Shown: positions 1-64,000 of the stretch, piece after piece
How positions within the stretch are numbered: the first letter of the stretch is position 1
How the letters are laid out: each line of letters begins with the position of its first letter
Source: Thermoplasmata archaeon
Lineage (GTDB): Archaea; Thermoplasmatota; Thermoplasmata; Thermoplasmatales; Thermoplasmataceae
Direction: 5' to 3'
Assembly (NCBI GenBank): GCA_021797735.1
Contig: JAJZZE010000045.1
Location: forward strand, 62,001-126,000
Length of the DNA stretch: 64,000 bases
Made by a program: the position numbers and the translations under genes
Notes under the pieces: generated by a model
Told to the model about the DNA's origin: nothing
What the model saw: only the letters and a program-made list of their open reading frames with translations
Databases searched by the model: none

Positions 1-247
1 AAAATAAATATTATTAACTTCGTTAATCGTTAAACGTTTTCCAGTACAATTTTATCAATTTAAATACTTTTTTATATAGTTTATTTTTATAATATATTTA
101 TAGCATATTTTATATATATACTCTATATGGCATTGTGGATAATAATTGACAACATTTATATATTATTATGTCTATATTATTTCGTGAATTGAAAAACCTT
201 ATTAAACAAAATTTAATAAGGATTGTTTACTTTAAGGTGACTTAAAA
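1..247. other. AT-rich leader region of the first gene
   Basis: No coding region is apparent. The stretch holds TATA-like runs around 95-120 and 155-175, a perfect hairpin (listed separately), and a GGTGA ribosome binding site at 236-240 placed 7 nt before the ATG at 248. The first gene is therefore translated from a leadered mRNA, unlike most first genes here. Confidence 0.5.
197..221. promoter_or_regulatory. Perfect 10-bp inverted repeat in the leader of the first gene
   Basis: CCTTATTAAA (197-206) and TTTAATAAGG (212-221) are exact reverse complements separated by 5 nt. The repeat lies between the TATA-like region and the GGTGA site of the gene at 248. It could be a repressor operator or an mRNA hairpin controlling translation. 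Which of these it is cannot be told from sequence. Confidence 0.5.
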
Positions 248-670
248 ATGGCAACAAGTAGTATAGAAGTGATAAATGTAAAAAATAGAGTATATGTAAA
301 GATAGATGAATTAGCAAGAGCTATAAGTAATGGTTTGAGTTTGCAGGATCGGAAGATGGGATCGGAAGAATCAGAATCGTCAGCGGAGCATATTATTAAT
401 TTCTTTGGTTATAGTACAAGGGTTATTGATAACATGCTTGAGCCGGAAGACCGCGATGTTTTTTATACAATGGAGGACCTTGGAATACTGGAAACAGAGA
501 GGGAAGAAACAACGCTATTCGATGGCAGAGAGTGGCGCATTCATTACTGGCTTTTAAATACAAACAGGGTTGTTGAACTGTCAGAAATGAATATCAGCAA
601 CAATAGCAAAACAGATTCAACCTTTGATATTTATAATGAAATTCCTGATGATTACTGGAAAGTTAATTAA
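248..670 (+). CDS. Conserved Thermoplasmata protein, DUF6015-like
   Basis: A 140-residue soluble protein of unknown function. The central block (about residues 50-100) has the pattern IINFFGYSTRVIDNML, then EDRDVFY, then GREWRIHYWLLN, which I associate from memory with the archaeal family DUF6015. The N-terminus resembles the start of a helical domain with an acidic linker at residues 33-45. The GGTGA site 7 nt upstream supports this start. It ends 20 nt before ABCE1, so the two are probably cotranscribed, hinting at a translation-related role by association only. Confidence 0.7.
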   Translation: MATSSIEVINVKNRVYVKIDELARAISNGLSLQDRKMGSEESESSAEHIINFFGYSTRVIDNMLEPEDRDVFYTMEDLGILETEREETTLFDGREWRIHYWLLNTNRVVELSEMNISNNSKTDSTFDIYNEIPDDYWKVN

Positions 671-690
671 ATATAATTCAATCTGAAAAC

Positions 691-2460
691 ATGCATATAG
701 CGATATTAGATAGGGAAAAATGTCATCCGAAAAAATGTAACCATGAGTGCAGATATTACTGTCCTCCTGTAAGAAATGGAACCGGAACAATAGAATTTCC
801 AGAAAATGAGGATTTTCCGGTAATTACAGAATCCCTATGCATAGGCTGTGGTATATGCGTAAGGAGATGCCCATTTGATGCAATAAAAATAGTGAGCATA
901 CCTGACGAACTTAATAAAAACATCCTACACCAGTACGGTATAGATTCATTTAGATTATATTCCCTGCCGGAACTTTCAAAGGGAAGGGTGAATGCACTTC
1001 TTGGTCAGAATGCCCTTGGCAAAACAACAACGATGAATATATTATCAGGCGTTGTTATACCGAATTTCGGTAATCTGGATAAAAAGGATGATAGGGATTA
1101 TGTAATAGAAAAATTCTCAAAGAGTGTAATGGGACAGTATTTTAAAGATTTATATAACGGTGATAAAAAGGCTGTTTTAAAAAATCAATATGTTGATTTA
1201 ATACCGAGGGTTGCAAGGGGCAGTGTAAAAAATATATTAAAAAATAATGATAATGGCAATATAGATTATATAATATCAGAACTGTCCATGGAGGCATCAC
1301 TTAACAGGGATATAAAAGAACTATCTGGCGGTGAATTACAGAAGCTTGCAATAGCAATGACGTTGATAAAGGATGCAGATATATATCTATTTGATGAGGC
1401 ATCTTCATACCTCGATATAAATGAAAGAATAAAAATTTCGAATATTATAAAAAAACTATCAAAAGATAAAATAGTAATGGTAGTAGAACACGATCTGGCT
1501 ATAATGGATAAAATGGCAGATCAGGTTAATCTGGTTTACGGTAGCCCTGGTGCTTATGGTGTTATTACCCATGAGAAATCAACGAATAAGGCCATAAATG
1601 CATTTCTTTCAGGGTATTTGAGGGAAGAAAATGTAAGGATACGGCCAAATTCAATAGATTTTAATATAAAATCGTCAAAAAGAACAACAGTAACAACAGA
1701 GATAACATCATGGACTAAAATGACAAAACATTTTGAAGGATTCGATTTAAACATTAATGGAGGCAAGATAAACAGGGAGGAAATTATAGGTGTTCTGGGC
1801 CAGAACGCTCTCGGCAAAACCACATTTGTAAAAATGTTATCCGGGGTTATAAAACCTGATTCAGGTTCAGTAGAAAACGAATTAAAAATTGCATATAAAC
1901 CGCAGTATATCTCATCAGACTTTGATGGCACTGTATACGAAATGTTTTCAAATGCACTGAAGGAGAAAATGGAGGATGTTTTTACAAAAAATGAAGTAAT
2001 ACATCCACTGGATATAGAGGAGCTGTATGATAAATATGTTAAGGATCTATCAGGTGGTGAATTGCAGAGGACATCCATAGCACTGACACTATCAACGGAG
2101 GCTGATTTATATTTAATAGATGAACCCTCGGCACATCTTGATTCATCGTATAGAATGAGTGTTTCAAAAATAATAAGAAGGGCCATAGAAAACAACAAAA
2201 AAAGTGCAATAGTTGTGGACCATGATATATATTTAATCGATTTAATAAGCGATGCCCTAATAGTATTCAATGGTAAACAGGGCATAATGGGAGAATCTGT
2301 TGGCCCCATGGATATGCGTGATGGTATGAATTTGTTTTTGAAGGGTTTAGGAATAACATTTAGAAGGGATGAAATAACAAAAAGGCCAAGAATAAATAAA
2401 ACAGATAGTGCACTGGACCGGGAACAGAAGCTTAGTGGTGAATATTATTATATAAAATAA
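691..2460 (+). CDS. ABCE1/Rli1 ribosome recycling ATPase
   Basis: This 589-residue protein is the archaeal ABCE1 (RNase L inhibitor homologue), which splits post-termination ribosomes into subunits. The N-terminus carries two [4Fe-4S] motifs, Cys 11/16/20/24 and Cys 50/53/56/60. Two ABC ATPase domains follow. The first has Walker A GQNALGKT (105-112), signature LSGGELQ and Walker B LFDEASSYLD. The second has GQNALGKT, LSGGELQ and LIDEPSAHLD. Length and domain order match the family. Both Walker A loops have Ala-Leu where Gly-Ile is common, which still fits GxxxxGKT. Confidence 0.95.
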   Translation: MHIAILDREKCHPKKCNHECRYYCPPVRNGTGTIEFPENEDFPVITESLCIGCGICVRRCPFDAIKIVSIPDELNKNILHQYGIDSFRLYSLPELSKGRVNALLGQNALGKTTTMNILSGVVIPNFGNLDKKDDRDYVIEKFSKSVMGQYFKDLYNGDKKAVLKNQYVDLIPRVARGSVKNILKNNDNGNIDYIISELSMEASLNRDIKELSGGELQKLAIAMTLIKDADIYLFDEASSYLDINERIKISNIIKKLSKDKIVMVVEHDLAIMDKMADQVNLVYGSPGAYGVITHEKSTNKAINAFLSGYLREENVRIRPNSIDFNIKSSKRTTVTTEITSWTKMTKHFEGFDLNINGGKINREEIIGVLGQNALGKTTFVKMLSGVIKPDSGSVENELKIAYKPQYISSDFDGTVYEMFSNALKEKMEDVFTKNEVIHPLDIEELYDKYVKDLSGGELQRTSIALTLSTEADLYLIDEPSAHLDSSYRMSVSKIIRRAIENNKKSAIVVDHDIYLIDLISDALIVFNGKQGIMGESVGPMDMRDGMNLFLKGLGITFRRDEITKRPRINKTDSALDREQKLSGEYYYIK

Positions 2461-2497
2461 TGTAAACATTTTTATATAGTTTTCGCCATTATCTAAT

Positions 2498-3085
2498 ATG
2501 GGTATAAGCGAGGCAACTGAAGTAGCCAGATCAGAAATACAGAAGCAATTCAATATTACCGATGTAATTATAAAGTCATCAGTGTTGAAAAACGGTATGT
2601 GGTATATCAACACATTTTTTATATTAAATAATGAGAAGGAATATTATAATATTATCATCAACGATACCACCAATATCATAGAAGGTATGCGTGAAACAAA
2701 GTTCAACACCAGAAATACAGGTAGTGCACAGACATTTATGCTTGTTGCACTTATTTTTGCAGTTATTACTGTTGTAGTTTATGCCATAATTTCTGCAATT
2801 ACTGTTCCATCCGCGGTCGCTTTTACAACTGTATCAGCATCTCCTCCCATCAATCCATTTGCTATCGTATTAGTATTAGTGTTTCTGGCATTACTTATCG
2901 TGAATGTATATATACTGATAATAATAATCAAAATAAGGAGATTTATAGATAACGGTGATTATAAGTCAGCATATTATGCAGATAGTGTACTGTTTGGGGT
3001 GTTGGCATTATTAATTGGTGGAATAATAACAGGATTAATGCTATTATTAGCCCGTGGAGAGCTGGAAAACGCAGCCAGCAACTAA
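2498..3085 (+). CDS. Hypothetical membrane protein with three C-terminal TM segments
   Basis: This 195-residue protein has a soluble N-terminal part of about 75 residues followed by three hydrophobic segments (roughly 77-100, 120-145 and 165-185). The N-terminal part (repeated Lys/Asn, alternating strands, NGMWYINTFFILNNE) looks like a small beta-alpha domain. A TATA-like TTTTTATATAG lies about 25 nt before the ATG, which indicates a leaderless transcript. I recognise no family. Confidence 0.65.
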   Translation: MGISEATEVARSEIQKQFNITDVIIKSSVLKNGMWYINTFFILNNEKEYYNIIINDTTNIIEGMRETKFNTRNTGSAQTFMLVALIFAVITVVVYAIISAITVPSAVAFTTVSASPPINPFAIVLVLVFLALLIVNVYILIIIIKIRRFIDNGDYKSAYYADSVLFGVLALLIGGIITGLMLLLARGELENAASN

Positions 3086-3188
3086 GCAGCAATATTTTTT
3101 TATGTCAGTATTGGTTTAATAAAAAAAGGTTTATCAGTAAATATTTATGTAACCTAACATTTAAATAATAATAATTAATTAGGATATT

Positions 3189-4880
3189 ATGGTACAGGAA
3201 AAGTGGATAGCCTTATCAAATACAACAATAGGCATGTTGATGGCTACAATAAATGCCAGCATACTTATAATAGCATTACCACCAATATTCCGGGGAATTG
3301 ATTTAAATCCATTATCACACGGTGCTTTTGCATATTTACTATGGATCCTTATGGGATACATGATTGTTACAGCAGTATTACTGGTAACAATAGGCAGGTT
3401 ATCAGATATTTTTGGAAGGGTAAGGTTATTTAATTTAGGATTTGCCATTTTTACCCTTGGATCAGTACTGCTATATTTCACCCCTGGTAAAGGCGATACG
3501 GGTGCACTGGAATTAATAGCATTCAGAATTGTCCAGGCTGTTGGTGGATCATTTTTAATGGCAAATAGTTATGCTATTATAACGGATAATTTTCCGAAAA
3601 ATGAGCGTGGTATGGCTCTGGGGATAAATGCAATAGCCGGTACTGCCGGTATGAGCATAGGCATAGTTGTAGGAGGCATATTATCTGCAATAAACTGGAG
3701 ATATGTATTTCTTGTAAGTGTCCCTGTCGGTATTTTAGGTACCGTATGGTCATACCTAAAATTAAAGGAAACATCCCCAAGATTAAAACAGAGACTGGAT
3801 ATACCCGGGAATATAACATTCGGTGCAGGTTTAATTATATTATTAATCGGCGTTACGTATGGTTTAGTACCATATGGAAAAAGCACTATGGGCTGGGGAA
3901 ATCCATACGTCATAGCAGCACTGGTTATAGGTGCAGCATTATTAATAATATTCCCATTTGTTGAAAGAATAGTAAAAAACCCAATGTTCAGACTGGAACT
4001 ATTCAAAATCAGGGGATTCACAGCGGGAAGTTTTGCCGGTATGATATCTGGTATGGGCATGATGGGCTTTATGTTCATGATAATACTGTTATTCCAGGGG
4101 ATCTGGTTACCGTTACACGGGTATTCATACTCAAGCGTTCCTTTCTGGGCGGGCATATTTATGCTTCCAATGACAATAGCAATGGGAATATTTGGCCCTA
4201 TAAGTGGGAAGATATCTGATAAATATGGTTCAAGGTTGATTGCAAGCCTTGGATTGTTTACATCTGCATTTGCATTAATAGTTTTAGTGCTGTTGCCCTA
4301 TAATTTTGTTTACATTGAAATGGCCATATTACTGTTCATATTTGGATCCGGTATGGGAATGTTTACAGCACCGAATACCTCCGCTGTAATGTCATCTGTG
4401 CCTGCTGAAACCAGGGGATCTGCGTCAGGTATGTTAACAACAATGAGAAACGTTGGAACTACTGCAAGCATGGGCATATTCTTTACAATATTAATTTTGG
4501 GATTAACATCAGTACTGCCGCACACACTGTCTTCTGGATTATCAAGTGCAGGTGCCTCCAATCTAATACCGTACATGACAAAATTACCACCCACGGATGC
4601 TATATTTTCGGCATTACTGGGAATAAATCCGGTAAAGGAGATAATAGGCTTAACCGGGGTAACCGTATCAAAAAGCGTTTATGCGACAATAACTGCAAGA
4701 ACCTGGTTCCCTGGAGTATTTGCACCCGCCTTTATGTCATCACTGCATATCGTTTTCTATACAGCATTTGGCATAACACTTGCTGGTGGCATCCTATCAC
4801 TGCTGAGGGAGCCACTATGGCATGGCAAAGCTCAAAAGGAAAAGGATATTAACAGTACTGCTGCTAAATTAAAAAGATGA
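3189..4880 (+). CDS. MFS drug exporter, DHA2 (EmrB/QacA) type
   Basis: A 563-residue carrier with about 14 membrane spans, the usual topology of the proton-driven DHA2 multidrug exporters. MFS motif A is [11 protein letters not shown] (69-79). An antiporter-type motif C with repeated Gly lies near residues 145-165 ([13 protein letters not shown]). A second motif A-like loop, [10 protein letters not shown], starts the second half. It overlaps the following MarR gene by ATGA, the classic exporter-regulator pair. Substrate is unknown. Confidence 0.9.
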
Positions 4881-5320
4881 TAAAAATGGACGATGTAATA
4901 AATATCTGGTCATTACTTGATGATGTGATTGCTGGATACAAAAGAGATATGAAAAATAAATTATCAAAGATCGATTTGAGTATAACAGATTATAAAATAT
5001 TATATATGGTAAAGGACACGGAAAAACCAATGAAATGCATTGCCGATAGTTTATCGCTGGCAAAGGGATGGGTAACAGATATAATAGATAATCTTGAAGA
5101 GAAAAATTTAATTATGAGAGTACACAATGAGGATGACCGGAGAGTAATAAAGATAAAAATAACCGATAAGGGAATGAAAAGATATAATGAAATGAGGCAG
5201 TTCATAAAGGATGCAATAGAAGATTCCCTGAAGGAACTTGACCCTGCCGAGATAAAATCATTTGAAAGTATTCTAAATAAACTAAGCAATAAAATGAAAA
5301 ACCAGGTAAAGGAAATATAA
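4877..5320 (+). CDS. MarR-family transcriptional regulator
   Basis: A 147-residue winged-helix regulator of the MarR type. Helix-turn-helix residues lie at about 53-75 ([20 protein letters not shown]) and the wing contains DDRR (86-89), the family's DNA-contact signature. The gene overlaps the exporter stop by ATGA and is translationally coupled to it. It probably represses the exporter operon until a ligand binds. An alternative start is Met4. A run of six T at 5324-5329 after the stop may terminate the operon. Confidence 0.88.
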
Positions 5321-5334
5321 TTATTTTTTATATG

Positions 5335-6336
5335 TTATTTAAATACAATTAGGGGTTTTATAAATTTTTTTGTCTGTGCCGTAAATATTTTATCAGCGTT
5401 ATCCAGGTCTACCTTTAAATCCTCCATGCCGTTTACATCGATTAGACCAGACTGGATTAAATTTATAGCCTTTCTCATTGTATATGGATTTATAAAATCG
5501 CCGAAAATAGATATCTCCTTACTATAAATTTTATTTGCATCCATTTCAACGTTTTCATAGGGTGGATAAACTGCAAATGCAAATATTTTGCCCGATGGTG
5601 AAACCACATCAGGTGTTTTTTTAAGAATATCATTACTTCCTGTTGTCTCTATTACAAGGCTTGCGTTATTTACAATACTGCTCTGCATCAGTCCATCCAT
5701 ATTCTCAAAAATTTTATCTGCACCGTATTTTTTTGCAAGTTCATTCCTGAATTTATTTCTGCCCATTACATATACGGGATAATATCCCATGCCCTTTAAT
5801 ATCTGCAGGAATGTTAAACCTATAAAGCCTGTACCAAGAATTACTGCAGAACCGCCCAGTGGTATATTTGCTGTTTCAAAGGCATGTACTATACACGATA
5901 CGGGTTCTGCTAGGGCTGCGGCCTCAAAACTCATTTCATCAGGTATTTTATAGACAACCTTTTCCGGGACAGTTACATATTCAGAATACCCGCCGGGATA
6001 ATTTATGCCGACACTTCTCATATTTTCACAGAAATTCTCGTTGCCTGATTTGCAGTTTTCACAGTAGCCGCACGTTATATTGGGATTTATAGCAACACGG
6101 TCATTTTTTTTAAAATTTTTTATGTTTTTGCCTGTTTTATAAACTATGCCACTAACCTCATGGCCAAGAACAATTGGATATTCTATTGCCTTATGTTCAC
6201 CCTTATATGCATGAAAATCTGTTCCACATATTCCACACGCCATCGTTTTTACTAAAATCCCATCATCAGGGGGATCTTCTATACTGTTATCTGCAAATTT
6301 CAGTTTGCCAGGTGATTCAAGTACACACGATTTCAT
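5335..6336 (-). CDS. Zinc-dependent medium-chain alcohol/polyol dehydrogenase
   Basis: A 333-residue medium-chain dehydrogenase. The catalytic zinc region has Cys37 (GICGTD) and His59-Glu60 (LGHE). The structural zinc loop has four Cys at 89, 92, 95 and 103. The Rossmann loop GTGFIG is at 168-173. Closest general resemblance is to sorbitol, threonine or glucose dehydrogenases of the MDR superfamily, and the substrate cannot be fixed from sequence. It is convergent with marR (14 nt apart) and divergent from the TGT gene. Confidence 0.85.
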   Translation of the reverse strand: MKSCVLESPGKLKFADNSIEDPPDDGILVKTMACGICGTDFHAYKGEHKAIEYPIVLGHEVSGIVYKTGKNIKNFKKNDRVAINPNITCGYCENCKSGNENFCENMRSVGINYPGGYSEYVTVPEKVVYKIPDEMSFEAAALAEPVSCIVHAFETANIPLGGSAVILGTGFIGLTFLQILKGMGYYPVYVMGRNKFRNELAKKYGADKIFENMDGLMQSSIVNNASLVIETTGSNDILKKTPDVVSPSGKIFAFAVYPPYENVEMDANKIYSKEISIFGDFINPYTMRKAINLIQSGLIDVNGMEDLKVDLDNADKIFTAQTKKFIKPLIVFK

Positions 6337-6616
6337 AAAATTGAATTGGTTTATATGTTTTAAAAGTTTTTAATTTTAAAAATTATATAAAAATATTTAT
6401 CTACAAATATCCATTTAATCTGAACATCCTTATTTCATAGTTCATTCCACTATATTCAGATATTTCTGCCACCATAAATATACATCGAAAAATAATCGTA
6501 TTTCAATGCTTTTATATTCGATTTATTAATATAATTTATGTAAAATTAATTTTATCCGGCGTTTTCTGTTATAATAGGACATGATATAATTATATAGTTT
6601 ATAAAAATAAGCTTCT
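6337..6616. promoter_or_regulatory. Divergent promoter region between alcohol dehydrogenase and TGT
   Basis: This 280-nt non-coding stretch separates divergent genes. A TATA-like TATATAGTTTATAA at 6591-6604 precedes the TGT ATG at 6617 and fits a nearly leaderless mRNA. AT-rich runs near 6355-6400 may serve the opposite gene. Nothing else is recognisable. Confidence 0.4.
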
Positions 6617-8494
6617 ATGCAATTATTATTCAAAGAGAATCTTGCCAGGATAGGTAAATTCAAAACCGATCATGGAGAGATTGAAACGCCAGCAGTTATG
6701 CCCGTCATAAATCCCAATCTAAATTTTTTAAGTGAGAGAGAACTTAAGGATTTAGGTGTGCAGGCTGTTATAACAAATAGTTATATAATAAGGCGAACGG
6801 AAAAATTAAGGGATTATGCCTTAAAATACGGGGTCCACAGGTTAATAAATTTTCAGGGGCCTGTAATGACAGATTCTGGAACGTTTCAGAGCTATGTTTA
6901 TGGTGATATTGAATATAATAATAAGGAAATAGTTGATTTCCAGAAAAATATAGGAAGCGATATAATTACAATTCTTGATATTTTTTCAAGGCCGGATGAT
7001 GGGTATGAAACAGCAAAAAATGCAGTTTATGAAACGTATAACCGGTTAAATGAAATAGATATTGGCAATAAAATTATAGCGGGGCCTATTCAGGGGTCTA
7101 TATATCCAGATTTAAGAAAAATATCGGCAAAATTAATGTCAAAAGCCCCCTATTTACCTATAGGTGGTGTTGTGCCATTGCTGGAATCGTATAGATACGA
7201 TGATTTAATAAAAATCATAATAAATTCAAAGGTAAATGCAGATTTTTCAAAACCTATACATTTATTTGGCGGTGGCCACCCAATGTTCTTTGCATTTTCA
7301 GTTCTTTTAGGTGTTGATCTGTTCGATTCCGCATCATATATAAAATATGCAAAGGATAACAGGGTACTGTATACAGAGGGAACAAGAAACTTAAAGGAGA
7401 TAAGGGATTTTCCAGACTGGAGTCCATTATTCGGCAGATATAAACCCGAAGAGCTTTTAAGGGAGACTGAAAAAATACGGTTAAAGGAACTGTCTAAACA
7501 TAATTTAAAGGCAATTTTTAATGAAATAACAGAAATAAAGGAAAGAATATATGAAAATACATTATACCAGTATGTTGAGGAAAAATCAAGGGCACACCCC
7601 TCATTATACAGGGCATTTATTGAAATGCTAAATAGCAACATTGATAATTTTTATAATATATCCCTGAAATCACCGTTTTATTTTTATGATAACCATTCGT
7701 TAAAAAATCCATTTGTAAAGCGTTTAATAGAGTTTACATTTAAATATATAAACAACAGCAAAAAATGTGTCATATTAAACCATAAATACTGGAGAGCAGG
7801 AGTACCCACGGCTGATAGCGTTAAAGAATTCTATGGGTCTAATGATTATAACATACTGGTTCAGTGGAATAATATATTTATACCGCTGGAACTGGAGGAT
7901 ACATATCCGGTAAGCCAGAGCGTATCATCAAATATTATAGACAGGGATTACCAGACCTATTTTATCAGCGAATTAAAAAAGATAAATAATGACATAATTT
8001 TCTATGATGATAGTATTACATACGACCGGAAGGTAAGGGATTATGATCATGGCAAAATAGATGCGGTATTTAAATTTCAGTTCAATTGTGATAGAAGTTT
8101 ATTTAATTCCAGTGACTTTATAGTAAGATCAAAGGCAACAGGGCATATAAGAAATATATTAAGAGATAGTAAAATACTTGCAACAATGCGAAATGATGGG
8201 TTTTTTACCCTGTCCATACATGGTGGCTCAGCATTGCAGAAAATAAAAGAATATCCCATGTCCAGGGTAGTGGTAACACCTGATAGTGGTGAGTTCAATG
8301 CAAAGGACTTTAATGTATTTTTTAAATTCATAAAGGATTTTGATGAGAATATAATAGCCGGAAATGAGGTTATGGTGGTGGGTGAAAATGATGAGTTATA
8401 TGCTGTTGGGCATTCTACGGTATCCGGGACGGAGATGAAATCCTACAGGGAAGGTGTTGCAGTGAAGGTTCATGAGGGCATAAACAAATTATAA
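6617..8494 (+). CDS. tgtA: Archaeosine tRNA-guanine transglycosylase (ArcTGT)
   Basis: This 625-residue enzyme would exchange guanine-15 of tRNA for preQ0, the first step of archaeosine synthesis. The TIM-barrel part shows TDSGTFQ (85-91), the GGGHP loop (218-222) and the FDSASY segment with the presumed nucleophile Asp237. The C-terminal third contains the PUA region, VTPDSGEFNAKDFNV through VKVHEG. Full length for an archaeal TGT. The stretch where the family has a CxCxxC zinc site (about 262-276) contains no Cys at all, although His295 of the fourth ligand position remains. Single gene with its own TATA box. Confidence 0.92.
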   Translation: MQLLFKENLARIGKFKTDHGEIETPAVMPVINPNLNFLSERELKDLGVQAVITNSYIIRRTEKLRDYALKYGVHRLINFQGPVMTDSGTFQSYVYGDIEYNNKEIVDFQKNIGSDIITILDIFSRPDDGYETAKNAVYETYNRLNEIDIGNKIIAGPIQGSIYPDLRKISAKLMSKAPYLPIGGVVPLLESYRYDDLIKIIINSKVNADFSKPIHLFGGGHPMFFAFSVLLGVDLFDSASYIKYAKDNRVLYTEGTRNLKEIRDFPDWSPLFGRYKPEELLRETEKIRLKELSKHNLKAIFNEITEIKERIYENTLYQYVEEKSRAHPSLYRAFIEMLNSNIDNFYNISLKSPFYFYDNHSLKNPFVKRLIEFTFKYINNSKKCVILNHKYWRAGVPTADSVKEFYGSNDYNILVQWNNIFIPLELEDTYPVSQSVSSNIIDRDYQTYFISELKKINNDIIFYDDSITYDRKVRDYDHGKIDAVFKFQFNCDRSLFNSSDFIVRSKATGHIRNILRDSKILATMRNDGFFTLSIHGGSALQKIKEYPMSRVVVTPDSGEFNAKDFNVFFKFIKDFDENIIAGNEVMVVGENDELYAVGHSTVSGTEMKSYREGVAVKVHEGINKL

Positions 8495-9121
8495 TTATTT
8501 TAAATATATCTTTTCAGGTATACCGTTCACTATGTTTTTTAAGGTTATATCATCTTCATCCCTGTGATATATGTGTTTATATATTAATGATAATATATTC
8601 TCTATTTCCTTTCCATTAACAGTTATATCAATATTCCCTGACAGTATCATTAGAAGCATCCGTTCAGATTTCCCATTTCTCGGTGGCAGAAAATATTTAA
8701 AACCGGTTAATTCCTGTGCACCCAGTTTTCTATAAAAATTTATTCTTCTGATTCTCTGACCTTTATTTTCTCCCTCTTCCGGATTTTCTATTTCAAAAAT
8801 AATACTGTTATAATTTTTGAATATATTAAATATATTTTTTAAAAATACTGTACCTATTTTTTTATTCCTGTATTCTTTTTTCACTGCAATGTAATCAAGG
8901 AAAAGATAATCTGTATTCTCTATTTCCCATATCATGCTAAACATTATTATTGAATCGTTATATTTTCCAATGAATAACTTTTCATCTTCCTTAATGTTAT
9001 TTTTAAGGTCATTTAAGGGCCTTTTTTCCCTGTCTGGAAATGAATTATTATAAATTTCAATTGCTTCGTTAAATTCCGGGTCATCTATATTTATCTCTTT
9101 AAACGTTATGTCATTTTTCAT
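8495..9121 (-). CDS. GNAT-family N-acetyltransferase
   Basis: About 208 residues with a GNAT fold. The acetyl-CoA-binding segment is YLFLDYIAVKKEYRNKKIG followed by T, with the characteristic R/QxxG/A-like turn. An IIFEIENPEE strand and an INFYRKLGAQELTG segment match motif B. I chose the ATG at 9121. A TTG lies three codons upstream, but the TATA-like TATATAAAA sits about 25 nt before the ATG. It starts immediately after the TGT stop on the other strand. The acceptor substrate is unknown. Confidence 0.8.
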   Translation of the reverse strand: MKNDITFKEINIDDPEFNEAIEIYNNSFPDREKRPLNDLKNNIKEDEKLFIGKYNDSIIMFSMIWEIENTDYLFLDYIAVKKEYRNKKIGTVFLKNIFNIFKNYNSIIFEIENPEEGENKGQRIRRINFYRKLGAQELTGFKYFLPPRNGKSERMLLMILSGNIDITVNGKEIENILSLIYKHIYHRDEDDITLKNIVNGIPEKIYLK

Positions 9122-9253
9122 ATAGTTCAATGGGATTTTTATATATTAAACTTATGTTATACTGCATTTTATGTTATCATTTTCCATATTACCTGTACAA
9201 ATAATTATAAAATGTATAGATATGTTTATTTTATGAAATGCATACATGTATTG

Positions 9254-9775
9254 ATGATTAAAAATTGGATTCTTGCCATGGATCTTGACGGTACCATATG
9301 GAACCATTTAAACATATCAGGGGTTAGTCCACCGTATATGAGAGTTGACGATGCCAGCATAAAAAATAATGATAATGTTATAATAACATTATATAACTCA
9401 GCACTTGATTTTATGAAATGGGCAAAGTCTAATGGTGCAATAATAACAAGTTTAAGCTGGAATAGAACAGATTATGTCAATGAAGCCCTATCAAAATTTG
9501 GCATAACAGAATTGTTTGATTATCATTCAACTGATTATACACCCGATAAGGATCAGAGGTTATTGAAATTAATAGAGGAATTAAAATTATCAGGAATAGA
9601 TATAACACCTGATAGAATAGTTTACGTTGATGACCGCGATATACACATGGAAGCAATAAGAAAGAATATTGGTAATATAATATTCATAAATATATGGAAG
9701 GATATAAAAAATTATGATGAAGCAAAGAAAATTGTTGAGGATAATATATTAAAGCTGGATAAACAAAAATTATAA
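9254..9775 (+). CDS. HAD-superfamily phosphatase, MDP-1-like
   Basis: About 173 residues. HAD motif I is MDLDGTIW (nucleophile Asp10, Asp12). Motif II is the Thr/Ser of TSLSWNR. Motif III is YVDDRD with the paired Asp. DLDGTIW and the following short cap are typical of magnesium-dependent phosphatase-1. An ATG-containing extension of 14 codons exists upstream. I prefer 9254 because TTTATTTTATG at 9226-9236 is well placed as a TATA box. Substrate could be a phosphosugar or phosphotyrosine and is unresolved. Confidence 0.8.
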   Translation: MIKNWILAMDLDGTIWNHLNISGVSPPYMRVDDASIKNNDNVIITLYNSALDFMKWAKSNGAIITSLSWNRTDYVNEALSKFGITELFDYHSTDYTPDKDQRLLKLIEELKLSGIDITPDRIVYVDDRDIHMEAIRKNIGNIIFINIWKDIKNYDEAKKIVEDNILKLDKQKL

Positions 9776-9925
9776 TTATATATTATTACAGCAGCCGGTA
9801 TGGCATGTATATCTTTAAAGCCGTACATTTTTGAAGGATGATAGAAATAATCATGGCAATTTATAGATTACCACAACGTTTTCTCACCATTTTACCATTC
9901 ATTCCACAGCCTCTGTGAATAAAAC

Positions 9926-10339
9926 TCATTGAAGTTGCCTGATAACATCTAACATGTTGTAATATGCCCTTTCCTCTTTTATAAGATTGCTACTGTCCAG
10001 TATTATAACATCCACACCTTCATATTCAATTTTCTTAGGTTCGGCAATCCTGCCGTACCCGTATCTCTGTCCAAAAAATGTACCCTTTCCAGGCCATTCT
10101 CCGAATCCTATGCTTCCATTCCACACGGTTCTCAGCAACTTAAGCTCAAAATCAGGAATAGAACTCCATAACCCCTTAAGGTAAAGTTCAAACTGTTCTT
10201 TTCCCCTAACCACTCTCGGTTCTTCTCCCTGATGTTTGTAAATAATATCATCGGAATATAATTCCAGAAGTTCCGCAGTTCTATGGCTGTTCCACCCCTC
10301 CATAAATTTTCCCTCAAAAGATTCACGATCAAAAACCAT
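9926..10339 (-). CDS. SnoaL/NTF2-like protein
   Basis: This 137-residue protein has the cone-shaped NTF2/SnoaL pattern: FMEGWNSHRTAELLELYSDDIIY, then GKEQFELYLKGL, then VDVIILDSSNLIKEERAYYN. Such proteins are polyketide-cyclase-like isomerases or general small-molecule binding folds. Activity cannot be assigned. Base composition looks richer in G+C than its neighbours and it is flanked by gene-poor spacers, so horizontal acquisition is possible. Confidence 0.75.
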   Translation of the reverse strand: MVFDRESFEGKFMEGWNSHRTAELLELYSDDIIYKHQGEEPRVVRGKEQFELYLKGLWSSIPDFELKLLRTVWNGSIGFGEWPGKGTFFGQRYGYGRIAEPKKIEYEGVDVIILDSSNLIKEERAYYNMLDVIRQLQ

Positions 10340-10519
10340 GTCAAATACAATTAACAGTTATATTTAAGATTATTGCCATATACTGCAATGGCAAACGATG
10401 GTTAGAAACGCTGTATAACTTTCTCTTGCGCACAGACTGAAACACGTGGTGAGTAGCAGGGAACAGTTTTATGAAAACCAGAGAAATATCAGTAAACTAT
10501 ACCTGTTATATAACTAAAA

Positions 10520-11053
10520 TTAATATTTTTTTTTGATATCCCATATCCTTTCAGTTATGCCCAGTCTCTTATTTGATGCAAGTGCATGCATAAATAATAG
10601 GGATGACAATCTGTTTAAATAAATTAAAATATACTTATTCACAGGCATCTGCTTTGAAAGGCCAACAGCCATCCTCTCATTCCTTCTTGCAACAGATCTT
10701 GCAATATGCAGTGATACCGATTCTATGCTGCCATCAGGCACCACAAACAGGGTTATTTTTCCTATCTCCTTTCTGTATTCTGCCACTCTGTCCTCCAGCC
10801 ATTTTACATCTTCTTCTTTTATTGTTCTATGTGTACTCTGGGCAGTTATATCCTCACCTATTACAAAAACATCATTTTGAATTTTAATTAAATCGCTTTT
10901 TATATCATCCCACTTTGTGTTTATTAGAGCATTGCCTATAAATGAATTTAATTCATCCAGAGAGCCCTGAAGGTCCACAAGTGGAGAGTCCTTGCCTATA
11001 CGAACCCTCAAACCGGTATCGGTTTCCCCATAATCACCTCTTCTCGTAAACAT
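10520..11053 (-). CDS. ATP:cob(I)alamin adenosyltransferase, PduO type
   Basis: A 177-residue adenosyltransferase that attaches the 5'-deoxyadenosyl group of ATP to cob(I)alamin. Diagnostic blocks are TRRGDYGETDTGLRVRIGKD near the N-terminus (ATP-binding), LQGSLDELNSFIG, the SVARRNER helix and NKYILIYLNRLSSLLF near the C-terminus. Full length for PduO-type enzymes. It is the third of three minus-strand genes (metG, rpoK, this), separated by gaps of 150-185 nt, so it likely has its own promoter. Confidence 0.92.
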   Translation of the reverse strand: MFTRRGDYGETDTGLRVRIGKDSPLVDLQGSLDELNSFIGNALINTKWDDIKSDLIKIQNDVFVIGEDITAQSTHRTIKEEDVKWLEDRVAEYRKEIGKITLFVVPDGSIESVSLHIARSVARRNERMAVGLSKQMPVNKYILIYLNRLSSLLFMHALASNKRLGITERIWDIKKKY

Positions 11054-11202
11054 AGTAAATGTATATATAATATATAATTTAACCTTTTGGTGGTTTATGT
11101 GGTTTCAGATCTACTAACCAGACTACTATTAAATTCAACGGTATCAGGTAAAATAAACCCTCTTACACCACAATAAAAAATATAATTGTAAAAATAATAT
11201 TA

Positions 11203-11373
11203 TTACTTCCTTTTTATTGTAATGGGTATCACATTATTATTGAATTCTGTTATCGCTATGTCAATAGGATCTATAACATCAGAAGGTATATCTATAATGA
11301 CAGGGGCACCCATTGCAATCTGCAGTGCTCTAGCACCTATAATTCTCGCTTTTTCAAATTTAGTTAACGTCAT
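11203..11373 (-). CDS. rpoK: RNA polymerase subunit K (Rpb6/omega homologue)
   Basis: A short gene of 56 codons. The translation begins [20 protein letters not shown] and continues [12 protein letters not shown], then PIDIAITEF and VIPITIKRK, which is the conserved archaeal RpoK core. RpoK is the essential assembly subunit shared by all cellular RNA polymerases. An in-frame ATG three codons upstream (11380-11382) is an alternative start. The start MTLTKFE agrees best with the usual family N-terminus. It lies between metG and the cobalamin adenosyltransferase. Confidence 0.93.
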
Positions 11374-11558
11374 AAAAATCATTTAGAGCATAAACTACAT
11401 TAAACTATCATAGATAAAGTTTTCCATGCTTTTCTGAGAGAAAATTTCATGGAATTTAAAAAATACAAAACATTGCTATACTTTATATTTTTATTTAAAC
11501 ATGTTAAAAAAAATTTAAATAATAAACCATATTTTATATTATAACAGCACAATTTGAC

Positions 11559-13205
11559 CTATTTTTTATCCATATACTCCGTAAGATCAATCTTGCTGAA
11601 AGGTGGATTGCCCTTTTTAACATTGAAATTATCTATTGATAACAGTGAGTCAAAACTGTTGTTTTCTATGGGTATATCACCGGCAAGTGTTAACCATACG
11701 GATTCAGATGCTGATGGGACATAGGGATATAGCATAACCGTGAGGTATTCTGCAATTTTCAACGAAACAAACAGTTTAGCATTTAGTTTATTCATATCAT
11801 TTTTTATCAATTTCCATGGGGCACTTTCATTAAAATAGTTGTTTGCGACCATTGCAAGTTCCAGCCATATTGATAACCCTCTCTTAATATGTAAATTGTT
11901 TAGGTCATTTCTATAATCATTGAATTTATTTTTTAACGTATTAATAATATCCTCATCTTCGTCATCCAATTTTTCAGGTTTTACTACATTTAACTTATTT
12001 TTATCAATAAAGCTTTCCAGTCTGTATATATAATTTCCATATTTATCTATTAATTCAGAATTAACCTTTTCCTGGAATTCCCTTAATGAAAAATCCGAAT
12101 CCCCAGTTTCGGGCAGTATCGACGTCATGTAGTATCTCAAAGAATTTTTATCTACTATTTCTAACATTTCATTTACAGTATAACCTATTCCACGACTTTT
12201 TGAAAACTGCTCTCCCTCAAACCTCAGATATTCATTTGCAGGTACATTATATGGTAAATTATAATCCTCATGTGCTATTAGCATTGCAGGCCATATAATG
12301 GTATGAAATGGTATGTTATCCTTGCCTATGAAATAATATGATTTTATTTCATTATTAAAATAGAACTCTTTCCAGTAGTCCGGTTTATTAATTTCCATGG
12401 AATATGTCCTTGCACCTGTTATATAACCTATCAGAGCCTCAAACCACACATATATTCTCTTATCTTTATAGTCATTTAATGGTATTTTCACACCCCAATC
12501 TAAATCTCTGGTTATTGCCCTGGGTTTTAATCCCTCATTTACAAAATTTTTTGTAAATCCCAGGACATTGTTTTTCCAGAAATCCTTTTTATCTAAGTAA
12601 TCTATTAATTTATCCTGCAATAGATCCAGTCTCAAAAAGAAGTGAACTGTTACCTCAAACTCCGGTTTTTCATCGCTTAGTTTGCATACTGGGTTTATCA
12701 GCTCTACTGGGTCCAGTGTCCTGCCACAATTATCACACTGGTCTCCCCTGGCCTCCCTGTAACCACAGTAGGGGCATTCCCCCTCAATGTATCTGTCAGG
12801 CATGAATTTATTTAATTTTTTACAGAACGGTGATACCATATATCTCTTTTCTAAATACTTTTTATCATATAAATTTAAAAAGAATTCATCCACATCCTTT
12901 TCATGTTCGGGGTCTGTAGTTCTTGTAAATTTATCAAACAATATATCTATATTTTTAAACGTTTCTGTATGTTCTCTGTAATATTTATCTGCTATTTCCT
13001 GTGGCTTTACATGATTTTTTTCAGCACTTATTGTTATGGGTGTGCCATATTCATCACTACCAGAAATAAATAACACCTCCTTATTATTTAACCGGTTAAA
13101 TCTTACAAATATATCTGCACCCAGATATGCACCGGCAATATGGCCTAAATGCAATGGCCCATTTGCGTATGGTAATGCACAGTTTACTAAAATTCTCTCT
13201 TTCAT
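11559..13205 (-). CDS. metG: Methionyl-tRNA synthetase
   Basis: A 548-residue class I synthetase that charges tRNA-Met. The HIGH motif is HLGH (19-22), and the KMSKS motif is FSKSR (334-338). The connective peptide holds zinc knuckles with Cys128, 144, 147, 157, 160 and 174. The anticodon-binding helices follow from about 380. It ends at residue 548 with no EMAP-II-like C-terminal domain, so dimerisation or extra tRNA binding would need a separate protein. Start chosen at the ATG just before the ERILVNCALPYANG strand. Confidence 0.95.
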   Translation of the reverse strand: MKERILVNCALPYANGPLHLGHIAGAYLGADIFVRFNRLNNKEVLFISGSDEYGTPITISAEKNHVKPQEIADKYYREHTETFKNIDILFDKFTRTTDPEHEKDVDEFFLNLYDKKYLEKRYMVSPFCKKLNKFMPDRYIEGECPYCGYREARGDQCDNCGRTLDPVELINPVCKLSDEKPEFEVTVHFFLRLDLLQDKLIDYLDKKDFWKNNVLGFTKNFVNEGLKPRAITRDLDWGVKIPLNDYKDKRIYVWFEALIGYITGARTYSMEINKPDYWKEFYFNNEIKSYYFIGKDNIPFHTIIWPAMLIAHEDYNLPYNVPANEYLRFEGEQFSKSRGIGYTVNEMLEIVDKNSLRYYMTSILPETGDSDFSLREFQEKVNSELIDKYGNYIYRLESFIDKNKLNVVKPEKLDDEDEDIINTLKNKFNDYRNDLNNLHIKRGLSIWLELAMVANNYFNESAPWKLIKNDMNKLNAKLFVSLKIAEYLTVMLYPYVPSASESVWLTLAGDIPIENNSFDSLLSIDNFNVKKGNPPFSKIDLTEYMDKK

Positions 13206-13240
13206 TCATACTGTATACCGATTAAAAATTTAACTTTTTA

Positions 13241-13768
13241 TTATAGTTTCTTTATTTCAACCTTTACATCATTCTTAAGGACGTAAATAAATTTATTTAA
13301 AAATTTATCCATTAATATTATTATAACCATTCCTGTTAATAAAAATGCAAGTGCAAATATATTCGCCCTTTCAAATATAAAAACAACACCGATGCCCATT
13401 GCCGGTGGGTGTTCTGATTCAGTTATTACCAATAATAATGCTATTGCCGTCTCCACAACTGCTAAACTATAATAAATGCCTATATGCACTGAAATAAAAA
13501 AACCAGCAATTCCCATTATCCCGGCTATGATATAGCTTTTTACAAATTTAGATATTCTTGATGCTGATTGTTTTGACTCCATAAACAAAAGAAATGATGT
13601 TGACGCAAAGGATGAAAAAACTATAAATTTGGCTACGGGCACAATGTATACATGGAATAATGATAATGCAAATATTGTGAATGATACTGTAATACCTATA
13701 AATATTGCTGGAATAATATGATTCCTTATCAAAATTTCAGTACTGTTTTTATTACCGGCATTTCCCAT
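13241..13768 (-). CDS. HPP-family integral membrane protein
   Basis: A 175-residue protein with four to five membrane segments. The diagnostic tripeptide occurs in ESEHPPAMGIGVVF at about residues 116-129, which defines the HPP family. Some relatives in other organisms have been linked to nitrite transport, but that cannot be transferred here. It is in tandem with the DinB-like gene (32 nt). Confidence 0.8.
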   Translation of the reverse strand: MGNAGNKNSTEILIRNHIIPAIFIGITVSFTIFALSLFHVYIVPVAKFIVFSSFASTSFLLFMESKQSASRISKFVKSYIIAGIMGIAGFFISVHIGIYYSLAVVETAIALLLVITESEHPPAMGIGVVFIFERANIFALAFLLTGMVIIILMDKFLNKFIYVLKNDVKVEIKKL

Positions 13769-13800
13769 ATTTTGCTATAAGCTTATATTATAAATATTTA

Positions 13801-14319
13801 TTATTTTAATCCCCAGATCATCCAGTTTTCCGGGAAATTTTTATGTAATGACCGTATATATAGTGTTAATTCCCCCTCATGGAATACAGTATGTTCTGTG
13901 ATATACGTAATTATTTCATTTGGTGATACGTAATTTTTATCTATGTATTTTGCGGATTTTTTACAGTTAATGTATTTTTCATTCAGCCTGTAAATATCCA
14001 TATTCTCTATTAAATTTATAATGTTTTCATTAATTTTTTTGAAGTTTTCCGTTAAATCAATGGCATTATTTTCAATAGAATGGTTTATACTGTCCACATA
14101 AAAATCTAAATTACCCGAAATTATTGCATAATAATATGCTTCATTTATTGTTATTATATGCCTGAACTGTTTGCCTACTGTCCCAGCATTTTCAAACGGT
14201 GCCATTCGCAGGTCATCATTTTTTAATGAATTCAAAAGTTTTAAAATTAAACCGTTATGAATTTTTAATTCCTCAATTTTTTCACTGAACAATATTTTAT
14301 AAAAATTATTTTTATCCAT
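13801..14319 (-). CDS. DinB-like four-helix protein
   Basis: About 172 residues, predicted all-helical. Candidate metal ligands are His in KQFRHIITI and the pair in EHTVFHEGELTLYI, the spacing seen in DinB/YfiT-type metal-binding four-helix bundles. Function is unknown and often detoxification-related in the superfamily. An upstream in-frame ATG would extend it by 18 codons into the TnpB relic, so I chose 14319. Confidence 0.7.
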   Translation of the reverse strand: MDKNNFYKILFSEKIEELKIHNGLILKLLNSLKNDDLRMAPFENAGTVGKQFRHIITINEAYYYAIISGNLDFYVDSINHSIENNAIDLTENFKKINENIINLIENMDIYRLNEKYINCKKSAKYIDKNYVSPNEIITYITEHTVFHEGELTLYIRSLHKNFPENWMIWGLK

Positions 14320-14359
14320 TATATCATATAAATTATATATATTTAATTTTTTAGCACAG

Positions 14360-14589
14360 GGAGCGAGAGACACTGCATAGTTTGTGGAGGGGACCGGAAT
14401 ACTGCTATCAATATAAAAAATAGAGGCCCGTTACTATTCCCATATGCATACGTATATCTACAGCAACTCTTTAAGAAAATAGGTAGGGCATTCCAGATTT
14501 ACGCCTGTGAAGGTTGTAATTCTACCAGCAATGGCAACTTCCGTCGTTGAAACAGGAAATCCACGGTTTTAGTCGTGGGGGGATGTCAC
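14360..14589 (+). mobile_element. IS200/IS605-type relic: TnpB C-terminus and right end
   Basis: In one frame from 14374 the sequence reads CIVCGGDRNTAINIKNRG, the end of a TnpB zinc ribbon (CxxC then D-R-N-x-A-I-N-I), and stays open to a TGA near 14540. A hairpin CCACG/CGTGG (14561-14578) follows, and then ATGTCAC (14583-14589), the same terminus as in the miniature element at 54741-55077. Everything upstream of the ribbon is gone. The right end overlaps the 3' end of the epimerase gene on the other strand. Confidence 0.75.
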
Positions 14590-15528
14590 CTGTTCTATGG
14601 TTTCCTTTACAGCAACCTCTACGGATTGGTCACTTGTGTATCTGCTCTTCCATCCGAGTTTTTTTAGTTTATCTATTGCCAGGTATGTTTTTTTAACATC
14701 ACCTTTCCAGCCCCTGCCATCTATTCCACCGGTAAAATTATTTTTAACATTCTTTAAGCCCATGCCCTTAACAACATAATCTGCTATTTTTCTAACAGAA
14801 GTTGTATTGTCATTTCCTAAATTTATTATATCGGTTTTTTTAAACTTTTCATGAATAAATATCATTGAATTAACGCAGTCTGAAACATGCATATACGATT
14901 TTTCCTGTGTGCCATCTCCCAGAATTTCCAGTTCATTGCTATTCTTCATTAATTTATTTATAAAATCATATATAACGCCATGTGTTGAGTTTTTACCCAC
15001 AATATTTGCAAACCTGAATATTGACCCTTTAATACCATAATAATGTGAATATGCAGTTATAAAACCTTCATTTGCCATTTTTGATGCACCGTACGATGAT
15101 ATTGGCATATATGGTCCGTAATTCTCTGGTGTAGGCATAATATCTGCCTCACCATATACAGTGGATGATGATGCAAACAATATTTCCTTAATATCCTTTT
15201 TTCTCATATGTTCTAAAATGTCCTGGGTAACCACCACATTATTTTTGAAATCCTTTTCTGGATCATCAGATCCATATCTTACATCTGAGTTTGCAGAAAA
15301 ATGTATTATGATATCAATATTATTAAGCTTATTAAAATCATATGATAATATATCCGAATTTATAAAGTTAAAATTTTTGTTATTATAAAATTTTTTTATA
15401 AATCTATCACCAACATGATTATTTAAATTGTCTATTACCGTTATATTATTATTACTCATTAGTTTTTCAACCATGTTTGATCCAATAAAACCTGCTCCAC
15501 CAGTTATGAGTATGTTTTTATTTTCCAT
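14569..15528 (-). CDS. NAD-dependent sugar epimerase/dehydratase (GalE-like)
   Basis: A 319-residue extended SDR enzyme. The NAD loop is TGGAGFIGS (9-17). The catalytic SSST (about 120-123) and YGASK (146-150, Tyr146/Lys150) are present. It probably interconverts UDP-sugars such as UDP-glucose and UDP-galactose for glycoconjugates. The last six codons (VTSPHD) and the stop are read from the right end of the TnpB relic, so the native C-terminus was replaced. The loss is probably short because the length is normal for archaeal GalE-like proteins. Confidence 0.88.
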   Translation of the reverse strand: MENKNILITGGAGFIGSNMVEKLMSNNNITVIDNLNNHVGDRFIKKFYNNKNFNFINSDILSYDFNKLNNIDIIIHFSANSDVRYGSDDPEKDFKNNVVVTQDILEHMRKKDIKEILFASSSTVYGEADIMPTPENYGPYMPISSYGASKMANEGFITAYSHYYGIKGSIFRFANIVGKNSTHGVIYDFINKLMKNSNELEILGDGTQEKSYMHVSDCVNSMIFIHEKFKKTDIINLGNDNTTSVRKIADYVVKGMGLKNVKNNFTGGIDGRGWKGDVKKTYLAIDKLKKLGWKSRYTSDQSVEVAVKETIEQVTSPHD

Positions 15529-15589
15529 AATGGTTAATTGTTTCTACAATAATAATAATTGTTTTTATATTAAAAATAAATATACCCTC

Positions 15590-15781
15590 ATGACATATTA
15601 TTTCAAATGTAAGGATTTGGGATGGAACTGTTCCTTCGAAAACCATGCTGAAAAAAGAGATGATGTATATCCGAGGATAAGGATACATTTTCATTATGCA
15701 CATGCTACAAACGAAATAGATGAGGAAACATTGAAAAAGATCGATAAGGTTATTTTTGAGGGTGAACAGTACAAAGGGTGA
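15590..15781 (+). CDS. DUF1059-family small protein
   Basis: A 63-residue protein beginning MTYYFKCKDLGWNCSF, with later HFHYAHATNEIDEETLKKI. The KCKDLGxxC motif and the conserved His region are typical of DUF1059, a small Cys/His-containing family of unknown function. A TATA-like TTTTATATTAAAA lies about 25 nt before the ATG. The open frame extends further upstream without support. The stop codon TGA forms part of GGGTGA, a ribosome-binding sequence that now faces the IscB element rather than hisS. Confidence 0.8.
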   Translation: MTYYFKCKDLGWNCSFENHAEKRDDVYPRIRIHFHYAHATNEIDEETLKKIDKVIFEGEQYKG

Positions 15782-16045
15782 ATGTCAACTACCCACGACT
15801 GAAGCTGTGGGCTTGTCCCGCGAGGGCAACGCAAGAGTTGATTAGGGGGCTTTGAAAATGTGAAAAACATAGAGGAAAAGCAGAAGTTAGAAGAGAGAAA
15901 TACATACACACCCACTGGTGCTCCACAAGCCTGTGGCAACTGTGACCATGCATTAAACATAGAGGGAACTCTCAGTGTGCATGGTTTAAAAACCTCTTCT
16001 AACAACCCCGATGTGGACCTACAGTCAGGCATGGCTGTACGGGAC
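15782..16045 (+). ncRNA. IscB-associated omega RNA (HEARO RNA)
   Basis: The interval between the DUF1059 stop and the true iscB start carries features I associate with HEARO/omega RNA. There is a 5' hairpin CCCACGACTGAAGCTGTGGG (15792-15811). A GC-rich segment with GGCAACGC follows, then AACCTCTTCTAACAACCCCG (15990-16009), then GGCTGTACGGGACATGAGAG at the junction with iscB. Such RNAs bind IscB and guide it with a short segment at their 5' end. The guide would derive from the left flank, the last bases of the DUF1059 gene. Assignment rests on recalled motifs. A covariance-model search would settle it. Confidence 0.75.
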
Positions 16046-17230
16046 ATGAGAGTTCCCGTTTTAAACATGCGTAACAAACCATTAATGCCAGCAACACCAG
16101 CTAAGGCAAAGGTTGTTCAGAGATCACCATTCACTATACAACTTCTCTATGCAGCAGGAGAGGCAAAGCGGCCTGTTAAACTTGGAATAGGCCCGGGTTA
16201 TAGGCACATGGGATTCTCAGCAGTAACAGATAAAAGAGAATTAATATATGGGGAAGCGGTAATAAGAACTGATATTCCTAAGCTGAACGCAGAAAAGTCC
16301 ATGTACAGAAAGCCAAGATTTTTAAATAGAGGAAATAAAAAAGAAGGATGGCTGGATCCAAGTATGGTTCATAAAATAAATACATATATTAGATTAATTA
16401 ATAAAATCAAGAAAACTATTCCTGTATCTAAGATTGTTATTGAAATAGCAAAATTTGATGCACAGAAAATGCAGAACTCAGAAATATCTGGAATAGAATA
16501 TCAGCAGGGGGAGCTTCAAGGGTACGAGATAAGGGAATACCTTCTTGAGAAATTCCACAGGAAGTGTGCATACTGTGGAAAGGAGAACATACCATTGGAG
16601 ATAGAACATATTATCCAGAAATCGAGAGGTGGCTCAAATATGGTATCAAACCTTACCATGTCCTGGCATAAATGCAACCAGAAGAAGGGAAACATGACAG
16701 CAGAGGAATTTCATCACCCTGAAGCATTGAAGAATGCACAGAAACTCCTCAAAGAGGCCCCATTCATGAATGTTGTAAAGCAAAAAATAGCATGGATCCT
16801 GGGATGTGAAACTACACTTGGATCCATAACAAAGATGAATCGCATTGCACTTGGAATAGAGAAAACCCATGCAAATGATGCATTCATCATAACCGGTGGG
16901 TCAACACAGAACAGAGCACCATTGTTTATGGTAAACCAGAGAAGATGGAACAACCGCTGCCTGCAGTTGAACAGAAAAGGCTTTAAACTCTCGATAAGAA
17001 AGAAGAGATATGGCTTCCAGCCGGGAGATACTGTTCTATTCCAGAAAGAGGAGTGGAACGTAATGGGAATGCATAATGTTGGAAAACGTGTAATTATTAA
17101 AAAAGGTGAAAAAAAGATGGATGTAAATGTAAGAAAGGTACAGCTAAGAAAGTATGGCAAAGGATTGAAATTTAATATACAATTTCCCTCACTCCTAAAG
17201 AATGGGGTATCCCCGGAGGTATCCCGATGA
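16046..17230 (+). CDS. IscB-like RNA-guided nuclease homologue, catalytically impaired
   Basis: A 394-residue IscB (ancestor group of Cas9). PLMP motif: KPLMPATPAKAK (11-22). RuvC-I region: LGIGPGYRHMGFSAV (46-60). RuvC-II: IVIEIAKF with Glu133. HNH: Cys174/Cys177, EIEHII with His188, SNLTMSWHKCN with Asn202. RuvC-III: His275 and Asp278. Against family memory four changes stand out. The RuvC-I Asp is Gly49. The second zinc pair has Trp207 instead of Cys. About 10 residues are missing after PAKA. About 10-12 residues of the Arg-rich bridge helix are missing at MYRKPRF (87-93). The frame nevertheless remains open. The longer open frame back to 15860 reads through the omega RNA and is not used here. 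The stop overlaps the hisS ATG. Confidence 0.85.
   Translation: MRVPVLNMRNKPLMPATPAKAKVVQRSPFTIQLLYAAGEAKRPVKLGIGPGYRHMGFSAVTDKRELIYGEAVIRTDIPKLNAEKSMYRKPRFLNRGNKKEGWLDPSMVHKINTYIRLINKIKKTIPVSKIVIEIAKFDAQKMQNSEISGIEYQQGELQGYEIREYLLEKFHRKCAYCGKENIPLEIEHIIQKSRGGSNMVSNLTMSWHKCNQKKGNMTAEEFHHPEALKNAQKLLKEAPFMNVVKQKIAWILGCETTLGSITKMNRIALGIEKTHANDAFIITGGSTQNRAPLFMVNQRRWNNRCLQLNRKGFKLSIRKKRYGFQPGDTVLFQKEEWNVMGMHNVGKRVIIKKGEKKMDVNVRKVQLRKYGKGLKFNIQFPSLLKNGVSPEVSR
17215..17220 (+). promoter_or_regulatory. GGAGGT ribosome binding site for hisS, inside the IscB element
   Basis: GGAGGT ends 6 nt before the hisS ATG at 17227. It lies within the last codons of iscB. It is complementary to the CCTCC of the 16S rRNA 3' end and replaces the GGTGA that lies at 15777-15781 on the other side of the element. 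Confidence 0.6.
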
Positions 17231-18498
17231 AAATAGGAAAAATAAAGGGATTTAGGGACCATTATCCTGAAGATATGGAAATTAGAAACTCCATATTCAA
17301 CAGGATGACCAGCACTGCAGAAAATTTTGGCTATAAAAGAATAGATTTTCCAAGTTTAGAATTACTTGACATGTACAGGCTAAAATCCGGATCCGAACTT
17401 GTAAACCAGACATTTTCTTTTACCGACAGGGGTGGAAGGGATGTAACATTAATTCCTGAGGCAACGCCATCAACCGTTAGATTGCTAACATCAAGGAAAG
17501 ATTTGCCGAGACCAATAAGATGGTATTCATTTCCAAAGGTATGGAGATACGAGGAGCCACAGGAAGGAAGATTCAGGGAGCACTATCAATTTAATTCGGA
17601 TTTATTCGGAATAGATTCGCAGGAAGCAGATGCAGAGGTTGTAGGCCTGGCATCTAAAATACTGGACACTCTGGGGTTATCCGGTGTCTATGAAATAAAT
17701 ATAAATGACCGTTCTGTAATGGAATATATTTTAAAGGATTTAGATGTAAGTGATATAAATACTGCTTTTTCAATAATAGATAAATATAGAAAAATAGATA
17801 AGAATTCATTTTTCAAACTATTTAAGGAAATAGATGTCGGGGAAAAAAGCATAGACAAAATTACATATCTGCTATCTGAAAAAATAAATATAAAAAATCT
17901 TGAGAAAAAATTAAGGAAAACGTTAAACAATTATGATGGTATAGAAGACCGCATAAACCGGATAAAAAGAACATTCGAAATCATAAATTATTATACAGAT
18001 AGCAATATAAACTATGATTTTTCGGTAGTAAGGGGATTATCATATTATACCGGAATAGTTTTTGAGGCATTTGACATTCAGGGAGAGTTAAGAGCCATAC
18101 TCGGTGGTGGGAGATATAACAATTTATCAACACTATTCTCAGATGAGGAAATACCTGCAGTTGGATTTGCAATAGGTGATGCAGTAATAGAACTGTTATT
18201 AAAAAGAAATAACTTGTGGTTAAACAACAGTTTAAAAACATCGTATTATATATGCAGTACAACAAACAATTATGATTATCCGGTAAAAATTGCAAATGAC
18301 ATCAGGAATAAAAATAAAATTGCACTGGTAGACATAACAAACAGGAAATTATCCGCACAGGTAAAAAGTGCATCATTATACAACTATGCAATAGTAATAG
18401 GCGATAATGAAATAAAAGATAATAGCATAACAATAAAAAATATGAATAACAGTGAACAGAAAACAATTAAATATGTTCAATTTATGGATAGTTTATAA
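17227..18498 (+). CDS. hisS: Histidyl-tRNA synthetase
   Basis: A 423-residue class II synthetase that charges tRNA-His. Motif 1 region is IKGFRDHYPEDM. Motif 2 is WRYEEPQEGRFREHYQFN. The histidine-binding HisA block is RGLSYYTGIVFE. Motif 3 is in AVGFAIGDAVIELL. The C-terminal 90 residues form the anticodon-binding domain. The ATG overlaps the iscB stop (ATGA), so translation may be coupled to iscB. A TATA-like TTTAATATA at about 17170 could give an independent transcript. Confidence 0.95.
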   Translation: MKIGKIKGFRDHYPEDMEIRNSIFNRMTSTAENFGYKRIDFPSLELLDMYRLKSGSELVNQTFSFTDRGGRDVTLIPEATPSTVRLLTSRKDLPRPIRWYSFPKVWRYEEPQEGRFREHYQFNSDLFGIDSQEADAEVVGLASKILDTLGLSGVYEININDRSVMEYILKDLDVSDINTAFSIIDKYRKIDKNSFFKLFKEIDVGEKSIDKITYLLSEKINIKNLEKKLRKTLNNYDGIEDRINRIKRTFEIINYYTDSNINYDFSVVRGLSYYTGIVFEAFDIQGELRAILGGGRYNNLSTLFSDEEIPAVGFAIGDAVIELLLKRNNLWLNNSLKTSYYICSTTNNYDYPVKIANDIRNKNKIALVDITNRKLSAQVKSASLYNYAIVIGDNEIKDNSITIKNMNNSEQKTIKYVQFMDSL

Positions 18499-18552
18499 TT
18501 AAAAACCAAAATTTTCAAAAGGTTTATATTTAAATTACTATTTAGACTTTTA

Positions 18553-18786
18553 ATGTCTATAGCGTTTGTACTGATAAGTATAATTCCTGGCAAGGAGCAT
18601 GAAGTTTATAACAAAATTTCACAACTTAAATACATTACCGAGGTTCACCCGTTGCTAGGCCAGTATGATATGATAGCAAAACTTGATATTGGTGATATAA
18701 GCGAGGTTGGCAAGCTTGTTATAAACGATATAAGATCCATAAGCGGTGTACTTGACACGAAAACGCTAACAGAGATAAGGTTATAG
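18553..18786 (+). CDS. Stand-alone RAM (Lrp/AsnC ligand-binding) domain protein
   Basis: A 77-residue protein consisting only of the alpha/beta RAM fold: AFVLISIIPGKEHEVYNKI, VHPLLGQYDMIAKLD, and a final strand TKTLTEIRL. Relatives lack a helix-turn-helix and are thought to bind amino acids and assemble with full-length Lrp proteins. TTTATATTTAAA sits about 25 nt before the ATG, indicating a leaderless start. It heads a two-gene operon with a small membrane protein. Confidence 0.85.
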   Translation: MSIAFVLISIIPGKEHEVYNKISQLKYITEVHPLLGQYDMIAKLDIGDISEVGKLVINDIRSISGVLDTKTLTEIRL

Positions 18787-18796
18787 GTGAAATAAT

Positions 18797-19105
18797 ATGG
18801 CAACTGTATTTTCATGGAACTGGGATGTGTTTTTAATGGTGTTGATATCTTTACTGGCACTTTCCCTGATAGTATTTGGTATTTTAACAGCATATTTTGG
18901 TAGCAACAAGAGTCGTATGGTAGGTATTGTCCTGTTTATTGTGGGAATAATATTTGGGGTATTCACAATATTTGGGTCATCCGCCGTATTACATGTAAGC
19001 TTTGTACATCAGGTACTTGAACCGGCAATATTCTATATTATTGCCGCAATTATCGGTGTTCTAATAGGCTTATTAATATTCCTTGGAGCTATAATGAAAA
19101 CCTGA
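18797..19105 (+). CDS. Small membrane protein, three TM segments
   Basis: A 102-residue hydrophobic protein with three predicted spans (about 10-32, 40-60 and 74-98) and few charges. GGTGA 6 nt before the ATG, overlapping the end of the RAM-domain gene, shows operonic translation. No family recognised. Pairing with a possible amino-acid sensor is suggestive only. Confidence 0.65.
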   Translation: MATVFSWNWDVFLMVLISLLALSLIVFGILTAYFGSNKSRMVGIVLFIVGIIFGVFTIFGSSAVLHVSFVHQVLEPAIFYIIAAIIGVLIGLLIFLGAIMKT

Positions 19106-19710
19106 ATATTACCAATAATAAAATATATATTTTATAAGCTGAGTTCCGCACGACAATTACTGTCAATGTATGTTACTGAGTCTTTGCTTTTCCATGTTTT
19201 GCAGTAATGTGCCGGATCTATGTATGTGCACTTTTTCCAGTCTTAGGATATGGTAATCCAGGACTTTTTAGTGTACGGGGAGCATCAGTGTTTTTCGCTG
19301 AGATGTAGAGTTTTCTCTTTTTCACTTCCGTAGTGGCAGTGTTATTATATTCACACCCTTCCTTATGCTACCAGTTGCCATCTGTAAGTTTTTACACGAT
19401 TCCTGAAATCAGAAGTGACAGTACACACACGAAGACATGCACTCAGTTCCTTTCTTCTTTACTGTGGTATACAGCCTTACATCCAGGAATGACTTTGTAA
19501 TCCTGAATGGCCCTTCATCCTCCAGGGATTCTTAGCAGTTTCAGACCCCATATATCAGCAAATTATTTACCACCGATAGTTTTGAGGAAAAAATGGGCAA
19601 ATAATAAGAGATTTAAAAGTAATATTAAAAATAAAAGAAGAGTGTTAAATAAAAAATACCATTATAATATAAAAAAACTATCCACAATTAAGTGGGTAGA
19701 CCAGGAAGCA
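19106..19710. other. 605-nt spacer with decayed transposase and no intact gene
   Basis: The left two thirds hold the decayed transposase listed separately. The right part (about 19560-19710) is AT-rich, with Lys/Asn-coding runs in one plus frame that I regard as chance. No promoter for a plus-strand gene is needed here because the next gene is convergent. Confidence 0.5.
19140..19530 (-). pseudogene. Decayed DDE transposase 3' part (IS4/IS1634-like)
   Basis: On the minus strand one frame reads DEGPFRITKSFLDVRLYTTV, and a shifted frame shortly after reads HVFVCVLSLLISGIV. Together they resemble the conserved C-terminal block of IS4/IS1634-type transposases (WxIEESFRxLKSxLxVRP, then erIxgHvfvcvLsLl). 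Several stops and at least one frameshift follow. Only this block is recognisable, with no intact ends seen. Family assignment is tentative. Confidence 0.45.
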
Positions 19711-21075
19711 TTAGTTCGTGGCATTATTATTCATATAATTTTTTGTGTCAGCTAATTCCATTATAACGAAGCCTATAATGATAAACCCGAGTACCAGTTC
19801 TATTATATATGTTTCCGATGTTAATAAAGAGTATATGAAAATGAATCCAGATACTACTATACCCGCAATTCCGACACTAAATTCACTTAGTTTTCTTGTT
19901 GCCCTTTCAAGGTTCACCTTAAGCAGTGAGAAATTGGCGGTAAGATGGACTATGAGATTTGCCAAGCCCGCAATTGTTCCAAGTGCAAAGAATACGGTAA
20001 ACGGATTGACTAACAGTAATGCCGGCACCAGTATTATTATGGATGCCACGATAGTAATTAATACAGATACTGTTGGTGTGCCTGTTTTAGCATGTAATTT
20101 GCTTATCTTTTTGCTAATTAAGTTCCTATCGGACATAGAATACAGGTTTCTTGAAAATGCCGTTAAAAACGCAAGAGACCCCAGTATACCATCATTTACA
20201 GCTGCAAAAAGTAAAAGTGGAAGGGATATCGGGCCGGTGATGTGCTCCATTATGGTTATAACCGGTACGCTTGTTGTTATCAGGGATGAAAATGAATGTG
20301 TGGTTAATCCATAATCCACAAGTGAATATAATACAAGTGATTCAAGAAGGCCACCTATGATTATTACCATCAGTGCCGCTTTCCCTATATTCTTTTTTGC
20401 ATCTCTGACCTCACCTGATACCGGTGTCACTGCACCGTAACCGGTTGGTATTCCAATGGCAAATAAAATGCCAAGGAAAACTACTGATGGTGAGGGTATT
20501 TTTATAAATGGGTTATAAAAAGCAAAATGTGAACCAAACAGGCCTGCTATTATGACAGCTACCAGCACAATCAATTCTACTGAGGCCGAAAATACAGCAT
20601 ATTTACTTGATGGCCTTATTCCCATAATTAAAAATGTGGACGTAGGTATAACAATTACAGCAAAGGAAATCAGGGGTGGAATAGTTATAAACGATGAAAG
20701 TACGTATGTAAAAACAAAAACTGAACCTGCCATATAACCTCCCGCATATAACAGTGAATAAAACAGGTATATCCACCCAGTTTCAAATCCAAATCTATGT
20801 GATACGGATTTATAGGCATAATTAAAGTAGCCACCCTCTTCGTCGTGTTTTTTTGACAGGTAATAAACTCCAAGGCCATTTATAAAAACAACCATGGTTC
20901 CTATAATTAATACTATTGGGGAAAAAAGCAGTGCCAGCAGTAATGCAGCAGTTGCATAGGTTAGCATACTTAAAAACGGTGCCTGACCTCCAAATGACAT
21001 GAAAAATATGTCAGTGAATCCAATATGTCTTTCCAGTACGTTTCTACTATTTTCTATTTTTTTAATAGTTTCCAT
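19711..21075 (-). CDS. APC-superfamily amino-acid permease
   Basis: A 454-residue carrier with about 12 membrane spans, of the amino acid-polyamine-organocation family. TM1 region is FGGQAPFLSMLTYATAALL. A conserved loop GIPTGYGAVTPVSGEVRDAKKNIGKAALM lies around residue 210-240, typical of APC transporters. The TATA-like TATATTTAAATATT and a CAGGAGAG close to the ATG mark the start. Substrate unknown, probably an amino acid taken up with protons. Confidence 0.9.
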   Translation of the reverse strand: METIKKIENSRNVLERHIGFTDIFFMSFGGQAPFLSMLTYATAALLLALLFSPIVLIIGTMVVFINGLGVYYLSKKHDEEGGYFNYAYKSVSHRFGFETGWIYLFYSLLYAGGYMAGSVFVFTYVLSSFITIPPLISFAVIVIPTSTFLIMGIRPSSKYAVFSASVELIVLVAVIIAGLFGSHFAFYNPFIKIPSPSVVFLGILFAIGIPTGYGAVTPVSGEVRDAKKNIGKAALMVIIIGGLLESLVLYSLVDYGLTTHSFSSLITTSVPVITIMEHITGPISLPLLLFAAVNDGILGSLAFLTAFSRNLYSMSDRNLISKKISKLHAKTGTPTVSVLITIVASIIILVPALLLVNPFTVFFALGTIAGLANLIVHLTANFSLLKVNLERATRKLSEFSVGIAGIVVSGFIFIYSLLTSETYIIELVLGFIIIGFVIMELADTKNYMNNNATN

Positions 21076-21239
21076 TTCTCTCCTGACTATATATTTTCCG
21101 AATATTTAAATATATACGTTATTATACCATATATTTCTTAAATATATTATATAAATAAACTTATAAAATTAATGTGCCCTGAAATTATAGAAAATAAAAA
21201 AAATATATTAAAAATTTACAAACATTAATGCTTAAAAAT

Positions 21240-21404
21240 TTATTCTATGCTCTCGTTTTCAAATGTTATACTGCCGTGAAGGGCCGCCAGTACAAGATAT
21301 CTTGATAACGACACACCTTCCTTTAATGCTTTCTCTTCTATGAGGGCCTTCTCATCTTTTCTAATATAAACACTTATTTTGTTATATTTGTTAGAAGCTA
21401 TCAT
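21240..21404 (-). CDS. Ribbon-helix-helix DNA-binding protein
   Basis: A 54-residue protein: start MIASNKYNKISVYIRKDEKA, then LIEEKALKEGVSLSRYLVLAAL. The short strand ISVYIRKDE followed by two helices is the RHH (CopG/Arc/MetJ) fold, which works as a dimer with a paired beta-strand in the DNA major groove. A TATA-like palindrome CTTTATAAAG lies about 25 nt upstream and could be autoregulated. It sits upstream of, and on the same strand as, the permease (165 nt gap), a possible target. Confidence 0.8.
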   Translation of the reverse strand: MIASNKYNKISVYIRKDEKALIEEKALKEGVSLSRYLVLAALHGSITFENESIE

Positions 21405-21906
21405 ACTTGTATTAATGCATCATGCTTTATAAAGTTTTTTTAAACCATCAAAATTAAAAGTAAAAAATATTAACATAAATGAACATAACAAGAACATGTA
21501 AATTATTTAAAATATTTCAGTTATTTCCACTTACCATATTTTTTTTATTTGTGCTATTTATTAACATGGTATATATTATTCTATTCCAATTAATTTTAAC
21601 CATTAAATCTGGCAGTGGTAAACCCACGTCTTTAATAATCACATAAATTCCAGAGGGTAATTATTCCGTTTTGTCAGTGTTTGATTTACCATACCTGTTA
21701 GATGTTCACCGGGCAGAAATCCTGTAGTTCTTAGTATTTCAATACATTCCAGTACACTCATCAGGCTGAAGTTCTGGAAAATATTACAGGGTTATTCCTG
21801 TTGTTATATGGCATTAGCCTGTACGGTAATTTCCCGGATTGTGTATCATTATAATCCAGGCATACCGATTTCATAATATTAATTAATCCATTATACATAC
21901 ATACAC
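21405..21906. other. Gene-poor spacer before guaA with an unassigned minus-strand ORF
   Basis: About 500 nt. From 21761 down to 21639 the minus strand has a 40-codon ORF (MSVLECIEILRTTGFLPGEH onward). Its composition looks protein-like, and it stays open a few codons upstream. It looks like a fragment of a larger protein, but I cannot name it. The last 60 nt hold an AT-rich promoter for guaA. No other feature seen. Confidence 0.35.
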
Positions 21907-22827
21907 ATGAATTCAGGTCAATTCATAAAAGAAAGCAGAGAAAAAATAAGGGAAGAATTAAGGGATAACAGGGCCATAATGGCGTGTTCTGGAGGTCAGG
22001 ATAGCACATTGCTTGCGGCTATTGCTGCACCATTTAACAGTATAAAAATTATTTTTGTTGATACAGGTTTGTTAAGGTTAAATGAGGTTAACAGGGTAGA
22101 TACTCTATTTAAAAAATTCAATATAAAATATCAATTAATAGATGCTAAAAAATTATTTTTAAGTAATTTAAGGGGAGTAATAGACCCGGAAGAAAAGAGA
22201 AAGGTAATAGGAAAAACATTCATCGATGTATTTAATAAGGAAGCAAAAAAATTTGATGCCAGATATTTATTGCAGGGAACGATTGCACCGGACTGGATAG
22301 AAAGCGGAGGTTCCTCAAGGGATACAATAAAAAGTCATCATAATGTTGGGGGTTTGCCAGAGGATATGGAATTAAAATTAATAGAGCCATTAAGGGATTT
22401 ATATAAGGATGAGGTACGTGAAATATCAGATTATTTAGGTTTGCCAGAGGTGATGCCATTTCCAGGCCCGGGATTATCAATAAGAATAATTGGTGAGGTA
22501 ACAGAGGATAAATTAGACATTTTGAGAAAAGCCACAGATATAACGGAAGGATACATAAACGAAAAATGCAATAATAAGCCATGGCAGTATTTCTGTGTTT
22601 TATTGCCGGTTAAAACAACCGGTGTCCACGGAGATAACAGGGTATATGGAAACACCATTGCAATAAGATTTATAGATACATTTGATGGTATGACAGGTAC
22701 ATTTTCAAGGCCCGACTGGGAATTATTATCACAGATATCCAGTGAAATAACGGATGAAATACCAGAAATAAATAGAATTGTTTATGATATAACGGATAAA
22801 CCACCTGCAACAATCGAATGGGAATAA
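21907..22827 (+). CDS. guaA: GMP synthase (glutamine-hydrolysing) subunit B
   Basis: A 306-residue ATP pyrophosphatase that aminates XMP to GMP. The PP-loop is SGGQDST (28-34). [33 protein letters not shown] and the C-terminal [11 protein letters not shown] dimerisation block are all present. As in most archaea the amidotransferase (subunit A) is separate, and it is not in this window. IMP dehydrogenase, the preceding pathway step, is at 33435-34892. Confidence 0.95.
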
Positions 22828-22873
22828 TTATATAATAATTTATAATTATATATAAAACAAAAAGGTAATTATT

Positions 22874-23476
22874 ATGATGGAAGAGCAGTTATTGATACCA
22901 GAAGAGGAATATCAAAAATCTGGAGTTCATATAGGAACACAGGTTAAATCAAAGGATATGGATAAATACATATTTAAGATAAGAAACGATGGATTGTACA
23001 TACTAGACATTAAAAAGACAAACCATGCATTAATTGAAGCGGGCAAAATGCTTGCAAGGTATGCACCACAGGATATACTTGTTGTTGCACAGAGACAGTA
23101 TGCATTCAGGCCTGTTGCAAAATTTTCAGATATTATCGGTGCCAATTCAATTATAGGTAGATTTATACCAGGAACACTTACAAACCCGGTCTTAGGATCA
23201 TACTCAAACGCAAAGATAATACTTATAACAGATCCATTAGCGGATACACAGGCAATGAAAGAAGCTATAAGAATAGGTATACCCATAATATCGTTATGTG
23301 ATGCAAACAACAAAACAGATTTTGTTGATTTAATAATACCCACAAACAACAAGGGAAGAATGTCGCTTGCAGTTATATACTGGTTACTGGCGAGAGAGGT
23401 ATTGAAAAACCGTGGAGATATAAAATCATATGATGACATGTCCTCAAAAATAGATGACTTTGAGGTACAGATTTAA
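22874..23476 (+). CDS. rps2: 30S ribosomal protein uS2
   Basis: A 200-residue archaeal S2. Blocks YQKSGVHIGTQVKSKDMDKYI, RQYAFRPVAKF, GRFIPGTLTNP and IGIPIISLCDANNKTDFVDLIIPTNNKG are characteristic. AAAAAGGT precedes the paired ATG codons, so Met2 is an equally likely start. The 3' end overlaps the convergent endA gene by 4 nt. It is not accompanied by its usual partners (rpoN, rpoK, enolase). Confidence 0.95.
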   Translation: MMEEQLLIPEEEYQKSGVHIGTQVKSKDMDKYIFKIRNDGLYILDIKKTNHALIEAGKMLARYAPQDILVVAQRQYAFRPVAKFSDIIGANSIIGRFIPGTLTNPVLGSYSNAKIILITDPLADTQAMKEAIRIGIPIISLCDANNKTDFVDLIIPTNNKGRMSLAVIYWLLAREVLKNRGDIKSYDDMSSKIDDFEVQI

Positions 23477-24342
23477 ATATCTTTTAATCTTTCTATTTTT
23501 ATATATCTTACTGTGCCATTTATAAAACCAGAAAAAATTGTTTCCTTTCTTACACTTATTGATAACCGTATTGCCCTGCTTATCTTATACCATTCTTCAG
23601 AATCTATAAAACTTACGAGGTATTCTGCATGGTCATTCATTGATTTTGCATAAATCCTGAAGTGCTGCCCGTACTTAAAACCGCTTTTCACTATAAATTT
23701 TCTCTTTATAAGGTCATTATATAACAAATCTTCATTTGATTTCATGGTGTTTGTAACATAGTTTGCCTCAAAATCATTCAAAATTTTTATTCTGTGGAAA
23801 CTTTCACCGAACCATTCTGGCGCTTCATCGGGCGTATAATATACATTATCAATTTTTTCAACATTTTTTACATTTATTTCATCATTTACATGGCCATAAG
23901 GATCTATATAATCGGCATGAAAATATGTTACACTTTTTTCCTCGTCCACAGTTATGAATATAGCAGGCAGTTCATTATATACCTGTGAAAAATTTATAAC
24001 CTCATTTTCCCTGACTAAAATTACATGTACACCATATTTTTCCTTACTTTTTCTTTTAAAATAAAATTTATTTCCCTCATTTTTTACATAATAACCCTTA
24101 TTTTTTAATATTTCATAGACATAATACAGGTAAATGTCATCATCGAATAATTTTTCCATTATATCTTTTAGCCCATTCAAATCCAGTGGCTTTATTTTTC
24201 CCTTTACATAAAGATATATTGCATCACATGGTGTTATGTAAAAATTATTATCAACAATTTTACCTATATGGTATTTATTTATTATCTGCGATGTACTTAT
24301 ATTACACGCAACGAATCTGGCATTTTTGCAGATTATATCCAT
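23473..24342 (-). CDS. endA: tRNA-splicing endonuclease, fused-repeat type
   Basis: A 289-residue EndA in which two copies of the endonuclease fold are joined in one chain, giving a homodimeric enzyme. The catalytic triad is visible in the C-terminal half: Tyr in GFKYGQHFRIY, His in NDHAEYLVSF, Lys in SISVRKETIFS. It cuts bulge-helix-bulge introns in pre-tRNA and pre-rRNA. It is 9 nt upstream of the start of endA's neighbour, the GTPase gene, on the same strand. Confidence 0.9.
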   Translation of the reverse strand: MDIICKNARFVACNISTSQIINKYHIGKIVDNNFYITPCDAIYLYVKGKIKPLDLNGLKDIMEKLFDDDIYLYYVYEILKNKGYYVKNEGNKFYFKRKSKEKYGVHVILVRENEVINFSQVYNELPAIFITVDEEKSVTYFHADYIDPYGHVNDEINVKNVEKIDNVYYTPDEAPEWFGESFHRIKILNDFEANYVTNTMKSNEDLLYNDLIKRKFIVKSGFKYGQHFRIYAKSMNDHAEYLVSFIDSEEWYKISRAIRLSISVRKETIFSGFINGTVRYIKIERLKDI

Positions 24343-24351
24343 TGAGGTGTA

Positions 24352-24852
24352 TTATTTATTCTGATTATAAATCTTTGTTAAAACACTTTTTAGAATTTCA
24401 TCCATAATATCTGTGAAGACCAGTTTATTATTATAGATATAATATTTTATATTATATCTATTCCCTATCTCATCCATATCATTTTCCCAGAACTGTGAAA
24501 TGTATCTTAAATCGGATTTCATTCCTATTAAAAATATTTCCATATCACCATTGTACTTTTTTATGAATTCTTCTGCAATTTTTAAACTTCCCATATCTGT
24601 TATATCCGCAGTTAATAAAACAAATGTGGATTTTGATAGAACTTTATCATTTAATAATTCTATTGGCATCTCAAGAAATAATAAATCTATATCATATTCC
24701 TCAGAGTTAAAATTCATGTTTATTCTCTTCCTAGTAAATCCTTTCAAATCAATAGGGGAACTGCAGTTATAAGCCGCAGACGATATTAATGAACTTTTTC
24801 CCGAACCCTTTTTACCCGTTACCGTGACTTTCCATATAATTTTGTGAAACAT
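24352..24852 (-). CDS. Small Ras-like GTPase
   Basis: A 166-residue P-loop protein. The G1 motif is GKKGSGKSS (13-21). The region where Ras proteins have DxxG reads LLFLEMPIE, so that motif is degenerate. The G4-like motif is GMKSDL. Such small GTPases occur in many archaea with unknown partners. It is cotranscribed with endA (9-nt gap). The degenerate G3 argues for altered hydrolysis. Confidence 0.7.
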   Translation of the reverse strand: MFHKIIWKVTVTGKKGSGKSSLISSAAYNCSSPIDLKGFTRKRINMNFNSEEYDIDLLFLEMPIELLNDKVLSKSTFVLLTADITDMGSLKIAEEFIKKYNGDMEIFLIGMKSDLRYISQFWENDMDEIGNRYNIKYYIYNNKLVFTDIMDEILKSVLTKIYNQNK

Positions 24853-25451
24853 TATTCTTTTAATTAATATCGATTATAAAACGTTTTTTCATTTTGAATG
24901 AAAATGTGATAATTTGACATACGTTTTGTGATAAAAGGAAGAAGAGCATAGTAAATGTAAAACCGCTCAGACAGTACATGATTCCATATGCAAAAACGGT
25001 TGTATATCATAGATCTGACTTCAGACTCCACATAACAAGAAATATTACACTTCAAATTACAGATATATCTGGTGATTTCATCAGGAGATATGAGGATAAA
25101 ACGCTGAAATTGAGGTGGTAATAATGCAAAAAAAGTCATTTGGCAAATAGCAGTATGGTGAGTTCATTTGGCGAAGTCAAGGTGTATTAATAGAATTTAT
25201 TATAACTGACTTTTCCTTAAAACTCTTTTTTTGACTCCTTTGTGTTAGGTACTCCAGGTTATGTTTTTGTACATGTGTCTGATCCGTGAATCTATGAATT
25301 CCCGACTCTACAGTAGGAATTTTTATTAATGTTATGGCACGGCAGAAAAGAAGGAATAAGAAAAAAGCGAAGATAAAGTGGACATTTACAAGGGAAAAGG
25401 CTGACATTAAACTTTCGAAATACTATACAATATAATTAATTGGTCATGGCA
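24853..25451. other. 600-nt spacer with short unassigned ORFs
   Basis: No recognised gene. The plus strand has an ORF at 24978-25121 (47 codons, MIPYAKTVVYHRSDFRLHIT onward, open for more than 20 codons upstream) that looks like a gene fragment. It also has a 33-codon basic ORF at 25334-25435 (MARQKRRNKKKAKIKWTFTR onward). The minus strand has a 76-codon ORF with one hydrophobic run, probably the shadow of that basic stretch. All are weak. Confidence 0.35.
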
Positions 25452-25964
25452 CTAGAAAGAGACAAAAGCAGTTACACCTACAGTTATTGCCGGTACAAAA
25501 GACCATGCCCACCATGGCAGTACATCAATCAGGGCACCAATGAGAATGTCGCTTATTCCCGTTGCATCCAGACCTGCCTGGACTCCTTGAGCCAGGATTC
25601 CAGCTATCGACGTTGCAGGCATGTATATACCCAACTCCTCTATCAAACCAGCCAAAGTCCCATGTGCAAGGGCAAGCTCAACAGATAACAATACGCTGTC
25701 ATGATCAACAAAATAATAGTACAGTAACTGAGGGGGAGCCACAGTTTGACTACCTGGTACATCGAAATATGACATGGTTTCCATTCCCGGTATCAACATC
25801 GGGGCTATCATTGGTGTTTGTGTTACCGCCATCAAAATAATAAGGAAACCTACAATGGCTATAATAGCATTTCTATAATTCCTTCTATTGATTCTCTTAT
25901 CTTTCTCACAAATCCCTTTAACTTGCCTCACAGCAATCAATGAATTAGTTTCGATAGTTATCAC
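25452..25964 (-). CDS. Membrane/secreted protein with Gly-rich hydrophobic C-terminal domain
   Basis: 170 residues from a GTG start. A basic N-terminus (21-32) precedes one TM or signal segment (33-50). A linker with PGME and PGSQ turns follows, then a C-terminal 75 residues (94-170) rich in Gly, Ala, Ile and Leu with a VLPWWAWSF segment and almost no charge. This leader-plus-hydrophobic-core layout resembles precursors of pore-forming peptides such as circular bacteriocins, but no sequence family is recognised. It is divergent from two small membrane-protein genes. Confidence 0.55.
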   Translation of the reverse strand: MITIETNSLIAVRQVKGICEKDKRINRRNYRNAIIAIVGFLIILMAVTQTPMIAPMLIPGMETMSYFDVPGSQTVAPPQLLYYYFVDHDSVLLSVELALAHGTLAGLIEELGIYMPATSIAGILAQGVQAGLDATGISDILIGALIDVLPWWAWSFVPAITVGVTAFVSF

Positions 25965-26028
25965 AACAACAAACCTTAGAAATATTGTTATAATATTATA
26001 TATTATACTTTCTATTAGGAGGATTAGT

Positions 26029-26271
26029 ATGAAAAAAATAAGTTCAAGACAGAAGAAGAGGATGATAATTGAGATCTTGCCAGGTGCAATTGTGTCACTA
26101 CCTATAGCTATTTATTTAGCTTCCGCAGAAATTAAATATCACCCATATTGGCATTCCTTTATTATATCTTATCTGGGATTTTGGTTTCTAATATTCATAG
26201 GAATATGGTACTATTATTTTATCACCGCAGTTAAAAAGGCTATCAGGGATGCAAAGAATAAATCCAAATAA
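26029..26271 (+). CDS. Small two-TM membrane protein
   Basis: An 80-residue protein with a basic N-terminus (KKISSRQKKRM), two hydrophobic segments (about 14-31 and 43-66) and a basic tail (KKAIRDAKNKSK). A strong AGGAGG lies 8 nt before the ATG, unusual in this window where GGTGA is the rule, so the gene may be acquired. Size and topology match immunity-type proteins, which is inference only. Confidence 0.6.
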   Translation: MKKISSRQKKRMIIEILPGAIVSLPIAIYLASAEIKYHPYWHSFIISYLGFWFLIFIGIWYYYFITAVKKAIRDAKNKSK

Positions 26272-26677
26272 AAAGGAACGTAACCATGAACAGGAGGCGC
26301 AGGTATTTTGTCCTGCCCCTTATTACTCAAGGTATTTATCATATATACTGGATCTTCTGTTCATTTTTGGACTCACATCCCTTATTTTCAGCGTATTAGG
26401 CAATAAACCCCTTGCGTTTGAAATAGTCTCGAATTACAGTGACAATGTTAAGCCATTATTAAACAACCAGGAATTACGCAGCTTTTACTGGATGGTTGGA
26501 TTGTATATATTTATCGCCTTTATTTATTTTTATAGAGAGGCAGTTAGCGGAACTTCCACTGCAAAATATCTTTCTGGAATCATGACGGTTAAAATTGTCC
26601 CAAAAAATAGCCTAAATCAGGACTTCCGTAGAAACTTTGCTATCGCGGGCGTAGTAAGAATCATAAAAGAATTTTGA
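26249..26677 (+). CDS. RDD-family membrane protein, short
   Basis: A 142-residue protein with an RDD-like signature: APYYSRYLSYILDLLFIFG (Arg-Asp pair spread over TM1), then a second TM (FYWMVGLYIFIAFIYFY), then REAVSGTSTAKYLSGIMTVKIV, matching the family G-T-x-G/A-K-xxxGxxV block. It overlaps the preceding gene by 23 nt. The usual tail after the C-terminal Arg is short, so the protein may be truncated. Function unknown, with transport roles reported for some relatives. Confidence 0.6.
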   Translation: MQRINPNKKERNHEQEAQVFCPAPYYSRYLSYILDLLFIFGLTSLIFSVLGNKPLAFEIVSNYSDNVKPLLNNQELRSFYWMVGLYIFIAFIYFYREAVSGTSTAKYLSGIMTVKIVPKNSLNQDFRRNFAIAGVVRIIKEF

Positions 26678-26740
26678 CACCATATGTGGATAGTTTGGAT
26701 TTGGGATGAAAATTTAAATATTCATATGACATCAATATTT

Positions 26741-27943
26741 ATGGATTTTGAATTTTCTGATAATTTAAAGAATGTAAAATCGTCTGAAATAAGGGATTTA
26801 TTGAAGTATATACGTTTACCCGGAATGATATCATTTGGTGGAGGCATGCCAAATCCTGAATCGTTTCCGTCAAAGGAAATAAAAAATATACTGGATGATA
26901 TAATAGATAACCATTCCTCATCAGCATTGCAGTATGGTGAGACTGATGGATTAATATATTTAAGGGATGAACTAAAAAACTATCTATTAAAGGATGAAAA
27001 TATGCATGTAAATCCTGATAATATGATTATAACAACTGGCTCACAGCAGGCACTATATGCACTATCTAAAATTTTTGCAAATCCCAATGATTACGTTATA
27101 ACCGAAGCACCAACATATGTAGGCATGTTGTCATCATTAAATGCAAATTCTGTAAGATCCGTTTCAGTAAATATGGATAGCGATGGCATGATAATAGAAG
27201 ATTTAGAAAGCAAATTAAAAATGTTAAAATCAATGGGAATAAAACCAAAATTTATTTACACAATACCGACGTTCCAGAATCCTGCAGGATATACAATGAC
27301 ACTTGATAGAAGAAAACATCTACTGGAGCTTGCATATCAGTATGGTATACCGGTGATAGAGGATAACCCATATGGCGATTTGAGGTATTCAGGCAGTAAA
27401 TTACCCGCATTAAAAAGTCTTGACACAAACGATATTGTAACATATCTCGGAACATTTTCAAAGGTTATGGCCCCCGGTTTAAGAACAGGATTTACAGTAT
27501 CACAGCCCGAAGTTATACATAGATTTAATATGTTAAAGCAGTCCTTAGATCTGACAGGTGATTCATTATCACAGTATATAGCATATGAATACCTAAAGAG
27601 GGGAATAATATATGATCAGATACCTAAAACGATAAATATATACAGGAGAAAGAGGGATATAATGCTTGAATCCTTAGATGATAATATGGAAAATGCAGAG
27701 TGGTCAAGGCCAGATGGTGGCATGTTTCTGTGGCTTAAATTGAACGGAAAAATAGATTCATCAAAAATGCTAAAAAGGGCTATAGATAATAAGGTTGCAT
27801 ATGTAACAGGATCGGCTTTTTACTATAATAACCCAGAAATAAACACAATGAGATTAAATTTCACATATTCCCAGGATGATGAAATAAAGGAAGGAATCAA
27901 AAGGCTGGCAAAAACTGTTAATGATGAAATGAAAAGTTATTAA
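26741..27943 (+). CDS. PLP-dependent aminotransferase, LysN/ARO8-like class I
   Basis: About 400 residues with fold type I features: ALQYGETDGLIYLRDEL near the N-terminus, YTIPTFQNPAGYTM, EDNPYGDLRY, the PLP lysine in GTFSKVMAPGLRTGF (about Lys241) and a C-terminal MRLNFTY Arg for the substrate carboxylate. This subgroup includes 2-aminoadipate and broad aromatic/branched-chain aminotransferases. I chose the ATG at 26741 because ATTTAAATATTC lies about 27 nt upstream. Two in-frame ATGs at 26684 and 26726 are alternatives. Confidence 0.88.
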   Translation: MDFEFSDNLKNVKSSEIRDLLKYIRLPGMISFGGGMPNPESFPSKEIKNILDDIIDNHSSSALQYGETDGLIYLRDELKNYLLKDENMHVNPDNMIITTGSQQALYALSKIFANPNDYVITEAPTYVGMLSSLNANSVRSVSVNMDSDGMIIEDLESKLKMLKSMGIKPKFIYTIPTFQNPAGYTMTLDRRKHLLELAYQYGIPVIEDNPYGDLRYSGSKLPALKSLDTNDIVTYLGTFSKVMAPGLRTGFTVSQPEVIHRFNMLKQSLDLTGDSLSQYIAYEYLKRGIIYDQIPKTINIYRRKRDIMLESLDDNMENAEWSRPDGGMFLWLKLNGKIDSSKMLKRAIDNKVAYVTGSAFYYNNPEINTMRLNFTYSQDDEIKEGIKRLAKTVNDEMKSY

Positions 27944-27977
27944 ATAATATTTTATAATAATTAATAATTTACTTTCA

Positions 27978-28946
27978 ATGGTAACACTTGTTGGCGGTAC
28001 ATTTAACTGTTTACATAAGGGTCATGAAAAACTATTAAAAGCAGCATATGAAACGAATGACCATGTAATAATCGGCATAACCTCGGATAAATATGTTAGT
28101 TCAAACAAAGATATAAAAAGAAATTATGAAAAAAGAAAAAATACAGTAGAAAATTTTATGAGAAAATTTACCGATGATTTTGAAATACACCCACTGGACT
28201 CCTCATATGGCAATACACTTGATGTTGAGGATGCAAATCTTGTTGTTTCCCCGGAAACATATAAAAACGCATTAAAAATAAACAGTGAAAGATTAAAATT
28301 GAATAAAAAGCCCTTAAAAATAATAGAAATCCCGTTTGTTCTTGCGGAAGATCTATTCCCAATAAGTTCAACAAGGGTGATAAATAAGGAAATAACAAAA
28401 TCCGGAAAAAGAAAAACAAAAATAAAAATAAGCATATCAACGAATAATAATTTGAAAATAGGTGCACTGAATACTATTCTTAAAAGTTACATGAAAAACT
28501 ATACAGTAATAAGGAATTCGGATTATAAAACGGATTCGGAACAGCCATTCGGCAGCGATACAGCAAAATTTGCCACACAGAGGGCTCTATACGGGTTAAA
28601 GGATAATGATTATTCCATTGGGGTCGAATCAGGGTTAATTTATAATAAAATAAATAATGTCTATTATGATTTTCACTACTGCACTGTAATAGATAAATAC
28701 AGTAAGGTAACAACAGGTGTTAGCTCTGGATTTGAAATTCCTGATAATATTATTGATTTTATTAAATCCGGCGGTTATGTAAGTGAATATGTTGAAAAAT
28801 TATATGGCATTAAAAACATAGGGAAAAGAGAGGGCATAACAGGTTTAATTTCAGATAATAGAATTAAAAGGTACGATCTAATATATGAGTCAATCAGAAA
28901 TGCGTTTGTAACAAGGTTAAGGCCAGATATATATAATGAATATTAA
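27978..28946 (+). CDS. Fusion of phosphopantetheine adenylyltransferase and DUF84 NTP phosphatase
   Basis: 322 residues in two domains. Residues 1-150 form an archaeal-type PPAT (CoaD), which makes dephospho-CoA: GGTFNCLHKGHEKLL carries the HxGH motif (13-16) and FPISSTRV the ISSTR motif. Residues 155-322 form a DUF84/YjjX-type non-canonical purine NTPase that cleans up ITP/XTP: start KIKISISTNNNLKIGALNTI, then SVG-like SIGVESGLI, and GKREGITGLIS near the end. One nucleotide-binding enzyme of CoA synthesis joined to a house-cleaning NTPase is an uncommon pairing. The frame is continuous with no stop at the joint. Confidence 0.85.
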   Translation: MVTLVGGTFNCLHKGHEKLLKAAYETNDHVIIGITSDKYVSSNKDIKRNYEKRKNTVENFMRKFTDDFEIHPLDSSYGNTLDVEDANLVVSPETYKNALKINSERLKLNKKPLKIIEIPFVLAEDLFPISSTRVINKEITKSGKRKTKIKISISTNNNLKIGALNTILKSYMKNYTVIRNSDYKTDSEQPFGSDTAKFATQRALYGLKDNDYSIGVESGLIYNKINNVYYDFHYCTVIDKYSKVTTGVSSGFEIPDNIIDFIKSGGYVSEYVEKLYGIKNIGKREGITGLISDNRIKRYDLIYESIRNAFVTRLRPDIYNEY

Positions 28947-29103
28947 AATCTAATTTTATACCATGTTTATTACTTTAATTATTGTACTTATTATGATGTT
29001 AAATACACACTAACTGTAAAATCCTAAAGGTTAATGATGAGTGATAATATAACCACAAAAATATTTAAGTATAGAATTTACATAGCATTAATAGGTTGTA
29101 ATA

Positions 29104-29640
29104 ATGAGAAAAAAGATAGCTCTTGTAGGGCTAGTTGTGCTTATAATAGGCATTGCAATGGCTGCAGGCGGATATTATGAGACTACCAGTACATTAAGCC
29201 ATGATTTACATACAGCGGTAAAATCAGATCCATCGAACAAAACGGAATATATAACTAACAATATGACCATGTCCTCAGGATACGAATTAATAGTAACATC
29301 AAATTCTACACACGAGGGGTTAATAAAGGCATCGGATCTATCAAAGGTAAATAGCAATGCCAGTCTGGGACATTACCTAATAAAACCCACATCATCGGCA
29401 GCTGGTGCCGAAGTATATACAGGCCTGGCTGCAGGTACATATGTATTTGTTGCATTTAATAACACCACACCGGCAATTGGATATGAATATGCATCATTAA
29501 CAGCACTACAACTCGGTGGATCACTAATCGTAATAGGGGCTATAGCAGCTTTTATAGGCTTTATAATCCTTATTGTAGGTCTTGTACTGAAGAAAAAAGA
29601 GCCTAAAAACCCGGCAGAAGATACATTTAATACGCAATAA
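29104..29640 (+). CDS. Membrane-anchored surface protein, paralogue of the 36.8-kb gene
   Basis: 178 residues: an N-terminal TM (5-24), an extracytoplasmic domain rich in Thr, Ser and Asn with several N-x-S/T sites, a C-terminal TM (about 135-163) and a Lys-rich cytoplasmic tail KKKEPKNP. The protein at 36823-37350 has the same plan, aligned blocks (KASDLSKVN/KTSQLNKVN, YTGLAAGTY/YIGLSSGGY) and tail, so the two are paralogues. No outside family recognised. Confidence 0.7.
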   Translation: MRKKIALVGLVVLIIGIAMAAGGYYETTSTLSHDLHTAVKSDPSNKTEYITNNMTMSSGYELIVTSNSTHEGLIKASDLSKVNSNASLGHYLIKPTSSAAGAEVYTGLAAGTYVFVAFNNTTPAIGYEYASLTALQLGGSLIVIGAIAAFIGFIILIVGLVLKKKEPKNPAEDTFNTQ

Positions 29641-29697
29641 AATAAATTATAGAATATATTAATAATGTTTAAATAACCAATTATTATTAATTTAATC

Positions 29698-29997
29698 ATG
29701 GTAACAAAAGAAGAAGTATTAGAGGTATTAAAAAACGTATCAGATCCAGAAATAGGCATGGATGTTGTTAATTTAGGCTTGGTTTATGATGTTCAAATAA
29801 CCGATAACAGGGTATACATAAAAATGACCATGACGGCACCAACATGCCCTGTGACACCATGGATTTTATCTGAAGCACAGAAGGAGGTTGAGAATCTGGC
29901 AGATGTTGAGGCAGCGGATATTGAACTAGTATGGGATCCACAATGGAATCCGGATATGATGACGGATTATGCCAGGGAACAGTTAAACATGTATTAA
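29698..29997 (+). CDS. MIP18/SufT-like (DUF59) iron-sulfur assembly protein
   Basis: A 99-residue DUF59 protein: VLKNVSDPEIGMDVVNLGLVY with the conserved Asp-Pro-Glu, then MTMTAPTCPVTPWI with the conserved Cys. The family (PaaD, SufT, MIP18) takes part in Fe-S cluster delivery. GTTTAAATAACC precedes the ATG at promoter distance. Monocistronic as far as seen. A likely client here would be ABCE1 or LeuC, by family knowledge only. Confidence 0.9.
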   Translation: MVTKEEVLEVLKNVSDPEIGMDVVNLGLVYDVQITDNRVYIKMTMTAPTCPVTPWILSEAQKEVENLADVEAADIELVWDPQWNPDMMTDYAREQLNMY

Positions 29998-30098
29998 TTT
30001 ATTATATTATAATTTATTTTAAGAACTGTAATAATAAGGATAATAACTAAAATAAGTAAGTATGGAATTGCATAAAACAGATAATACTGAAAACCCGG

Positions 30099-30249
30099 TC
30101 AGGAAACAGAACCATTATAATAATGTAAAACAGTATATACATCAATAATTATAAATGTTATAGTGGATGCCATAATTGAAGCCAGAAAAAGTACAATCTG
30201 TTTTTTTATTTAATGCACCTTTTCCATACTGTTTACCTATAAGTGACAT
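30099..30249 (-). pseudogene. Possible small membrane protein with a frameshift at a homopolymer
   Basis: From the ATG at 30249 the minus strand reads MSLIGKQYGKGALNKK. After the A7 tract a shift of one base continues QIVLFLASIMASTITFIIID and on to VYTVLHYYNGSVS and a stop at 30099. Removal of one A gives 49 codons with one TM segment. It could be a real gene broken here, a programmed slip, a sequencing error or chance. Confidence 0.3.
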
Positions 30250-30332
30250 TATTTTTGTATCCGGCAAATTGGTAAAATTATTTTTATATTATTTTCAATT
30301 ACCTTTACATTAATTCTTAAAAAAATTAAAAC

Positions 30333-30358
30333 CTTTATATACCCTTTATATATAAAGA
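30333..30358 (+). promoter_or_regulatory. TBP gene promoter with tandem TATA elements and a palindrome
   Basis: TTTATATA (30334-30341) is placed about 30 nt before the ATG at 30370. A perfect 14-nt palindrome CTTTATATATAAAG (30344-30357) lies between it and the start. The second site overlaps the expected transcription start and could let TBP occupy its own promoter. Confidence 0.45.
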
Positions 30359-30369
30359 TAGTGATATAT

Positions 30370-30924
30370 ATGAGTGAAATGGAAAAAATAACAATAGAAA
30401 ACATAGTGGCATCAACTTCATTAGCTGAACATCTGGATTTAAGCAAAATTGCTCTGGCACTCGAAGGATCAGAATATGAGCCCGAACAATTCCCAGGTTT
30501 GATTTATAGATTAAAAGATCCCAAAACAGCAGTTTTAATTTTCAGAAGCGGTAAAGTCAACTGCACAGGAGCAAAAAATCTTGAAAATGTTAAAAAAACA
30601 ATAGATATTATAATAGATAAGATGAAAAAGGCAAATATTGAAGTAACAGATAGCCCGGATATAATAGTTCAGAATATAGTTGCTGTATATGACCTAGAAT
30701 CAGATCTAAATTTAACCGATATTGCAATGTCACTGGGTCTTGAAAACGTTGAATATGAACCAGAACAATTCCCGGGACTGGTTTACAGGGTGGAAGAGCC
30801 GAAAGTTGTATTGCTATTATTTGGTTCAGGCAAAGTTGTATGTACCGGTGCCAAGGAAGAAAGTGAAATAGAACAGGCAGTAATCAAGGTTAAAAAGGAA
30901 TTGCAGAAAGTTGGCCTTATATAA
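30370..30924 (+). CDS. tbp: TATA-box binding protein
   Basis: A 184-residue saddle-shaped general transcription factor with two imperfect repeats. Each contains YEPEQFPGLIYR / YEPEQFPGLVYR, then a strand ending in V-N/V-C-T-G-A-K (SGKVNCTGAK, SGKVVCTGAK). It binds TATA elements and recruits TFB. The open frame starts three codons earlier with GTG. I chose the ATG at 30370, at leaderless distance from the TATA. The 3' end overlaps truD on the other strand by 8 nt. Confidence 0.96.
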   Translation: MSEMEKITIENIVASTSLAEHLDLSKIALALEGSEYEPEQFPGLIYRLKDPKTAVLIFRSGKVNCTGAKNLENVKKTIDIIIDKMKKANIEVTDSPDIIVQNIVAVYDLESDLNLTDIAMSLGLENVEYEPEQFPGLVYRVEEPKVVLLLFGSGKVVCTGAKEESEIEQAVIKVKKELQKVGLI

Positions 30925-32161
30925 GGTCATTTTTTAAAAATTCTCTTATAAAGGACGTTGCATAAACGCCCTTACCGAGAATAAAACTTATTTTATTTTC
31001 ATCGAGCATTTTAAAGTCATATGGTATTACCGATATAATTCTATAATCACCGGATGAGCTTAAATCCCTATTATTTTTAATATTGAAATCATTTATATTT
31101 ACATTTTCTTCATTTAATATTTTGTTTTCTATTTCTCCCTCTATCCCTGAAGACAATTCCGTATTATAACCAGTTAAAGGAATAATCGTCCTTATTTTGT
31201 TTTCCACTGATAATTTATTCAGTTTTTCTAAATTGTATTTATTTGCGTGTATAATTTCCCTTTTATCAGGATTAAAGTAATTATCGAGACTGTATAATAC
31301 ATCCCCCTCCAGTACCTCATATAAATTGCCTGTAATTTTCATTCTTTTGGATAAAATTTTATTGAATAAATACGACTGGTACGCATGTATAAATAGCATT
31401 GATAAATTTTTGGGAAAAACGTTAAATGCCTTCTCATAGGTATTGTTTTCAGATATATAGCCCAGTAAAGACCTTTCGAATGATAAATGCCGTGGGAATT
31501 CGTTTAAAGCCCTTTTTGCGTCTCCCGTTTCATTGAAATTAATTCTATAATCTTCATGGTCATACTCCGGGTCATATAAATACAGTTTAACGGCATCTTC
31601 ATACCTGTTTTTTAGTATTAATTTCCCTATTTTATGGGTATTTATCCTAATATTTCCGAATCTCTGGTAACCATAGAAATTTGGGAAACCCCCATTATTT
31701 ACAACTTCATTGTATATATCCAGTATTTTATCGCTGTTATCTTCATTTGATAGGATTTTTATTATAAATTCGTTTCCCCTTAAATCTCCGAGTTTTATTA
31801 TATTATTTGATTTAAATGATTCAATTAACTCTGCATCCTTAATATTTAATGAGCTTATACTGGAATTATATGGTAAATTTACACAGAAATACTGTGTTGT
31901 TATACCTGTTTTATCCTTTGTACCTGCGTAAGTAATTCTTTTTTTGCTTATTTTTAATTCATCCGCCAGGTACATTAAAAATTTATTTGTATCCCAGTTA
32001 TATAATTTAACTTTCAGAATATGATATTTGCCATTCTCATTTCTTTTTATATCCAGTGGTATTTCATTTACTATAAAACTTTCCGGATCATACTTTATTT
32101 TTCCATTAAAACCAGAAGATTTAGAGGAATAACCGGTGATACCTATTAAACTTTCATTCAT
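30917..32161 (-). CDS. truD: tRNA pseudouridine synthase TruD
   Basis: A 414-residue TruD-family pseudouridine synthase. The catalytic Asp83 is in YAGTKDKTGITTQ, and FYGYQRFGNIR, RHLSFERSLLGY and FIHAYQSYLFN are further TruD signatures. It would modify tRNA (position 13 in bacteria and many archaea). Full length including the inserted TRUD domain. Convergent overlap with tbp. Confidence 0.93.
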   Translation of the reverse strand: MNESLIGITGYSSKSSGFNGKIKYDPESFIVNEIPLDIKRNENGKYHILKVKLYNWDTNKFLMYLADELKISKKRITYAGTKDKTGITTQYFCVNLPYNSSISSLNIKDAELIESFKSNNIIKLGDLRGNEFIIKILSNEDNSDKILDIYNEVVNNGGFPNFYGYQRFGNIRINTHKIGKLILKNRYEDAVKLYLYDPEYDHEDYRINFNETGDAKRALNEFPRHLSFERSLLGYISENNTYEKAFNVFPKNLSMLFIHAYQSYLFNKILSKRMKITGNLYEVLEGDVLYSLDNYFNPDKREIIHANKYNLEKLNKLSVENKIRTIIPLTGYNTELSSGIEGEIENKILNEENVNINDFNIKNNRDLSSSGDYRIISVIPYDFKMLDENKISFILGKGVYATSFIREFLKNDLI

Positions 32162-32213
32162 AAAAGTAGATTATAAACTGATATAATAAATAAATTAAAA
32201 ATATAAAAAATAT

Positions 32214-33083
32214 TTAGTTTTTATTTTTCCTTCTTGTTATTGCTATTCCTGCAAGTGATACTATTACTACTGCTGCTACACCTGCAACAATGTATAGGCT
32301 GTTATTTACCACACCTGGCTGGTTGCCAAGAATTATATCATTTCCATTTGTATATGCATGTCCAGGTACGATTATTGTGTATGACGGGTCCGAGACGTAA
32401 TGTATATTTATCCCGAATCCTGTGTTATTCATATATGTGTTCATAGTATCTCCAGCATCATATGAAAACATTGTACTGTTTGCCGATGAATTATATGACC
32501 TGTGCCATGTGCTCAATGATTTTTCAAACACAGAATAGTTCATATTGTTGAAATGTGATGTGTATGAGTTCTGATAGCTTGAACTACCGGTTTCAGACAT
32601 ATTTTTTTTCATGTTAAACCCTCTCCAGCTCATATTTGCCTGATTTCCATGGAATATGTGTGTTATATTGAAATGCAGGGTTGAATTATAATACAGAATA
32701 AATTCGTTTGAACTGACGTTAACATATTTCATTTCAACGGATACATTAATGTTTGTTATATTAGCTGATGAATTACGTGCTATAATATCTCTCATTTCCT
32801 TATATCTATTTGCATCATGTGAAGAGTTCAACACCAGTGATTGCTTAAAGCTTACGTTCTGAAACATGGATCTTAGATAGTTAAATGTCATATTCGCCCT
32901 ATTCTTATTGCTACTGCTTGTATTCTTCTCAAAAACTATGTATGAATCTGTTGCATAAGTAACGTTCCCGGAATTTGTTTTTTTATCAAGGTGTACCGTA
33001 ACGGTAGAAGCCGATGAAACAGGTGCTACTGCAAGTCCAATCAATATTATTAAAACTATGCCGCCTATTATCTTTTTATTCAT
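32214..33083 (-). CDS. Secreted, C-terminally anchored, glycosylation-rich surface protein
   Basis: 289 residues. A signal peptide (1-26, KKIIGGIVLIILIGLAVAPVSSA) is followed by a long Ser/Asn/Thr-rich domain with more than ten N-x-S/T sequons. A single TM (about 260-281) and RRKNKN tail end the protein. This is a type I surface protein exposed at the cell wall-less membrane of these archaea. No sequence family recognised. It has the same overall plan as the two paralogues at 29.1 and 36.8 kb but is longer. Confidence 0.7.
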   Translation of the reverse strand: MNKKIIGGIVLIILIGLAVAPVSSASTVTVHLDKKTNSGNVTYATDSYIVFEKNTSSSNKNRANMTFNYLRSMFQNVSFKQSLVLNSSHDANRYKEMRDIIARNSSANITNINVSVEMKYVNVSSNEFILYYNSTLHFNITHIFHGNQANMSWRGFNMKKNMSETGSSSYQNSYTSHFNNMNYSVFEKSLSTWHRSYNSSANSTMFSYDAGDTMNTYMNNTGFGINIHYVSDPSYTIIVPGHAYTNGNDIILGNQPGVVNNSLYIVAGVAAVVIVSLAGIAITRRKNKN

Positions 33084-33153
33084 AAATAATAAAGCAAATT
33101 TTTCTATTTAAAACTTTATGCTCATAGAAAATATTTAATATCAGTTTTAAAGG

Positions 33154-33399
33154 TTATTTCAAATAATAATATTCCTTTTCCATTAAATCACCCCTACGTT
33201 TTATTCCTACAATGTTACTTTTTAAAAGGCTGTTCAATATAAATTCTATCTTATTTTCCATCAGGATCTGTGCTCCGAGTTTTAAATAGCCCTCCCTGCT
33301 TTTATCATATATATCCGTGTTACCAATTACCCTGATTATTATCTCATCCTCCGTTAACTCGTTATCTTTTAAAATTTTTATTATATCATTTTTATCCAT
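33154..33399 (-). CDS. Hypothetical 81-residue protein
   Basis: A small soluble protein, Ile/Lys/Glu-rich. The order helix (DIIKILKDNELTEDEIIIRVIG), helix (LKLGAQILMENKIEFILNSLL), then strands (IVGIKRRGDLMEKEYYYL) resembles a minimal winged helix, but no family is recognised. It lies 35 nt downstream of IMP dehydrogenase on the same strand, with no GGTGA before it. Confidence 0.55.
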   Translation of the reverse strand: MDKNDIIKILKDNELTEDEIIIRVIGNTDIYDKSREGYLKLGAQILMENKIEFILNSLLKSNIVGIKRRGDLMEKEYYYLK

Positions 33400-33434
33400 A
33401 TAATATGAAAATTTTTTATTTTATTTATATTTTT

Positions 33435-34892
33435 TCAATATATATTTGAATTTTGATAATTTGGTGGCTCAGAAACTATCCTTATGTCATGTGGATGGCT
33501 TTCCTTTAACCCATTGTTCGATATTTTTATAAATATGGCTTTCTCTTTTAAATCATCTATTTTTGTGGCTCCAAGATACCCCATACCTGTTTTTATACCT
33601 CCAACAAACTGGAATAGATTCTCTGAAACTCTTCCACGGTATGGAACTGAACCCTCAACGCCCTCTGCTATGAATTCATCTGTACCGAGTTTGCCATATC
33701 TATCCGATTTTCCTGCAATTATGGCACCCAGTGAACCCATACCCCTGTATGATTTATATTTCCTGCCATTTATTATTATTTCTGTTCCGGGGCTTTCCTC
33801 TGTACCGGCCAGTAACGATCCCAGCATAACCGTTGAAGCACCGGCTGCAAATGCTTTCACCATATCACCGGAGTACCTGATGCCACCATCGGCTATGACC
33901 GGTATATTATTACCCCTGGCTACATCAGCAACATCAGAAATTGCCGTTAACTGCGGCACACCGACACCGGCTACTATTCTGGTGGTGCATATGGACCCGG
34001 GACCTATGCCAACCCTTAATCCATCAACACCCATTGATATTAAATCCTCAGCCGCTTCTGCAGTTGCAATATTTCCGGCTATAATATCTATATCAATATT
34101 CTTCCTTATTTTCTTCAATGATGATAATACATTTTCATTATGGGCATGTGCAGTATCTACAACAACAAAATCTGAACCTGCCTTTTCAAGATTTATTGCC
34201 CTATCAAGGTCATATGCACCGATAGCGGCACCTACCATTAACTGTCCTTCTTTATCCCTGGTTGCATTTGGGAATTTTTCTCTGGTTTTTATATCCTTTG
34301 CCGTTATTAATCCCATCAATTTGCCATTTTTATCTACCAATGGCAGTTTCTCAACCCTGTTTTTGTATAAAATGTATTTGGCGTCTTCAATTGACACATT
34401 TACATCTGCTGTTATAACGTCTTTTGTCATTATATCCTTTATTTTACCATTAGACTCTGAAAATTCCAGATCCCTTTTTGTTAAAATTCCTATCAACCTG
34501 CCAGATTCAACTACTGGCAACCCTGCAATATTTTTTGTTAGCATTATGGTTCTTGCGACATTTATCGGTGTTTCCGGGTCTATTGAAAAAACATCTCTTA
34601 TTATTATGCTCTCCTCTTTTTTTACCTTTTTTACCATTTCTACCTGCTCATTTGCAGACATATTTCTATGCAATACACCAAGTGCACCGTATCTTGCCAT
34701 TGCTATTGCCATTTTATCCTCGGTAACGGTATCCATTGGAGAACTTATAACTGGAATATTTATCTTAATATGTTTTGAAAAATAACTTGAGACATCAGCA
34801 TTTTTTGGCTCTATAGAGGATTTTAATGGTTTTAATAAAACATCATCAAATGTATAGCCATCATTTACAGCTTTAAACTTCTCTTTAAACAT
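33435..34892 (-). CDS. guaB: IMP dehydrogenase
   Basis: About 485 residues. It oxidises IMP to XMP, the committed step to GMP. Blocks: YTFDDVLLKP, SPMDTVTE, a tandem CBS pair at about residues 90-205, the phosphate loop, the catalytic Cys in GPGSICTTRIVAGVG, and a C-terminal flap with GMGSLGA. I chose Met at 34892, which is about 25 nt after TTATATAC. An ATG five codons upstream lies too near the TATA element. The next pathway enzyme is at 21907. Confidence 0.95.
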   Translation of the reverse strand: MFKEKFKAVNDGYTFDDVLLKPLKSSIEPKNADVSSYFSKHIKINIPVISSPMDTVTEDKMAIAMARYGALGVLHRNMSANEQVEMVKKVKKEESIIIRDVFSIDPETPINVARTIMLTKNIAGLPVVESGRLIGILTKRDLEFSESNGKIKDIMTKDVITADVNVSIEDAKYILYKNRVEKLPLVDKNGKLMGLITAKDIKTREKFPNATRDKEGQLMVGAAIGAYDLDRAINLEKAGSDFVVVDTAHAHNENVLSSLKKIRKNIDIDIIAGNIATAEAAEDLISMGVDGLRVGIGPGSICTTRIVAGVGVPQLTAISDVADVARGNNIPVIADGGIRYSGDMVKAFAAGASTVMLGSLLAGTEESPGTEIIINGRKYKSYRGMGSLGAIIAGKSDRYGKLGTDEFIAEGVEGSVPYRGRVSENLFQFVGGIKTGMGYLGATKIDDLKEKAIFIKISNNGLKESHPHDIRIVSEPPNYQNSNIY

Positions 34893-34975
34893 TGTGAAAG
34901 AGTACATAAATGTATATAAGATTTTTTATGGCGGGTTAAATATTTATATCCCACAATCATTAACAATAAAAATTA

Positions 34976-36397
34976 ATGCAAGTTTGTATTAATGTTTCAA
35001 TGGAACTCTTTGAAGATAGAAGAAAAATACTTGAATACTTTCAGGGCCATGGTATTCTTGTTTCTCCGGGTGCACTGGATATAATTTTAAACAATAGCAT
35101 GGGTCAATTTTTAAATGAAATAGCCTCACCGGATGTCCTGAGTTCCGGTTATTTAACGGAAAATGACGTGAAAAAACTTATAAAAAAACCAGAAAGAAAA
35201 AAAATGAATTTTGAGGTTTATATACCTGATATTAAGGCACACAGTTCCGTTGAAGATTTCAGGGAAATGTTTGTTGACAGATATGAAAGACTAAGTAAAA
35301 TGGTTATACAGTCATCGGAAATGAGGGGAACATACGCAATAAAAACTGCAAAGAAGGCATCTGGCAAGGTAAAAATAGTTGGCATGGTATCAGAAATAAG
35401 CAACACAAAAAACGGGCATAAAAGAGTGTTGCTGGAGGACCTGGGTGATAATATAAATGTATTTTTACTGAAAAATAAGGGACTTAATAACGAATTGATT
35501 CTAGAGGACGAGGTTATCGGTGTAATTGGTTCAATAAGCAATTCCGGTAAAGATCCCGTAATTTTTGCGGATGAAGTTATAAGGCCCGATATACCATATA
35601 AAATGATTGATGAGGAGAAAAAACCACCGGTTTATGTTGCATCCCTGTCTGATATACATGTTGGCAGCAAAACCTTCAGAAAGGATGATTTTAATAAAAT
35701 GATTTCATGGATTAAAAGTTCAAATGAAGAAGCAGAATCATTAAAGTACCTGATACTGAGCGGTGATGTAGTGGATGGCATAGGCGTATATCCAGGCCAG
35801 GAAAATGACCTTGCAGTGTTAAATCCCTATAAGCAATACGAAACACTGGCAGATTATGTAAATCAAATACCTGAAGATATAAACATTTTTATAATGCCCG
35901 GGAACCATGATATAGTAAGGCTTGCAGAGCCACAACCGTTATTCTCAAGCAAAATTAGGGATTTTTTTAATAGTAATGTAACACTGCTACCGAACCCATA
36001 TAATTTAAGGCTGGAGGATAAAAATGTTTTAATTTACCACGGCATGTCACTGAATGATATGATTGAACTGGTTCCAGGGGCGAGTTATGCAAGTGTTGGA
36101 TCCGCAATAGAGGAACTGTTAAAGAGAAGGCATCTGGCACCGGTTTATGGCGGAAAAACCCCAATTATACCGTATAAAAGGGATTATCATGTAATAGAGG
36201 ATGTGCCTGATATATTTATTACAGGACATATACATTCATTTTCCCAGGGGAATTATAAAGGTATAAGGTATATAAATGCGTCAACATGGCAATCACAGAC
36301 CGATTATCAAAAAATGATGAATTTTTCACCTAATCCGTCAATAATGACACTGTTTGATCTGCACTCAAAAACGACTATATTAAAGGATTTTAAATAG
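34976..36397 (+). CDS. DNA polymerase D (Pol II) small subunit DP1
   Basis: A 473-residue exonuclease subunit of the archaeal replicative polymerase PolD. An OB-fold region (about 125-200) precedes the calcineurin-like phosphoesterase domain with motifs SDIHVGS, SGDVVDG, MPGNHD, YHGMS and GHIHSF. These are the Mre11-like 3'-5' proofreading residues. TTAAATATTTATA is about 27 nt before the ATG. An internal Met at codon 9 is an alternative. The large subunit is not in this window. Confidence 0.93.
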   Translation: MQVCINVSMELFEDRRKILEYFQGHGILVSPGALDIILNNSMGQFLNEIASPDVLSSGYLTENDVKKLIKKPERKKMNFEVYIPDIKAHSSVEDFREMFVDRYERLSKMVIQSSEMRGTYAIKTAKKASGKVKIVGMVSEISNTKNGHKRVLLEDLGDNINVFLLKNKGLNNELILEDEVIGVIGSISNSGKDPVIFADEVIRPDIPYKMIDEEKKPPVYVASLSDIHVGSKTFRKDDFNKMISWIKSSNEEAESLKYLILSGDVVDGIGVYPGQENDLAVLNPYKQYETLADYVNQIPEDINIFIMPGNHDIVRLAEPQPLFSSKIRDFFNSNVTLLPNPYNLRLEDKNVLIYHGMSLNDMIELVPGASYASVGSAIEELLKRRHLAPVYGGKTPIIPYKRDYHVIEDVPDIFITGHIHSFSQGNYKGIRYINASTWQSQTDYQKMMNFSPNPSIMTLFDLHSKTTILKDFK

Positions 36398-36739
36398 TTA
36401 TAATGTCCTTCTTATTATTTCATCTATTTCCTTTTTAAACGTGTTCATGAAATCATTAATTGCCTCTTCCCTTATACTGTTGGGGGCACTTGTAATGCCT
36501 ATTTTTGCCGTTACCTTTGCCATTTTAGCCATGGAATCGTATTCCTTTATCTTTGCCTCCATAAATTCCTCTAAAACCTCGCTTATCTGTTTTTTTAATT
36601 CCTCATCCTCATTTATTTTTTTCCGTATATATTCCTTTATTAAATCCTTGAAAACGTCATGTATAGCTTCGAAATACATTTCCTCTGAAGGTGCTGACCC
36701 TATTATATTTTTAATATAATTGTCAATATCATTTTTCAT
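36398..36739 (-). CDS. Hypothetical alpha-helical protein
   Basis: 113 residues, strongly helical and acidic. Heptad-like charged stretches (KKINEDEELKKQISEVLEEFMEAKIKEYDSMAKMAKVTAKIG) suggest a coiled coil or helical bundle. I recognise no family. The stop abuts the PolD small-subunit stop, the two genes being convergent. Confidence 0.55.
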   Translation of the reverse strand: MKNDIDNYIKNIIGSAPSEEMYFEAIHDVFKDLIKEYIRKKINEDEELKKQISEVLEEFMEAKIKEYDSMAKMAKVTAKIGITSAPNSIREEAINDFMNTFKKEIDEIIRRTL

Positions 36740-36822
36740 ATATAGTTAATTTGAAATGGTAAATAAACTTTGATAAAACAAAAAAATATTAAATATTATA
36801 TAACATATATTAATTATACCGT

Positions 36823-37350
36823 ATGAACAAAAGGATATTTCTTATAGGCTTAATTCTTCTTGTACTGGGTGCAGCCCTATTCTTTGGCGGTATCTATTCA
36901 TCGGATGCCACATTATCAAGTTATTCACATAATGAATTTACACTACAAACTAATAATGAGCATATATCAGAGAATATGTCCATTACACCGGGTTATTATA
37001 TTATAATAGAAGGTGCAACAGGCACATCAGGACTTGTTAAAACATCCCAGTTAAATAAGGTTAATGCCACTGATTTTTCATCCATGGCAATAAAACCATC
37101 AGAGAGTGTAAGTGGTGAAAATATATACATTGGATTATCATCAGGTGGTTATACGTATGTTGTGTTTGGTAATACCTCATCAGTAAAATATATAAATGCC
37201 CCCGCATCGTCAATTGAACTCAGTGGTGCACTTGTTGTTATTGGAATTATTTCAGGCATAGCAGGGCTTATAGTAATGATAGTCGGTGTAATAAAGAAAA
37301 CAAAGCCAAAAAACCCTGACCCATATGATATAGATAATATTGAAATTTAA
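36823..37350 (+). CDS. Membrane-anchored surface protein, paralogue of the 29.1-kb gene
   Basis: 175 residues with an N-terminal TM (5-25), a Ser/Thr/Asn-rich outer domain, a C-terminal TM (about 128-155) and a KKTKPKNPDPYD tail. It aligns along its length with the protein at 29104-29640, including the KPKNP/EPKNP tail. The pair may be adhesion or envelope proteins. Overlaps the convergent MFS gene by 4 nt. Confidence 0.7.
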   Translation: MNKRIFLIGLILLVLGAALFFGGIYSSDATLSSYSHNEFTLQTNNEHISENMSITPGYYIIIEGATGTSGLVKTSQLNKVNATDFSSMAIKPSESVSGENIYIGLSSGGYTYVVFGNTSSVKYINAPASSIELSGALVVIGIISGIAGLIVMIVGVIKKTKPKNPDPYDIDNIEI

Positions 37351-38450
37351 TTTCTTTTTATTTTATATATCTTTTTTGCATAACTTTTTCTGCCGAATTC
37401 TATTCCCATAAAAACAAAGAAACACACTGTTGTTATTAATATTGTGATTGATGAATTTATCGATTCATAACCTACTGTAAGTACAACGGGCAGAATAAAA
37501 CCACTGATAGCAGAAAAATTCATGCTTGGCCCTATTTTATCAGGTTCAACGTTTAAATTCCTGCTTATTATCGGCAACAATGAATTTATGCCGAGGCCAA
37601 TCATGGTAAATATAACAGCCATGAATATATTCTTCGTCAGAAAGAATAACACCCCACTAACTGCAACTATAATTAACGAGGGATATAATGTTTTCTTCAA
37701 TGAAAATCTGTTTATCATATATGGCAGTAATAAATATGCAGAGATGGCTATGGAATAGGCTATTATAGATTCCTCTAGGGCTGCACTGCCAAGATATGAT
37801 GGAGCTATTTCAAGAATATATGACGGTGTGAATCCCAGTAAAAATATTATAAACACCTTAAATGAAAAATCAAAGTGAAACTTCCTCAAAGCCGGTGAAA
37901 TAACATTATGTTTTTTTGAAAACAGTACTGCAGGTACAAATATAATGCCGGCAATGGAAACAAGCTCCCATGATTTTAAAAATATAAAGAATACTGCACC
38001 CAGTAGCCATCCGAGTGCCCAGCCACCCATTGTTAATCCAATGGTAATTCTGCTCTTTGTTATTGATGCCACCTCTATTGATGCCGATGTGGCCAGACCG
38101 AATAATATTCCTATTACAAATCTACTTATGAATAATTCAAAGAAGTATGTTTCATATCCCATCAGGCATGAAATTATGGCCATTGAGGTTATGGATGCCA
38201 GTGCTAATCTGGGGACTCCGATCCTGCCAAGGTATGAGTAAACAAATGGCGTTACCATTCTCCCTATAAATGGTATGCCTAACAGTATATATGATTCTAA
38301 ATATGTAAAACGCAACGTTGAAACAATATCATTTATGAAAAATGCAAAATCCATTAAAAAGAATGTTGCAATTGAGTATGAAAACACTGGTAATGTTTTA
38401 TTGAAGTTTAATTTATTAATCGTAAATATTTTCTTATTTACATATAACAT
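37347..38450 (-). CDS. MFS transporter
   Basis: About 367 residues and 11-12 membrane spans. The motif A region is GRMVTPFVYSYLGRIGVPRL, a weak match. GGWALGWLLGAVF resembles the motif in TM5. Substrate unknown. The open frame starts 11 codons earlier, but that ATG overlaps the TATA-like GTATAAATATAC, so the ATG at 38450 fits a leaderless mRNA. Confidence 0.75.
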   Translation of the reverse strand: MLYVNKKIFTINKLNFNKTLPVFSYSIATFFLMDFAFFINDIVSTLRFTYLESYILLGIPFIGRMVTPFVYSYLGRIGVPRLALASITSMAIISCLMGYETYFFELFISRFVIGILFGLATSASIEVASITKSRITIGLTMGGWALGWLLGAVFFIFLKSWELVSIAGIIFVPAVLFSKKHNVISPALRKFHFDFSFKVFIIFLLGFTPSYILEIAPSYLGSAALEESIIAYSIAISAYLLLPYMINRFSLKKTLYPSLIIVAVSGVLFFLTKNIFMAVIFTMIGLGINSLLPIISRNLNVEPDKIGPSMNFSAISGFILPVVLTVGYESINSSITILITTVCFFVFMGIEFGRKSYAKKIYKIKRN

Positions 38451-38899
38451 ATTTAACGAAATTAACCCTGTATATTTATACATTATTCTTTATATTATTA
38501 TTTATATATCAGTTAAATTAATATTTATTATTAGATTTTATTATGTAATTTAGTAATTCAGGTAACTTAACAGTATTTTAGTATATTAACCTTATTTAAA
38601 GAGCAGCGTAACAATACTAACCGGTATTTATGATGTATATTATATGTGTATTTATATAGAATATACAGATAAAGGCTTTTTTGGATCATACGTTTTTAAA
38701 ATACAAATTCACGATCAAAGATAAAAAAATATTAAATATGTAAATTTCAACCCACATCATGGGAGTTAATAAACGGATTACGAAAAATATTAGGATAAGA
38801 TTAAATACTATATATTCTGTATAGATTTTATTGAATACGTTTATCGTATATAAAATACTAAAATAGTAATAGCTTTATAATTCATTGCCATCACATTCT
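38451..38899. other. AT-rich intergenic region between MFS and LeuC-like genes
   Basis: About 450 nt with no convincing ORF. The left end is the MFS promoter. The right end has an AT-rich promoter area for the LeuC-like gene. The middle contains only a short CCCACATCATGGG inverted repeat near 38752 and several ATG/stop-rich runs. Confidence 0.45.
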
Positions 38900-40150
38900 A
38901 TGAATATTATAGAGAAAATATTAAGAAACCATTCTGTGGAAGATATACCAGAGGTTTCTCCCGGGGATATTGTAACCGTAAATGTTGATAGGGCAATTAT
39001 AACGGATATGGCAGCATTGCATCCTGAATTTATTAATGAGCCACCGGTAAAACCATTTGATAATAATAAAATTGCAGTAATATTTGACCACTTTGTCCCT
39101 CCACCGAATATTGAAATATCAAACAGGATAAACAGATTAAGAAAACTGGTAGATCTATGGAACATAAGGGATTTTTATGATGCTGGCCGTGGTGGCATTT
39201 CCCATGTAATAGCAGCCGAAAAGGGTTTTTTGAAACCAGGCAGTTTAATAGCAAATACAGATTCACACACAATTGCAGTAGGTGCATTCAATACAGTGGG
39301 CCGTGGGCTGGGGACACCAGAGATAATGAATATAATAGCAACAGGCAAAACATGGTTTGTAACCGGGGATACCATAAGGGTAGATTTAAATGGAAATATG
39401 AACAGCAACGCATCATACAGGGATGTATTCTTCAATATAGCAGGGACTACTGGGGATATACCTAATAATAATATTGAATTCCACGGTGATGGCATAAAGC
39501 ACATAACAATGGATGGCAGGTCATCGATATCAACAATGTGTGCCGAAATAAGTGCCGAATTCTCAGTATTTCCCTATGACGGTGTTTTAAAAAATTATAT
39601 GGATAATATCAACATATATGATTATAAGGCTATAGAACCGGATAATAATACACATTATTATAAAACATATGATATTGATTTAAATAAAATTGAGCCTATG
39701 ATAGCACTGCCAGACCGGATAATAAACAATATAAAGCCTGTGTCCGAAATAAATAAAACGGAAATAAGCGTTGCAGTGGTTGGTTCCTGTGCAAATGGAA
39801 GGTTAAGTGATTTAAGGGATGTTTCCAGCGTATTGAAAAATCACAGGGTAAGCAGAAATGTAAGGTTTATAGTAACTCCCGCATCACAGGAAATATATAA
39901 TGAGGCATTAAGGCTGGGTTATATAGACACGATAATAAAATCGGATGCACTTGTAACGAATCCAACGTGCGGTGCATGTCTGGGCGGGCATATGGGTGTT
40001 GTTGGTGACGGTGATACTGTAATAAGCTCCACTACAAGGAACTTTAAGGGCAGAATGGGATCCAGCAGGGCAAATATATATCTGGCATCCGCAAAAACGG
40101 TTGCAGCATCTGCAGTAAAGGGTTATATATCGGGTGATTTAAGTGAATAA
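38900..40150 (+). CDS. Aconitase-family hydro-lyase large subunit (LeuC-like)
   Basis: 416 residues. Fe-S ligand cysteines are in VGSCANGR and NPTCGACLGGHMG. DSHTIAVGAFNTVGRGLGTPE and the HIS-rich FDHFVPP N-terminal block match isopropylmalate/homoaconitate dehydratase large subunits. It pairs with the small subunit that follows (8-nt overlap). Substrate is open: isopropylmalate, homoaconitate or a related malate. No leuA or leuB lies nearby. A TTG start 5 codons upstream is less likely. Confidence 0.88.
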   Translation: MNIIEKILRNHSVEDIPEVSPGDIVTVNVDRAIITDMAALHPEFINEPPVKPFDNNKIAVIFDHFVPPPNIEISNRINRLRKLVDLWNIRDFYDAGRGGISHVIAAEKGFLKPGSLIANTDSHTIAVGAFNTVGRGLGTPEIMNIIATGKTWFVTGDTIRVDLNGNMNSNASYRDVFFNIAGTTGDIPNNNIEFHGDGIKHITMDGRSSISTMCAEISAEFSVFPYDGVLKNYMDNINIYDYKAIEPDNNTHYYKTYDIDLNKIEPMIALPDRIINNIKPVSEINKTEISVAVVGSCANGRLSDLRDVSSVLKNHRVSRNVRFIVTPASQEIYNEALRLGYIDTIIKSDALVTNPTCGACLGGHMGVVGDGDTVISSTTRNFKGRMGSSRANIYLASAKTVAASAVKGYISGDLSE

Positions 40151-40646
40151 TATTGAGGGAAAAATATGGCTGTTCGGTGACGATATCAATACGGATTTAA
40201 TGTACCCACAGGTATGCTATACACTAAAGGAGGAGGAAAAGCCATTTTATGCAATGTCAGCAAACAGGCCGGGGTGGTCTAAAATGGTAAATCATGGTGA
40301 TATAATAGTGGCCGGCAGGAACTTCGGCACCGGTTCAAGCAGGCCTGCAGCAGATAATATAAAGAATTTGGGCATATCATGCGTCATAGCCGAATCAATC
40401 AATGGGTTGTTTTTAAGGAATTCAGTTAATTCTGGATTTCTGGCATTAACCGTACCCGGCATAGTTGATGCTGTTGATGAGGGAGATCTATTATATATTG
40501 ATTTAAAAAACAATACAGTAATTAATAAAAGCAATAATAAAAAAATAAATTTTAAGCCATTACCACAATTTCTAATGGATATCATAGAAAATGGGGGAAT
40601 TATAAATATACTCAGGAATAAGGGATTACTTGGATGGCCATTATGA
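40143..40646 (+). CDS. Aconitase-family hydro-lyase small subunit (LeuD-like)
   Basis: 167 residues, the swivelling domain partner of the preceding protein. FGDDINTDLMYP is the N-terminal block. The catalytic loop reads FGTGSSRPAADN, keeping Ser-Ser-Arg but replacing the common Glu-His-Ala with Pro-Ala-Ala. The loop at residues 20-30 that sets substrate choice reads QVCYTLKEEEK rather than the usual Y-L-x-x. This favours a divergent subfamily with uncertain substrate. It overlaps the convergent MFS gene by 6 nt. Confidence 0.85.
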   Translation: MNNIEGKIWLFGDDINTDLMYPQVCYTLKEEEKPFYAMSANRPGWSKMVNHGDIIVAGRNFGTGSSRPAADNIKNLGISCVIAESINGLFLRNSVNSGFLALTVPGIVDAVDEGDLLYIDLKNNTVINKSNNKKINFKPLPQFLMDIIENGGIINILRNKGLLGWPL

Positions 40647-41810
40647 TGGTATGACTTTTTTAAGTCCATCCTTAATCACAAATATAAGTGGCAGAAAAAC
40701 CAGGCCAATAATACCCATTGCAAGCCAGGAAATAGTGTAATTAAACTGTGATACAAGCACGGTAAATATTACAGGAACAGTAACGGCAACAGACAGCTGG
40801 ATTGTATTGACGAATGAAAGTGTCAGTGATACAAGATCCCTCCTTGCCAGGTAACGGATAAATATATATGTAATTGAAAAACCATAAACTGCGAGCATGC
40901 CGGCAACTGATGCAAGGATAATAATAAATGCAATACTGTGGATAAATGGAATTAACATGACAGTCGAGGAGATTATCAGGTTAACGGCAACAAATGTTCC
41001 AATTTTATGTTTCGTCCGTGAAAAGTGATATCCCCCAATGATACCGCCGGGAAATCCTATAACAAGGAAAATTGCAGATATGGTTCCTGCCATGGCATCA
41101 CTGTAATGTATAGACTCTAAATAGTATACAAGGAACTGGGAAATAATTGTTTCAACAACCATGGTTCCTATACCCGTAATGGCTATAAGTATAATGAGCC
41201 GTGATGAAAAAACCCTCTTAAAGCTCCTGAATATATCAGATCTTTCTGTTTTAACGTTTCTTATATTTGCAAATAATGCTACAAGTATGAGAAAAAGCAC
41301 CATTGTTACAATACCGGCTATAATGAAAGGTATTCTATACCCGATATAGTTGTCAAGTATTGCCCAACCTATTACACCGATGCCACCACCCACATTAAAT
41401 GCACCATTGTAAATGCTAATATGGAACACATACCTGTTTTCGGGTACAATGGATGCAAGAAGGCTAAGAGCAGGCGAGAAGAATAGGGCTGCGGACATGC
41501 CGGCAAGAAACCTTGATATTAAAAGTTCAGGAAAATTGACAGAAATGCCCGATGTTATTGCAAACACCGAAACAAACAGGAGTCCTATAAGCGATGTTGT
41601 TTTGTCACCAATTACAGACGACAGGTATCCACCAAGTATCTGGAAAATAGCCAGGCCCATATAAAATGCTGTTACAAGTGCCCCCAGTTCAACTACTGTC
41701 AGGCCCATATAAGTTTTTATGTATTTAAGCGCCGGAGCCATATCCATCCAGTTCAGGGCGTAAACAGCCCTTGCAGCATGAACCATTCCAGCCCTGGCAC
41801 GATAATCCAT
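40641..41810 (-). CDS. MFS transporter
   Basis: 389 residues and 12 predicted spans. MFS features include GGYLSSVIGDKTTSLIG (motif A) and SRFLAGMSAALFFSPALSLLA (TM4). The second half starts around RSFKRVFSSRLIILIAITG. Substrate unknown. CTATAAAC about 28 nt upstream fits the chosen start. Confidence 0.8.
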   Translation of the reverse strand: MDYRARAGMVHAARAVYALNWMDMAPALKYIKTYMGLTVVELGALVTAFYMGLAIFQILGGYLSSVIGDKTTSLIGLLFVSVFAITSGISVNFPELLISRFLAGMSAALFFSPALSLLASIVPENRYVFHISIYNGAFNVGGGIGVIGWAILDNYIGYRIPFIIAGIVTMVLFLILVALFANIRNVKTERSDIFRSFKRVFSSRLIILIAITGIGTMVVETIISQFLVYYLESIHYSDAMAGTISAIFLVIGFPGGIIGGYHFSRTKHKIGTFVAVNLIISSTVMLIPFIHSIAFIIILASVAGMLAVYGFSITYIFIRYLARRDLVSLTLSFVNTIQLSVAVTVPVIFTVLVSQFNYTISWLAMGIIGLVFLPLIFVIKDGLKKVIPS

Positions 41811-41870
41811 ACCGGGTTAATTAATACAATGTTTATAGCTTTATCTGAGAATGATATTCCAGGAAATTAA

Positions 41871-42560
41871 TTATATATAGTATTTTTCAAGTTTTTTATA
41901 CATACCGTCGTTATTCATTACATCTTTTAATTTTAAAAGCATTTTCTGATTATCATATTTGAACCTTTTAAACGTAATATTATCACTGTCTGTATCCATT
42001 ATAGCATATGATGGCAGAGGGATATAATCTCTAGGCTGGCCGATGCTACCCGGATTTATTATTTTATTTCTGTATACCATCATAAAATGTGTGTGTCCTA
42101 TGAGAATATAATCGTATTTATTAAAAAAATCCTTGTCCCTGAAAACCTTTTCAGCCTCACTTGCAAATAGATATCCGTCAATATTATTATACGGTGACCC
42201 ATGTGTCAGGTAAAACCTTTTATTTTCTATATTAATTTCCTTATTTATGCTGAAGTTCTTTATAAATTCAATATCGTTTTTTGATAATATTTTCATGGAT
42301 ATATTTTTTCTCGTGTAATCGCTTAATTCAAGCATTTCAAATGAGCAGTTGCACGATGTATTATTTACAACAGCATTATCATGGTTTCCCATTATGTTTA
42401 TATCTGAATTATCCCTTAAAAAATCAATAACCTTATCGGGTTCTGGACCATAATCAACGGCATCGCCCAGAAAAATTAATTTATCAAATTTTTCATTATC
42501 ATATGCTGTTTTTAATGCATCGTAATTTCCGTGTATATCCGAAATAATAAACAGTTTCAT
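41871..42560 (-). CDS. Metallophosphoesterase, YfcE/ApaH-like
   Basis: 229 residues with the complete calcineurin-like motif set: SDIHGN, GDAVDYG, GNHDNA, THGSP and GHTHFM, then NPGSIGQPRD. Two-metal phosphodiesterase or phosphatase. The substrate may be a cyclic or dinucleotide. The open frame begins 16 codons upstream, but homology begins at MKLFIISDIHGN, so 42560 is the start. Divergent from arsR. Confidence 0.85.
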   Translation of the reverse strand: MKLFIISDIHGNYDALKTAYDNEKFDKLIFLGDAVDYGPEPDKVIDFLRDNSDINIMGNHDNAVVNNTSCNCSFEMLELSDYTRKNISMKILSKNDIEFIKNFSINKEINIENKRFYLTHGSPYNNIDGYLFASEAEKVFRDKDFFNKYDYILIGHTHFMMVYRNKIINPGSIGQPRDYIPLPSYAIMDTDSDNITFKRFKYDNQKMLLKLKDVMNNDGMYKKLEKYYI

Positions 42561-42646
42561 GGGTAGAGATTGCACATAATTATATAAATAATATGTATAT
42601 TTATTCATATGAAAAATATTTTATATATATTAACAATTATCCACCA

Positions 42647-42967
42647 ATGCAAAAAACCATTGAAAAAATTACAGATTTAAGCATATATAAAATGTTATCA
42701 GATAACATAAGGCTTAGAATAATGAAATTACTTATGGAAAGGGAGAGAAACGTTTCAGATATAATCAACGCCTTCAGTATAGACCAGCCACTGATATCAC
42801 ACAAATTAAGGGAATTGCGCGAGAATGGGCTCGTGGTCAGTTACAGGTCAGGTAGAAATATCATATACAAAATCTCCAGTGAGTCACTGATAAACATTAT
42901 AAAAATTACGGAAAATACCGGAAACAAACTTGATAAAACATGTAATTGCGCAGAGTGTATTGAATGA
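42647..42967 (+). CDS. arsR: ArsR-family metalloid-responsive repressor
   Basis: 106 residues with a winged helix: MLSDNIRLRIMKLL, then FSIDQPLISHKLRELRENGLV, wing SYRSGRNIIYKI. The helix-3 ELCVCD site of classic ArsR is absent. Instead Cys99, Cys101 and Cys104 (CNCAEC) lie at the extreme C-terminus, where another ArsR subtype binds As(III). TTTTATATATATT about 25 nt upstream supports the ATG at 42647. It overlaps the arsB start by ATGA and would repress the pair until arsenite binds. Confidence 0.88.
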   Translation: MQKTIEKITDLSIYKMLSDNIRLRIMKLLMERERNVSDIINAFSIDQPLISHKLRELRENGLVVSYRSGRNIIYKISSESLINIIKITENTGNKLDKTCNCAECIE

Positions 42968-44247
42968 AATTATTATTTTATGTATCTTTAATTGTATTCA
43001 TAGCAACATTAGTCCTTGTATTAAAAAGACCAAAAAATATAGGAATAGGTTATTCGGCCTTAATAGGTGCACTTATAACGGTAATACTTGGAATATCAAC
43101 ATTAAAGGACATAATAACGGTATTCGATATTGTATGGAATGCCACATTCACGTTTATATCCATAATAATTATCTCATTAATTCTGGATGAAGCTGGATTT
43201 TTTGAGTATATAGCATACAAAATTGCACTGTATGCAAAGGGCAACGGGAAAAAACTATTTGTTTTTATTATACTGCTGGGTTCTGCCATATCAGCAATAT
43301 TTGCAAATGATGGCACTGCCCTGATTTTAACACCAATTGTTTATGCCATCCTTGTAAGGTCTAATACACCGAAAAACAAGATACTTCCATTTATAATGGC
43401 AACGGGTTTTATAGCAGATACGGCAAGCATACCATTTATTGTGAGCAATTTAGTAAATCTGGTTACTGCCGGTTATTTCAGCATTACATTTATAAAATAT
43501 ACTGAAATAATGCTGCTTCCTGATGCTGTTTCTATAATAGCAAGCATAACTGTTCTGTATATGTTTTATAGAAAGGAGATAACCGATTATAGAATAGATA
43601 AAAATATGGATATTAATGCCCTAATAAAGGATAAAAAGGTATTTAAAATTGCATTTCCAATGATAGTATTATTAATGGTTTTTTACTTTTTATCCGGTAT
43701 AATAAAAATAGATATAGCATTTATAGCAATGCCCTTTGCATTATTCTTTTACATACTTGCAAGGGTTGATAGAAAAATAGATGCAAATTACGTAATAAAA
43801 ATAGCACCCTGGCAGATTGTATTATTTTCTCTGGGGATGTATATTATAGTATTCGGAATGAGCAATGAGGGTTTAAATATAATATATATAGGCATTTTAA
43901 AATATATAACTTCATTTAAAGGTCCCATACCATTTATATTTTCCGGGTTCTTCTTTGCATTTAATGCAGCGGTAATGAACAATATGCCATCTGTGATGGT
44001 TGGTGATCTGGCAATATCCGGATTAAAAAATCAGGGGTTACTTATGTATGCAAACGTTATTGGCAATGATATCGGGCCGAAATTTACACCAATAGGTTCA
44101 CTGGCAACAATGCTGTGGTTATACACACTGGAAAGAAAAAACGCAATAAAAATCTCATATGGGTATTATATGAAGGTAGGATTAATTCTGGCTTTGCCGG
44201 TTTTATTCTTTACATTATTATCATTATATGTGGTTTCGTTGATTTAG
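42964..44247 (+). CDS. arsB: Arsenite efflux carrier ArsB
   Basis: 427 residues with 11-12 spans, ion-transporter (ArsB/NhaD) superfamily. Typical segments are FANDGTALILTPIVYAI, TGFIADTASIPFIVSNLVNLVTAGYF and a C-terminal GNDIGPKFTPIGSLATMLWL. It pumps arsenite out driven by membrane potential. Coupled by ATGA to arsR. No arsA or arsM seen. Confidence 0.9.
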   Translation: MKLLFYVSLIVFIATLVLVLKRPKNIGIGYSALIGALITVILGISTLKDIITVFDIVWNATFTFISIIIISLILDEAGFFEYIAYKIALYAKGNGKKLFVFIILLGSAISAIFANDGTALILTPIVYAILVRSNTPKNKILPFIMATGFIADTASIPFIVSNLVNLVTAGYFSITFIKYTEIMLLPDAVSIIASITVLYMFYRKEITDYRIDKNMDINALIKDKKVFKIAFPMIVLLMVFYFLSGIIKIDIAFIAMPFALFFYILARVDRKIDANYVIKIAPWQIVLFSLGMYIIVFGMSNEGLNIIYIGILKYITSFKGPIPFIFSGFFFAFNAAVMNNMPSVMVGDLAISGLKNQGLLMYANVIGNDIGPKFTPIGSLATMLWLYTLERKNAIKISYGYYMKVGLILALPVLFFTLLSLYVVSLI

Positions 44248-45313
44248 GGATTTATTTTTGTTTACAGAGTATTATCACTACATTAGCGTTCGCTTAATTT
44301 ATATGCTATATAAGTTTCATCTATCCTATACTTTCACTTAAATATGGCAGGCTATTTGTTTATGTCATCAGGATATAAATATAGTCCATCAATTAGGAGA
44401 ATGCTAATCTACTATGTTATCAGTAAAATTGGGATAATGAAATGTCGGATAAGGGTACCAATTTTTAAAATACAAAAACCAACTATTGGGTATTACCAAA
44501 AATCTTTCTACTCTTCTTTACCTCATTAATTTCCCACTGTTGATGACGACGGAAGCCAGAAAAAGCAGATCATTTCACAAATCGTAATGGGCCACAATCA
44601 ACACAAAGAACAGTAATTATCCACATTTGTAAAATTACACTTACCGCATAACAGCCATATTACTGACTGAATACCATACCTTAACGTTTTCATATAACGG
44701 GAGTTCCAGGAAAATTGTGATATGAAATCACTCAGGTATTGCGTGTTTTATTGCTTTTTTCTACTTTAATTCCCGCTTCCTCATCGTGGCTATTTCAATA
44801 CCACTGCACCAATTGGCATTCACCGTTTAATGGCAATGATTCCACCACTCACAATCATGCTGGAAATATTATTCCAGTATTTCAGTGCGAACCCTATTGT
44901 CTGCATTTCCTCCAGAGAGTATTAGGATATGTTTGCAATCGTATGGTACCTTACCCTTCCATCTACAACGTATGGGTTTATAATGTACCGTGTGTAGCTC
45001 TTGCCATCAACTATCCTGGTGACAACGTCCGCATATATACTCTACTAATACTTAACAGCATATAAATTTCTGTAGAATCGTGTCTATATCCATGAAATTA
45101 CAAACAGTCACCAGTGCTGTTAAATACAGGGAATTTATACAATTTTATAGCCAAAATTTTCTGAGACTTCCGATATAAGCTAATAAGAATAGGTTTTTAG
45201 AAAACATCTATTCTTATTTTTTGTATTTAACTCAATCGCTATTGTATTGAATATTATTTAAATATTATCAAACACAACATTTAACATGATAAATAATATA
45301 TAGCAAGTTTTAT
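44248..45313. other. Gene-poor accessory region with repeat copy and coding debris
   Basis: A 61-codon ORF at 44344-44529 (MAGYLFMSSGYKYSPSIRRM onward) has TATATGCTATATAAG at the right distance and runs into the first 108-bp repeat, so it may be a gene cut by that repeat. From 44617 to about 45070 hydrophobic codons appear in shifting frames (for example PPLTIMLEILFQYFSANP). This suggests a decayed membrane-protein gene. 45180-45310 is AT-rich promoter sequence. Confidence 0.4.
44509..44616 (+). repeat. 108-bp direct repeat, copy A
   Basis: Runs from TACTCTTCTTTACCTCATTA to CACAAAGAACAGTAA. It matches copy B (46482-46589) over 108 nt with two differences that I can see (C/T and C/A). Both copies are on the same strand about 1.97 kb apart. 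The repeat is richer in G+C than its surroundings. Conceptual translation reads VDDDGSQKKQIISQIVMG before a stop, possibly a transposase fragment. Confidence 0.85.
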
Positions 45314-45333
45314 ATATTATATTATATTATATT
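45314..45333 (+). repeat. Four tandem ATATT units abutting a start codon
   Basis: ATATT is repeated exactly four times at 45314-45333 and the next base is the A of the ATG at 45334. The tract lies between the TATA-like TTTATATA (45308-45315) and the start, so changes in copy number would change the promoter-to-start spacing. Confidence 0.6.
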
Positions 45334-46260
45334 ATGAAGAGAAGCAATATAGTAATAGCCATAGCCATTCTGGTAGTTGCAATGTTTATCACGATGTCTT
45401 TTAATAATGCCTCATTAAATAATATCAACAATATAAATGAGAGACCAGCTTCGGGCAATAAGACAGATAAATATGTAAAAATAAATAATATTACATTCAT
45501 GAATAATTTTAATGTTTCCAATAATGGCATAATAAAAATAAACAATATAAATAAAACTTCCATAAACAATATTTATGCATATAAAAATAATATAAAAAGT
45601 AATGATAATATTACAAATAGCATAATATCATACACCTCAATACATAAAAATATCACAAAGAATAATTATATGAATTACACATCATTCAATTTCGATAAAA
45701 ATAGCAATATAATACACGCAATGACATTTACCGAGAAATTCAATAACTATAAGGTTCAGATTGCAGATATAATATTCAAGCACGACAATGAAAATATATC
45801 GGATATTTATGCCAACATTGTACCATTAAATTCTTCTAAGATATTATTGGGGAATGAGTTTACTCTAAACTATAAATCATCATACAATAATGAAATGAAA
45901 ACATTAATAAACAGTATAGAGTTAATATCATTTGGTTATATGAATTCTAATAATAATACATTAAATAAATTCGGTATAGAATATTCATATATAGCTATAG
46001 CAATGAATAATATGTTATCATCAACAAATAACAATATTAAAAATATGCAAATAAATGGAACGTATAGTATATTAATAGATTATAATTGGGGATGCATAGA
46101 CTCACTTATAGGTGCTTTTGGTGGTGCTACTGCCTTTGAAGTATTTTTAATCGTTGCGTTATTATCAAGTGATCCAATAGGATGGGTTGTTATAGCTAGT
46201 TTGGCTGTGACATTGGCTTTAACCGGAGTTTCTATAGATGGTATAATTGTATCATGTTAG
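45334..46260 (+). CDS. Secreted Asn-rich precursor with hydrophobic two-Cys C-terminal domain
   Basis: 308 residues. A signal-like segment (5-22) is followed by about 220 residues extremely rich in Asn, Ile, Lys and Ser with many N-x-S/T sequons. The C-terminal 56 residues (253-308) are different: Gly/Ala/Val/Leu-rich, starting WGCIDSLIGAFGGATAFEVF and ending DGIIVSC. The only two cysteines are 254 and 308, framing this domain. Long leader plus compact Cys-bounded hydrophobic tail resembles precursors of secreted archaeal peptide antibiotics in layout only. It overlaps a small membrane-protein gene by 7 nt. Confidence 0.65.
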   Translation: MKRSNIVIAIAILVVAMFITMSFNNASLNNINNINERPASGNKTDKYVKINNITFMNNFNVSNNGIIKINNINKTSINNIYAYKNNIKSNDNITNSIISYTSIHKNITKNNYMNYTSFNFDKNSNIIHAMTFTEKFNNYKVQIADIIFKHDNENISDIYANIVPLNSSKILLGNEFTLNYKSSYNNEMKTLINSIELISFGYMNSNNNTLNKFGIEYSYIAIAMNNMLSSTNNNIKNMQINGTYSILIDYNWGCIDSLIGAFGGATAFEVFLIVALLSSDPIGWVVIASLAVTLALTGVSIDGIIVSC

Positions 46261-46454
46261 GTGATTATATGAATATCAAAAAAATAATTATAATATCCTA
46301 TTTCGCTGTTTTATTGTTGTCTATAAATGCCGTTATAGAAGGTTTTTTAATACATAATAATGTTTTTATTTATATAGGTATAATCGGTATAATATTTTCA
46401 ATAATATTATTATCGCTTTTATTATTGAATAAAATGCCTAATAAATATATATAG
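46254..46454 (+). CDS. Small two-TM membrane protein, candidate partner/immunity protein
   Basis: 66 residues with two hydrophobic segments (about 9-28 and 34-58), a KK before the first and a short polar tail. It begins inside the last codons of the precursor gene. An ATG at 46269 preceded by GGTGA (46261-46265) gives a 61-residue version and is the likelier start. Coupling and topology suggest a protein that protects against, or helps export, the upstream product. This is inference. Confidence 0.6.
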   Translation: MLGDYMNIKKIIIISYFAVLLLSINAVIEGFLIHNNVFIYIGIIGIIFSIILLSLLLLNKMPNKYI

Positions 46455-46481
46455 AAATAAAAAAATAGGAATTAGTGAAAT

Positions 46482-46589
46482 TACTCTTCTTTACCTCATT
46501 AATTTCCCATTGTTGATGACGACGGAAGCCAGAAAAAGCAGATCATTTCACAAATCGTAATGGGACACAATCAACACAAAGAACAGTAA
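46482..46589 (+). repeat. 108-bp direct repeat, copy B
   Basis: Second copy of the repeat at 44509-44616, same orientation, two mismatches. It lies 27 nt after the stop of the small membrane-protein gene, so the two copies bracket the precursor cassette. Confidence 0.85.
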
Positions 46590-46625
46590 ATAAAATATAA
46601 ATAACATACAGCAATTACTCTACAA

Positions 46626-47216
46626 ATGTATAGCATTTATATCCTGCTACCTGTAACAATCCTATTAACAACAGCAATTTTGGCATTCATGCATATGCTT
46701 GCCCCGGACCACTGGACACCTATATTATCATATTCCCTTAAAAACAAGGTGGACCGTAAAAAAACAGGTGTAATATCACTTTCTTTGGGATTCCTCCACG
46801 GGTTATTCTCAGCACTGCTATCATTATTAATAGTTTTTGTTGGAATTTATTTTTTCCCGGCATATTATGTTAGAATTTTTTCCATCCTTTTACTGGTATT
46901 TATCGCAATTTACATAATTATCAATGCACATTTTGAAAATGAAAATGATAAAGGTATAAGTAGATCAATGTTACTGGTCAGTGTGATACCTGACCCGGCG
47001 ATAGTACCCTTTATCTTACTGGCAATAATCTATGGCATTTCCTTTGTATATATTGCAGTTGTATTATTTATTGTTATATCTACATTATCTTTATTTATCG
47101 TTACAATAGGATTAGGCAACATCATAAAAAGTAAAATAAATAAAATTACACCAAAAAATGTGGATTATTTGGTATCTCTAATTTTATTATTGACGGCTAT
47201 TTTTATTGTGGTATAA
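46626..47216 (+). CDS. Membrane protein with HMLAPDHW motif, metal-transporter-like
   Basis: 196 residues and six predicted spans. TM1 carries HMLAPDHW (about 22-29), comparable with the HxxxxD/HA-E-PDH motifs of NicO/UreH-type nickel and cobalt carriers. A second feature is SLGFLHGLFSALLSLL in TM2. Probably a divergent member of that superfamily. The metal is unknown. It follows the second direct repeat by 36 nt, so its promoter lies in or beside the repeat. Confidence 0.6.
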   Translation: MYSIYILLPVTILLTTAILAFMHMLAPDHWTPILSYSLKNKVDRKKTGVISLSLGFLHGLFSALLSLLIVFVGIYFFPAYYVRIFSILLLVFIAIYIIINAHFENENDKGISRSMLLVSVIPDPAIVPFILLAIIYGISFVYIAVVLFIVISTLSLFIVTIGLGNIIKSKINKITPKNVDYLVSLILLLTAIFIVV

Positions 47217-47519
47217 ATAGTAGTTTACCGGGATATGATAATACTCAAATCGATTTCAGGCACATAGTTTTTCTACTATGAAAATCAACGGTTTAATTGA
47301 AGCACCATACCAGTTAAAATGCGATAATTTATTAATTTTAACACATGATTATGAATGCGTTACTGAAAAAACGGTAAGAAAATTACCGTGATGCCCGCAT
47401 GGAAACAGTTAGTCAGGTATTATATGAAATAAATATGATTAACCTGCAATAATACATCTGCCGTAATTTATATTTTATAGATTAAAATATTATAGATGTA
47501 TATAATATCGGCGGTAAGC
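47217..47519. other. Spacer with a short unassigned ORF and hairpin
   Basis: A 37-codon plus-strand ORF at 47278-47391 (MKINGLIEAPYQLKCDNLLI onward) ends within a perfect hairpin ACGGTAA/TTACCGT (47371-47389). No homology is recognised and no TATA precedes it. The right end contains the amidohydrolase promoter (TTTATATTTTATAG around 47466). Confidence 0.35.
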
Positions 47520-48896
47520 ATGGATTATGATTTAAAACTTGTCAATGGCAATATATTAACAGATGATGGATTTATCGATTCCGCTGGTATTAAAAACGGT
47601 TTATTTTCATCTATGAAGCCTCATGGACCATCTAAAAAAACCATGGATTTAAATGGTAAATATGTAATACCGGGATTTATAGATGCACACACACATATGT
47701 TGACCCTTGGATTGCAGCAGAATAAATTAAATTTTGAAAATGTCAATGATATAAGCACTATAATAAACATGGTATATCAGAGATCATTAAGCGATGAAAA
47801 GATTATAACAGGATATAACTGGGACGAATCACTCTGGCACGGTGAATACATAACAAAAAAGGATTTGGATATAGTGAAAAAACCTGTAATACTCTACCGT
47901 CGTGATTTGCATACGGCAGCATTGAACTCTAAGGCGCTGGAAACTCTAAACATTGATTCAAATAATGGCATTATAAACGAGGAACTCATGCGAAAAATTG
48001 AATATATCACAGAACCCGATGAAAACGAGATAATCAGTGCATTAAAAAAGTCAATTGGAATTTCAAAGTCCTACGGTGTAACAACCTTTAGGGATATGGT
48101 TGATTTAAAAACGTACAATGCATATAAAAATATAAGTAGCTGTGTTACAATCTATAAATCAATATACAGTAATTTTTATTTCAATGGTTTTGGAAGTAAT
48201 ATGGGCGATTTGGGAATAAAAATATTCATGGATGGATCCATAGGTTCCGGTACTGCAGCACATATAAACAGTAAAAATCTAAAAATGGATACAAATTCAT
48301 TAATAGGCATGGCAAATAGTTACTGGAATAAAAATTTGCCACTAGCAGTACATGCAATAGGAGAAGTAGCTATTGATACTGTATTGAAAGCATTTTCAAA
48401 GAGCCCTGGAAAAATAAGGAATTCAGTAGAGCATTTTGAATTAATGAATGATGATACAATAAATAATGTGAATGACAGTACGGTAATTTCATCACAGCCG
48501 AATTATCTACAATGGAATAATGATAATGGTATGTATGAAAATGCCCTTGGTAAGGAGTGGTTATCAAAAAATAATTCCTTCAGGCATATTCTGGATGCAG
48601 GAAAGCATCTGGCATTTGGATCTGATTGTATGCCATTTAACCCGTTTTATGGAATAAATTTTGCAATAAATAGTAAATACAGCAATCAGAGAATAAATAT
48701 TTTTGAGGCTATTAAGGCATATACACACGGTTCCGCATATTTACTTGGGAAAGAAAAATATATGGGTAAAATAGAAAATAATTACAGGGCAGATTTTATA
48801 ATACTGGATGATAATTTCTTTAAAAATTTAAATGATATATCAATGTATAAACCGGTTGAAACGTTTATTAACGGTATTTCAGTTTTTAAAAGGTAA
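47520..48896 (+). CDS. Amidohydrolase, YtcJ-like
   Basis: 458 residues from the ATG at 47520 (an in-frame ATG 8 codons upstream is possible). Metal-dependent hydrolase fold: IPGFIDAHTHML near residue 50, HAIGEVAID with the conserved His, and FGSDCMPFNPFYG with the catalytic Asp late in the barrel. AYTHGSAYLLGKEKYMGKIENNYRADFIILD closes the amidohydrolase beta-sandwich. Substrate unknown, with relatives acting on N-substituted amides. Confidence 0.82.
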   Translation: MDYDLKLVNGNILTDDGFIDSAGIKNGLFSSMKPHGPSKKTMDLNGKYVIPGFIDAHTHMLTLGLQQNKLNFENVNDISTIINMVYQRSLSDEKIITGYNWDESLWHGEYITKKDLDIVKKPVILYRRDLHTAALNSKALETLNIDSNNGIINEELMRKIEYITEPDENEIISALKKSIGISKSYGVTTFRDMVDLKTYNAYKNISSCVTIYKSIYSNFYFNGFGSNMGDLGIKIFMDGSIGSGTAAHINSKNLKMDTNSLIGMANSYWNKNLPLAVHAIGEVAIDTVLKAFSKSPGKIRNSVEHFELMNDDTINNVNDSTVISSQPNYLQWNNDNGMYENALGKEWLSKNNSFRHILDAGKHLAFGSDCMPFNPFYGINFAINSKYSNQRINIFEAIKAYTHGSAYLLGKEKYMGKIENNYRADFIILDDNFFKNLNDISMYKPVETFINGISVFKR

Positions 48897-49075
48897 AGGT
48901 TTAAATTTTATCATTAAAACGCTAATAAAACAGGTCTGAGGAAAAATTTGAAAAATATGTTATAAACAGCCGGTAAATTGATTTTTATCATGTTTCATAC
49001 TGTAATTTTCTATTACCATTACATATTTATCATAAAATGGTGAAAATTTAAATAGTGTTTATATAAAAATTAAAT

Positions 49076-51454
49076 TCATATTCCAACGGTTTTGAATGAG
49101 GCATTTTTGATGAAATCTATACCTGCAGTGAATATAAATGTAACTACCAGAATTTCCACTATGTATATTGCAGGAAGCGGGGTTACAAGTATGCCACGCC
49201 AGGATATCAGAGAAATTACAATTATATCGAGTATGCTGGATACCAGTAAAAATTTACTGGGCATTGAAGACCACATACTACGCCTCTCCCTGACCATATA
49301 TACTGTAAATTGACCGCTGAATACAAGCATATCAAAGATAAATGTATTTATCTCATCTACTGAAAGCCTCTGGTATAACGATACCCACAATGCAAAGAAC
49401 GATTCAACCAGTACAAATGAAGCCAGAATTAGAGAGGCCGTAACCAGTTTTTTTGCACTCCATATCTCCGGCGCTTTTGAATACCTTACATTGTCGGTAG
49501 CTATAGACATGGTTACAAAGTCGTTGGCGAACAGTAATAATATGATATCGAATGGTGTTGTCACAAAGAATCTTACAATGAAGAATGATAATGTCAGGAA
49601 GAGCACAACCTGCAATGTTTTTATGATTTTGTTTATTGTATATGTCAGCATCCGCTGGTATATCTTCCTTCCTGTTTTAATCGACTCGACTATATCAGTT
49701 AATCCTTCATGGGTCAGTACCATGCTCGCCGATGCTTTCGCCACATCTGTTGCACTGGCGACAGCTATGCCAACCTCTGCCTGTTTCAATGCCGGTGCAT
49801 CGTTGACCCCATCACCGGTCATACCCACATAATGTTTTCCCTTCTGCAGGGTTTTTATAATATAATATTTATCCTCTGGGTATACCTCGGAGAAGACATT
49901 GCATTCCTCTATTTTTTTCATCTCATTATTTTCATCCTTTATATTTTTAATATCATTGATATTGCATATGGTGTTTCCGATATCAACCTCTCCTGCTATT
50001 TCCTTTGCTATTAAATTGGTATCACCGGTAACCATCTTCGGGCTTACTCCAAGTGATCTGATTTCGTCAATAAAATCCCGGCTATCCGCTCTTGGACGGT
50101 CATAAAGAGGAATTATCCCGACCATACTTGTTTTGCCATCCTCCTCAATTGCAACGGAAATCGTTCTGAAACCCTTTGATGACATTTCTTCAAGAATTTT
50201 ATCATATGCATCCTTATCAATAGTGCACATGGTTGCAATCACCTGTGGAGCTCCCTTCATGGTCTTAATAGTTTTATTATTGTACTGAACAACCGCCTCT
50301 GTTCTTTTAATTGACGGATCAAATGGCTGGAAACTAATTCTATGGTAACTGCCCGGGTCAAATTTATTTTCCTCCAAACATGAAATCACCGCCATATCTA
50401 TTGGATCCTCGCTTGCCTCATCAGATGCCATATATGCATATTTCACAACATCTTCTTTTGTAAATCCGCCGAGGGGTACGGGTTCTCCAACCTTCATGCG
50501 GTTCTCGGTAATTGTCCCGGTCTTATCAAGGTTCAGTATATTCATTGATGCAACATCCTCTGCAGCGTTGAGTCTCGTTACAAGTATGCCCTTCTTGGAT
50601 AGTTCTTCAGCACCGAGTGCCATTGCTATGGTGAATGTTGCCGGAAGTGCTACAGGTATTGATGCAATTAATACAATCAATGCAAATGGCAGTACATCGG
50701 AAATGCTGATGCCCGAAATTAATGAGAATGCCGTTAAGGCCGCAACAAGCACAACATCTATTGCTATTAAATATTTCACAATATTCAGTATTAATTTCTC
50801 CAGATGTGACTCTACCCTGGCTGATTCAACAAGTTCAGTGGTCTTGCCGAAATACGTTTTTGATCCGGTAGAAACAACGACACCGGTGGATTCCCCCCTT
50901 TTTACAATAGAGCTGGAATACGCCATATTACTGGTGGATTTATTAACCGGCATTGATTCCCCGGTGAGTGCCGATTGGTCAACCGAAACCTCACCATTAA
51001 GGATTTTAGTATCTGCAGGTATGATATCCCCCAATCTTATATGGATAACATCGCCGGGAACTATATATCTGGCAGACGTTACCTCCCATTTTCCATCGCG
51101 GAGAACCCTTGCCTGGACATTCAGTTTCTGTTTCAGTAATTCAACGGCATTTTCCGCACGGCTTTCCTGTGCAAAGCTAATAATTGCATTGAAAACCAGT
51201 AGAAAGGCAATAATATACATATCCAGATATTTATCGAGAATATATGTTAATACCACGGCAACCTCGAGCATCCATGGCACCGGTGCCCAGAATTTTTTTA
51301 AAAATTTTATTACAGGGCTTTCTTTCTTCTCCTTGATTTCATTATAGCCATAGGTCTGTAATCTCTGCTTTGCTTCATCTGAGGATAAGCCGTTACTGGT
51401 ACAGGACAGATCCTTTAAGACCTCATCCACGCTGGACTTTTCATAATCAGGCAT
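49076..51454 (-). CDS. Plasma-membrane-type proton-pumping P-ATPase (P3A)
   Basis: About 792 residues. The phosphorylation motif is [15 protein letters not shown] lies in the actuator domain and [15 protein letters not shown] is the hinge motif. N-terminal segments match P3A H+-ATPases of fungi, plants and acidophilic archaea. It would extrude protons to hold internal pH in acid. I start at [12 protein letters not shown] (51454). The 13 codons upstream in frame belong to the IS3-type terminus, which ends 2 nt before this ATG. No GGTGA or TATA is obvious directly upstream. Confidence 0.9.
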
Positions 51455-51456
51455 TA

Positions 51457-51546
51457 TGGTCTGCCCCATAGAAAACCGGACAGTTTTTGACACATTTTAA
51501 TGGACATCTTATATTGCCTCTCTTCCGTTAAGTTCCATTATAGCCA
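51457..51546 (-). mobile_element. IS3-family (IS2-like) terminus and OrfB remnant
   Basis: On the plus strand TGGTCTGCCCCATAGAAAAC begins at 51457 and continues CGGACAG. It resembles the IS2-group terminal repeat (TGG..TTGCCCC..). Between it and orfA only about 60 nt remain. The minus frame reads AIMELNGREAI then a stop, comparable with the junction before OrfB. Almost all of OrfB has been deleted. I did not find the opposite terminus. Confidence 0.5.
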
Positions 51547-51819
51547 TTACTTTTTCCCCCTTTCTAAGGCCTTTTTGAATACATCTATAACCATTGCCTG
51601 GTCATCAACCATCTGCTTTAGCCGTTTCCTTTCCCGTGCCTTGCCAGGATTATTCCCGGCCAATCCGTTCTTGGCGCCCTCAAAGAATTTATTCCTCCAT
51701 TCATAGTATACGGATGATGTTATTTCATATTTCCTGCATAGATCTGCCACTGTTATATCTGTATTAATCGATTCCATTATAATATTAAATTTCTCCTCAC
51801 TGCTTTTATGATTCTTCAT
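51547..51819 (-). CDS. IS3-family transposase OrfA (helix-turn-helix subunit)
   Basis: 90 residues: a helix-turn-helix domain (ITVADLCRKYEITSSVYYEWRNKFFEGAKNGL) followed by a leucine-zipper-like helix, as in IS3-family OrfA proteins. The gene ends with GAAAGGGGGAAAAAG, a plausible slippery site for the OrfAB fusion, but OrfB is missing. A non-autonomous remnant that could at most bind its own ends. Confidence 0.85.
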   Translation of the reverse strand: MKNHKSSEEKFNIIMESINTDITVADLCRKYEITSSVYYEWRNKFFEGAKNGLAGNNPGKARERKRLKQMVDDQAMVIDVFKKALERGKK

Positions 51820-52104
51820 AATTTCATACCTTAATATAGATAATAATATTCTATGTTATTTATATATTACTTTCAGAACCTTTCAGGCCTAATGTAATGT
51901 ATACCGGCGGCATATGTTCCTGGCATAGCATTTCACTGGTTTTGAGAATGGTGTAATATGCCAGGTAAACAGCAATATAAAAATACATGGTGATTTCAAT
52001 GGTATAATCATACTTAGCATCAGCAGGATACCGGAGAAAATACAATAACGTTAGATATTCTTGAAAGGTTTATTGCAGGAGGTTCGCATAGATTTTATTA
52101 TATA
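51820..52104. other. Spacer with no recognisable gene
   Basis: About 285 nt between the IS3 remnant and the molybdopterin oxidoreductase. One plus frame near 52040-52085 reads TITLDILERFIAGGSHR, which could be coding debris. No terminal repeat of the IS was found. Confidence 0.35.
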
Positions 52105-52722
52105 TCATTTTTCAATCCCTGAATTTCTTTTAATGGATTTCCATTTAAATCCCTTAAATCTTTCCTCATCTTCTACTTTACCGCGTTCATGGTAACCGTA
52201 AGCCTCCCAGTAACCGTCCTCATATTTTTCCATTAATCTTATGCCCATTAACCATTTTGCACTCTTCCACCCATATAACGCTGGCATAAATGGCCTTGCC
52301 GGAAATCCATGGATCACCTCCAGGGGTTTACCGTTCATTTTCAGTGCTATTATATTTTTTTCGTTTATGGCATCATCATACGGTACAGGTGTATCATACC
52401 CATCGGCACATTCAAACATGACCCAGTTAGCATTTTCCGCTGGATCCGATTTTAATATTAAATCTCTCAATGAAGGACCTGCCCATTTAACATTTTTTAT
52501 TGACCATTTTGTAACGCAGTTGAAATCTGAGATATATTCAAGGTTATTCATTTCACTGAGTTCTTTATAGGTATATTCCATAGGTTTTTTTACCAGTCCT
52601 GAAACCCTTAAAGACCATTTATTTGCATCTATTTCTGGATTTCCAAACGCACTGTAAATAATCCAGTTGCCTATGAAATGCTGCCCGGGATTTTTTACTT
52701 CAATTTTTTCCATGTTTTCCAT
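52105..52722 (-). CDS. Molybdopterin-dependent oxidoreductase, sulfite-oxidase fold
   Basis: 205 residues. The Moco-binding core shows WSLRVSGLVKKPMEYTYKEL, SDFNCVTKWSIKNVKWAGPSL with the Mo-ligating Cys, and GFPARPFMPALYGWKSAKWL. These match the YedY/sulfite oxidase catalytic domain. No twin-arginine signal is present, so it is probably cytoplasmic. No dimerisation or heme domain follows. Substrate unknown. It is divergent from an OFA-type transporter. Confidence 0.88.
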   Translation of the reverse strand: MENMEKIEVKNPGQHFIGNWIIYSAFGNPEIDANKWSLRVSGLVKKPMEYTYKELSEMNNLEYISDFNCVTKWSIKNVKWAGPSLRDLILKSDPAENANWVMFECADGYDTPVPYDDAINEKNIIALKMNGKPLEVIHGFPARPFMPALYGWKSAKWLMGIRLMEKYEDGYWEAYGYHERGKVEDEERFKGFKWKSIKRNSGIEK

Positions 52723-52839
52723 TGGTAAAACATTTAAAATACATATTTAATAATTATCAAAAATAATTTTTATAATGCATTTATGATGAAATAGAATAAA
52801 CACAAATAAAATTTTTATAACATCCCACAATTTAAAAAG

Positions 52840-53961
52840 ATGAAGAGAGGATATCTTATAACGGGCATTATAATAATGTCTTTTAATTCATTATATCAGT
52901 ATTCCTGGAATACCTTTGAACCCTTATTAAAATCAGGGTTAAATGTTACTTTAGTTGAAATTCAGATTGCATTTACATTATTTGCCATATTTTCTACAGG
53001 TTTTCAGGGAATAGGTGGTTATTTTGCGGATAAAAATGGCCCGAGGAATATAGGAATACTATCCGCAATTTTTGCCTCATCGGGTTTTATAGGCACATCG
53101 TTTATACACAGTCTGTATTTATTCTATTTTTTCTGGTCTCTGGGCAGTATAGGTGAGGGCATATTATATGGGCTGGCAGCAAATCTGGCTGTAAAATGGT
53201 TTAAGGGCAAAAGAGGTTTTGCCGTTGGTTTTGTTTCACTGGGATTTGGCTTGGGTGCGGCAATTGCAAATATATTTATTGCAAGGGCAGTAAGTTTCAG
53301 GACGCCCATGCTTATTATAGGCATTGTTGAAATAATAGTATTACCATTACTGTTAATAAAGGCAAAATATCCCGAATCAGACCAGATGGCAGGAGAAAAA
53401 ACTGTAAAAAATCTTAAAAATAAAACATTCTGGGTATTATACATATCATTCATACTGGGGGCAATGCCGTTAATTGTAATATCCGCATCCTTCGGCTACC
53501 TCGGGTCGACGTTACCAGTATTTGAATTCACAGTTCTGGTATCATTATTTCCATTACTGAGCGGTGTAAGCAGGCCTATTTTGGGTTATGTATCTGATTC
53601 ACTGGGCAGACCAAGAATGGTATTGATAATTTATATATTTACAATAATAGGTGCTATTTTTCTATTATTAAGATCATATGTTATTGCAATAATATTAATA
53701 GGTTTTTTTGGTGGATCATTAATTTCAATGTATTTCTCATTAATCGGGGATATATTCGGGCCGAGATTCTCAACAGCAAATAACGGAGTATTCTATACGG
53801 GAAAAGCAATATCCGGTTTTCTTGGAAGTACAGTATTTGCTGCACTGTTTATAATAAGCCATGAAACATCATTTATCTTCGTTCTGGTATCTGCTATAGT
53901 TGCAGTAATATTTTTATTACTGTCAATGGCAAAAAAAGTTTTTATGGTTCCCAATGTATAA
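52840..53961 (+). CDS. MFS transporter, oxalate/formate antiporter-like
   Basis: 373 residues and 12 spans. TGFQGIGGYFADKNGPRNIG is motif A of the OFA subgroup and GRPRMVLIIYIFTIIGA belongs to its half-repeat. YQYSWNTFEPLLK in TM1 is also OFA-like. It may carry a monocarboxylate or dicarboxylate. AATTTAAAAAG precedes the ATG. Confidence 0.82.
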   Translation: MKRGYLITGIIIMSFNSLYQYSWNTFEPLLKSGLNVTLVEIQIAFTLFAIFSTGFQGIGGYFADKNGPRNIGILSAIFASSGFIGTSFIHSLYLFYFFWSLGSIGEGILYGLAANLAVKWFKGKRGFAVGFVSLGFGLGAAIANIFIARAVSFRTPMLIIGIVEIIVLPLLLIKAKYPESDQMAGEKTVKNLKNKTFWVLYISFILGAMPLIVISASFGYLGSTLPVFEFTVLVSLFPLLSGVSRPILGYVSDSLGRPRMVLIIYIFTIIGAIFLLLRSYVIAIILIGFFGGSLISMYFSLIGDIFGPRFSTANNGVFYTGKAISGFLGSTVFAALFIISHETSFIFVLVSAIVAVIFLLLSMAKKVFMVPNV

Positions 53962-53990
53962 TTATTTATTTAAATAAATAATTATGGTTT

Positions 53991-54683
53991 ATGGTAAATA
54001 TTGATGATGCGGTTATAGCAAAATATGAATTTAATGGTTATAAATTCGAAATACTTGTAGATCCAGATGCTGAATCACGGATAAGAGCTGGAAAAATTGA
54101 TATAGAAAAGGATTTAGCAATACCGGAAGTTTTCAAGGATGCAAAGAAAGGAGATAGAACAAACGAAGAAATATTAAAAAAGGTATTTAAAACATCCGAT
54201 ATAGGGGATATAGCCATACAGATATTAAGAAAGGGTCAGATACAGTTAACAACGGAGCAGAGAAAGGAAATGGTCGAATCCAAGAGGAAACAGGTAATCA
54301 GTGAAATTGTAAGGGAGGCCACAAATCCACAGACAAATACGCCGATACCGGCTATAAGAATAGAGGAGGCAATGGAAGAAGCCAAAATCAGAATAGACCC
54401 GTTTAAAAGTGTTGAAGATCAGGTTCAGATGGTTTTGAAGGCAATAAGACCACTGATACCCATAAGAATGGAAAAGGCCAGGCTGGGCATAAAATTATCT
54501 GGGGATGCATACGGTAAGGTATACGGTGATCTGGTAAGGTTCGGAACCATATTAAAGGAGGAATGGTCAAATGGAGGTGAATATATGTGTATAATAGAGA
54601 TACCTGCAGGAATGCAGGGGGATTTAATGGATATGCTAAACAAAAAAACTAACGGTGATGTTGACATAAAATTGTTGAAATAA
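53991..54683 (+). CDS. Ribosome maturation factor SBDS (Sdo1)
   Basis: 230 residues, three-domain SBDS protein that helps activate the large ribosomal subunit. FEILVDPDAESRIRAGKIDIEKDLAIPEVFKDAKKGDR, LRKGQIQLTTEQRKEM and NPQTNTPIPAIRIEEAM are family blocks. TTTAAATAAATA lies about 20 nt before the ATG. In most archaea it is followed directly by rrp4. Here a 451-nt insertion-bearing spacer intervenes. Confidence 0.95.
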   Translation: MVNIDDAVIAKYEFNGYKFEILVDPDAESRIRAGKIDIEKDLAIPEVFKDAKKGDRTNEEILKKVFKTSDIGDIAIQILRKGQIQLTTEQRKEMVESKRKQVISEIVREATNPQTNTPIPAIRIEEAMEEAKIRIDPFKSVEDQVQMVLKAIRPLIPIRMEKARLGIKLSGDAYGKVYGDLVRFGTILKEEWSNGGEYMCIIEIPAGMQGDLMDMLNKKTNGDVDIKLLK

Positions 54684-54740
54684 TTTATAATATGTCCATA
54701 ATAAAAATATTTTATATGTAGATTTATGGAATTTAAGCAG

Positions 54741-55077
54741 AAAGCCCGCAACTTTGGTTATGGAATTAATGCAAACATATATATTAAAGAAATACATAAA
54801 AGAGAAAGTATGAAAAGGTATTCATGTCAACCTATAGATTTAGAATTTGCCCTGATAATTCACAGATGATTAATTTAGATTTAACATTTAATAATGTAAT
54901 TTATAAATGTAATTGATCTAAGCACGGTAGGGATTTGAACACAGCTATAAATATGAAAAATACAGGTTTATAGTGGAGAAGAACGCTCCCAATTTTAAGC
55001 CTGTGGGCATAGTTACTACCGCAAAACAAGCATGCAGGATGGAGCGGGAAGCCAGTTTACTTGAACTGGCATGTCAC
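54741..55077 (+). mobile_element. Miniature IS200/IS605-type element with internally deleted tnpB
   Basis: The left end resembles an IS605 hairpin (GCCCGCAAC, TTTG, GTTATGG at 54744-54763). From 54824 one frame reads MSTYRFRICPDNSQMINLDL, a TnpB N-terminus (RxLYP-type). After a stop the same frame continues SKHGRDLNTAINMKNTGL, the TnpB C-terminal ribbon end. So the middle of the gene, including RuvC, is deleted. A non-coding 3' part follows, with hairpin GCCAGTT/AACTGGC (55051-55070) and the terminus ATGTCAC (55071-55077), shared with the relic at 14.5 kb. It separates SBDS from rrp4. Confidence 0.7.
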
Positions 55078-55123
55078 GGCAAATATAAATATATAAGTAA
55101 TATATTTCATAAAAATAATTAAG

Positions 55124-55128
55124 GGTGA
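55124..55128 (+). promoter_or_regulatory. GGTGA ribosome binding site deciding the TTG start of rrp4
   Basis: GGTGA lies 6 nt before TTG at 55135. The same motif precedes rrp41 (6 nt), rrp42 (5 nt), the eL43 gene (5 nt), the eL21 gene (7 nt) and the thiolase gene (5 nt), which justifies the non-ATG start here. Confidence 0.7.
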
Positions 55129-55134
55129 AAATAA

Positions 55135-55803
55135 TTGGAAACAAAACAGATAGTTTATCCTGGTGATAGGGTCGATGTAGATGATCTTAAGCCAAGAAAT
55201 GGTATGTACGAAAATAATTCAGAATATTTTTCTGAATATTTTGGTGTTGTTCAGAAAAGCGAGAAGTTTATTGATATTGCTCCTTTTAACAGTCCATATT
55301 TACCAAGGGCAAATGATAAAATTATAGGAAAGATAATGGATATAGGTGCAACGATGTGGACTGTGGATATAAATTCCCCATATTATTCCCTACTGCATAT
55401 GAACGATACACCATGGCACGTTTCTTCAGGTGATTTAGGCAGATATTTAAATATAGGGGATTATATATATGCAAAAATTTCTGTTTCAAACGAAATAAAG
55501 GAGAGCTGGCTGACATTAAGGGATAATGGCTTAAAAAAGCTTGAGGTCGGAAGAATAATATCAGTAAAGCCGCCTAAGGTACCCAGGGTAATAGGTAAGG
55601 GTGGAAATATGATAAATCTGATAAAAAATGAAACGGATACCAGGGTAATTGTAGGGCAGAATGGTTTTATATGGATTGATGGCGATGTAGACAATGTAAA
55701 CAATGCAATAACGGCAATAAAAATAGTTGAAAAAGAAGCACACATAATTGGTTTGACAGATAGAATGTCAGAATATTTAAAGAAATTGAAAGGTGAAAAT
55801 TAA
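55135..55803 (+). CDS. rrp4: Exosome cap subunit Rrp4
   Basis: 222 residues, RNA-binding cap of the archaeal exosome. An N-terminal domain precedes an S1 domain (about 65-140) and a KH domain with GKGG (IGKGGNMINLIKN). Start codon TTG selected from GGTGA 6 nt upstream and homology of the first residues. Its stop overlaps the rrp41 ATG (TAATG). The promoter may now lie in, or downstream of, the miniature IS605 element (TATAAATATATAAG at 55083-55096). Confidence 0.93.
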   Translation: METKQIVYPGDRVDVDDLKPRNGMYENNSEYFSEYFGVVQKSEKFIDIAPFNSPYLPRANDKIIGKIMDIGATMWTVDINSPYYSLLHMNDTPWHVSSGDLGRYLNIGDYIYAKISVSNEIKESWLTLRDNGLKKLEVGRIISVKPPKVPRVIGKGGNMINLIKNETDTRVIVGQNGFIWIDGDVDNVNNAITAIKIVEKEAHIIGLTDRMSEYLKKLKGEN

Positions 55804-56525
55804 TGGAAAGTAATATAAAGCTTATAACAGATGATGGTTTGAGGCTTGATGGCAGGGCCCTTAATGAAATGAGGCCAATTAAAATTCAAACAGGTGTAGT
55901 TGAAAAGGCGGACGGATCCGCATATATAGAATGGGGGGCAAATAAAATTATCGCAGCAGTTTATGTGCGTGAAGCATATCCCAAGCATGCTCAGAATATA
56001 GACAGGGCAATAGTAAAGGCAAGATATAATATGTCCGGCTATTCCGTAGAAGAAAGAAAACGCCCTGGTCCAGATAGAAGGACAATGGAAATATCAAAGG
56101 TTGTAACCGAAGCACTTGAATCTACAATAGTTCTTGAAAAATTGCCCAGGGCAGAAGTTGATGTTTTTATACAGGTCCTTGAGGCAGATGCAGGAACAAG
56201 GATAGCAAGTTTAACCACAGCTTCAGTGGCAGTTGCAGATGCAGGCGTTCCAATGAGGGATATGGTGGTTGGATGCACGGCAGGCAAGGCAGGTGGTAAA
56301 ATTGTTCTGGATTTATCAAAGGATGAGGATAATTTCGGTGAGGCCGATATACCCATGGCAATACTGCCGAGAACCAAAAAAATTGTTTTATTGCAGCTTG
56401 ATGGCAATGTATCACAGGAAGAATTTGATGAGGCAACGTCAATGATGATGAATGCTATCCCAAGAATATCGGAAATTCAGAGAAATGCCTTGATGTCTAA
56501 ATACAATGTAGAGGAGGGTGAATAA
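55803..56525 (+). CDS. rrp41: Exosome catalytic subunit Rrp41
   Basis: 240 residues, RNase PH fold. This is the phosphorolytic 3'-5' exoribonuclease subunit that alternates with Rrp42 in the hexameric ring. RLDGRALNEMRPI, GSAYIEWGANKIIAAVY, RRTMEISKVVTEALES and GGKIVLDLSKDEDNFGEADIP carry phosphate- and metal-binding residues. GGTGA 6 nt upstream of ATG. Confidence 0.95.
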   Translation: MESNIKLITDDGLRLDGRALNEMRPIKIQTGVVEKADGSAYIEWGANKIIAAVYVREAYPKHAQNIDRAIVKARYNMSGYSVEERKRPGPDRRTMEISKVVTEALESTIVLEKLPRAEVDVFIQVLEADAGTRIASLTTASVAVADAGVPMRDMVVGCTAGKAGGKIVLDLSKDEDNFGEADIPMAILPRTKKIVLLQLDGNVSQEEFDEATSMMMNAIPRISEIQRNALMSKYNVEEGE

Positions 56526-56526
56526 A

Positions 56527-57309
56527 ATGCCGATGGATTCAAATGCAGTTATTTCAGAAATAAGAAAAAATTTCATGCTTGAAAGCATAAAAAATGGTAA
56601 AAGGCTTGATGGAAGACCCCTGGATGAATACAGGGAGATAAAGATAACGGAGAATTTTATACCGAAATCCGCAGGTTCCGCCATGGTGGAACTCGGAAAT
56701 ACAAAGGTTGTGGCAGGACTAAAGATAGAACAGGGAGAGCCATTTGATGATACCCCGGATAATGGTGTAATGCTATTAAATATAGAATTACTGCCAATGG
56801 CATTTCCCACCTTTGAATCCGGCCCACCAAGTGAACAGGCAATAGAATACTCAAGAGTGGTTGACCGTGGCATAAGGGAAAGTAAAATGATTGACACATC
56901 AAAGTTAGTAATAGAATCCGGCAAAAATGTATGGATGATCTTTGTTGATATTGATGTATTAAACTACGACGGTAACATAATAGATGCATGCACACTGGCG
57001 GCTGTAACAGCACTGAAAAATGCCGTTATACCTGGATCAAAACTTGGGGAAAAGGATTTCAAATTGCCTGTAAATGCCACACCAGTGGCTGTCACCATGT
57101 GGAAACTCGGTGACGAATTAATATGTGATGCAAGCCTTGAGGAAGAGCAGGTTTCCACTGGAAGAATAACCGTGACAATATCCGAGGATAATAACATACA
57201 CGCAATGCAAAAGGGTGAAATTGGAGAATTCTCTTTAGAAGAAATACAGAAAGCTATAAAAACATCAAGTAATATAGGTAATAAATTAAGGGAAAAATAT
57301 TTCAGGTGA
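56527..57309 (+). CDS. rrp42: Exosome ring subunit Rrp42
   Basis: 260 residues, RNase PH fold lacking the full catalytic set. It pairs with Rrp41 to form the ring. RLDGRPLDEYREIKI, GNTKVVAGLK, MAFPTFESGPPSEQAIEYSRVVDRGIRES and a long C-terminal helix are typical. GGTGA at the rrp41 stop is 5 nt before the ATG at 56527. The GTG at 56518 is part of that signal, not the start. Confidence 0.94.
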   Translation: MPMDSNAVISEIRKNFMLESIKNGKRLDGRPLDEYREIKITENFIPKSAGSAMVELGNTKVVAGLKIEQGEPFDDTPDNGVMLLNIELLPMAFPTFESGPPSEQAIEYSRVVDRGIRESKMIDTSKLVIESGKNVWMIFVDIDVLNYDGNIIDACTLAAVTALKNAVIPGSKLGEKDFKLPVNATPVAVTMWKLGDELICDASLEEEQVSTGRITVTISEDNNIHAMQKGEIGEFSLEEIQKAIKTSSNIGNKLREKYFR

Positions 57310-57314
57310 ATTAA

Positions 57315-57581
57315 ATGACAAAACATACAGTAAAGGTAGGTGCTTCAGGTCGTTTTGGCCCAAGATATGGTGTAACTGTAAGAAAGGAATGGAATAAAAT
57401 ATATAAACAGAAAATAGGGTTTTACACATGTCCTTCATGCAAACAGAAAAAGGTTAAAAGGGTTGCAAATGGTATATGGGAGTGCAGACACTGCAGATAT
57501 AAATTTGCAGGTGGGTCATATACACCGGAATACAGTAATGAAGTGATAAAGGATATAAATAATAGCCAGTGGGGCAAATAA
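57315..57581 (+). CDS. rpl37ae: 50S ribosomal protein eL43 (L37Ae)
   Basis: 88 residues, zinc-binding protein of the large subunit. [19 protein letters not shown] is the N-terminal signature. The zinc ribbon has CPSC and CRHC. GGTGA is 5 nt upstream, at the rrp42 stop. Slightly long C-terminal tail ([16 protein letters not shown]). Confidence 0.95.
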
Positions 57582-57583
57582 AT

Positions 57584-57715
57584 ATGTATAAATGTATAAG
57601 GTGTGGCAGGCCACTGGAAAAATCATTCGGAACCGCTGATATAGAATGCGAATGTGGGTCCAGGGTATTTATAAAGGAAAGGCCGAGTATAGAAAAGGTT
57701 GTAAAGTCCAGATAA
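57584..57715 (+). CDS. rpoP: RNA polymerase subunit P (Rpb12 homologue)
   Basis: 43 residues: MYKCIRCGRPLEKSFGTADI, then ECECGSRVFIKERPSIEKVV. Cys4/Cys7 and the CGSR(V/I) block define the Rpb12 zinc ribbon. The second pair is spaced C-x-C (22 and 24) instead of the common C-x-x-C. Position right after eL43 is the conserved archaeal order. It starts 2 nt after the eL43 stop and is followed by two T-runs. Confidence 0.92.
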   Translation: MYKCIRCGRPLEKSFGTADIECECGSRVFIKERPSIEKVVKSR

Positions 57716-57716
57716 A

Positions 57717-57730
57717 TTTTTTTATTTTTT
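57717..57730 (+). terminator. Oligo-T tract between rpoP and pus10
   Basis: T7, A, T6 immediately follow the rpoP stop and end at the ATG of pus10. Oligo-T on the non-template strand is the archaeal intrinsic termination signal, so partial termination here could lower expression of the downstream half of the superoperon. Confidence 0.4.
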
Positions 57731-58873
57731 ATGAAAGACATTAAAGACTTATTCAGTTATAATTTATGTTTAAGATGTTCGGGCAGAATCTTTGCAGATG
57801 TGGATACGGGATTAACAGATCTGGAAAGGGGTAAATATTTATTATTTGCATACAATTCGTTTTATGGCAATTTAGATATAAATGATTCCTGCTGGTTATG
57901 TAATGGCATATTTAATGAACTTGATAAATATTATAATATTATAAATGACAGGATAAAAAATTATGAATACAATACATTTTTAATCGGATCAAAATTTGAT
58001 GATGAATTATTATTAAAAGAGGAAAAGATACAGAATGACTTTGGCAATAAGGGAGAGAGCATTAAAAAGGAATTCAACCGTGAATTCGGTAAATATTTCA
58101 GTTCTAAGGCAGAAAAAGAGTTTTCAAAAAATGCCGATATTGTATTTGAGATAAATACATTATATGATGATGTTAAAATAACAGTAAAATCCCTGTATAT
58201 CTATGGGACATACATAAAAAAAATAAGGGGTATACCACAGACCAGGTGGATCCATGGCAGTGGTGAATCCATTGAATCAATAATAGGCGAACCATTAATG
58301 GAATTAACTATGGGTAAAAATTATAAATTACATGGTTCCGGCAGGGAGGATGTTGATGTAATGATGCTTGGCAATGGCCGTGAGTTTGTTATAGAGGTGG
58401 TTGAACCTGAAAAAAGAAATATACAGTTAATGGAATTCATGGAAATGGTAAACACCTCAAACAAAAATGTATTTATCAGTGATTTACAGTTTACCTCTAA
58501 GGAAAAAATAAGGGAAATAAAGGAAGCAAAATATGATAAAACTTATATAGCCGTGATAGAATTACCTGATAACATCGATATAGGCAAATTTAAAGACTCA
58601 GTCAGTGCATTCAAAAATAAAATAATAGAGCAGAGAACTCCATTAAGGGTTCTTGGAAATAGATCTGATTTAATCAGAAAAAAAGAAATAAAATATATAA
58701 ATATAGAAGATATACGTAATAACATAGCCAGAATAAAAATATGCGCAGAGTCAGGTACATACATAAAAGAATTAATAAATGGAGATAGTGGCAGAACAGT
58801 GCCAAGTTTATCTTCAATATGTAAGTCAAATTTGCAGGTAACAAGTCTGGATGTAGTAAATATAGGCAGGTGA
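57731..58873 (+). CDS. pus10: tRNA pseudouridine synthase Pus10
   Basis: 380 residues, making pseudouridine 54/55 in the T-loop of archaeal tRNAs. The N-terminus has zinc-ribbon CLRC (about 14-17) and CWLC. A THUMP-like middle precedes the catalytic block HGSGREDVDVMMLGNGR (Asp after Glu) and ISDLQFTSKEKIREI. C-terminal CAESGTYIKELINGDSGRTVPSLSSI is typical. No GGTGA precedes the ATG, unlike its neighbours. Confidence 0.93.
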   Translation: MKDIKDLFSYNLCLRCSGRIFADVDTGLTDLERGKYLLFAYNSFYGNLDINDSCWLCNGIFNELDKYYNIINDRIKNYEYNTFLIGSKFDDELLLKEEKIQNDFGNKGESIKKEFNREFGKYFSSKAEKEFSKNADIVFEINTLYDDVKITVKSLYIYGTYIKKIRGIPQTRWIHGSGESIESIIGEPLMELTMGKNYKLHGSGREDVDVMMLGNGREFVIEVVEPEKRNIQLMEFMEMVNTSNKNVFISDLQFTSKEKIREIKEAKYDKTYIAVIELPDNIDIGKFKDSVSAFKNKIIEQRTPLRVLGNRSDLIRKKEIKYINIEDIRNNIARIKICAESGTYIKELINGDSGRTVPSLSSICKSNLQVTSLDVVNIGR

Positions 58874-58880
58874 ATTAAAA

Positions 58881-59177
58881 ATGACAAGAATGTCAAACGG
58901 AACCAGATCAGGTTCAAGGAGCAAGTTAACGAAAAGGATAAAGGAAAGAGGTATGCCAAAGGTGAACGATTTGTTAAAAACCTTTGATGTTGGTGATACT
59001 GTAGCAGTTGTTATAAATCCTGCTATACATAAGGGTATGCCCTTCCATAATTTCCAGGGCAGGACAGGCAAGATAATAGGAATGCAGGGCGATTGCTATG
59101 TGCTCAAACTTAAAATAGGGAGTACAGAAAGGAAGGTTATATCAGCACCCGTTCATCTCAAGAGGCTAAGCCAATGA
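58881..59177 (+). CDS. rpl21e: 50S ribosomal protein eL21
   Basis: 98 residues. SNGTRSGSRSKLTKRIKERGMPKV and VAVVINPAIHKGMPFHNFQGRTGKIIG are the L21e signature. GGTGA 7 nt before the ATG, overlapping the pus10 stop. Overlaps rpoF by ATGA. Confidence 0.95.
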   Translation: MTRMSNGTRSGSRSKLTKRIKERGMPKVNDLLKTFDVGDTVAVVINPAIHKGMPFHNFQGRTGKIIGMQGDCYVLKLKIGSTERKVISAPVHLKRLSQ

Positions 59178-59482
59178 AAATAACCTACAGGACAAACATT
59201 GAAATTTATAATACGTTAATAGACATAGAAAACAAATCTAAAAACGAGGCAGATACATTATCATATGTTGAAAATTTTTTAAAATATGATAAGAATATAA
59301 ACATAAAGGAACTGGCTGGCAGCATAAATAAAGTTCACAAACTTCCGGAAGAGGCAATAATAAAGATAATTGATATAAAGCCGACTTCAAGGGAAGAGCT
59401 AATCGCAATATTAAATTCATATAGTATAAATCTTGATGATAAGTCCCTTGATGGTATAACTGACCTTATGCAGGTTATATAA
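59174..59482 (+). CDS. rpoF: RNA polymerase subunit F (Rpb4 homologue)
   Basis: 102 residues, helical HRDC-like protein: TLSYVENFLKYDKN, LPEEAIIKIIDIKPTSREELIAIL. With RpoE it forms the stalk of the polymerase. The partner rpoE is not in this window. ATGA overlap with the eL21 gene and zero gap to the next gene show tight coupling. Confidence 0.9.
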   Translation: MKITYRTNIEIYNTLIDIENKSKNEADTLSYVENFLKYDKNINIKELAGSINKVHKLPEEAIIKIIDIKPTSREELIAILNSYSINLDDKSLDGITDLMQVI

Positions 59483-60031
59483 ATGGAAGAATACGCTTAC
59501 ATTATTGATTATCTTCCGCAGGGTAGGGCAGAAGATAAAAGTTTTAGAAAATCGCCTCTTGTACTTGCAATAGGTGAAAGTGAGTTCAAGCTACTGGAAA
59601 TACTGCCAAAACCGGATGCCGTAATAGCTGTTGGTGACAGGATATATATAGGTAAATCCCCTGATTTAAGGGATAAAGTAATATCGATAAAGAGGAGGAT
59701 TACATATAAGGAATTAACAAGTGCAGCTGTAAGTGAATTGCCATATACAGTAGAGGCAATAATAGATAAAAACCCGGAAAAATTCATCGCTTTTTTTAAC
59801 AGTGCTGAGGCAATAAATTCAAGAATGCATACACTTGAACTGCTTCCGGGCCTCGGCAATAAGAGTATGTGGGCTATCCTTGATGAAAGGAAAAAGGGTC
59901 CATTTAAATCATTTGAGGATATAACAGAGAGGGTAAAAAGTGTCCATAACCCAAAGAAAATGATTGTTAACCGGATAATGGATGAGCTCCAGAACCGTTA
60001 TGAAAAATATAAACTGTTTGTAGCCAGATGA
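59483..60031 (+). CDS. DUF655 RNA-binding-like protein
   Basis: 182 residues. EYAYIIDYLPQGRAEDKSFRKSPLVLAIGES is the OB-like N-terminal domain of DUF655. LELLPGLGNKSMWAILDERKKGPFKSFEDI is a helix-hairpin-helix motif. Its conserved place between rpoF and ksgA suggests a role in rRNA or tRNA handling. Biochemical function unknown. Confidence 0.9.
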   Translation: MEEYAYIIDYLPQGRAEDKSFRKSPLVLAIGESEFKLLEILPKPDAVIAVGDRIYIGKSPDLRDKVISIKRRITYKELTSAAVSELPYTVEAIIDKNPEKFIAFFNSAEAINSRMHTLELLPGLGNKSMWAILDERKKGPFKSFEDITERVKSVHNPKKMIVNRIMDELQNRYEKYKLFVAR

Positions 60032-60750
60032 ATAATCATTTTTCAAAAAAATATGGCCAGGTATTTCTTAACGATAAAAATATTGCAGTGAAGGAAGTAA
60101 AATCCCTGAACCTAAATGATAATGATTCTGTTCTTGAAATAGGTCCTGGTTATGGGATATTAACTGACATATTACTGAAATATAACATAAAATTAACATC
60201 CATAGAACCTGACCATAAATTTTATACATATTTATTGGAAAAATATAATAATTATATCAAATCAAAAAAATTTAATCTAATAAAGGAAAGCTTTCTTGAA
60301 ACTGAACCTGAATATTATAATAAAATTATAGGGAATATACCCTATAATCTATCATCAAAAATTATATTCAAACTATTCGATTTTGATTTCGATTATTCCA
60401 TTCTGATGGTCCAGAAAGAATTTGCACTAAGGCTAATTGCCAGACCGGGGACAAAGGATTTTTCACGGTTAACTGTTAATACAGGGATCAGGTCAGAGAT
60501 AAATATATTATTCAATGTAAGCAGAACTGTTTTTTCGCCTGTTCCAAACGTCGATTCATCCGTTATCTCAATCAAAAAGAAAAAATGTGACATTGATATA
60601 ATTAATTTTGATAAGTTTTTAATAAAAATATTTTCAATGAGAAGAAAAAAGTTATCAACAATATTAAAATATAATGGTATTTACAGTGATAGAAGACCCT
60701 ATGAATTAAATATAGATGAATTGATTACTGTTTTTGAGTCTCTGAGTTAG
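60028..60750 (+). CDS. ksgA: 16S rRNA dimethyladenosine transferase KsgA/RsmA
   Basis: 240 residues, SAM-dependent dimethylation of the two adjacent adenosines near the 16S 3' end. HFSKKYGQVFLND, LEIGPGYGILTD (motif I), IIGNIPYNLSSKI (motif IV NxPY) and the C-terminal FSMRRKKLSTILKYN are present. ATGA overlap with the DUF655 gene. The 3' end overlaps the convergent SPFH gene by 26 nt. Confidence 0.94.
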   Translation: MNNHFSKKYGQVFLNDKNIAVKEVKSLNLNDNDSVLEIGPGYGILTDILLKYNIKLTSIEPDHKFYTYLLEKYNNYIKSKKFNLIKESFLETEPEYYNKIIGNIPYNLSSKIIFKLFDFDFDYSILMVQKEFALRLIARPGTKDFSRLTVNTGIRSEINILFNVSRTVFSPVPNVDSSVISIKKKKCDIDIINFDKFLIKIFSMRRKKLSTILKYNGIYSDRRPYELNIDELITVFESLS

Positions 60751-61549
60751 TATTTTTACCCAACATATTATTCAATGCCGATGCTGTAAAAAACTGTGAA
60801 GTATCACCTACTGTGGGCACATTCTGTGGTATCATTATTAATGACCCTTTCCCCTCAAGACCTATCTGGTAAACTATGTCCATCCATCTTAACTGGAAAG
60901 CCGTAGGATTATTTGCATACTGTTTTGCAGCATCAACCATTTTACCTGCAGCCTCAACCTCTGCCATTGCCAGCGTAACCCTTGACCTTCTCTCCCTTTC
61001 TGCAGCTGCCTGTCTTGACATGGCATCCTGTAGTGTCTGTGGTACCAGTACATCACGGATTTCAACCGATGAAACCTTTACTCCCCAGTGCTCAGTTTTT
61101 TCATCTATAATCTGTCTTGCTGATTCTCCTATTTTCTCCCTTTCTGATAATATTTCATCAAATGATGATTTACCGAGAACTTCCCTCAATGTTGTCTGTG
61201 CGGCTAACTGTGTTGCACCTGAATAGTTTTCTACATTTAAAACGGCTTTATCAGCATCTATAACCTGGAAATACATTACTGCATCAACATTTACTGGAAC
61301 GTTATCCTGTGTGAATGTTGATTCTGTCTTAAATGCCACAGCCTGAATTCTTGTTGATAAAACAACAGTTATTTTACTTATAATGGGTGTCACATAAACA
61401 AGACCCGGTCCCTTTAATCCTGTATATCTGCCAAGCGTCAGAACAGGTGCTCTCTGCCATTCCTTCAGTATATGAATTCCTGATAATAATATTGCAACTA
61501 CTATTAAAACAATTATTATCAAACCTATCAATCCTAAACTTATTGCCAT
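60725..61549 (-). CDS. SPFH/stomatin-like membrane protein
   Basis: About 274 residues. One N-terminal TM (5-25) is followed by the SPFH/band-7 domain: RAPVLTLGRYTGLKGPGLVYVTPII, VDAVMYFQVIDADKAV, TTLREVLGKSSFDEILSEREKIG, WGVKVSSVEIRDVLVPQTLQDAMSRQAAAERERRSR. Forms membrane-microdomain oligomers, often with an NfeD partner, which is not seen here. The ATG at 61549 is about 25 nt after ATTTAAATATGG. Two upstream in-frame ATGs overlap that TATA or precede it. Confidence 0.88.
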   Translation of the reverse strand: MAISLGLIGLIIIVLIVVAILLSGIHILKEWQRAPVLTLGRYTGLKGPGLVYVTPIISKITVVLSTRIQAVAFKTESTFTQDNVPVNVDAVMYFQVIDADKAVLNVENYSGATQLAAQTTLREVLGKSSFDEILSEREKIGESARQIIDEKTEHWGVKVSSVEIRDVLVPQTLQDAMSRQAAAERERRSRVTLAMAEVEAAGKMVDAAKQYANNPTAFQLRWMDIVYQIGLEGKGSLIMIPQNVPTVGDTSQFFTASALNNMLGKNTNSETQKQ

Positions 61550-61907
61550 AATTAAATAATGAAAAGCCATATTTAAATCTTTGTTAGGGTACCATTTATC
61601 GGTGGGCATAATCCCGGAGGGTAAAAAAAGTTATATTTAAATACCGGTTGAGATACTGTGCTTATTTTCTTCGGCTATTTTTCGCCAGCAAAATATATAT
61701 AGATGCATTATTTTCCTCCGATCCAGAATAATTGCATTATGAATCTTACACAATACATAATTTTATTTCAGGAATAGTGTAAATTTAAGTGTTAAAAGCT
61801 ATATTACTGAAATTTTAACTTTAACTATTTTTATTAATAATAAGTTGTAGTCAATTGACGTCATGTTAAACGTTAATTTTTATATATGTATAAGCGCTAA
61901 ACCATTT
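61550..61907. promoter_or_regulatory. Divergent promoter region between SPFH and HMG-CoA synthase genes
   Basis: About 360 nt without a convincing gene. ATTTAAATA at about 61570-61580 serves the SPFH gene. TTTTTATATATGTATA at about 61877-61892 serves HMG-CoA synthase. The middle contains GGCATAATCCCGGAGG and AT-rich stretches with no further recognisable signal. Confidence 0.45.
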
Positions 61908-62963
61908 ATGTCAGGGATAGTCAGCTATGGTTCATATATCCCATATTACCGGATTAAACCAGAAGAGATCGCAAGAATATGGGGGGACGAACCTGAAAGG
62001 ATGAAGAAAAATTTATTTATTTTAAGTAAGAGTGTGCCATCTCCGGATGAAGATGTTGCATCAATATCGGTTGAGGCCGCAAGAAATGCACTGAAAAGAA
62101 TGGATGTAAATCCTGAAGAAATTGGGGCAATATACGTTGGTTCAGAATCGCACCCATATGCTGTAAAGCCAACAGCAACAATTGTTGCGGCAGCAATAGG
62201 CATGCCACTTGAATACTTTGCCGCTGATTATGAATTTGCATGCAAGGCAGGAACGGCAGGCATGCAGAATGTGAAGGCAATGGTAGATTCAAATTTTATA
62301 AAATATGGATTTGCTATAGGTTCAGATACATCCCAGGGAGCACCGGGTGATGCCCTGGAATATACAGCGTCTGCCGGGGGCACTGCCATGCTGATTGGTA
62401 AAAATAATACAATAGCAGAAATAAACGATACCCTATCTGTTTCTACGGATACACCGGATTTCTGGAGAAGGGAGGGTGAGCCATATCCAAAACATGGAGA
62501 AAGATTTACAGGAGAGCCAGGATATTTCAAGCATGTGATAGCCGCATCAAAGGCAATGATGGAAAGAATGGATACAAAAAGTAGTGATTATGATTATGTG
62601 GTATTCCACCAGCCAAATGGCAAATTCCCATCAAGAGCCGCAAAAATCCTTGGATTTACCGAGGATCAGTATAAAACAGGGTTATTAACGCCATATATTG
62701 GAAATACATATTCCGGATCAATGATGACCGGTTTATCCGCTGTTCTAGATGAATCAAAACCAGAGGACAGAATTTTAGCAGTGTCGTTCGGTTCAGGAGC
62801 CGGGTCAGATGCCTTTGATATTACAGTAACAGGTGAAATGAAGGATTATAAAAGGGATAACGCCCCCACGGTAAAGAAACTAATTGAAAAGGTTAAATTT
62901 ATAGATTATGGTATGTACACGAAATTCAGAAAGATAATAGTTACAGGTGATAGTGTTGAATAA
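61908..62963 (+). CDS. Hydroxymethylglutaryl-CoA synthase, archaeal type
   Basis: 351 residues, condensing acetyl-CoA with acetoacetyl-CoA to HMG-CoA for mevalonate and archaeal lipid synthesis. Catalytic Cys112 is in [14 protein letters not shown], the general base Glu region is [13 protein letters not shown] (79-91), and the His is in [17 protein letters not shown]. Fifteen in-frame codons lie upstream, but the TATA position and homology favour 61908. It is followed by a thiolase-like gene with an 8-nt overlap, as in other archaea. Confidence 0.94.
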
Positions 62964-64000
62964 TGTTTATATTATTGGTGCAGGGGAAACAAAATTTGGG
63001 GAATTATGGGATAAATCATTAAGAAATTTAGCAGTGGAAGCCGGTTTAAAGGCAATAGAAAATGCAGGTATATATTCAAGGGACATAGATGCTATATACG
63101 GTGCGAACGGTCTGGCAGGGACAATCAACGAACAGGAAAATATAGGAGCACTGATAGCAGATTTTTCCGGATTATCAACGGAAGGAATACCGGCATTGAG
63201 GGTTGAGGCATCAACAGCCTCAGGTGCAGCCGCCGTTAGGGAGGCATATCTATCCATAAAATCAGGGGAATATGATTTAGTAGTTGTTGGTGGTGTTGAG
63301 AAGATGACGGATATCCACGGGTCAGGCATACTTGAAAAGATGTCATCCATACTCGACCGTGAATGGGAGGCATTTTTCGGTGCAACACCGGCTGCAATGG
63401 CTGCATTAATAGCAAGAAAATACATGAACGATTTCAATGTGGAAAAAGAAGCATTATCAATGTTTTCAGTCAATGACCATTTAAATGCATCGAAAAACCC
63501 CGATGCACAGTACAGAAACAAACTTACTGTCCAGCAGGCTATGGATTCAATACCGGTAGCAGACCCACTGAACATGATGGACTGTTCACCGGTAAGTGAT
63601 GGTGCAGCTGCTATAGTTCTTGCATCGGAAAATTTTGTTAAAAAGAATAAAAAGGAGGGCGTAAAAATTTTAAGTTCGGCTGTTGCCGAAGATTATCTAT
63701 CTGTGGGTTCAAGGGAATCGATATACACCCTGAAATCAACAAGGCTTGCAGCAGAGAAAGCATTTAAAAAGGCAGGAATAAAAAGGGACGATATCTCATT
63801 TATGGAGGTACACGACTCATTTTCAATTTATGGTTTACTGGAGCTGGAGGATCTTGGATTTGCAGAAAAAGGAAAGGCAAAAAATTTAGTATATGATGAT
63901 ATTAAATTAAATGGAAGATTGCCGGTAAACCCCTCTGGCGGCCTAAAGGCAAAGGGCGATCCATATGGGGCTGTTGGTATAGGCCAGGTTGTCGATGCGT
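62956..64000 (+). CDS. Acetoacetyl-CoA thiolase-like protein, active-site variant (3' end beyond window)
   Basis: First 348 codons of a thiolase-superfamily protein, partner of archaeal HMG-CoA synthase, expected to make acetoacetyl-CoA and pass it on in a complex. Fold blocks [38 protein letters not shown] and [17 protein letters not shown] (His286) are clear. The nucleophile position, normally Cys in ACASG, reads STASG (Thr87), and the GHP motif reads GDPYGAVG (Asp335). Start is TTG, 5 nt after GGTGA at 62946-62950. A GTG one codon upstream is too close. A DUF35 gene is expected next. Confidence 0.88.

What the first reader, a model, noticed from the sequence alone, without database searches (positions are those of the whole stretch)
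15777..17229. IscB element sits between the Shine-Dalgarno of hisS and its start codon, and supplies a replacement
The DUF1059 gene ends in GGGTGA (15776-15781). This is the GGTGA ribosome-binding motif used throughout this genome at operon junctions 5-7 nt before the next ATG. The hisS ATG is now 1,445 nt away, after an omega RNA and iscB. Directly before that ATG the element carries GGAGGT (17215-17220, 6-nt spacing), and the iscB stop overlaps the hisS ATG as ATGA. The simplest history is insertion between ribosome binding site and start codon, with the element's end taking over translation of an essential synthetase gene.
Basis: partly seen in the sequence, partly recalled or inferred. Interest (0 to 1): 0.78.

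Follow-up and report, generated by a model that had tools for sequence, protein, structure and literature searches.

The report
Start-codon IscB transposon carrying ribosome-binding site
In this Ferroplasma-like archaeon a transposon of the Cas9-ancestor (IscB) family sits exactly in front of the start codon of an essential gene, and nearly all of its ~50 relatives in this and related genomes do the same, each bringing a ready-made ribosome-binding site so that the invaded gene can presumably still be translated.

Summary
The anatomy is real. An IscB/HEARO element occupies exactly 15784-17226 (1,443 bp, no target duplication) between the DUF1059 gene and hisS. Eight or more relatives hold the empty site, with DUF1059 and hisS adjacent and overlapping as ATGA. 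GGTGA at 15777-15781 is therefore a private two-base change that gives DUF1059 a new stop, not the stranded hisS Shine-Dalgarno (SD). The claim about the right side is correct and holds far beyond this copy. Of 49 distinct insertions in ten genomes of the family, 44 lie immediately before a gene's start codon, against an expected 2.5-5% of ATGA sites (at most 31% if only non-coding and start sites are allowed). Targets include nuoB, leuS, ileS, rpoK and rad50. The right end carries GGAGG about 7 nt before the ATG. It pairs with the 16S tail better than the native leader in 28 of 30 cases. The target ATGA also supplies the iscB stop codon (51 of 54 in register). Best explanation: an ATGA-targeting transposon whose end rebuilds a translation start, so insertions at start codons are tolerated. 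Translation was not measured. New variant of the IscB/HEARO kind.

The parts
15590..15781 (+). DUF1059 gene, upstream partner of hisS; ends 2 codons earlier than in relatives
   Evidence: Pfam PF06348 E=5e-14; empty-site relatives end ...EYKGEI/GKI with TGA inside the hisS ATGA
15776..15781 (+). GGGTGA: derived replacement stop codon of DUF1059, not the ancestral hisS Shine-Dalgarno
   Evidence: relatives read GGGGAA or GGGAAA at these six positions
15768..15783 (+). left flank that would be transcribed as the omega-RNA guide (inferred; 16 nt by analogy with known IscB)
   Evidence: immediately 5' of the HEARO model start at 15784; guide role from established IscB/IsrB biology (PMC9581776)
15784..17226 (+). 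whole IscB/HEARO element, 1,443 bp; left end GTCAACTACC, right end GGAGGTATCCCG; no target-site duplication
   Evidence: alignment of the two junctions with empty sites; same ends in other copies
15784..16022 (+). HEARO / omega RNA
   Evidence: Rfam RF02033, 118 bits, E=3e-25
16046..17230 (+). iscB; reading frame has no stop of its own and ends in the TGA of the target ATGA; RuvC-I Asp replaced (GIGPG) and about 7 N-terminal codons missing
   Evidence: PF14239 and HNH; alignment to IscB structures; comparison with the intact G007 copy, GIDPG
17186..17207 (-). predicted single-stranded-DNA hairpin of the transposon end (bottom strand), outside the GGAGG
   Evidence: DNA fold of the bottom strand of three copies; z = -2.35 for one copy, not significant for this one
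17215..17220 (+). GGAGGT, element-borne Shine-Dalgarno-like sequence, -14.6 kcal/mol with the 16S tail
   Evidence: conserved in other copies
17227..17230 (+). ATGA: target flank, hisS start codon and iscB stop codon
17227..18498 (+). hisS (histidyl-tRNA synthetase)
   Evidence: PF13393; homologues in relatives align from Met1

Best explanation
This is one copy of an IscB/HEARO transposon family of Thermoplasmatota (the host is in the genus of Ferroplasma acidarmanus) that inserts immediately 5' of ATGA, in most copies where ATG is the start codon of a gene. Shown: the exact ends, the empty sites, the ATGA flank, the start-codon position of about 90% of copies, and the conserved GGAGG about 7 nt before the ATG. 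Also shown: the iscB frame is set so that the target TGA ends it, recreating the ATGA stop/start overlap typical of operon junctions. Inferred: after insertion the GGAGG, helped by iscB (or a 37-codon iscB remnant) terminating on the ATGA, lets ribosomes start on the invaded gene. Insertions at start codons, even of essential genes, are therefore tolerated and kept. Because a start codon cannot mutate freely, it would also be a durable target-adjacent motif for the IscB-RNA complex.
For: Empty versus filled junctions match to the base for hisS and for L135, L138, L147 and the L130/L140 site. Forty-eight right ends were collected without looking at what follows them, and seven more copies were reached from the left end or by DNA match. 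44 of 49 distinct sites start an open reading frame at the flank and three more lie within 14 nt of a start. Of 32 targets with a Fer1 match at E<=1e-20, 30 align from residue 1-3 of the Fer1 protein. Fer1 background: 23,692 ATGA sites, 581-1,120 of them starts, 2,468 outside ORFs; binomial p = 6e-53 for all sites and 2e-17 for non-coding plus start sites only. Anti-SD energy: 44 element copies mean -10.5 kcal/mol, Fer1 genes -4.0, shuffled leaders -3.1; element stronger than the native leader in 28 of 30, p = 2e-5. The TGA of ATGA is in register with the iscB frame in 51 of 54 copies.
Against: No expression data exist here. The GGAGG could be kept for transposition or, in full-length copies, for the IscB C-terminus. 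Four full-length IscB copies in other families of the phylum have their right end beside ATGA or GTGA that is not a start codon. Most bacterial plasmid copies lack the SD-like end although five sit at annotated start codons. Gene starts were called from ORFs and orthologues, not from proteomics. Copies within one genome share ancestry of their ends, though not of their flanks.
Confidence: 0.76

Rival explanations
1. One reading: GGTGA at 15777-15781 was the working hisS Shine-Dalgarno and was cut off from its ATG by the insertion.
For: The joined sequence GGGTGAAT|ATG pairs well with the 16S tail (-8.5 kcal/mol), so it could have been a private pre-insertion improvement.
Against: Absent from all empty-site relatives, including the closest (98% HisRS identity), which read GGGAAAAT or GGGGAAAT. 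GGTGA 2 nt from ATG is outside the usual 4-6 nt. The change creates a DUF1059 stop exactly where the insertion removed the old one.
Confidence: 0.08
2. GGAGG is conserved only because the transposase (Y1 type) or the IscB C-terminus needs it; its position as a Shine-Dalgarno is a by-product and invaded genes use other signals.
For: The motif lies between the predicted DNA hairpin and the cleavage site, where transposon ends need sequence; it also encodes part of the C-terminus (Leu-Glu) in full-length copies.
Against: It is kept in internally deleted remnants without full iscB or recognisable omega RNA, while neighbouring linker positions vary. Bacterial relatives with ATGA flanks usually lack it.
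Confidence: 0.25
3. The start-codon pattern is active targeting of translation starts by the transposition machinery rather than selection after random ATGA insertion.
For: 44 of 49 exceeds even the generous 31% expected when only non-coding and start ATGA sites survive; three of the five exceptions are within 14 nt of a start.
Against: No mechanism beyond the ATGA flank is visible, and selection against non-start intergenic copies or faster decay of them would give the same picture. Four copies in other families of the phylum are not at start codons.
Confidence: 0.15
4. hisS is transcribed from a promoter in the element's right end.
For: A TATA-like TTTAATATA lies at 17171-17179, about 50 nt before the ATG.
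Against: That stretch is not conserved in the other copies, and DUF1059 keeps its own AT-rich promoter-like upstream region.
Confidence: 0.12

Closest known systems
HEARO RNA elements (Rfam RF02033)
   Same: The RNA scores 118 bits at the left end of the element. From memory (Weinberg et al. 2009, paper not held), such elements were reported next to ATGA or GTGA.
   Different: The start-codon placement, the SD-like end and the stop codon supplied by the target were not found described in the papers searchable here.
IscB / ISC transposons of the OMEGA class (IS200/IS605-related)
   Same: RRXRR and HNH domains, omega RNA upstream of iscB, guide position at the left flank, no target duplication, and an ATGA flank matching the NTGA motif read by the relative IsrB (PMC9581776).
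   Different: The right end carries a Shine-Dalgarno-like GGAGG, no stop codon, and about 90% of copies abut start codons. This copy has lost the RuvC-I Asp.
IStrons (group I intron plus IS605)
   Same: A mobile element that limits damage to the invaded gene with a built-in device; the abstract (PMC4227781) says self-splicing renders insertions harmless.
   Different: Here the device would be a translation start in the DNA end, not RNA splicing.

Membership tests
IscB / OMEGA transposon | RRXRR-containing protein with a RuvC domain split by HNH | tested here: met
   PF14239 E=1e-38, HNH_5 E=4e-12; aligns to solved IscB
IscB / OMEGA transposon | intact RuvC-I, HNH and RuvC-III catalytic residues in this copy | tested here: not met
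   RuvC-I Asp is Gly (GIGPG) here, intact GIDPG in the G007 copy; HNH His and the KTH..DA motif present. The copy is a member by descent, probably impaired as a nuclease.
IscB / OMEGA transposon | omega RNA directly upstream, beginning at the left end | tested here: met
   RF02033 15784-16022 and the empty-site junction at 15783/15784
IscB / OMEGA transposon | RNA-guided DNA cleavage with a 3' target-adjacent motif | not testable with these tools
   The right flank ATGA is the expected position and type (PMC9581776), but no activity was measured
IS200/IS605-type transposition | precise insertion without target duplication next to a fixed short sequence | tested here: met
   hisS plus four other filled/empty pairs, all with right flank ATGA
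IS200/IS605-type transposition | Y1 transposase available | tested here: inconclusive
   None in the element; PF01797 genes in G000 (1) and G007 (9), not linked to these ends
HEARO (RF02033) | score above the family cut-off | tested here: met
   118 against 83 bits

The most novel reading that the evidence does not exclude
A lineage of IscB transposons has specialised on translation start codons. Its target-adjacent motif is the start codon plus A, its end carries a Shine-Dalgarno sequence and a stop-less iscB tail that rebuild the ATGA stop/start overlap, and it thereby lives in front of essential genes whose start codons cannot mutate away from the nuclease's motif.
Probability: 0.5. Interest if true: 0.82.

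Novelty: new variant of a known kind. Interest (0 to 1): 0.72.

Why it matters
[quoted passage not shown] A family that targets start codons and repairs translation would explain how insertions in front of essential genes are tolerated, and gives a start-codon motif that hosts cannot easily mutate. It also makes simple predictions: GGAGG mutants should lower expression of the downstream gene, and unselected insertions should show whether targeting or selection makes the pattern.

Tried and rejected
GGTGA as stranded SD: rejected by the empty sites. Ascertainment by right-end similarity as the cause of the start-codon pattern: copies found from the left end or by DNA match show the same in most cases (L176, L177, L178, L183, L186; exceptions L179, L184; right end lost in L182). 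A conserved RNA hairpin hiding the GGAGG: folds of four copies were not better than shuffles. Outward promoter in the right end: TATA-like stretch not conserved. Own 16S: the archaeal SSU model found nothing in the own assembly, so the Fer1 16S tail was used. The original HEARO, ISC, OMEGA and transposon-spread papers are not in the held library. Generality in other families of the phylum: four full-length copies end beside ATGA or GTGA but not at starts; a further hit (L371) ends at ATGG, not a start.

Full report
1. What is there. The window (contig C37 of a 1.97 Mb, 57-contig assembly in the same genus as Ferroplasma acidarmanus) holds DUF1059 (15590-15781), an omega RNA of the HEARO family (15784-16022), iscB (16046-17230; the longest frame opens at 15860 inside the RNA) and hisS (17227-18498).

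2. The empty site. At least eight relatives have DUF1059 and hisS adjacent with nothing between. L009, whose HisRS is 98% identical, reads ...CAATACAAAGGGAAAAT|ATGAAAATAGG; L016, L010, L011, L013 and L014 read ...TAYAAAGGGGAAAT|ATGA. The window reads ...CAGTACAAAGGGTGAAT|GTCAACTACC...GGAGGTATCCCG|ATGAAAATAGG. The element is therefore 15784-17226, inserted without duplication. In these empty sites the DUF1059 stop TGA lies inside the hisS ATGA. The insertion took that TGA away from DUF1059; the window's GGGTGA is a private two-base change that gives it a new stop two codons earlier. It is not the old ribosome-binding site: no relative has GGTGA there, and at 2 nt from the ATG it would sit outside the 4-6 nt used in Fer1. 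Whether the change came before or after the insertion cannot be proved.

3. The same end elsewhere. DNA matches in the own genome showed other right ends, all followed by ATGA. A survey of relatives with the IscB protein, the HEARO model and the right-end DNA gave 48 right ends, plus seven copies reached from the left end or by DNA match. One lies at a contig end (L151) and five pairs are the same site in two genomes, leaving 49 distinct sites. In 44, the flank is the first codon (ATG or GTG) of an open frame. Recognisable products include NuoB, IleS, LeuS, Rad50 and RNA polymerase subunit K (my reading of the translations, not family searches). Of 32 targets with a Fer1 match at E<=1e-20, 30 align from residue 1-3 of the Fer1 protein, 26 with ATGA as the start there too; the other two are paralogues below 40% identity aligning from residue 12-15. 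Of the five exceptions, L141 and L143 lie 14 and 8 nt before the start and L179 13 nt inside the gene; L150 and L184 are unclear.

4. DNA-level proof at other sites. Between this genome, its close relative G007 and G004, filled and empty junctions agree at L135, L138, L147 and the L130/L140 site: left flank, GTCA..., right flank ATGA. L133 agrees on the right, with a degenerate left end. Many sites differ between G000 and G007, so the family has moved recently.

5. Chance. Fer1 has 23,692 ATGA sites on both strands; 581 (most upstream start) to 1,120 (any candidate start in the first 30 codons) are gene starts and 2,468 lie outside called ORFs. For 44 of 49 the binomial p is 6e-53 against 4.7%, and 2e-17 against 31%, the share if only non-coding and start sites were allowed. 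Gene calls were simple ORF calls, so the background is approximate.

6. The ribosome-binding site. The Fer1 16S tail is GGATCACCTCC. The 20 nt before the ATG pair with it at -10.5 kcal/mol on average in 44 copies (all at or below -4), against -4.0 for 1,454 Fer1 genes (39% at or below -4) and -3.1 for shuffled leaders; for hisS it is -14.6. In 28 of 30 targets the element's leader is stronger than the Fer1 native one (Wilcoxon p = 2e-5). About half of the targets (15 of 30) follow an upstream gene within 20 nt or overlap it; others look like first genes. In the right-end profile the G at -11 is 98% conserved, -9 89%, -8 93%, while -7 and -3 vary.

7. The stop codon. In 51 of 54 copies the TGA of the target ATGA is in frame with iscB; in those ending CTG|ATGA an in-frame TGA formed across the junction comes one codon earlier. 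Internally deleted copies often keep a 37-codon iscB tail with its own SD and ATG, in frame to the ATGA; 26 copies have an in-frame ATG with an SD of -6 kcal/mol or better. This could be selected coupling or simply the structure of a non-autonomous founder.

8. State of this copy. IscB here has GIGPG instead of GIDPG in RuvC-I and lacks about seven N-terminal codons (RKLLKKG) present in a G007 copy; the G007 full-length copy is intact at RuvC-I. Y1 transposases exist in G000 (1) and G007 (9) and might act in trans (inference).

9. Wider view. In 14 plasmid IscB loci of bacteria, about 11 right ends by eye are followed by ATGA, and in five that ATGA is the annotated start of the next gene; only a Nostoc copy has GGAGG there. 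Four full-length copies in other families of the phylum are not at start codons. So the ATGA flank is general, start-codon placement is frequent but not universal, and the SD-bearing end is mainly a feature of this archaeal family.

10. Judgement. Shown: ends, empty sites, flank, start-codon placement, conserved SD-like end, stop from the target. Inferred: use of the SD and coupling in vivo, selection versus targeting, and the idea that an immutable start codon is a durable motif for IscB. The papers that first described HEARO, ISC and OMEGA could not be read, so prior description of the start-codon pattern cannot be excluded.

Noticed in passing
window 16046-17230: This iscB copy has lost the RuvC-I aspartate (GIGPG) and about seven codons (RKLLKKG) near its N-terminus, yet its frame stays open to the hisS ATGA.
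   Followed up: partly
L132, L140, L142, L154, L159, L162, L166 and others: Internally deleted copies keep a 37-codon iscB tail with its own strong Shine-Dalgarno and ATG, in frame to the TGA of the host gene's ATGA: a possible leader ORF.
   Followed up: partly
L163, L168, L177 (L145 is similar, before ATGT): A second kind of right end, cut at GGATTGAG or GGATTGAA and followed directly by ATGA or GTGA of a gene start.
   Followed up: no
L336 1115-1188: Group II intron domain match (RF00029, 49.7 bits) about 150 bp downstream of the left end of the copy in front of leuS in G007.
   Followed up: no
L176 (G024:C19): A deleted HEARO element directly in front of a gene that reads like a serine recombinase.
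   Followed up: no
L163 and L178: Thiolase-like genes in two genera (G001, G013) each carry an element at the start codon, with different right-end types, suggesting independent insertion at the same gene.
   Followed up: no
window 54813 region: Empty counterpart in this window of the G007 insertion L141.
   Followed up: partly
L374 (G142:C117): A distant IscB copy whose ATGA appears to have been the stop codon of the upstream gene, about 17 nt before the next likely start.
   Followed up: no

What the first reader, a model, noticed from the sequence alone, without database searches (positions are those of the whole stretch)
44509..46589. Repeat-bracketed cassette encoding a possible secreted peptide toxin and partner
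Two near-identical 108-bp direct repeats enclose a gene for an Asn-rich secreted precursor and a coupled two-TM protein. The precursor's last 56 residues change abruptly to a Gly/Ala/Val-rich hydrophobic domain bounded by its only two cysteines (254 and 308). Leader, compact tail and overlapping small membrane gene match the logic of a bacteriocin and immunity pair, but I recognise no known family. The direct repeats would allow loss of the cassette by recombination.
Basis: partly seen in the sequence, partly recalled or inferred. Interest (0 to 1): 0.7.

Follow-up and report, generated by a model that had tools for sequence, protein, structure and literature searches.

The report
Archaeal swappable-tail toxin–immunity gene family
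Acid-loving Ferroplasma archaea carry a family of secreted proteins whose greasy, cysteine-bounded tail is swapped from gene to gene together with a matching membrane protein, the organisation expected of interchangeable peptide weapons and their antidotes, in a group for which we found no published report of such a system.

Summary
In detail: two 111-nt direct repeats (97% identical) flank a 308-aa secreted precursor, with cysteines only at 254 and 308, and an overlapping 66-aa two-helix membrane protein. The genome is a Ferroplasma. The main finding lies outside the coordinates. The precursor belongs to a multi-copy family. Relatives share about 250 N-terminal residues, then switch abruptly at the first cysteine to one of 19-24 tail types. 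Full-length genes are often followed by orphan units: the last ~77 shared residues, a different tail and a different membrane protein. Across 43 non-redundant units, tail and downstream protein co-vary strongly (Mantel r=0.69, p=1e-4); the shared part follows the genome, the tail does not. The window gene is itself a mosaic. This matches polymorphic toxin–immunity systems, but the swapped module is a nearly K/R-free, Cys-bounded helical hairpin instead of an enzyme. No Pfam, NCBIfam, PADLOC, PHROGs or PDB match was found. The repeats are a dispersed element, and the closest relative has an empty site with neither cassette nor repeat, so repeat-mediated excision is not supported. Toxicity and immunity are inferred, not shown; surface variation and non-toxic recognition remain possible.

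The parts
45334..46260 (+). Full-length precursor gene (308 aa): leader, Asn-rich shared region, variable Cys-bounded tail
45334..45402 (+). N-terminal hydrophobic leader (helix 3-23 in the model)
   Evidence: sequence
45475..46089 (+). Shared (constant) region, residues 48-252; 93-96% identical to the G025 paralogue L031; the orphan units keep only its last ~77 residues
46093..46257 (+). Variable tail, residues 254-308: two predicted helices between the only two Cys, no K/R in this copy; candidate toxin
46254..46454 (+). 66-aa two-TM protein (internal start at 46269); candidate immunity protein
44509..44619 (+). Left copy of a dispersed ~108-bp element
46482..46592 (+). Right copy of the same dispersed element
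44249..46585 (.). Stretch absent from the orthologous site of sister genome G025 (which has an unrelated ~168-bp filler instead)
44803..45177 (+). Non-coding piece with a 75%-identical dispersed copy in G025:C20

Best explanation
This is a full-length unit of a polymorphic toxin–immunity family in Ferroplasma and related Thermoplasmata. The leader sends the precursor out of the cell. The shared Asn-rich region acts as carrier or presenter. The C-terminal ~55 residues form a hydrophobic, nearly K/R-free helical hairpin, probably closed by a Cys254-Cys308 disulfide, which is released or presented and inserts into the membrane of competing, wall-less relatives. The downstream small membrane protein protects the producer against its own tail type. 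New specificities arise when recombination in the ~220-bp shared arm replaces tail plus immunity gene in one step, using orphan tail/immunity units stored downstream or elsewhere. Shown by sequence: the family, the shared/variable boundary, the orphan units, tail–partner co-variation, mosaicism and the empty site. Inferred: secretion, cleavage, disulfide, membrane insertion, toxicity, immunity and the direction of recombination.
For: (1) Multi-copy family with orphan C-terminal units: own genome 11 matches; 19 of 77 family genomes (own included) match; arrays read out. (2) Of 51 complete tails, 18 are in full-length genes, 25 in orphans, 8 at contig edges; they fall into 24 types at a similarity cut-off (0.35) well above the shuffled 99.9% level (0.19), and several types are full-length in one genome and orphan in another. 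(3) Tail vs downstream protein: Mantel r=0.69, p=1e-4, overlapping codons removed; tail vs adjacent shared region r=0.11. (4) Shared-region similarity 0.78 within and 0.50 between genomes; tail 0.14 and 0.15; nucleotide identity 87% vs 68% for the shared part, 46% vs 45% for tails. (5) The drop falls at the first Cys. (6) All 50 scored downstream proteins have at least one predicted TM segment, 49 two or more; median gap 0 nt. (7) 44 of 51 tails have exactly two Cys; mean K+R 0.18, D+E 2.2; 41 of 51 have two TM segments; AlphaFold2 gives helices 252-277 and 283-307. (8) Close tail and partner pairs mostly have dN/dS below 1, orphans included. (9) The window gene is a mosaic: residues 1-47 nearest L030/L033 (70%; L031 38%), 48-252 nearest L031 (93-96%), tail 22% to L031.
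Against: No tail matches any characterised toxin or bacteriocin family. The structure model is weak (mean pLDDT 51; tail about 50-66) and the fold search found nothing. Co-variation of neighbouring genes partly follows from physical linkage alone. Downstream proteins were picked by an ORF rule in a script, and only 18 of 43 units have the same best partner for tail and protein, so many pairings are too divergent to confirm; the window's own tail and partner have only weak relatives. Two of ten pairs give tail dN/dS of 0.84 and 1.34 on few sites. No processing protease or dedicated exporter is evident next to the gene. Most array genomes are MAGs. Two other Ferroplasma genomes (G026, G027) lack the family.
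Confidence: 0.75

Rival explanations
1. Antigenic (surface) variation: the precursor is an N-glycosylated surface protein whose hydrophobic tail is a membrane anchor, and silent cassettes vary it, for instance to escape viruses.
For: Leader, many N-x-S/T sequons, hydrophobic C-terminus and silent-looking cassettes.
Against: The exposed part is conserved within a genome while the would-be anchor varies, the opposite of antigenic variation. Tails have almost no K/R, unlike anchors that end in basic residues. Each tail co-varies with a membrane partner.
Confidence: 0.1
2. Non-toxic self/non-self recognition: tail and downstream membrane protein form a matched membrane pair used for kin recognition, adhesion or fusion between wall-less cells.
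For: Matched pairs of membrane segments and high polymorphism would look the same; VARTIG modules of Thermococcales are discussed in these terms (PMC8416519).
Against: Orphan tail–partner units without leader are the usual storage form of toxin–immunity cassettes (PMC3482391); not decisive.
Confidence: 0.12
3. The cassette is cargo of a mobile element bounded by the 108-bp repeats, and the gene family is otherwise unremarkable.
For: Repeats flank it and the sister genome has an empty site.
Against: The same repeat stands alone at four other G025 sites; other family members found in the genus are not bracketed by it, since it has no match in eight other genus genomes; no transposase lies within. 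It would not explain tail swapping.
Confidence: 0.03

Closest known systems
Polymorphic toxin systems (CDI CdiA-CT/CdiI, Rhs, Maf; Zhang et al. 2012, PMC3482391)
   Same: Constant N-terminal part, variable C-terminus, partner gene immediately downstream, standalone tail–partner cassettes, recombination at a shared arm.
   Different: Much smaller protein; no RHS, haemagglutinin, pre-toxin or known trafficking domain; the tail is a membrane hairpin and not an enzyme; Zhang et al. [quoted passage not shown]
Halocin C8 / HalH4 type archaeocins
   Same: Secreted precursor whose C-terminal fragment is the active peptide (HalC8, HalH4 as summarised in PMC12893001).
   Different: HalC8 is encoded with its immunity protein in one gene (PMC8628083); here there is a separate membrane partner, swappable tails, usually only two Cys, and no family-model match.
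VARTIG modules of Thermococcales (PMC8416519)
   Same: Hypervariable C-terminal region, matched downstream membrane proteins, recombination, organisation likened to polymorphic toxins.
   Different: VARTIG are Ig-domain proteins; no Ig domain and no sequence relation was found here. One distant relative (L049) has extra N-terminal repeats that look Ig/PKD-like, by inspection only.
Fusellovirus toxins (SSV9 B310 group, PMC8628083; SSV1 A291, PMC13431529)
   Same: Archaeal secreted antagonism factor with allele-specific protection proposed.
   Different: Virus-encoded; no separate partner identified there; no homologue of the present family found in viral, phage or plasmid collections.

Membership tests
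Polymorphic toxin system | Constant N-terminal region with variable C-terminal domain | tested here: met
Polymorphic toxin system | Partner gene immediately downstream of each variable domain, co-varying with it | tested here: met
   50 units, median gap 0 nt; Mantel r=0.69
Polymorphic toxin system | Standalone toxin–immunity cassettes near full-length genes | tested here: met
   (25 orphan units)
Polymorphic toxin system | Known toxin domain and known trafficking or processing domain | tested here: not met
   No significant Pfam or NCBIfam domain in P0001 or in 39 tails
Polymorphic toxin system | Toxicity of the C-terminal domain, neutralised by the partner | not testable with these tools
   needs experiment
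Halocin C8 family | Match to a family model; Cys-rich mature peptide | tested here: not met
   No NCBIfam or Pfam match; 44 of 51 tails have two Cys only
Halocin C8 family | Immunity encoded by the same gene | not testable with these tools
   A separate partner gene is present, but function is untested
VARTIG module | Immunoglobulin domains in the hypervariable protein | tested here: not met
   No Pfam domain in P0001
Repeat-excised cassette | Repeats specific to the cassette, one repeat left after loss | tested here: not met
   Dispersed copies in G025; empty site without repeat

The most novel reading that the evidence does not exclude
A previously undescribed class of polymorphic toxins in wall-less acidophilic archaea, in which the exchangeable module is a nearly K/R-free, disulfide-closed two-helix membrane hairpin (not an enzyme) with a matching membrane immunity protein, diversified from stored orphan cassettes.
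Probability: 0.55. Interest if true: 0.82.

Novelty: new variant of a known kind. Interest (0 to 1): 0.72.

Why it matters
Little is known about how archaea fight each other, and polymorphic toxin systems were described as generally absent from most archaeal lineages (PMC3482391). This family offers 19-24 tail types with matching partners, some in named Ferroplasma, so the prediction of type-specific killing and immunity can be tested directly. Tails with acidic but almost no basic residues would be protonated and membrane-prone at the pH where these cells live, which suggests a peptide weapon suited to extreme acidity (inference). It is also a natural case of cassette shuffling in Archaea.

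Tried and rejected
Repeat-mediated excision: no single-repeat remnant at the empty site. RNA family for the repeats: only a sub-threshold match to a human lncRNA model, treated as chance. Family look-ups (Pfam, NCBIfam, PADLOC, PHROGs) and a PDB sequence search with the shared region gave nothing significant. Fold search with the precursor model: best E 0.2, no useful match, model weak. Viral contigs, phages, plasmids: no homologue; the viral scan with the broader alignment could not run for lack of conserved stretches. Makarova et al. 2019 (mBio 10:e00715-19, archaeal polymorphic toxins) is not held, so earlier mention of these proteins there cannot be excluded; a search for papers with both Ferroplasma and 'polymorphic toxin' found none.

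Full report
Observation. The repeats, the precursor, the two cysteines and the overlapping small membrane gene are all present where stated. The repeats are 111 nt, 97% identical, and the only two copies in this assembly. The window is part of contig 37 of a 1.97-Mb genome in 57 contigs. Same-genus genome G020 has the contig length (1,935,211) of Ferroplasma acidarmanus Fer1, NC_021592.1, so the genus is Ferroplasma (Thermoplasmatales).

A multi-copy family. Searching with the precursor gave 11 matches in its own genome and matches in 19 of 77 genomes of the family, own included. Many cover only residues ~170-260, sometimes to the end, and lie just downstream of full-length copies. The regions were fetched and their reading frames written out. 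The pattern repeats: a full-length gene, a small membrane protein gene, then often one to four orphan units, each with the last ~77 shared residues, a different hydrophobic tail and a different membrane protein gene. In the window's own assembly several other copies are broken at contig ends, as expected of repeated genes. The window locus itself is a single unit without orphans.

Where conservation stops. Aligned on the first tail cysteine, the eight G025 units average about 0.55-0.85 identity in blocks before it and about 0.1-0.25 from a few residues after it; other genomes show shared-part identity 0.58-0.96 against tail identity 0.09-0.17. At DNA level, the nearest relative (G025, L031) matches the window at 88% from 45293 to 46089, ending a few nt before the Cys254 codon.

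Tails and partners travel together. For 43 non-redundant units, similarity of tails correlates with similarity of downstream proteins (Mantel r=0.69, p=1e-4; r=0.72 for pairs from different genomes), after removing codons of the downstream gene that overlap the tail gene. Tail similarity hardly follows the adjacent shared region (r=0.11). Shared-region similarity is 0.78 within and 0.50 between genomes; tail similarity is 0.14 and 0.15. So the shared part is homogenised within a genome, while tails are distributed without regard to genome. At a similarity cut-off of 0.35, above the 99.9% level of shuffled tails (0.19), 51 tails fall into 24 types (19 at 0.30), and several types are full-length in one genome and orphan in another. 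The window gene is itself mosaic: residues 1-47 closer to the L030/L033 lineage (70%) than to L031 (38%), residues 48-252 93-96% identical to L031, tail only 22%. Neighbouring genes also co-vary through linkage alone, so co-variation supports but does not prove toxin–immunity pairing.

Anatomy of the tail. Tails are 49-72 residues, 44 of 51 with exactly two cysteines, 47 with Cys at the second position and 50 with a Cys in the last 25 residues; they hold on average 0.18 K+R and 2.2 D+E, and 41 have two TM segments by Kyte-Doolittle. AlphaFold2 (18-row alignment; mean pLDDT 51, so weak) gives the window tail as two helices, 252-277 and 283-307, which would bring Cys254 and Cys308 to the same end of the hairpin; the disulfide is inference. 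All 50 downstream proteins scored have at least one TM segment, 49 two or more. dN/dS of ten close pairs is 0.14-0.85 for tails and partners except one tail at 1.34 on few sites, so most copies, orphans included, look maintained as coding sequence.

The repeats and the site. In G025, window flanks 42502-44248 (97%) and 46586-47271 (94%) lie about 168 bp apart, with neither cassette nor 108-bp repeat. The 108-bp unit occurs alone at four other G025 places (92-96%) with unrelated flanks, and has no match in the eight other genomes of the genus. Its copies are mostly bounded by TA with weakly similar ends, which suggests a MITE-like element (inspection only). DNA between the left repeat and the gene holds further dispersed pieces. 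The cassette is therefore variably present at this site, but the flanking repeats are not shown to mediate its loss or gain.

Distribution. With a profile of the shared region: 16 of 117 genomes of the order, 17 of 400 sampled in the class and 14 of 389 sampled in the phylum match. Distant members in another family (G200, G436) keep the plan of secreted precursor, Cys-bounded hydrophobic end and downstream membrane protein. No relative was found in viral, phage or plasmid collections.

Comparison with the known. Zhang et al. 2012 define polymorphic toxins by recombination of C-terminal domains with standalone cassettes that bring their immunity gene, and note their general absence in most archaeal lineages (PMC3482391). 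The organisation here meets these features; known toxin or trafficking domains are not found. Halocin C8 and HalH4 share the C-terminal peptide logic, VARTIG the hypervariable end with matched membrane proteins. Makarova et al. 2019 could not be read, so priority is open.

Verdict. A polymorphic toxin–immunity family with membrane-hairpin tails is the best explanation (0.75). Surface variation and non-toxic self-recognition are the main rivals. All functional steps remain to be tested.

Noticed in passing
L042 ~8655, L044 ~8530, L045 ~7410, L046 ~8395, L062 (genomes G002, G003): In the sister genus the frame is split just after the leader by one extra A in a poly-A run (GTA AAA AAT AGG, or a longer run); other copies in the same genomes (L043, L064) have the in-frame 5-A run. 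Could be phase variation, or a -1 slippage site of the A_AAA_AAT form.
   Followed up: partly
L040 (F. acidarmanus Fer1, G020): The Fer1 copy lacks the usual hydrophobic leader at its 5' end, while its tail and partner are identical to those of G021.
   Followed up: partly
L053 ~8000 (G000:C41:25980): A lone orphan tail–partner unit lies between genes resembling a dihydrolipoamide dehydrogenase-type oxidoreductase and a GcvH-type protein, away from any full-length copy (names by inspection).
   Followed up: no
L049 7587-8996 (G040): A 470-aa relative with extra N-terminal repeats (Ig/PKD-like by inspection) in front of the shared region and a Cys-bounded tail.
   Followed up: no
L136 ~5212-5381 (G025:C5): The empty site contains its own unrelated ~168-bp filler, so this intergenic region may be an insertion hot spot.
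   Followed up: no
L065, L066, L067 (G009, G048, G019): A divergent branch with nearly the same four-Cys tail in three species of two genera, without orphan units in the stretches read.
   Followed up: partly
window 45182-45218: A 17-bp inverted repeat with a 3-nt loop, followed by T-rich DNA, lies about 115 bp upstream of the precursor start.
   Followed up: no
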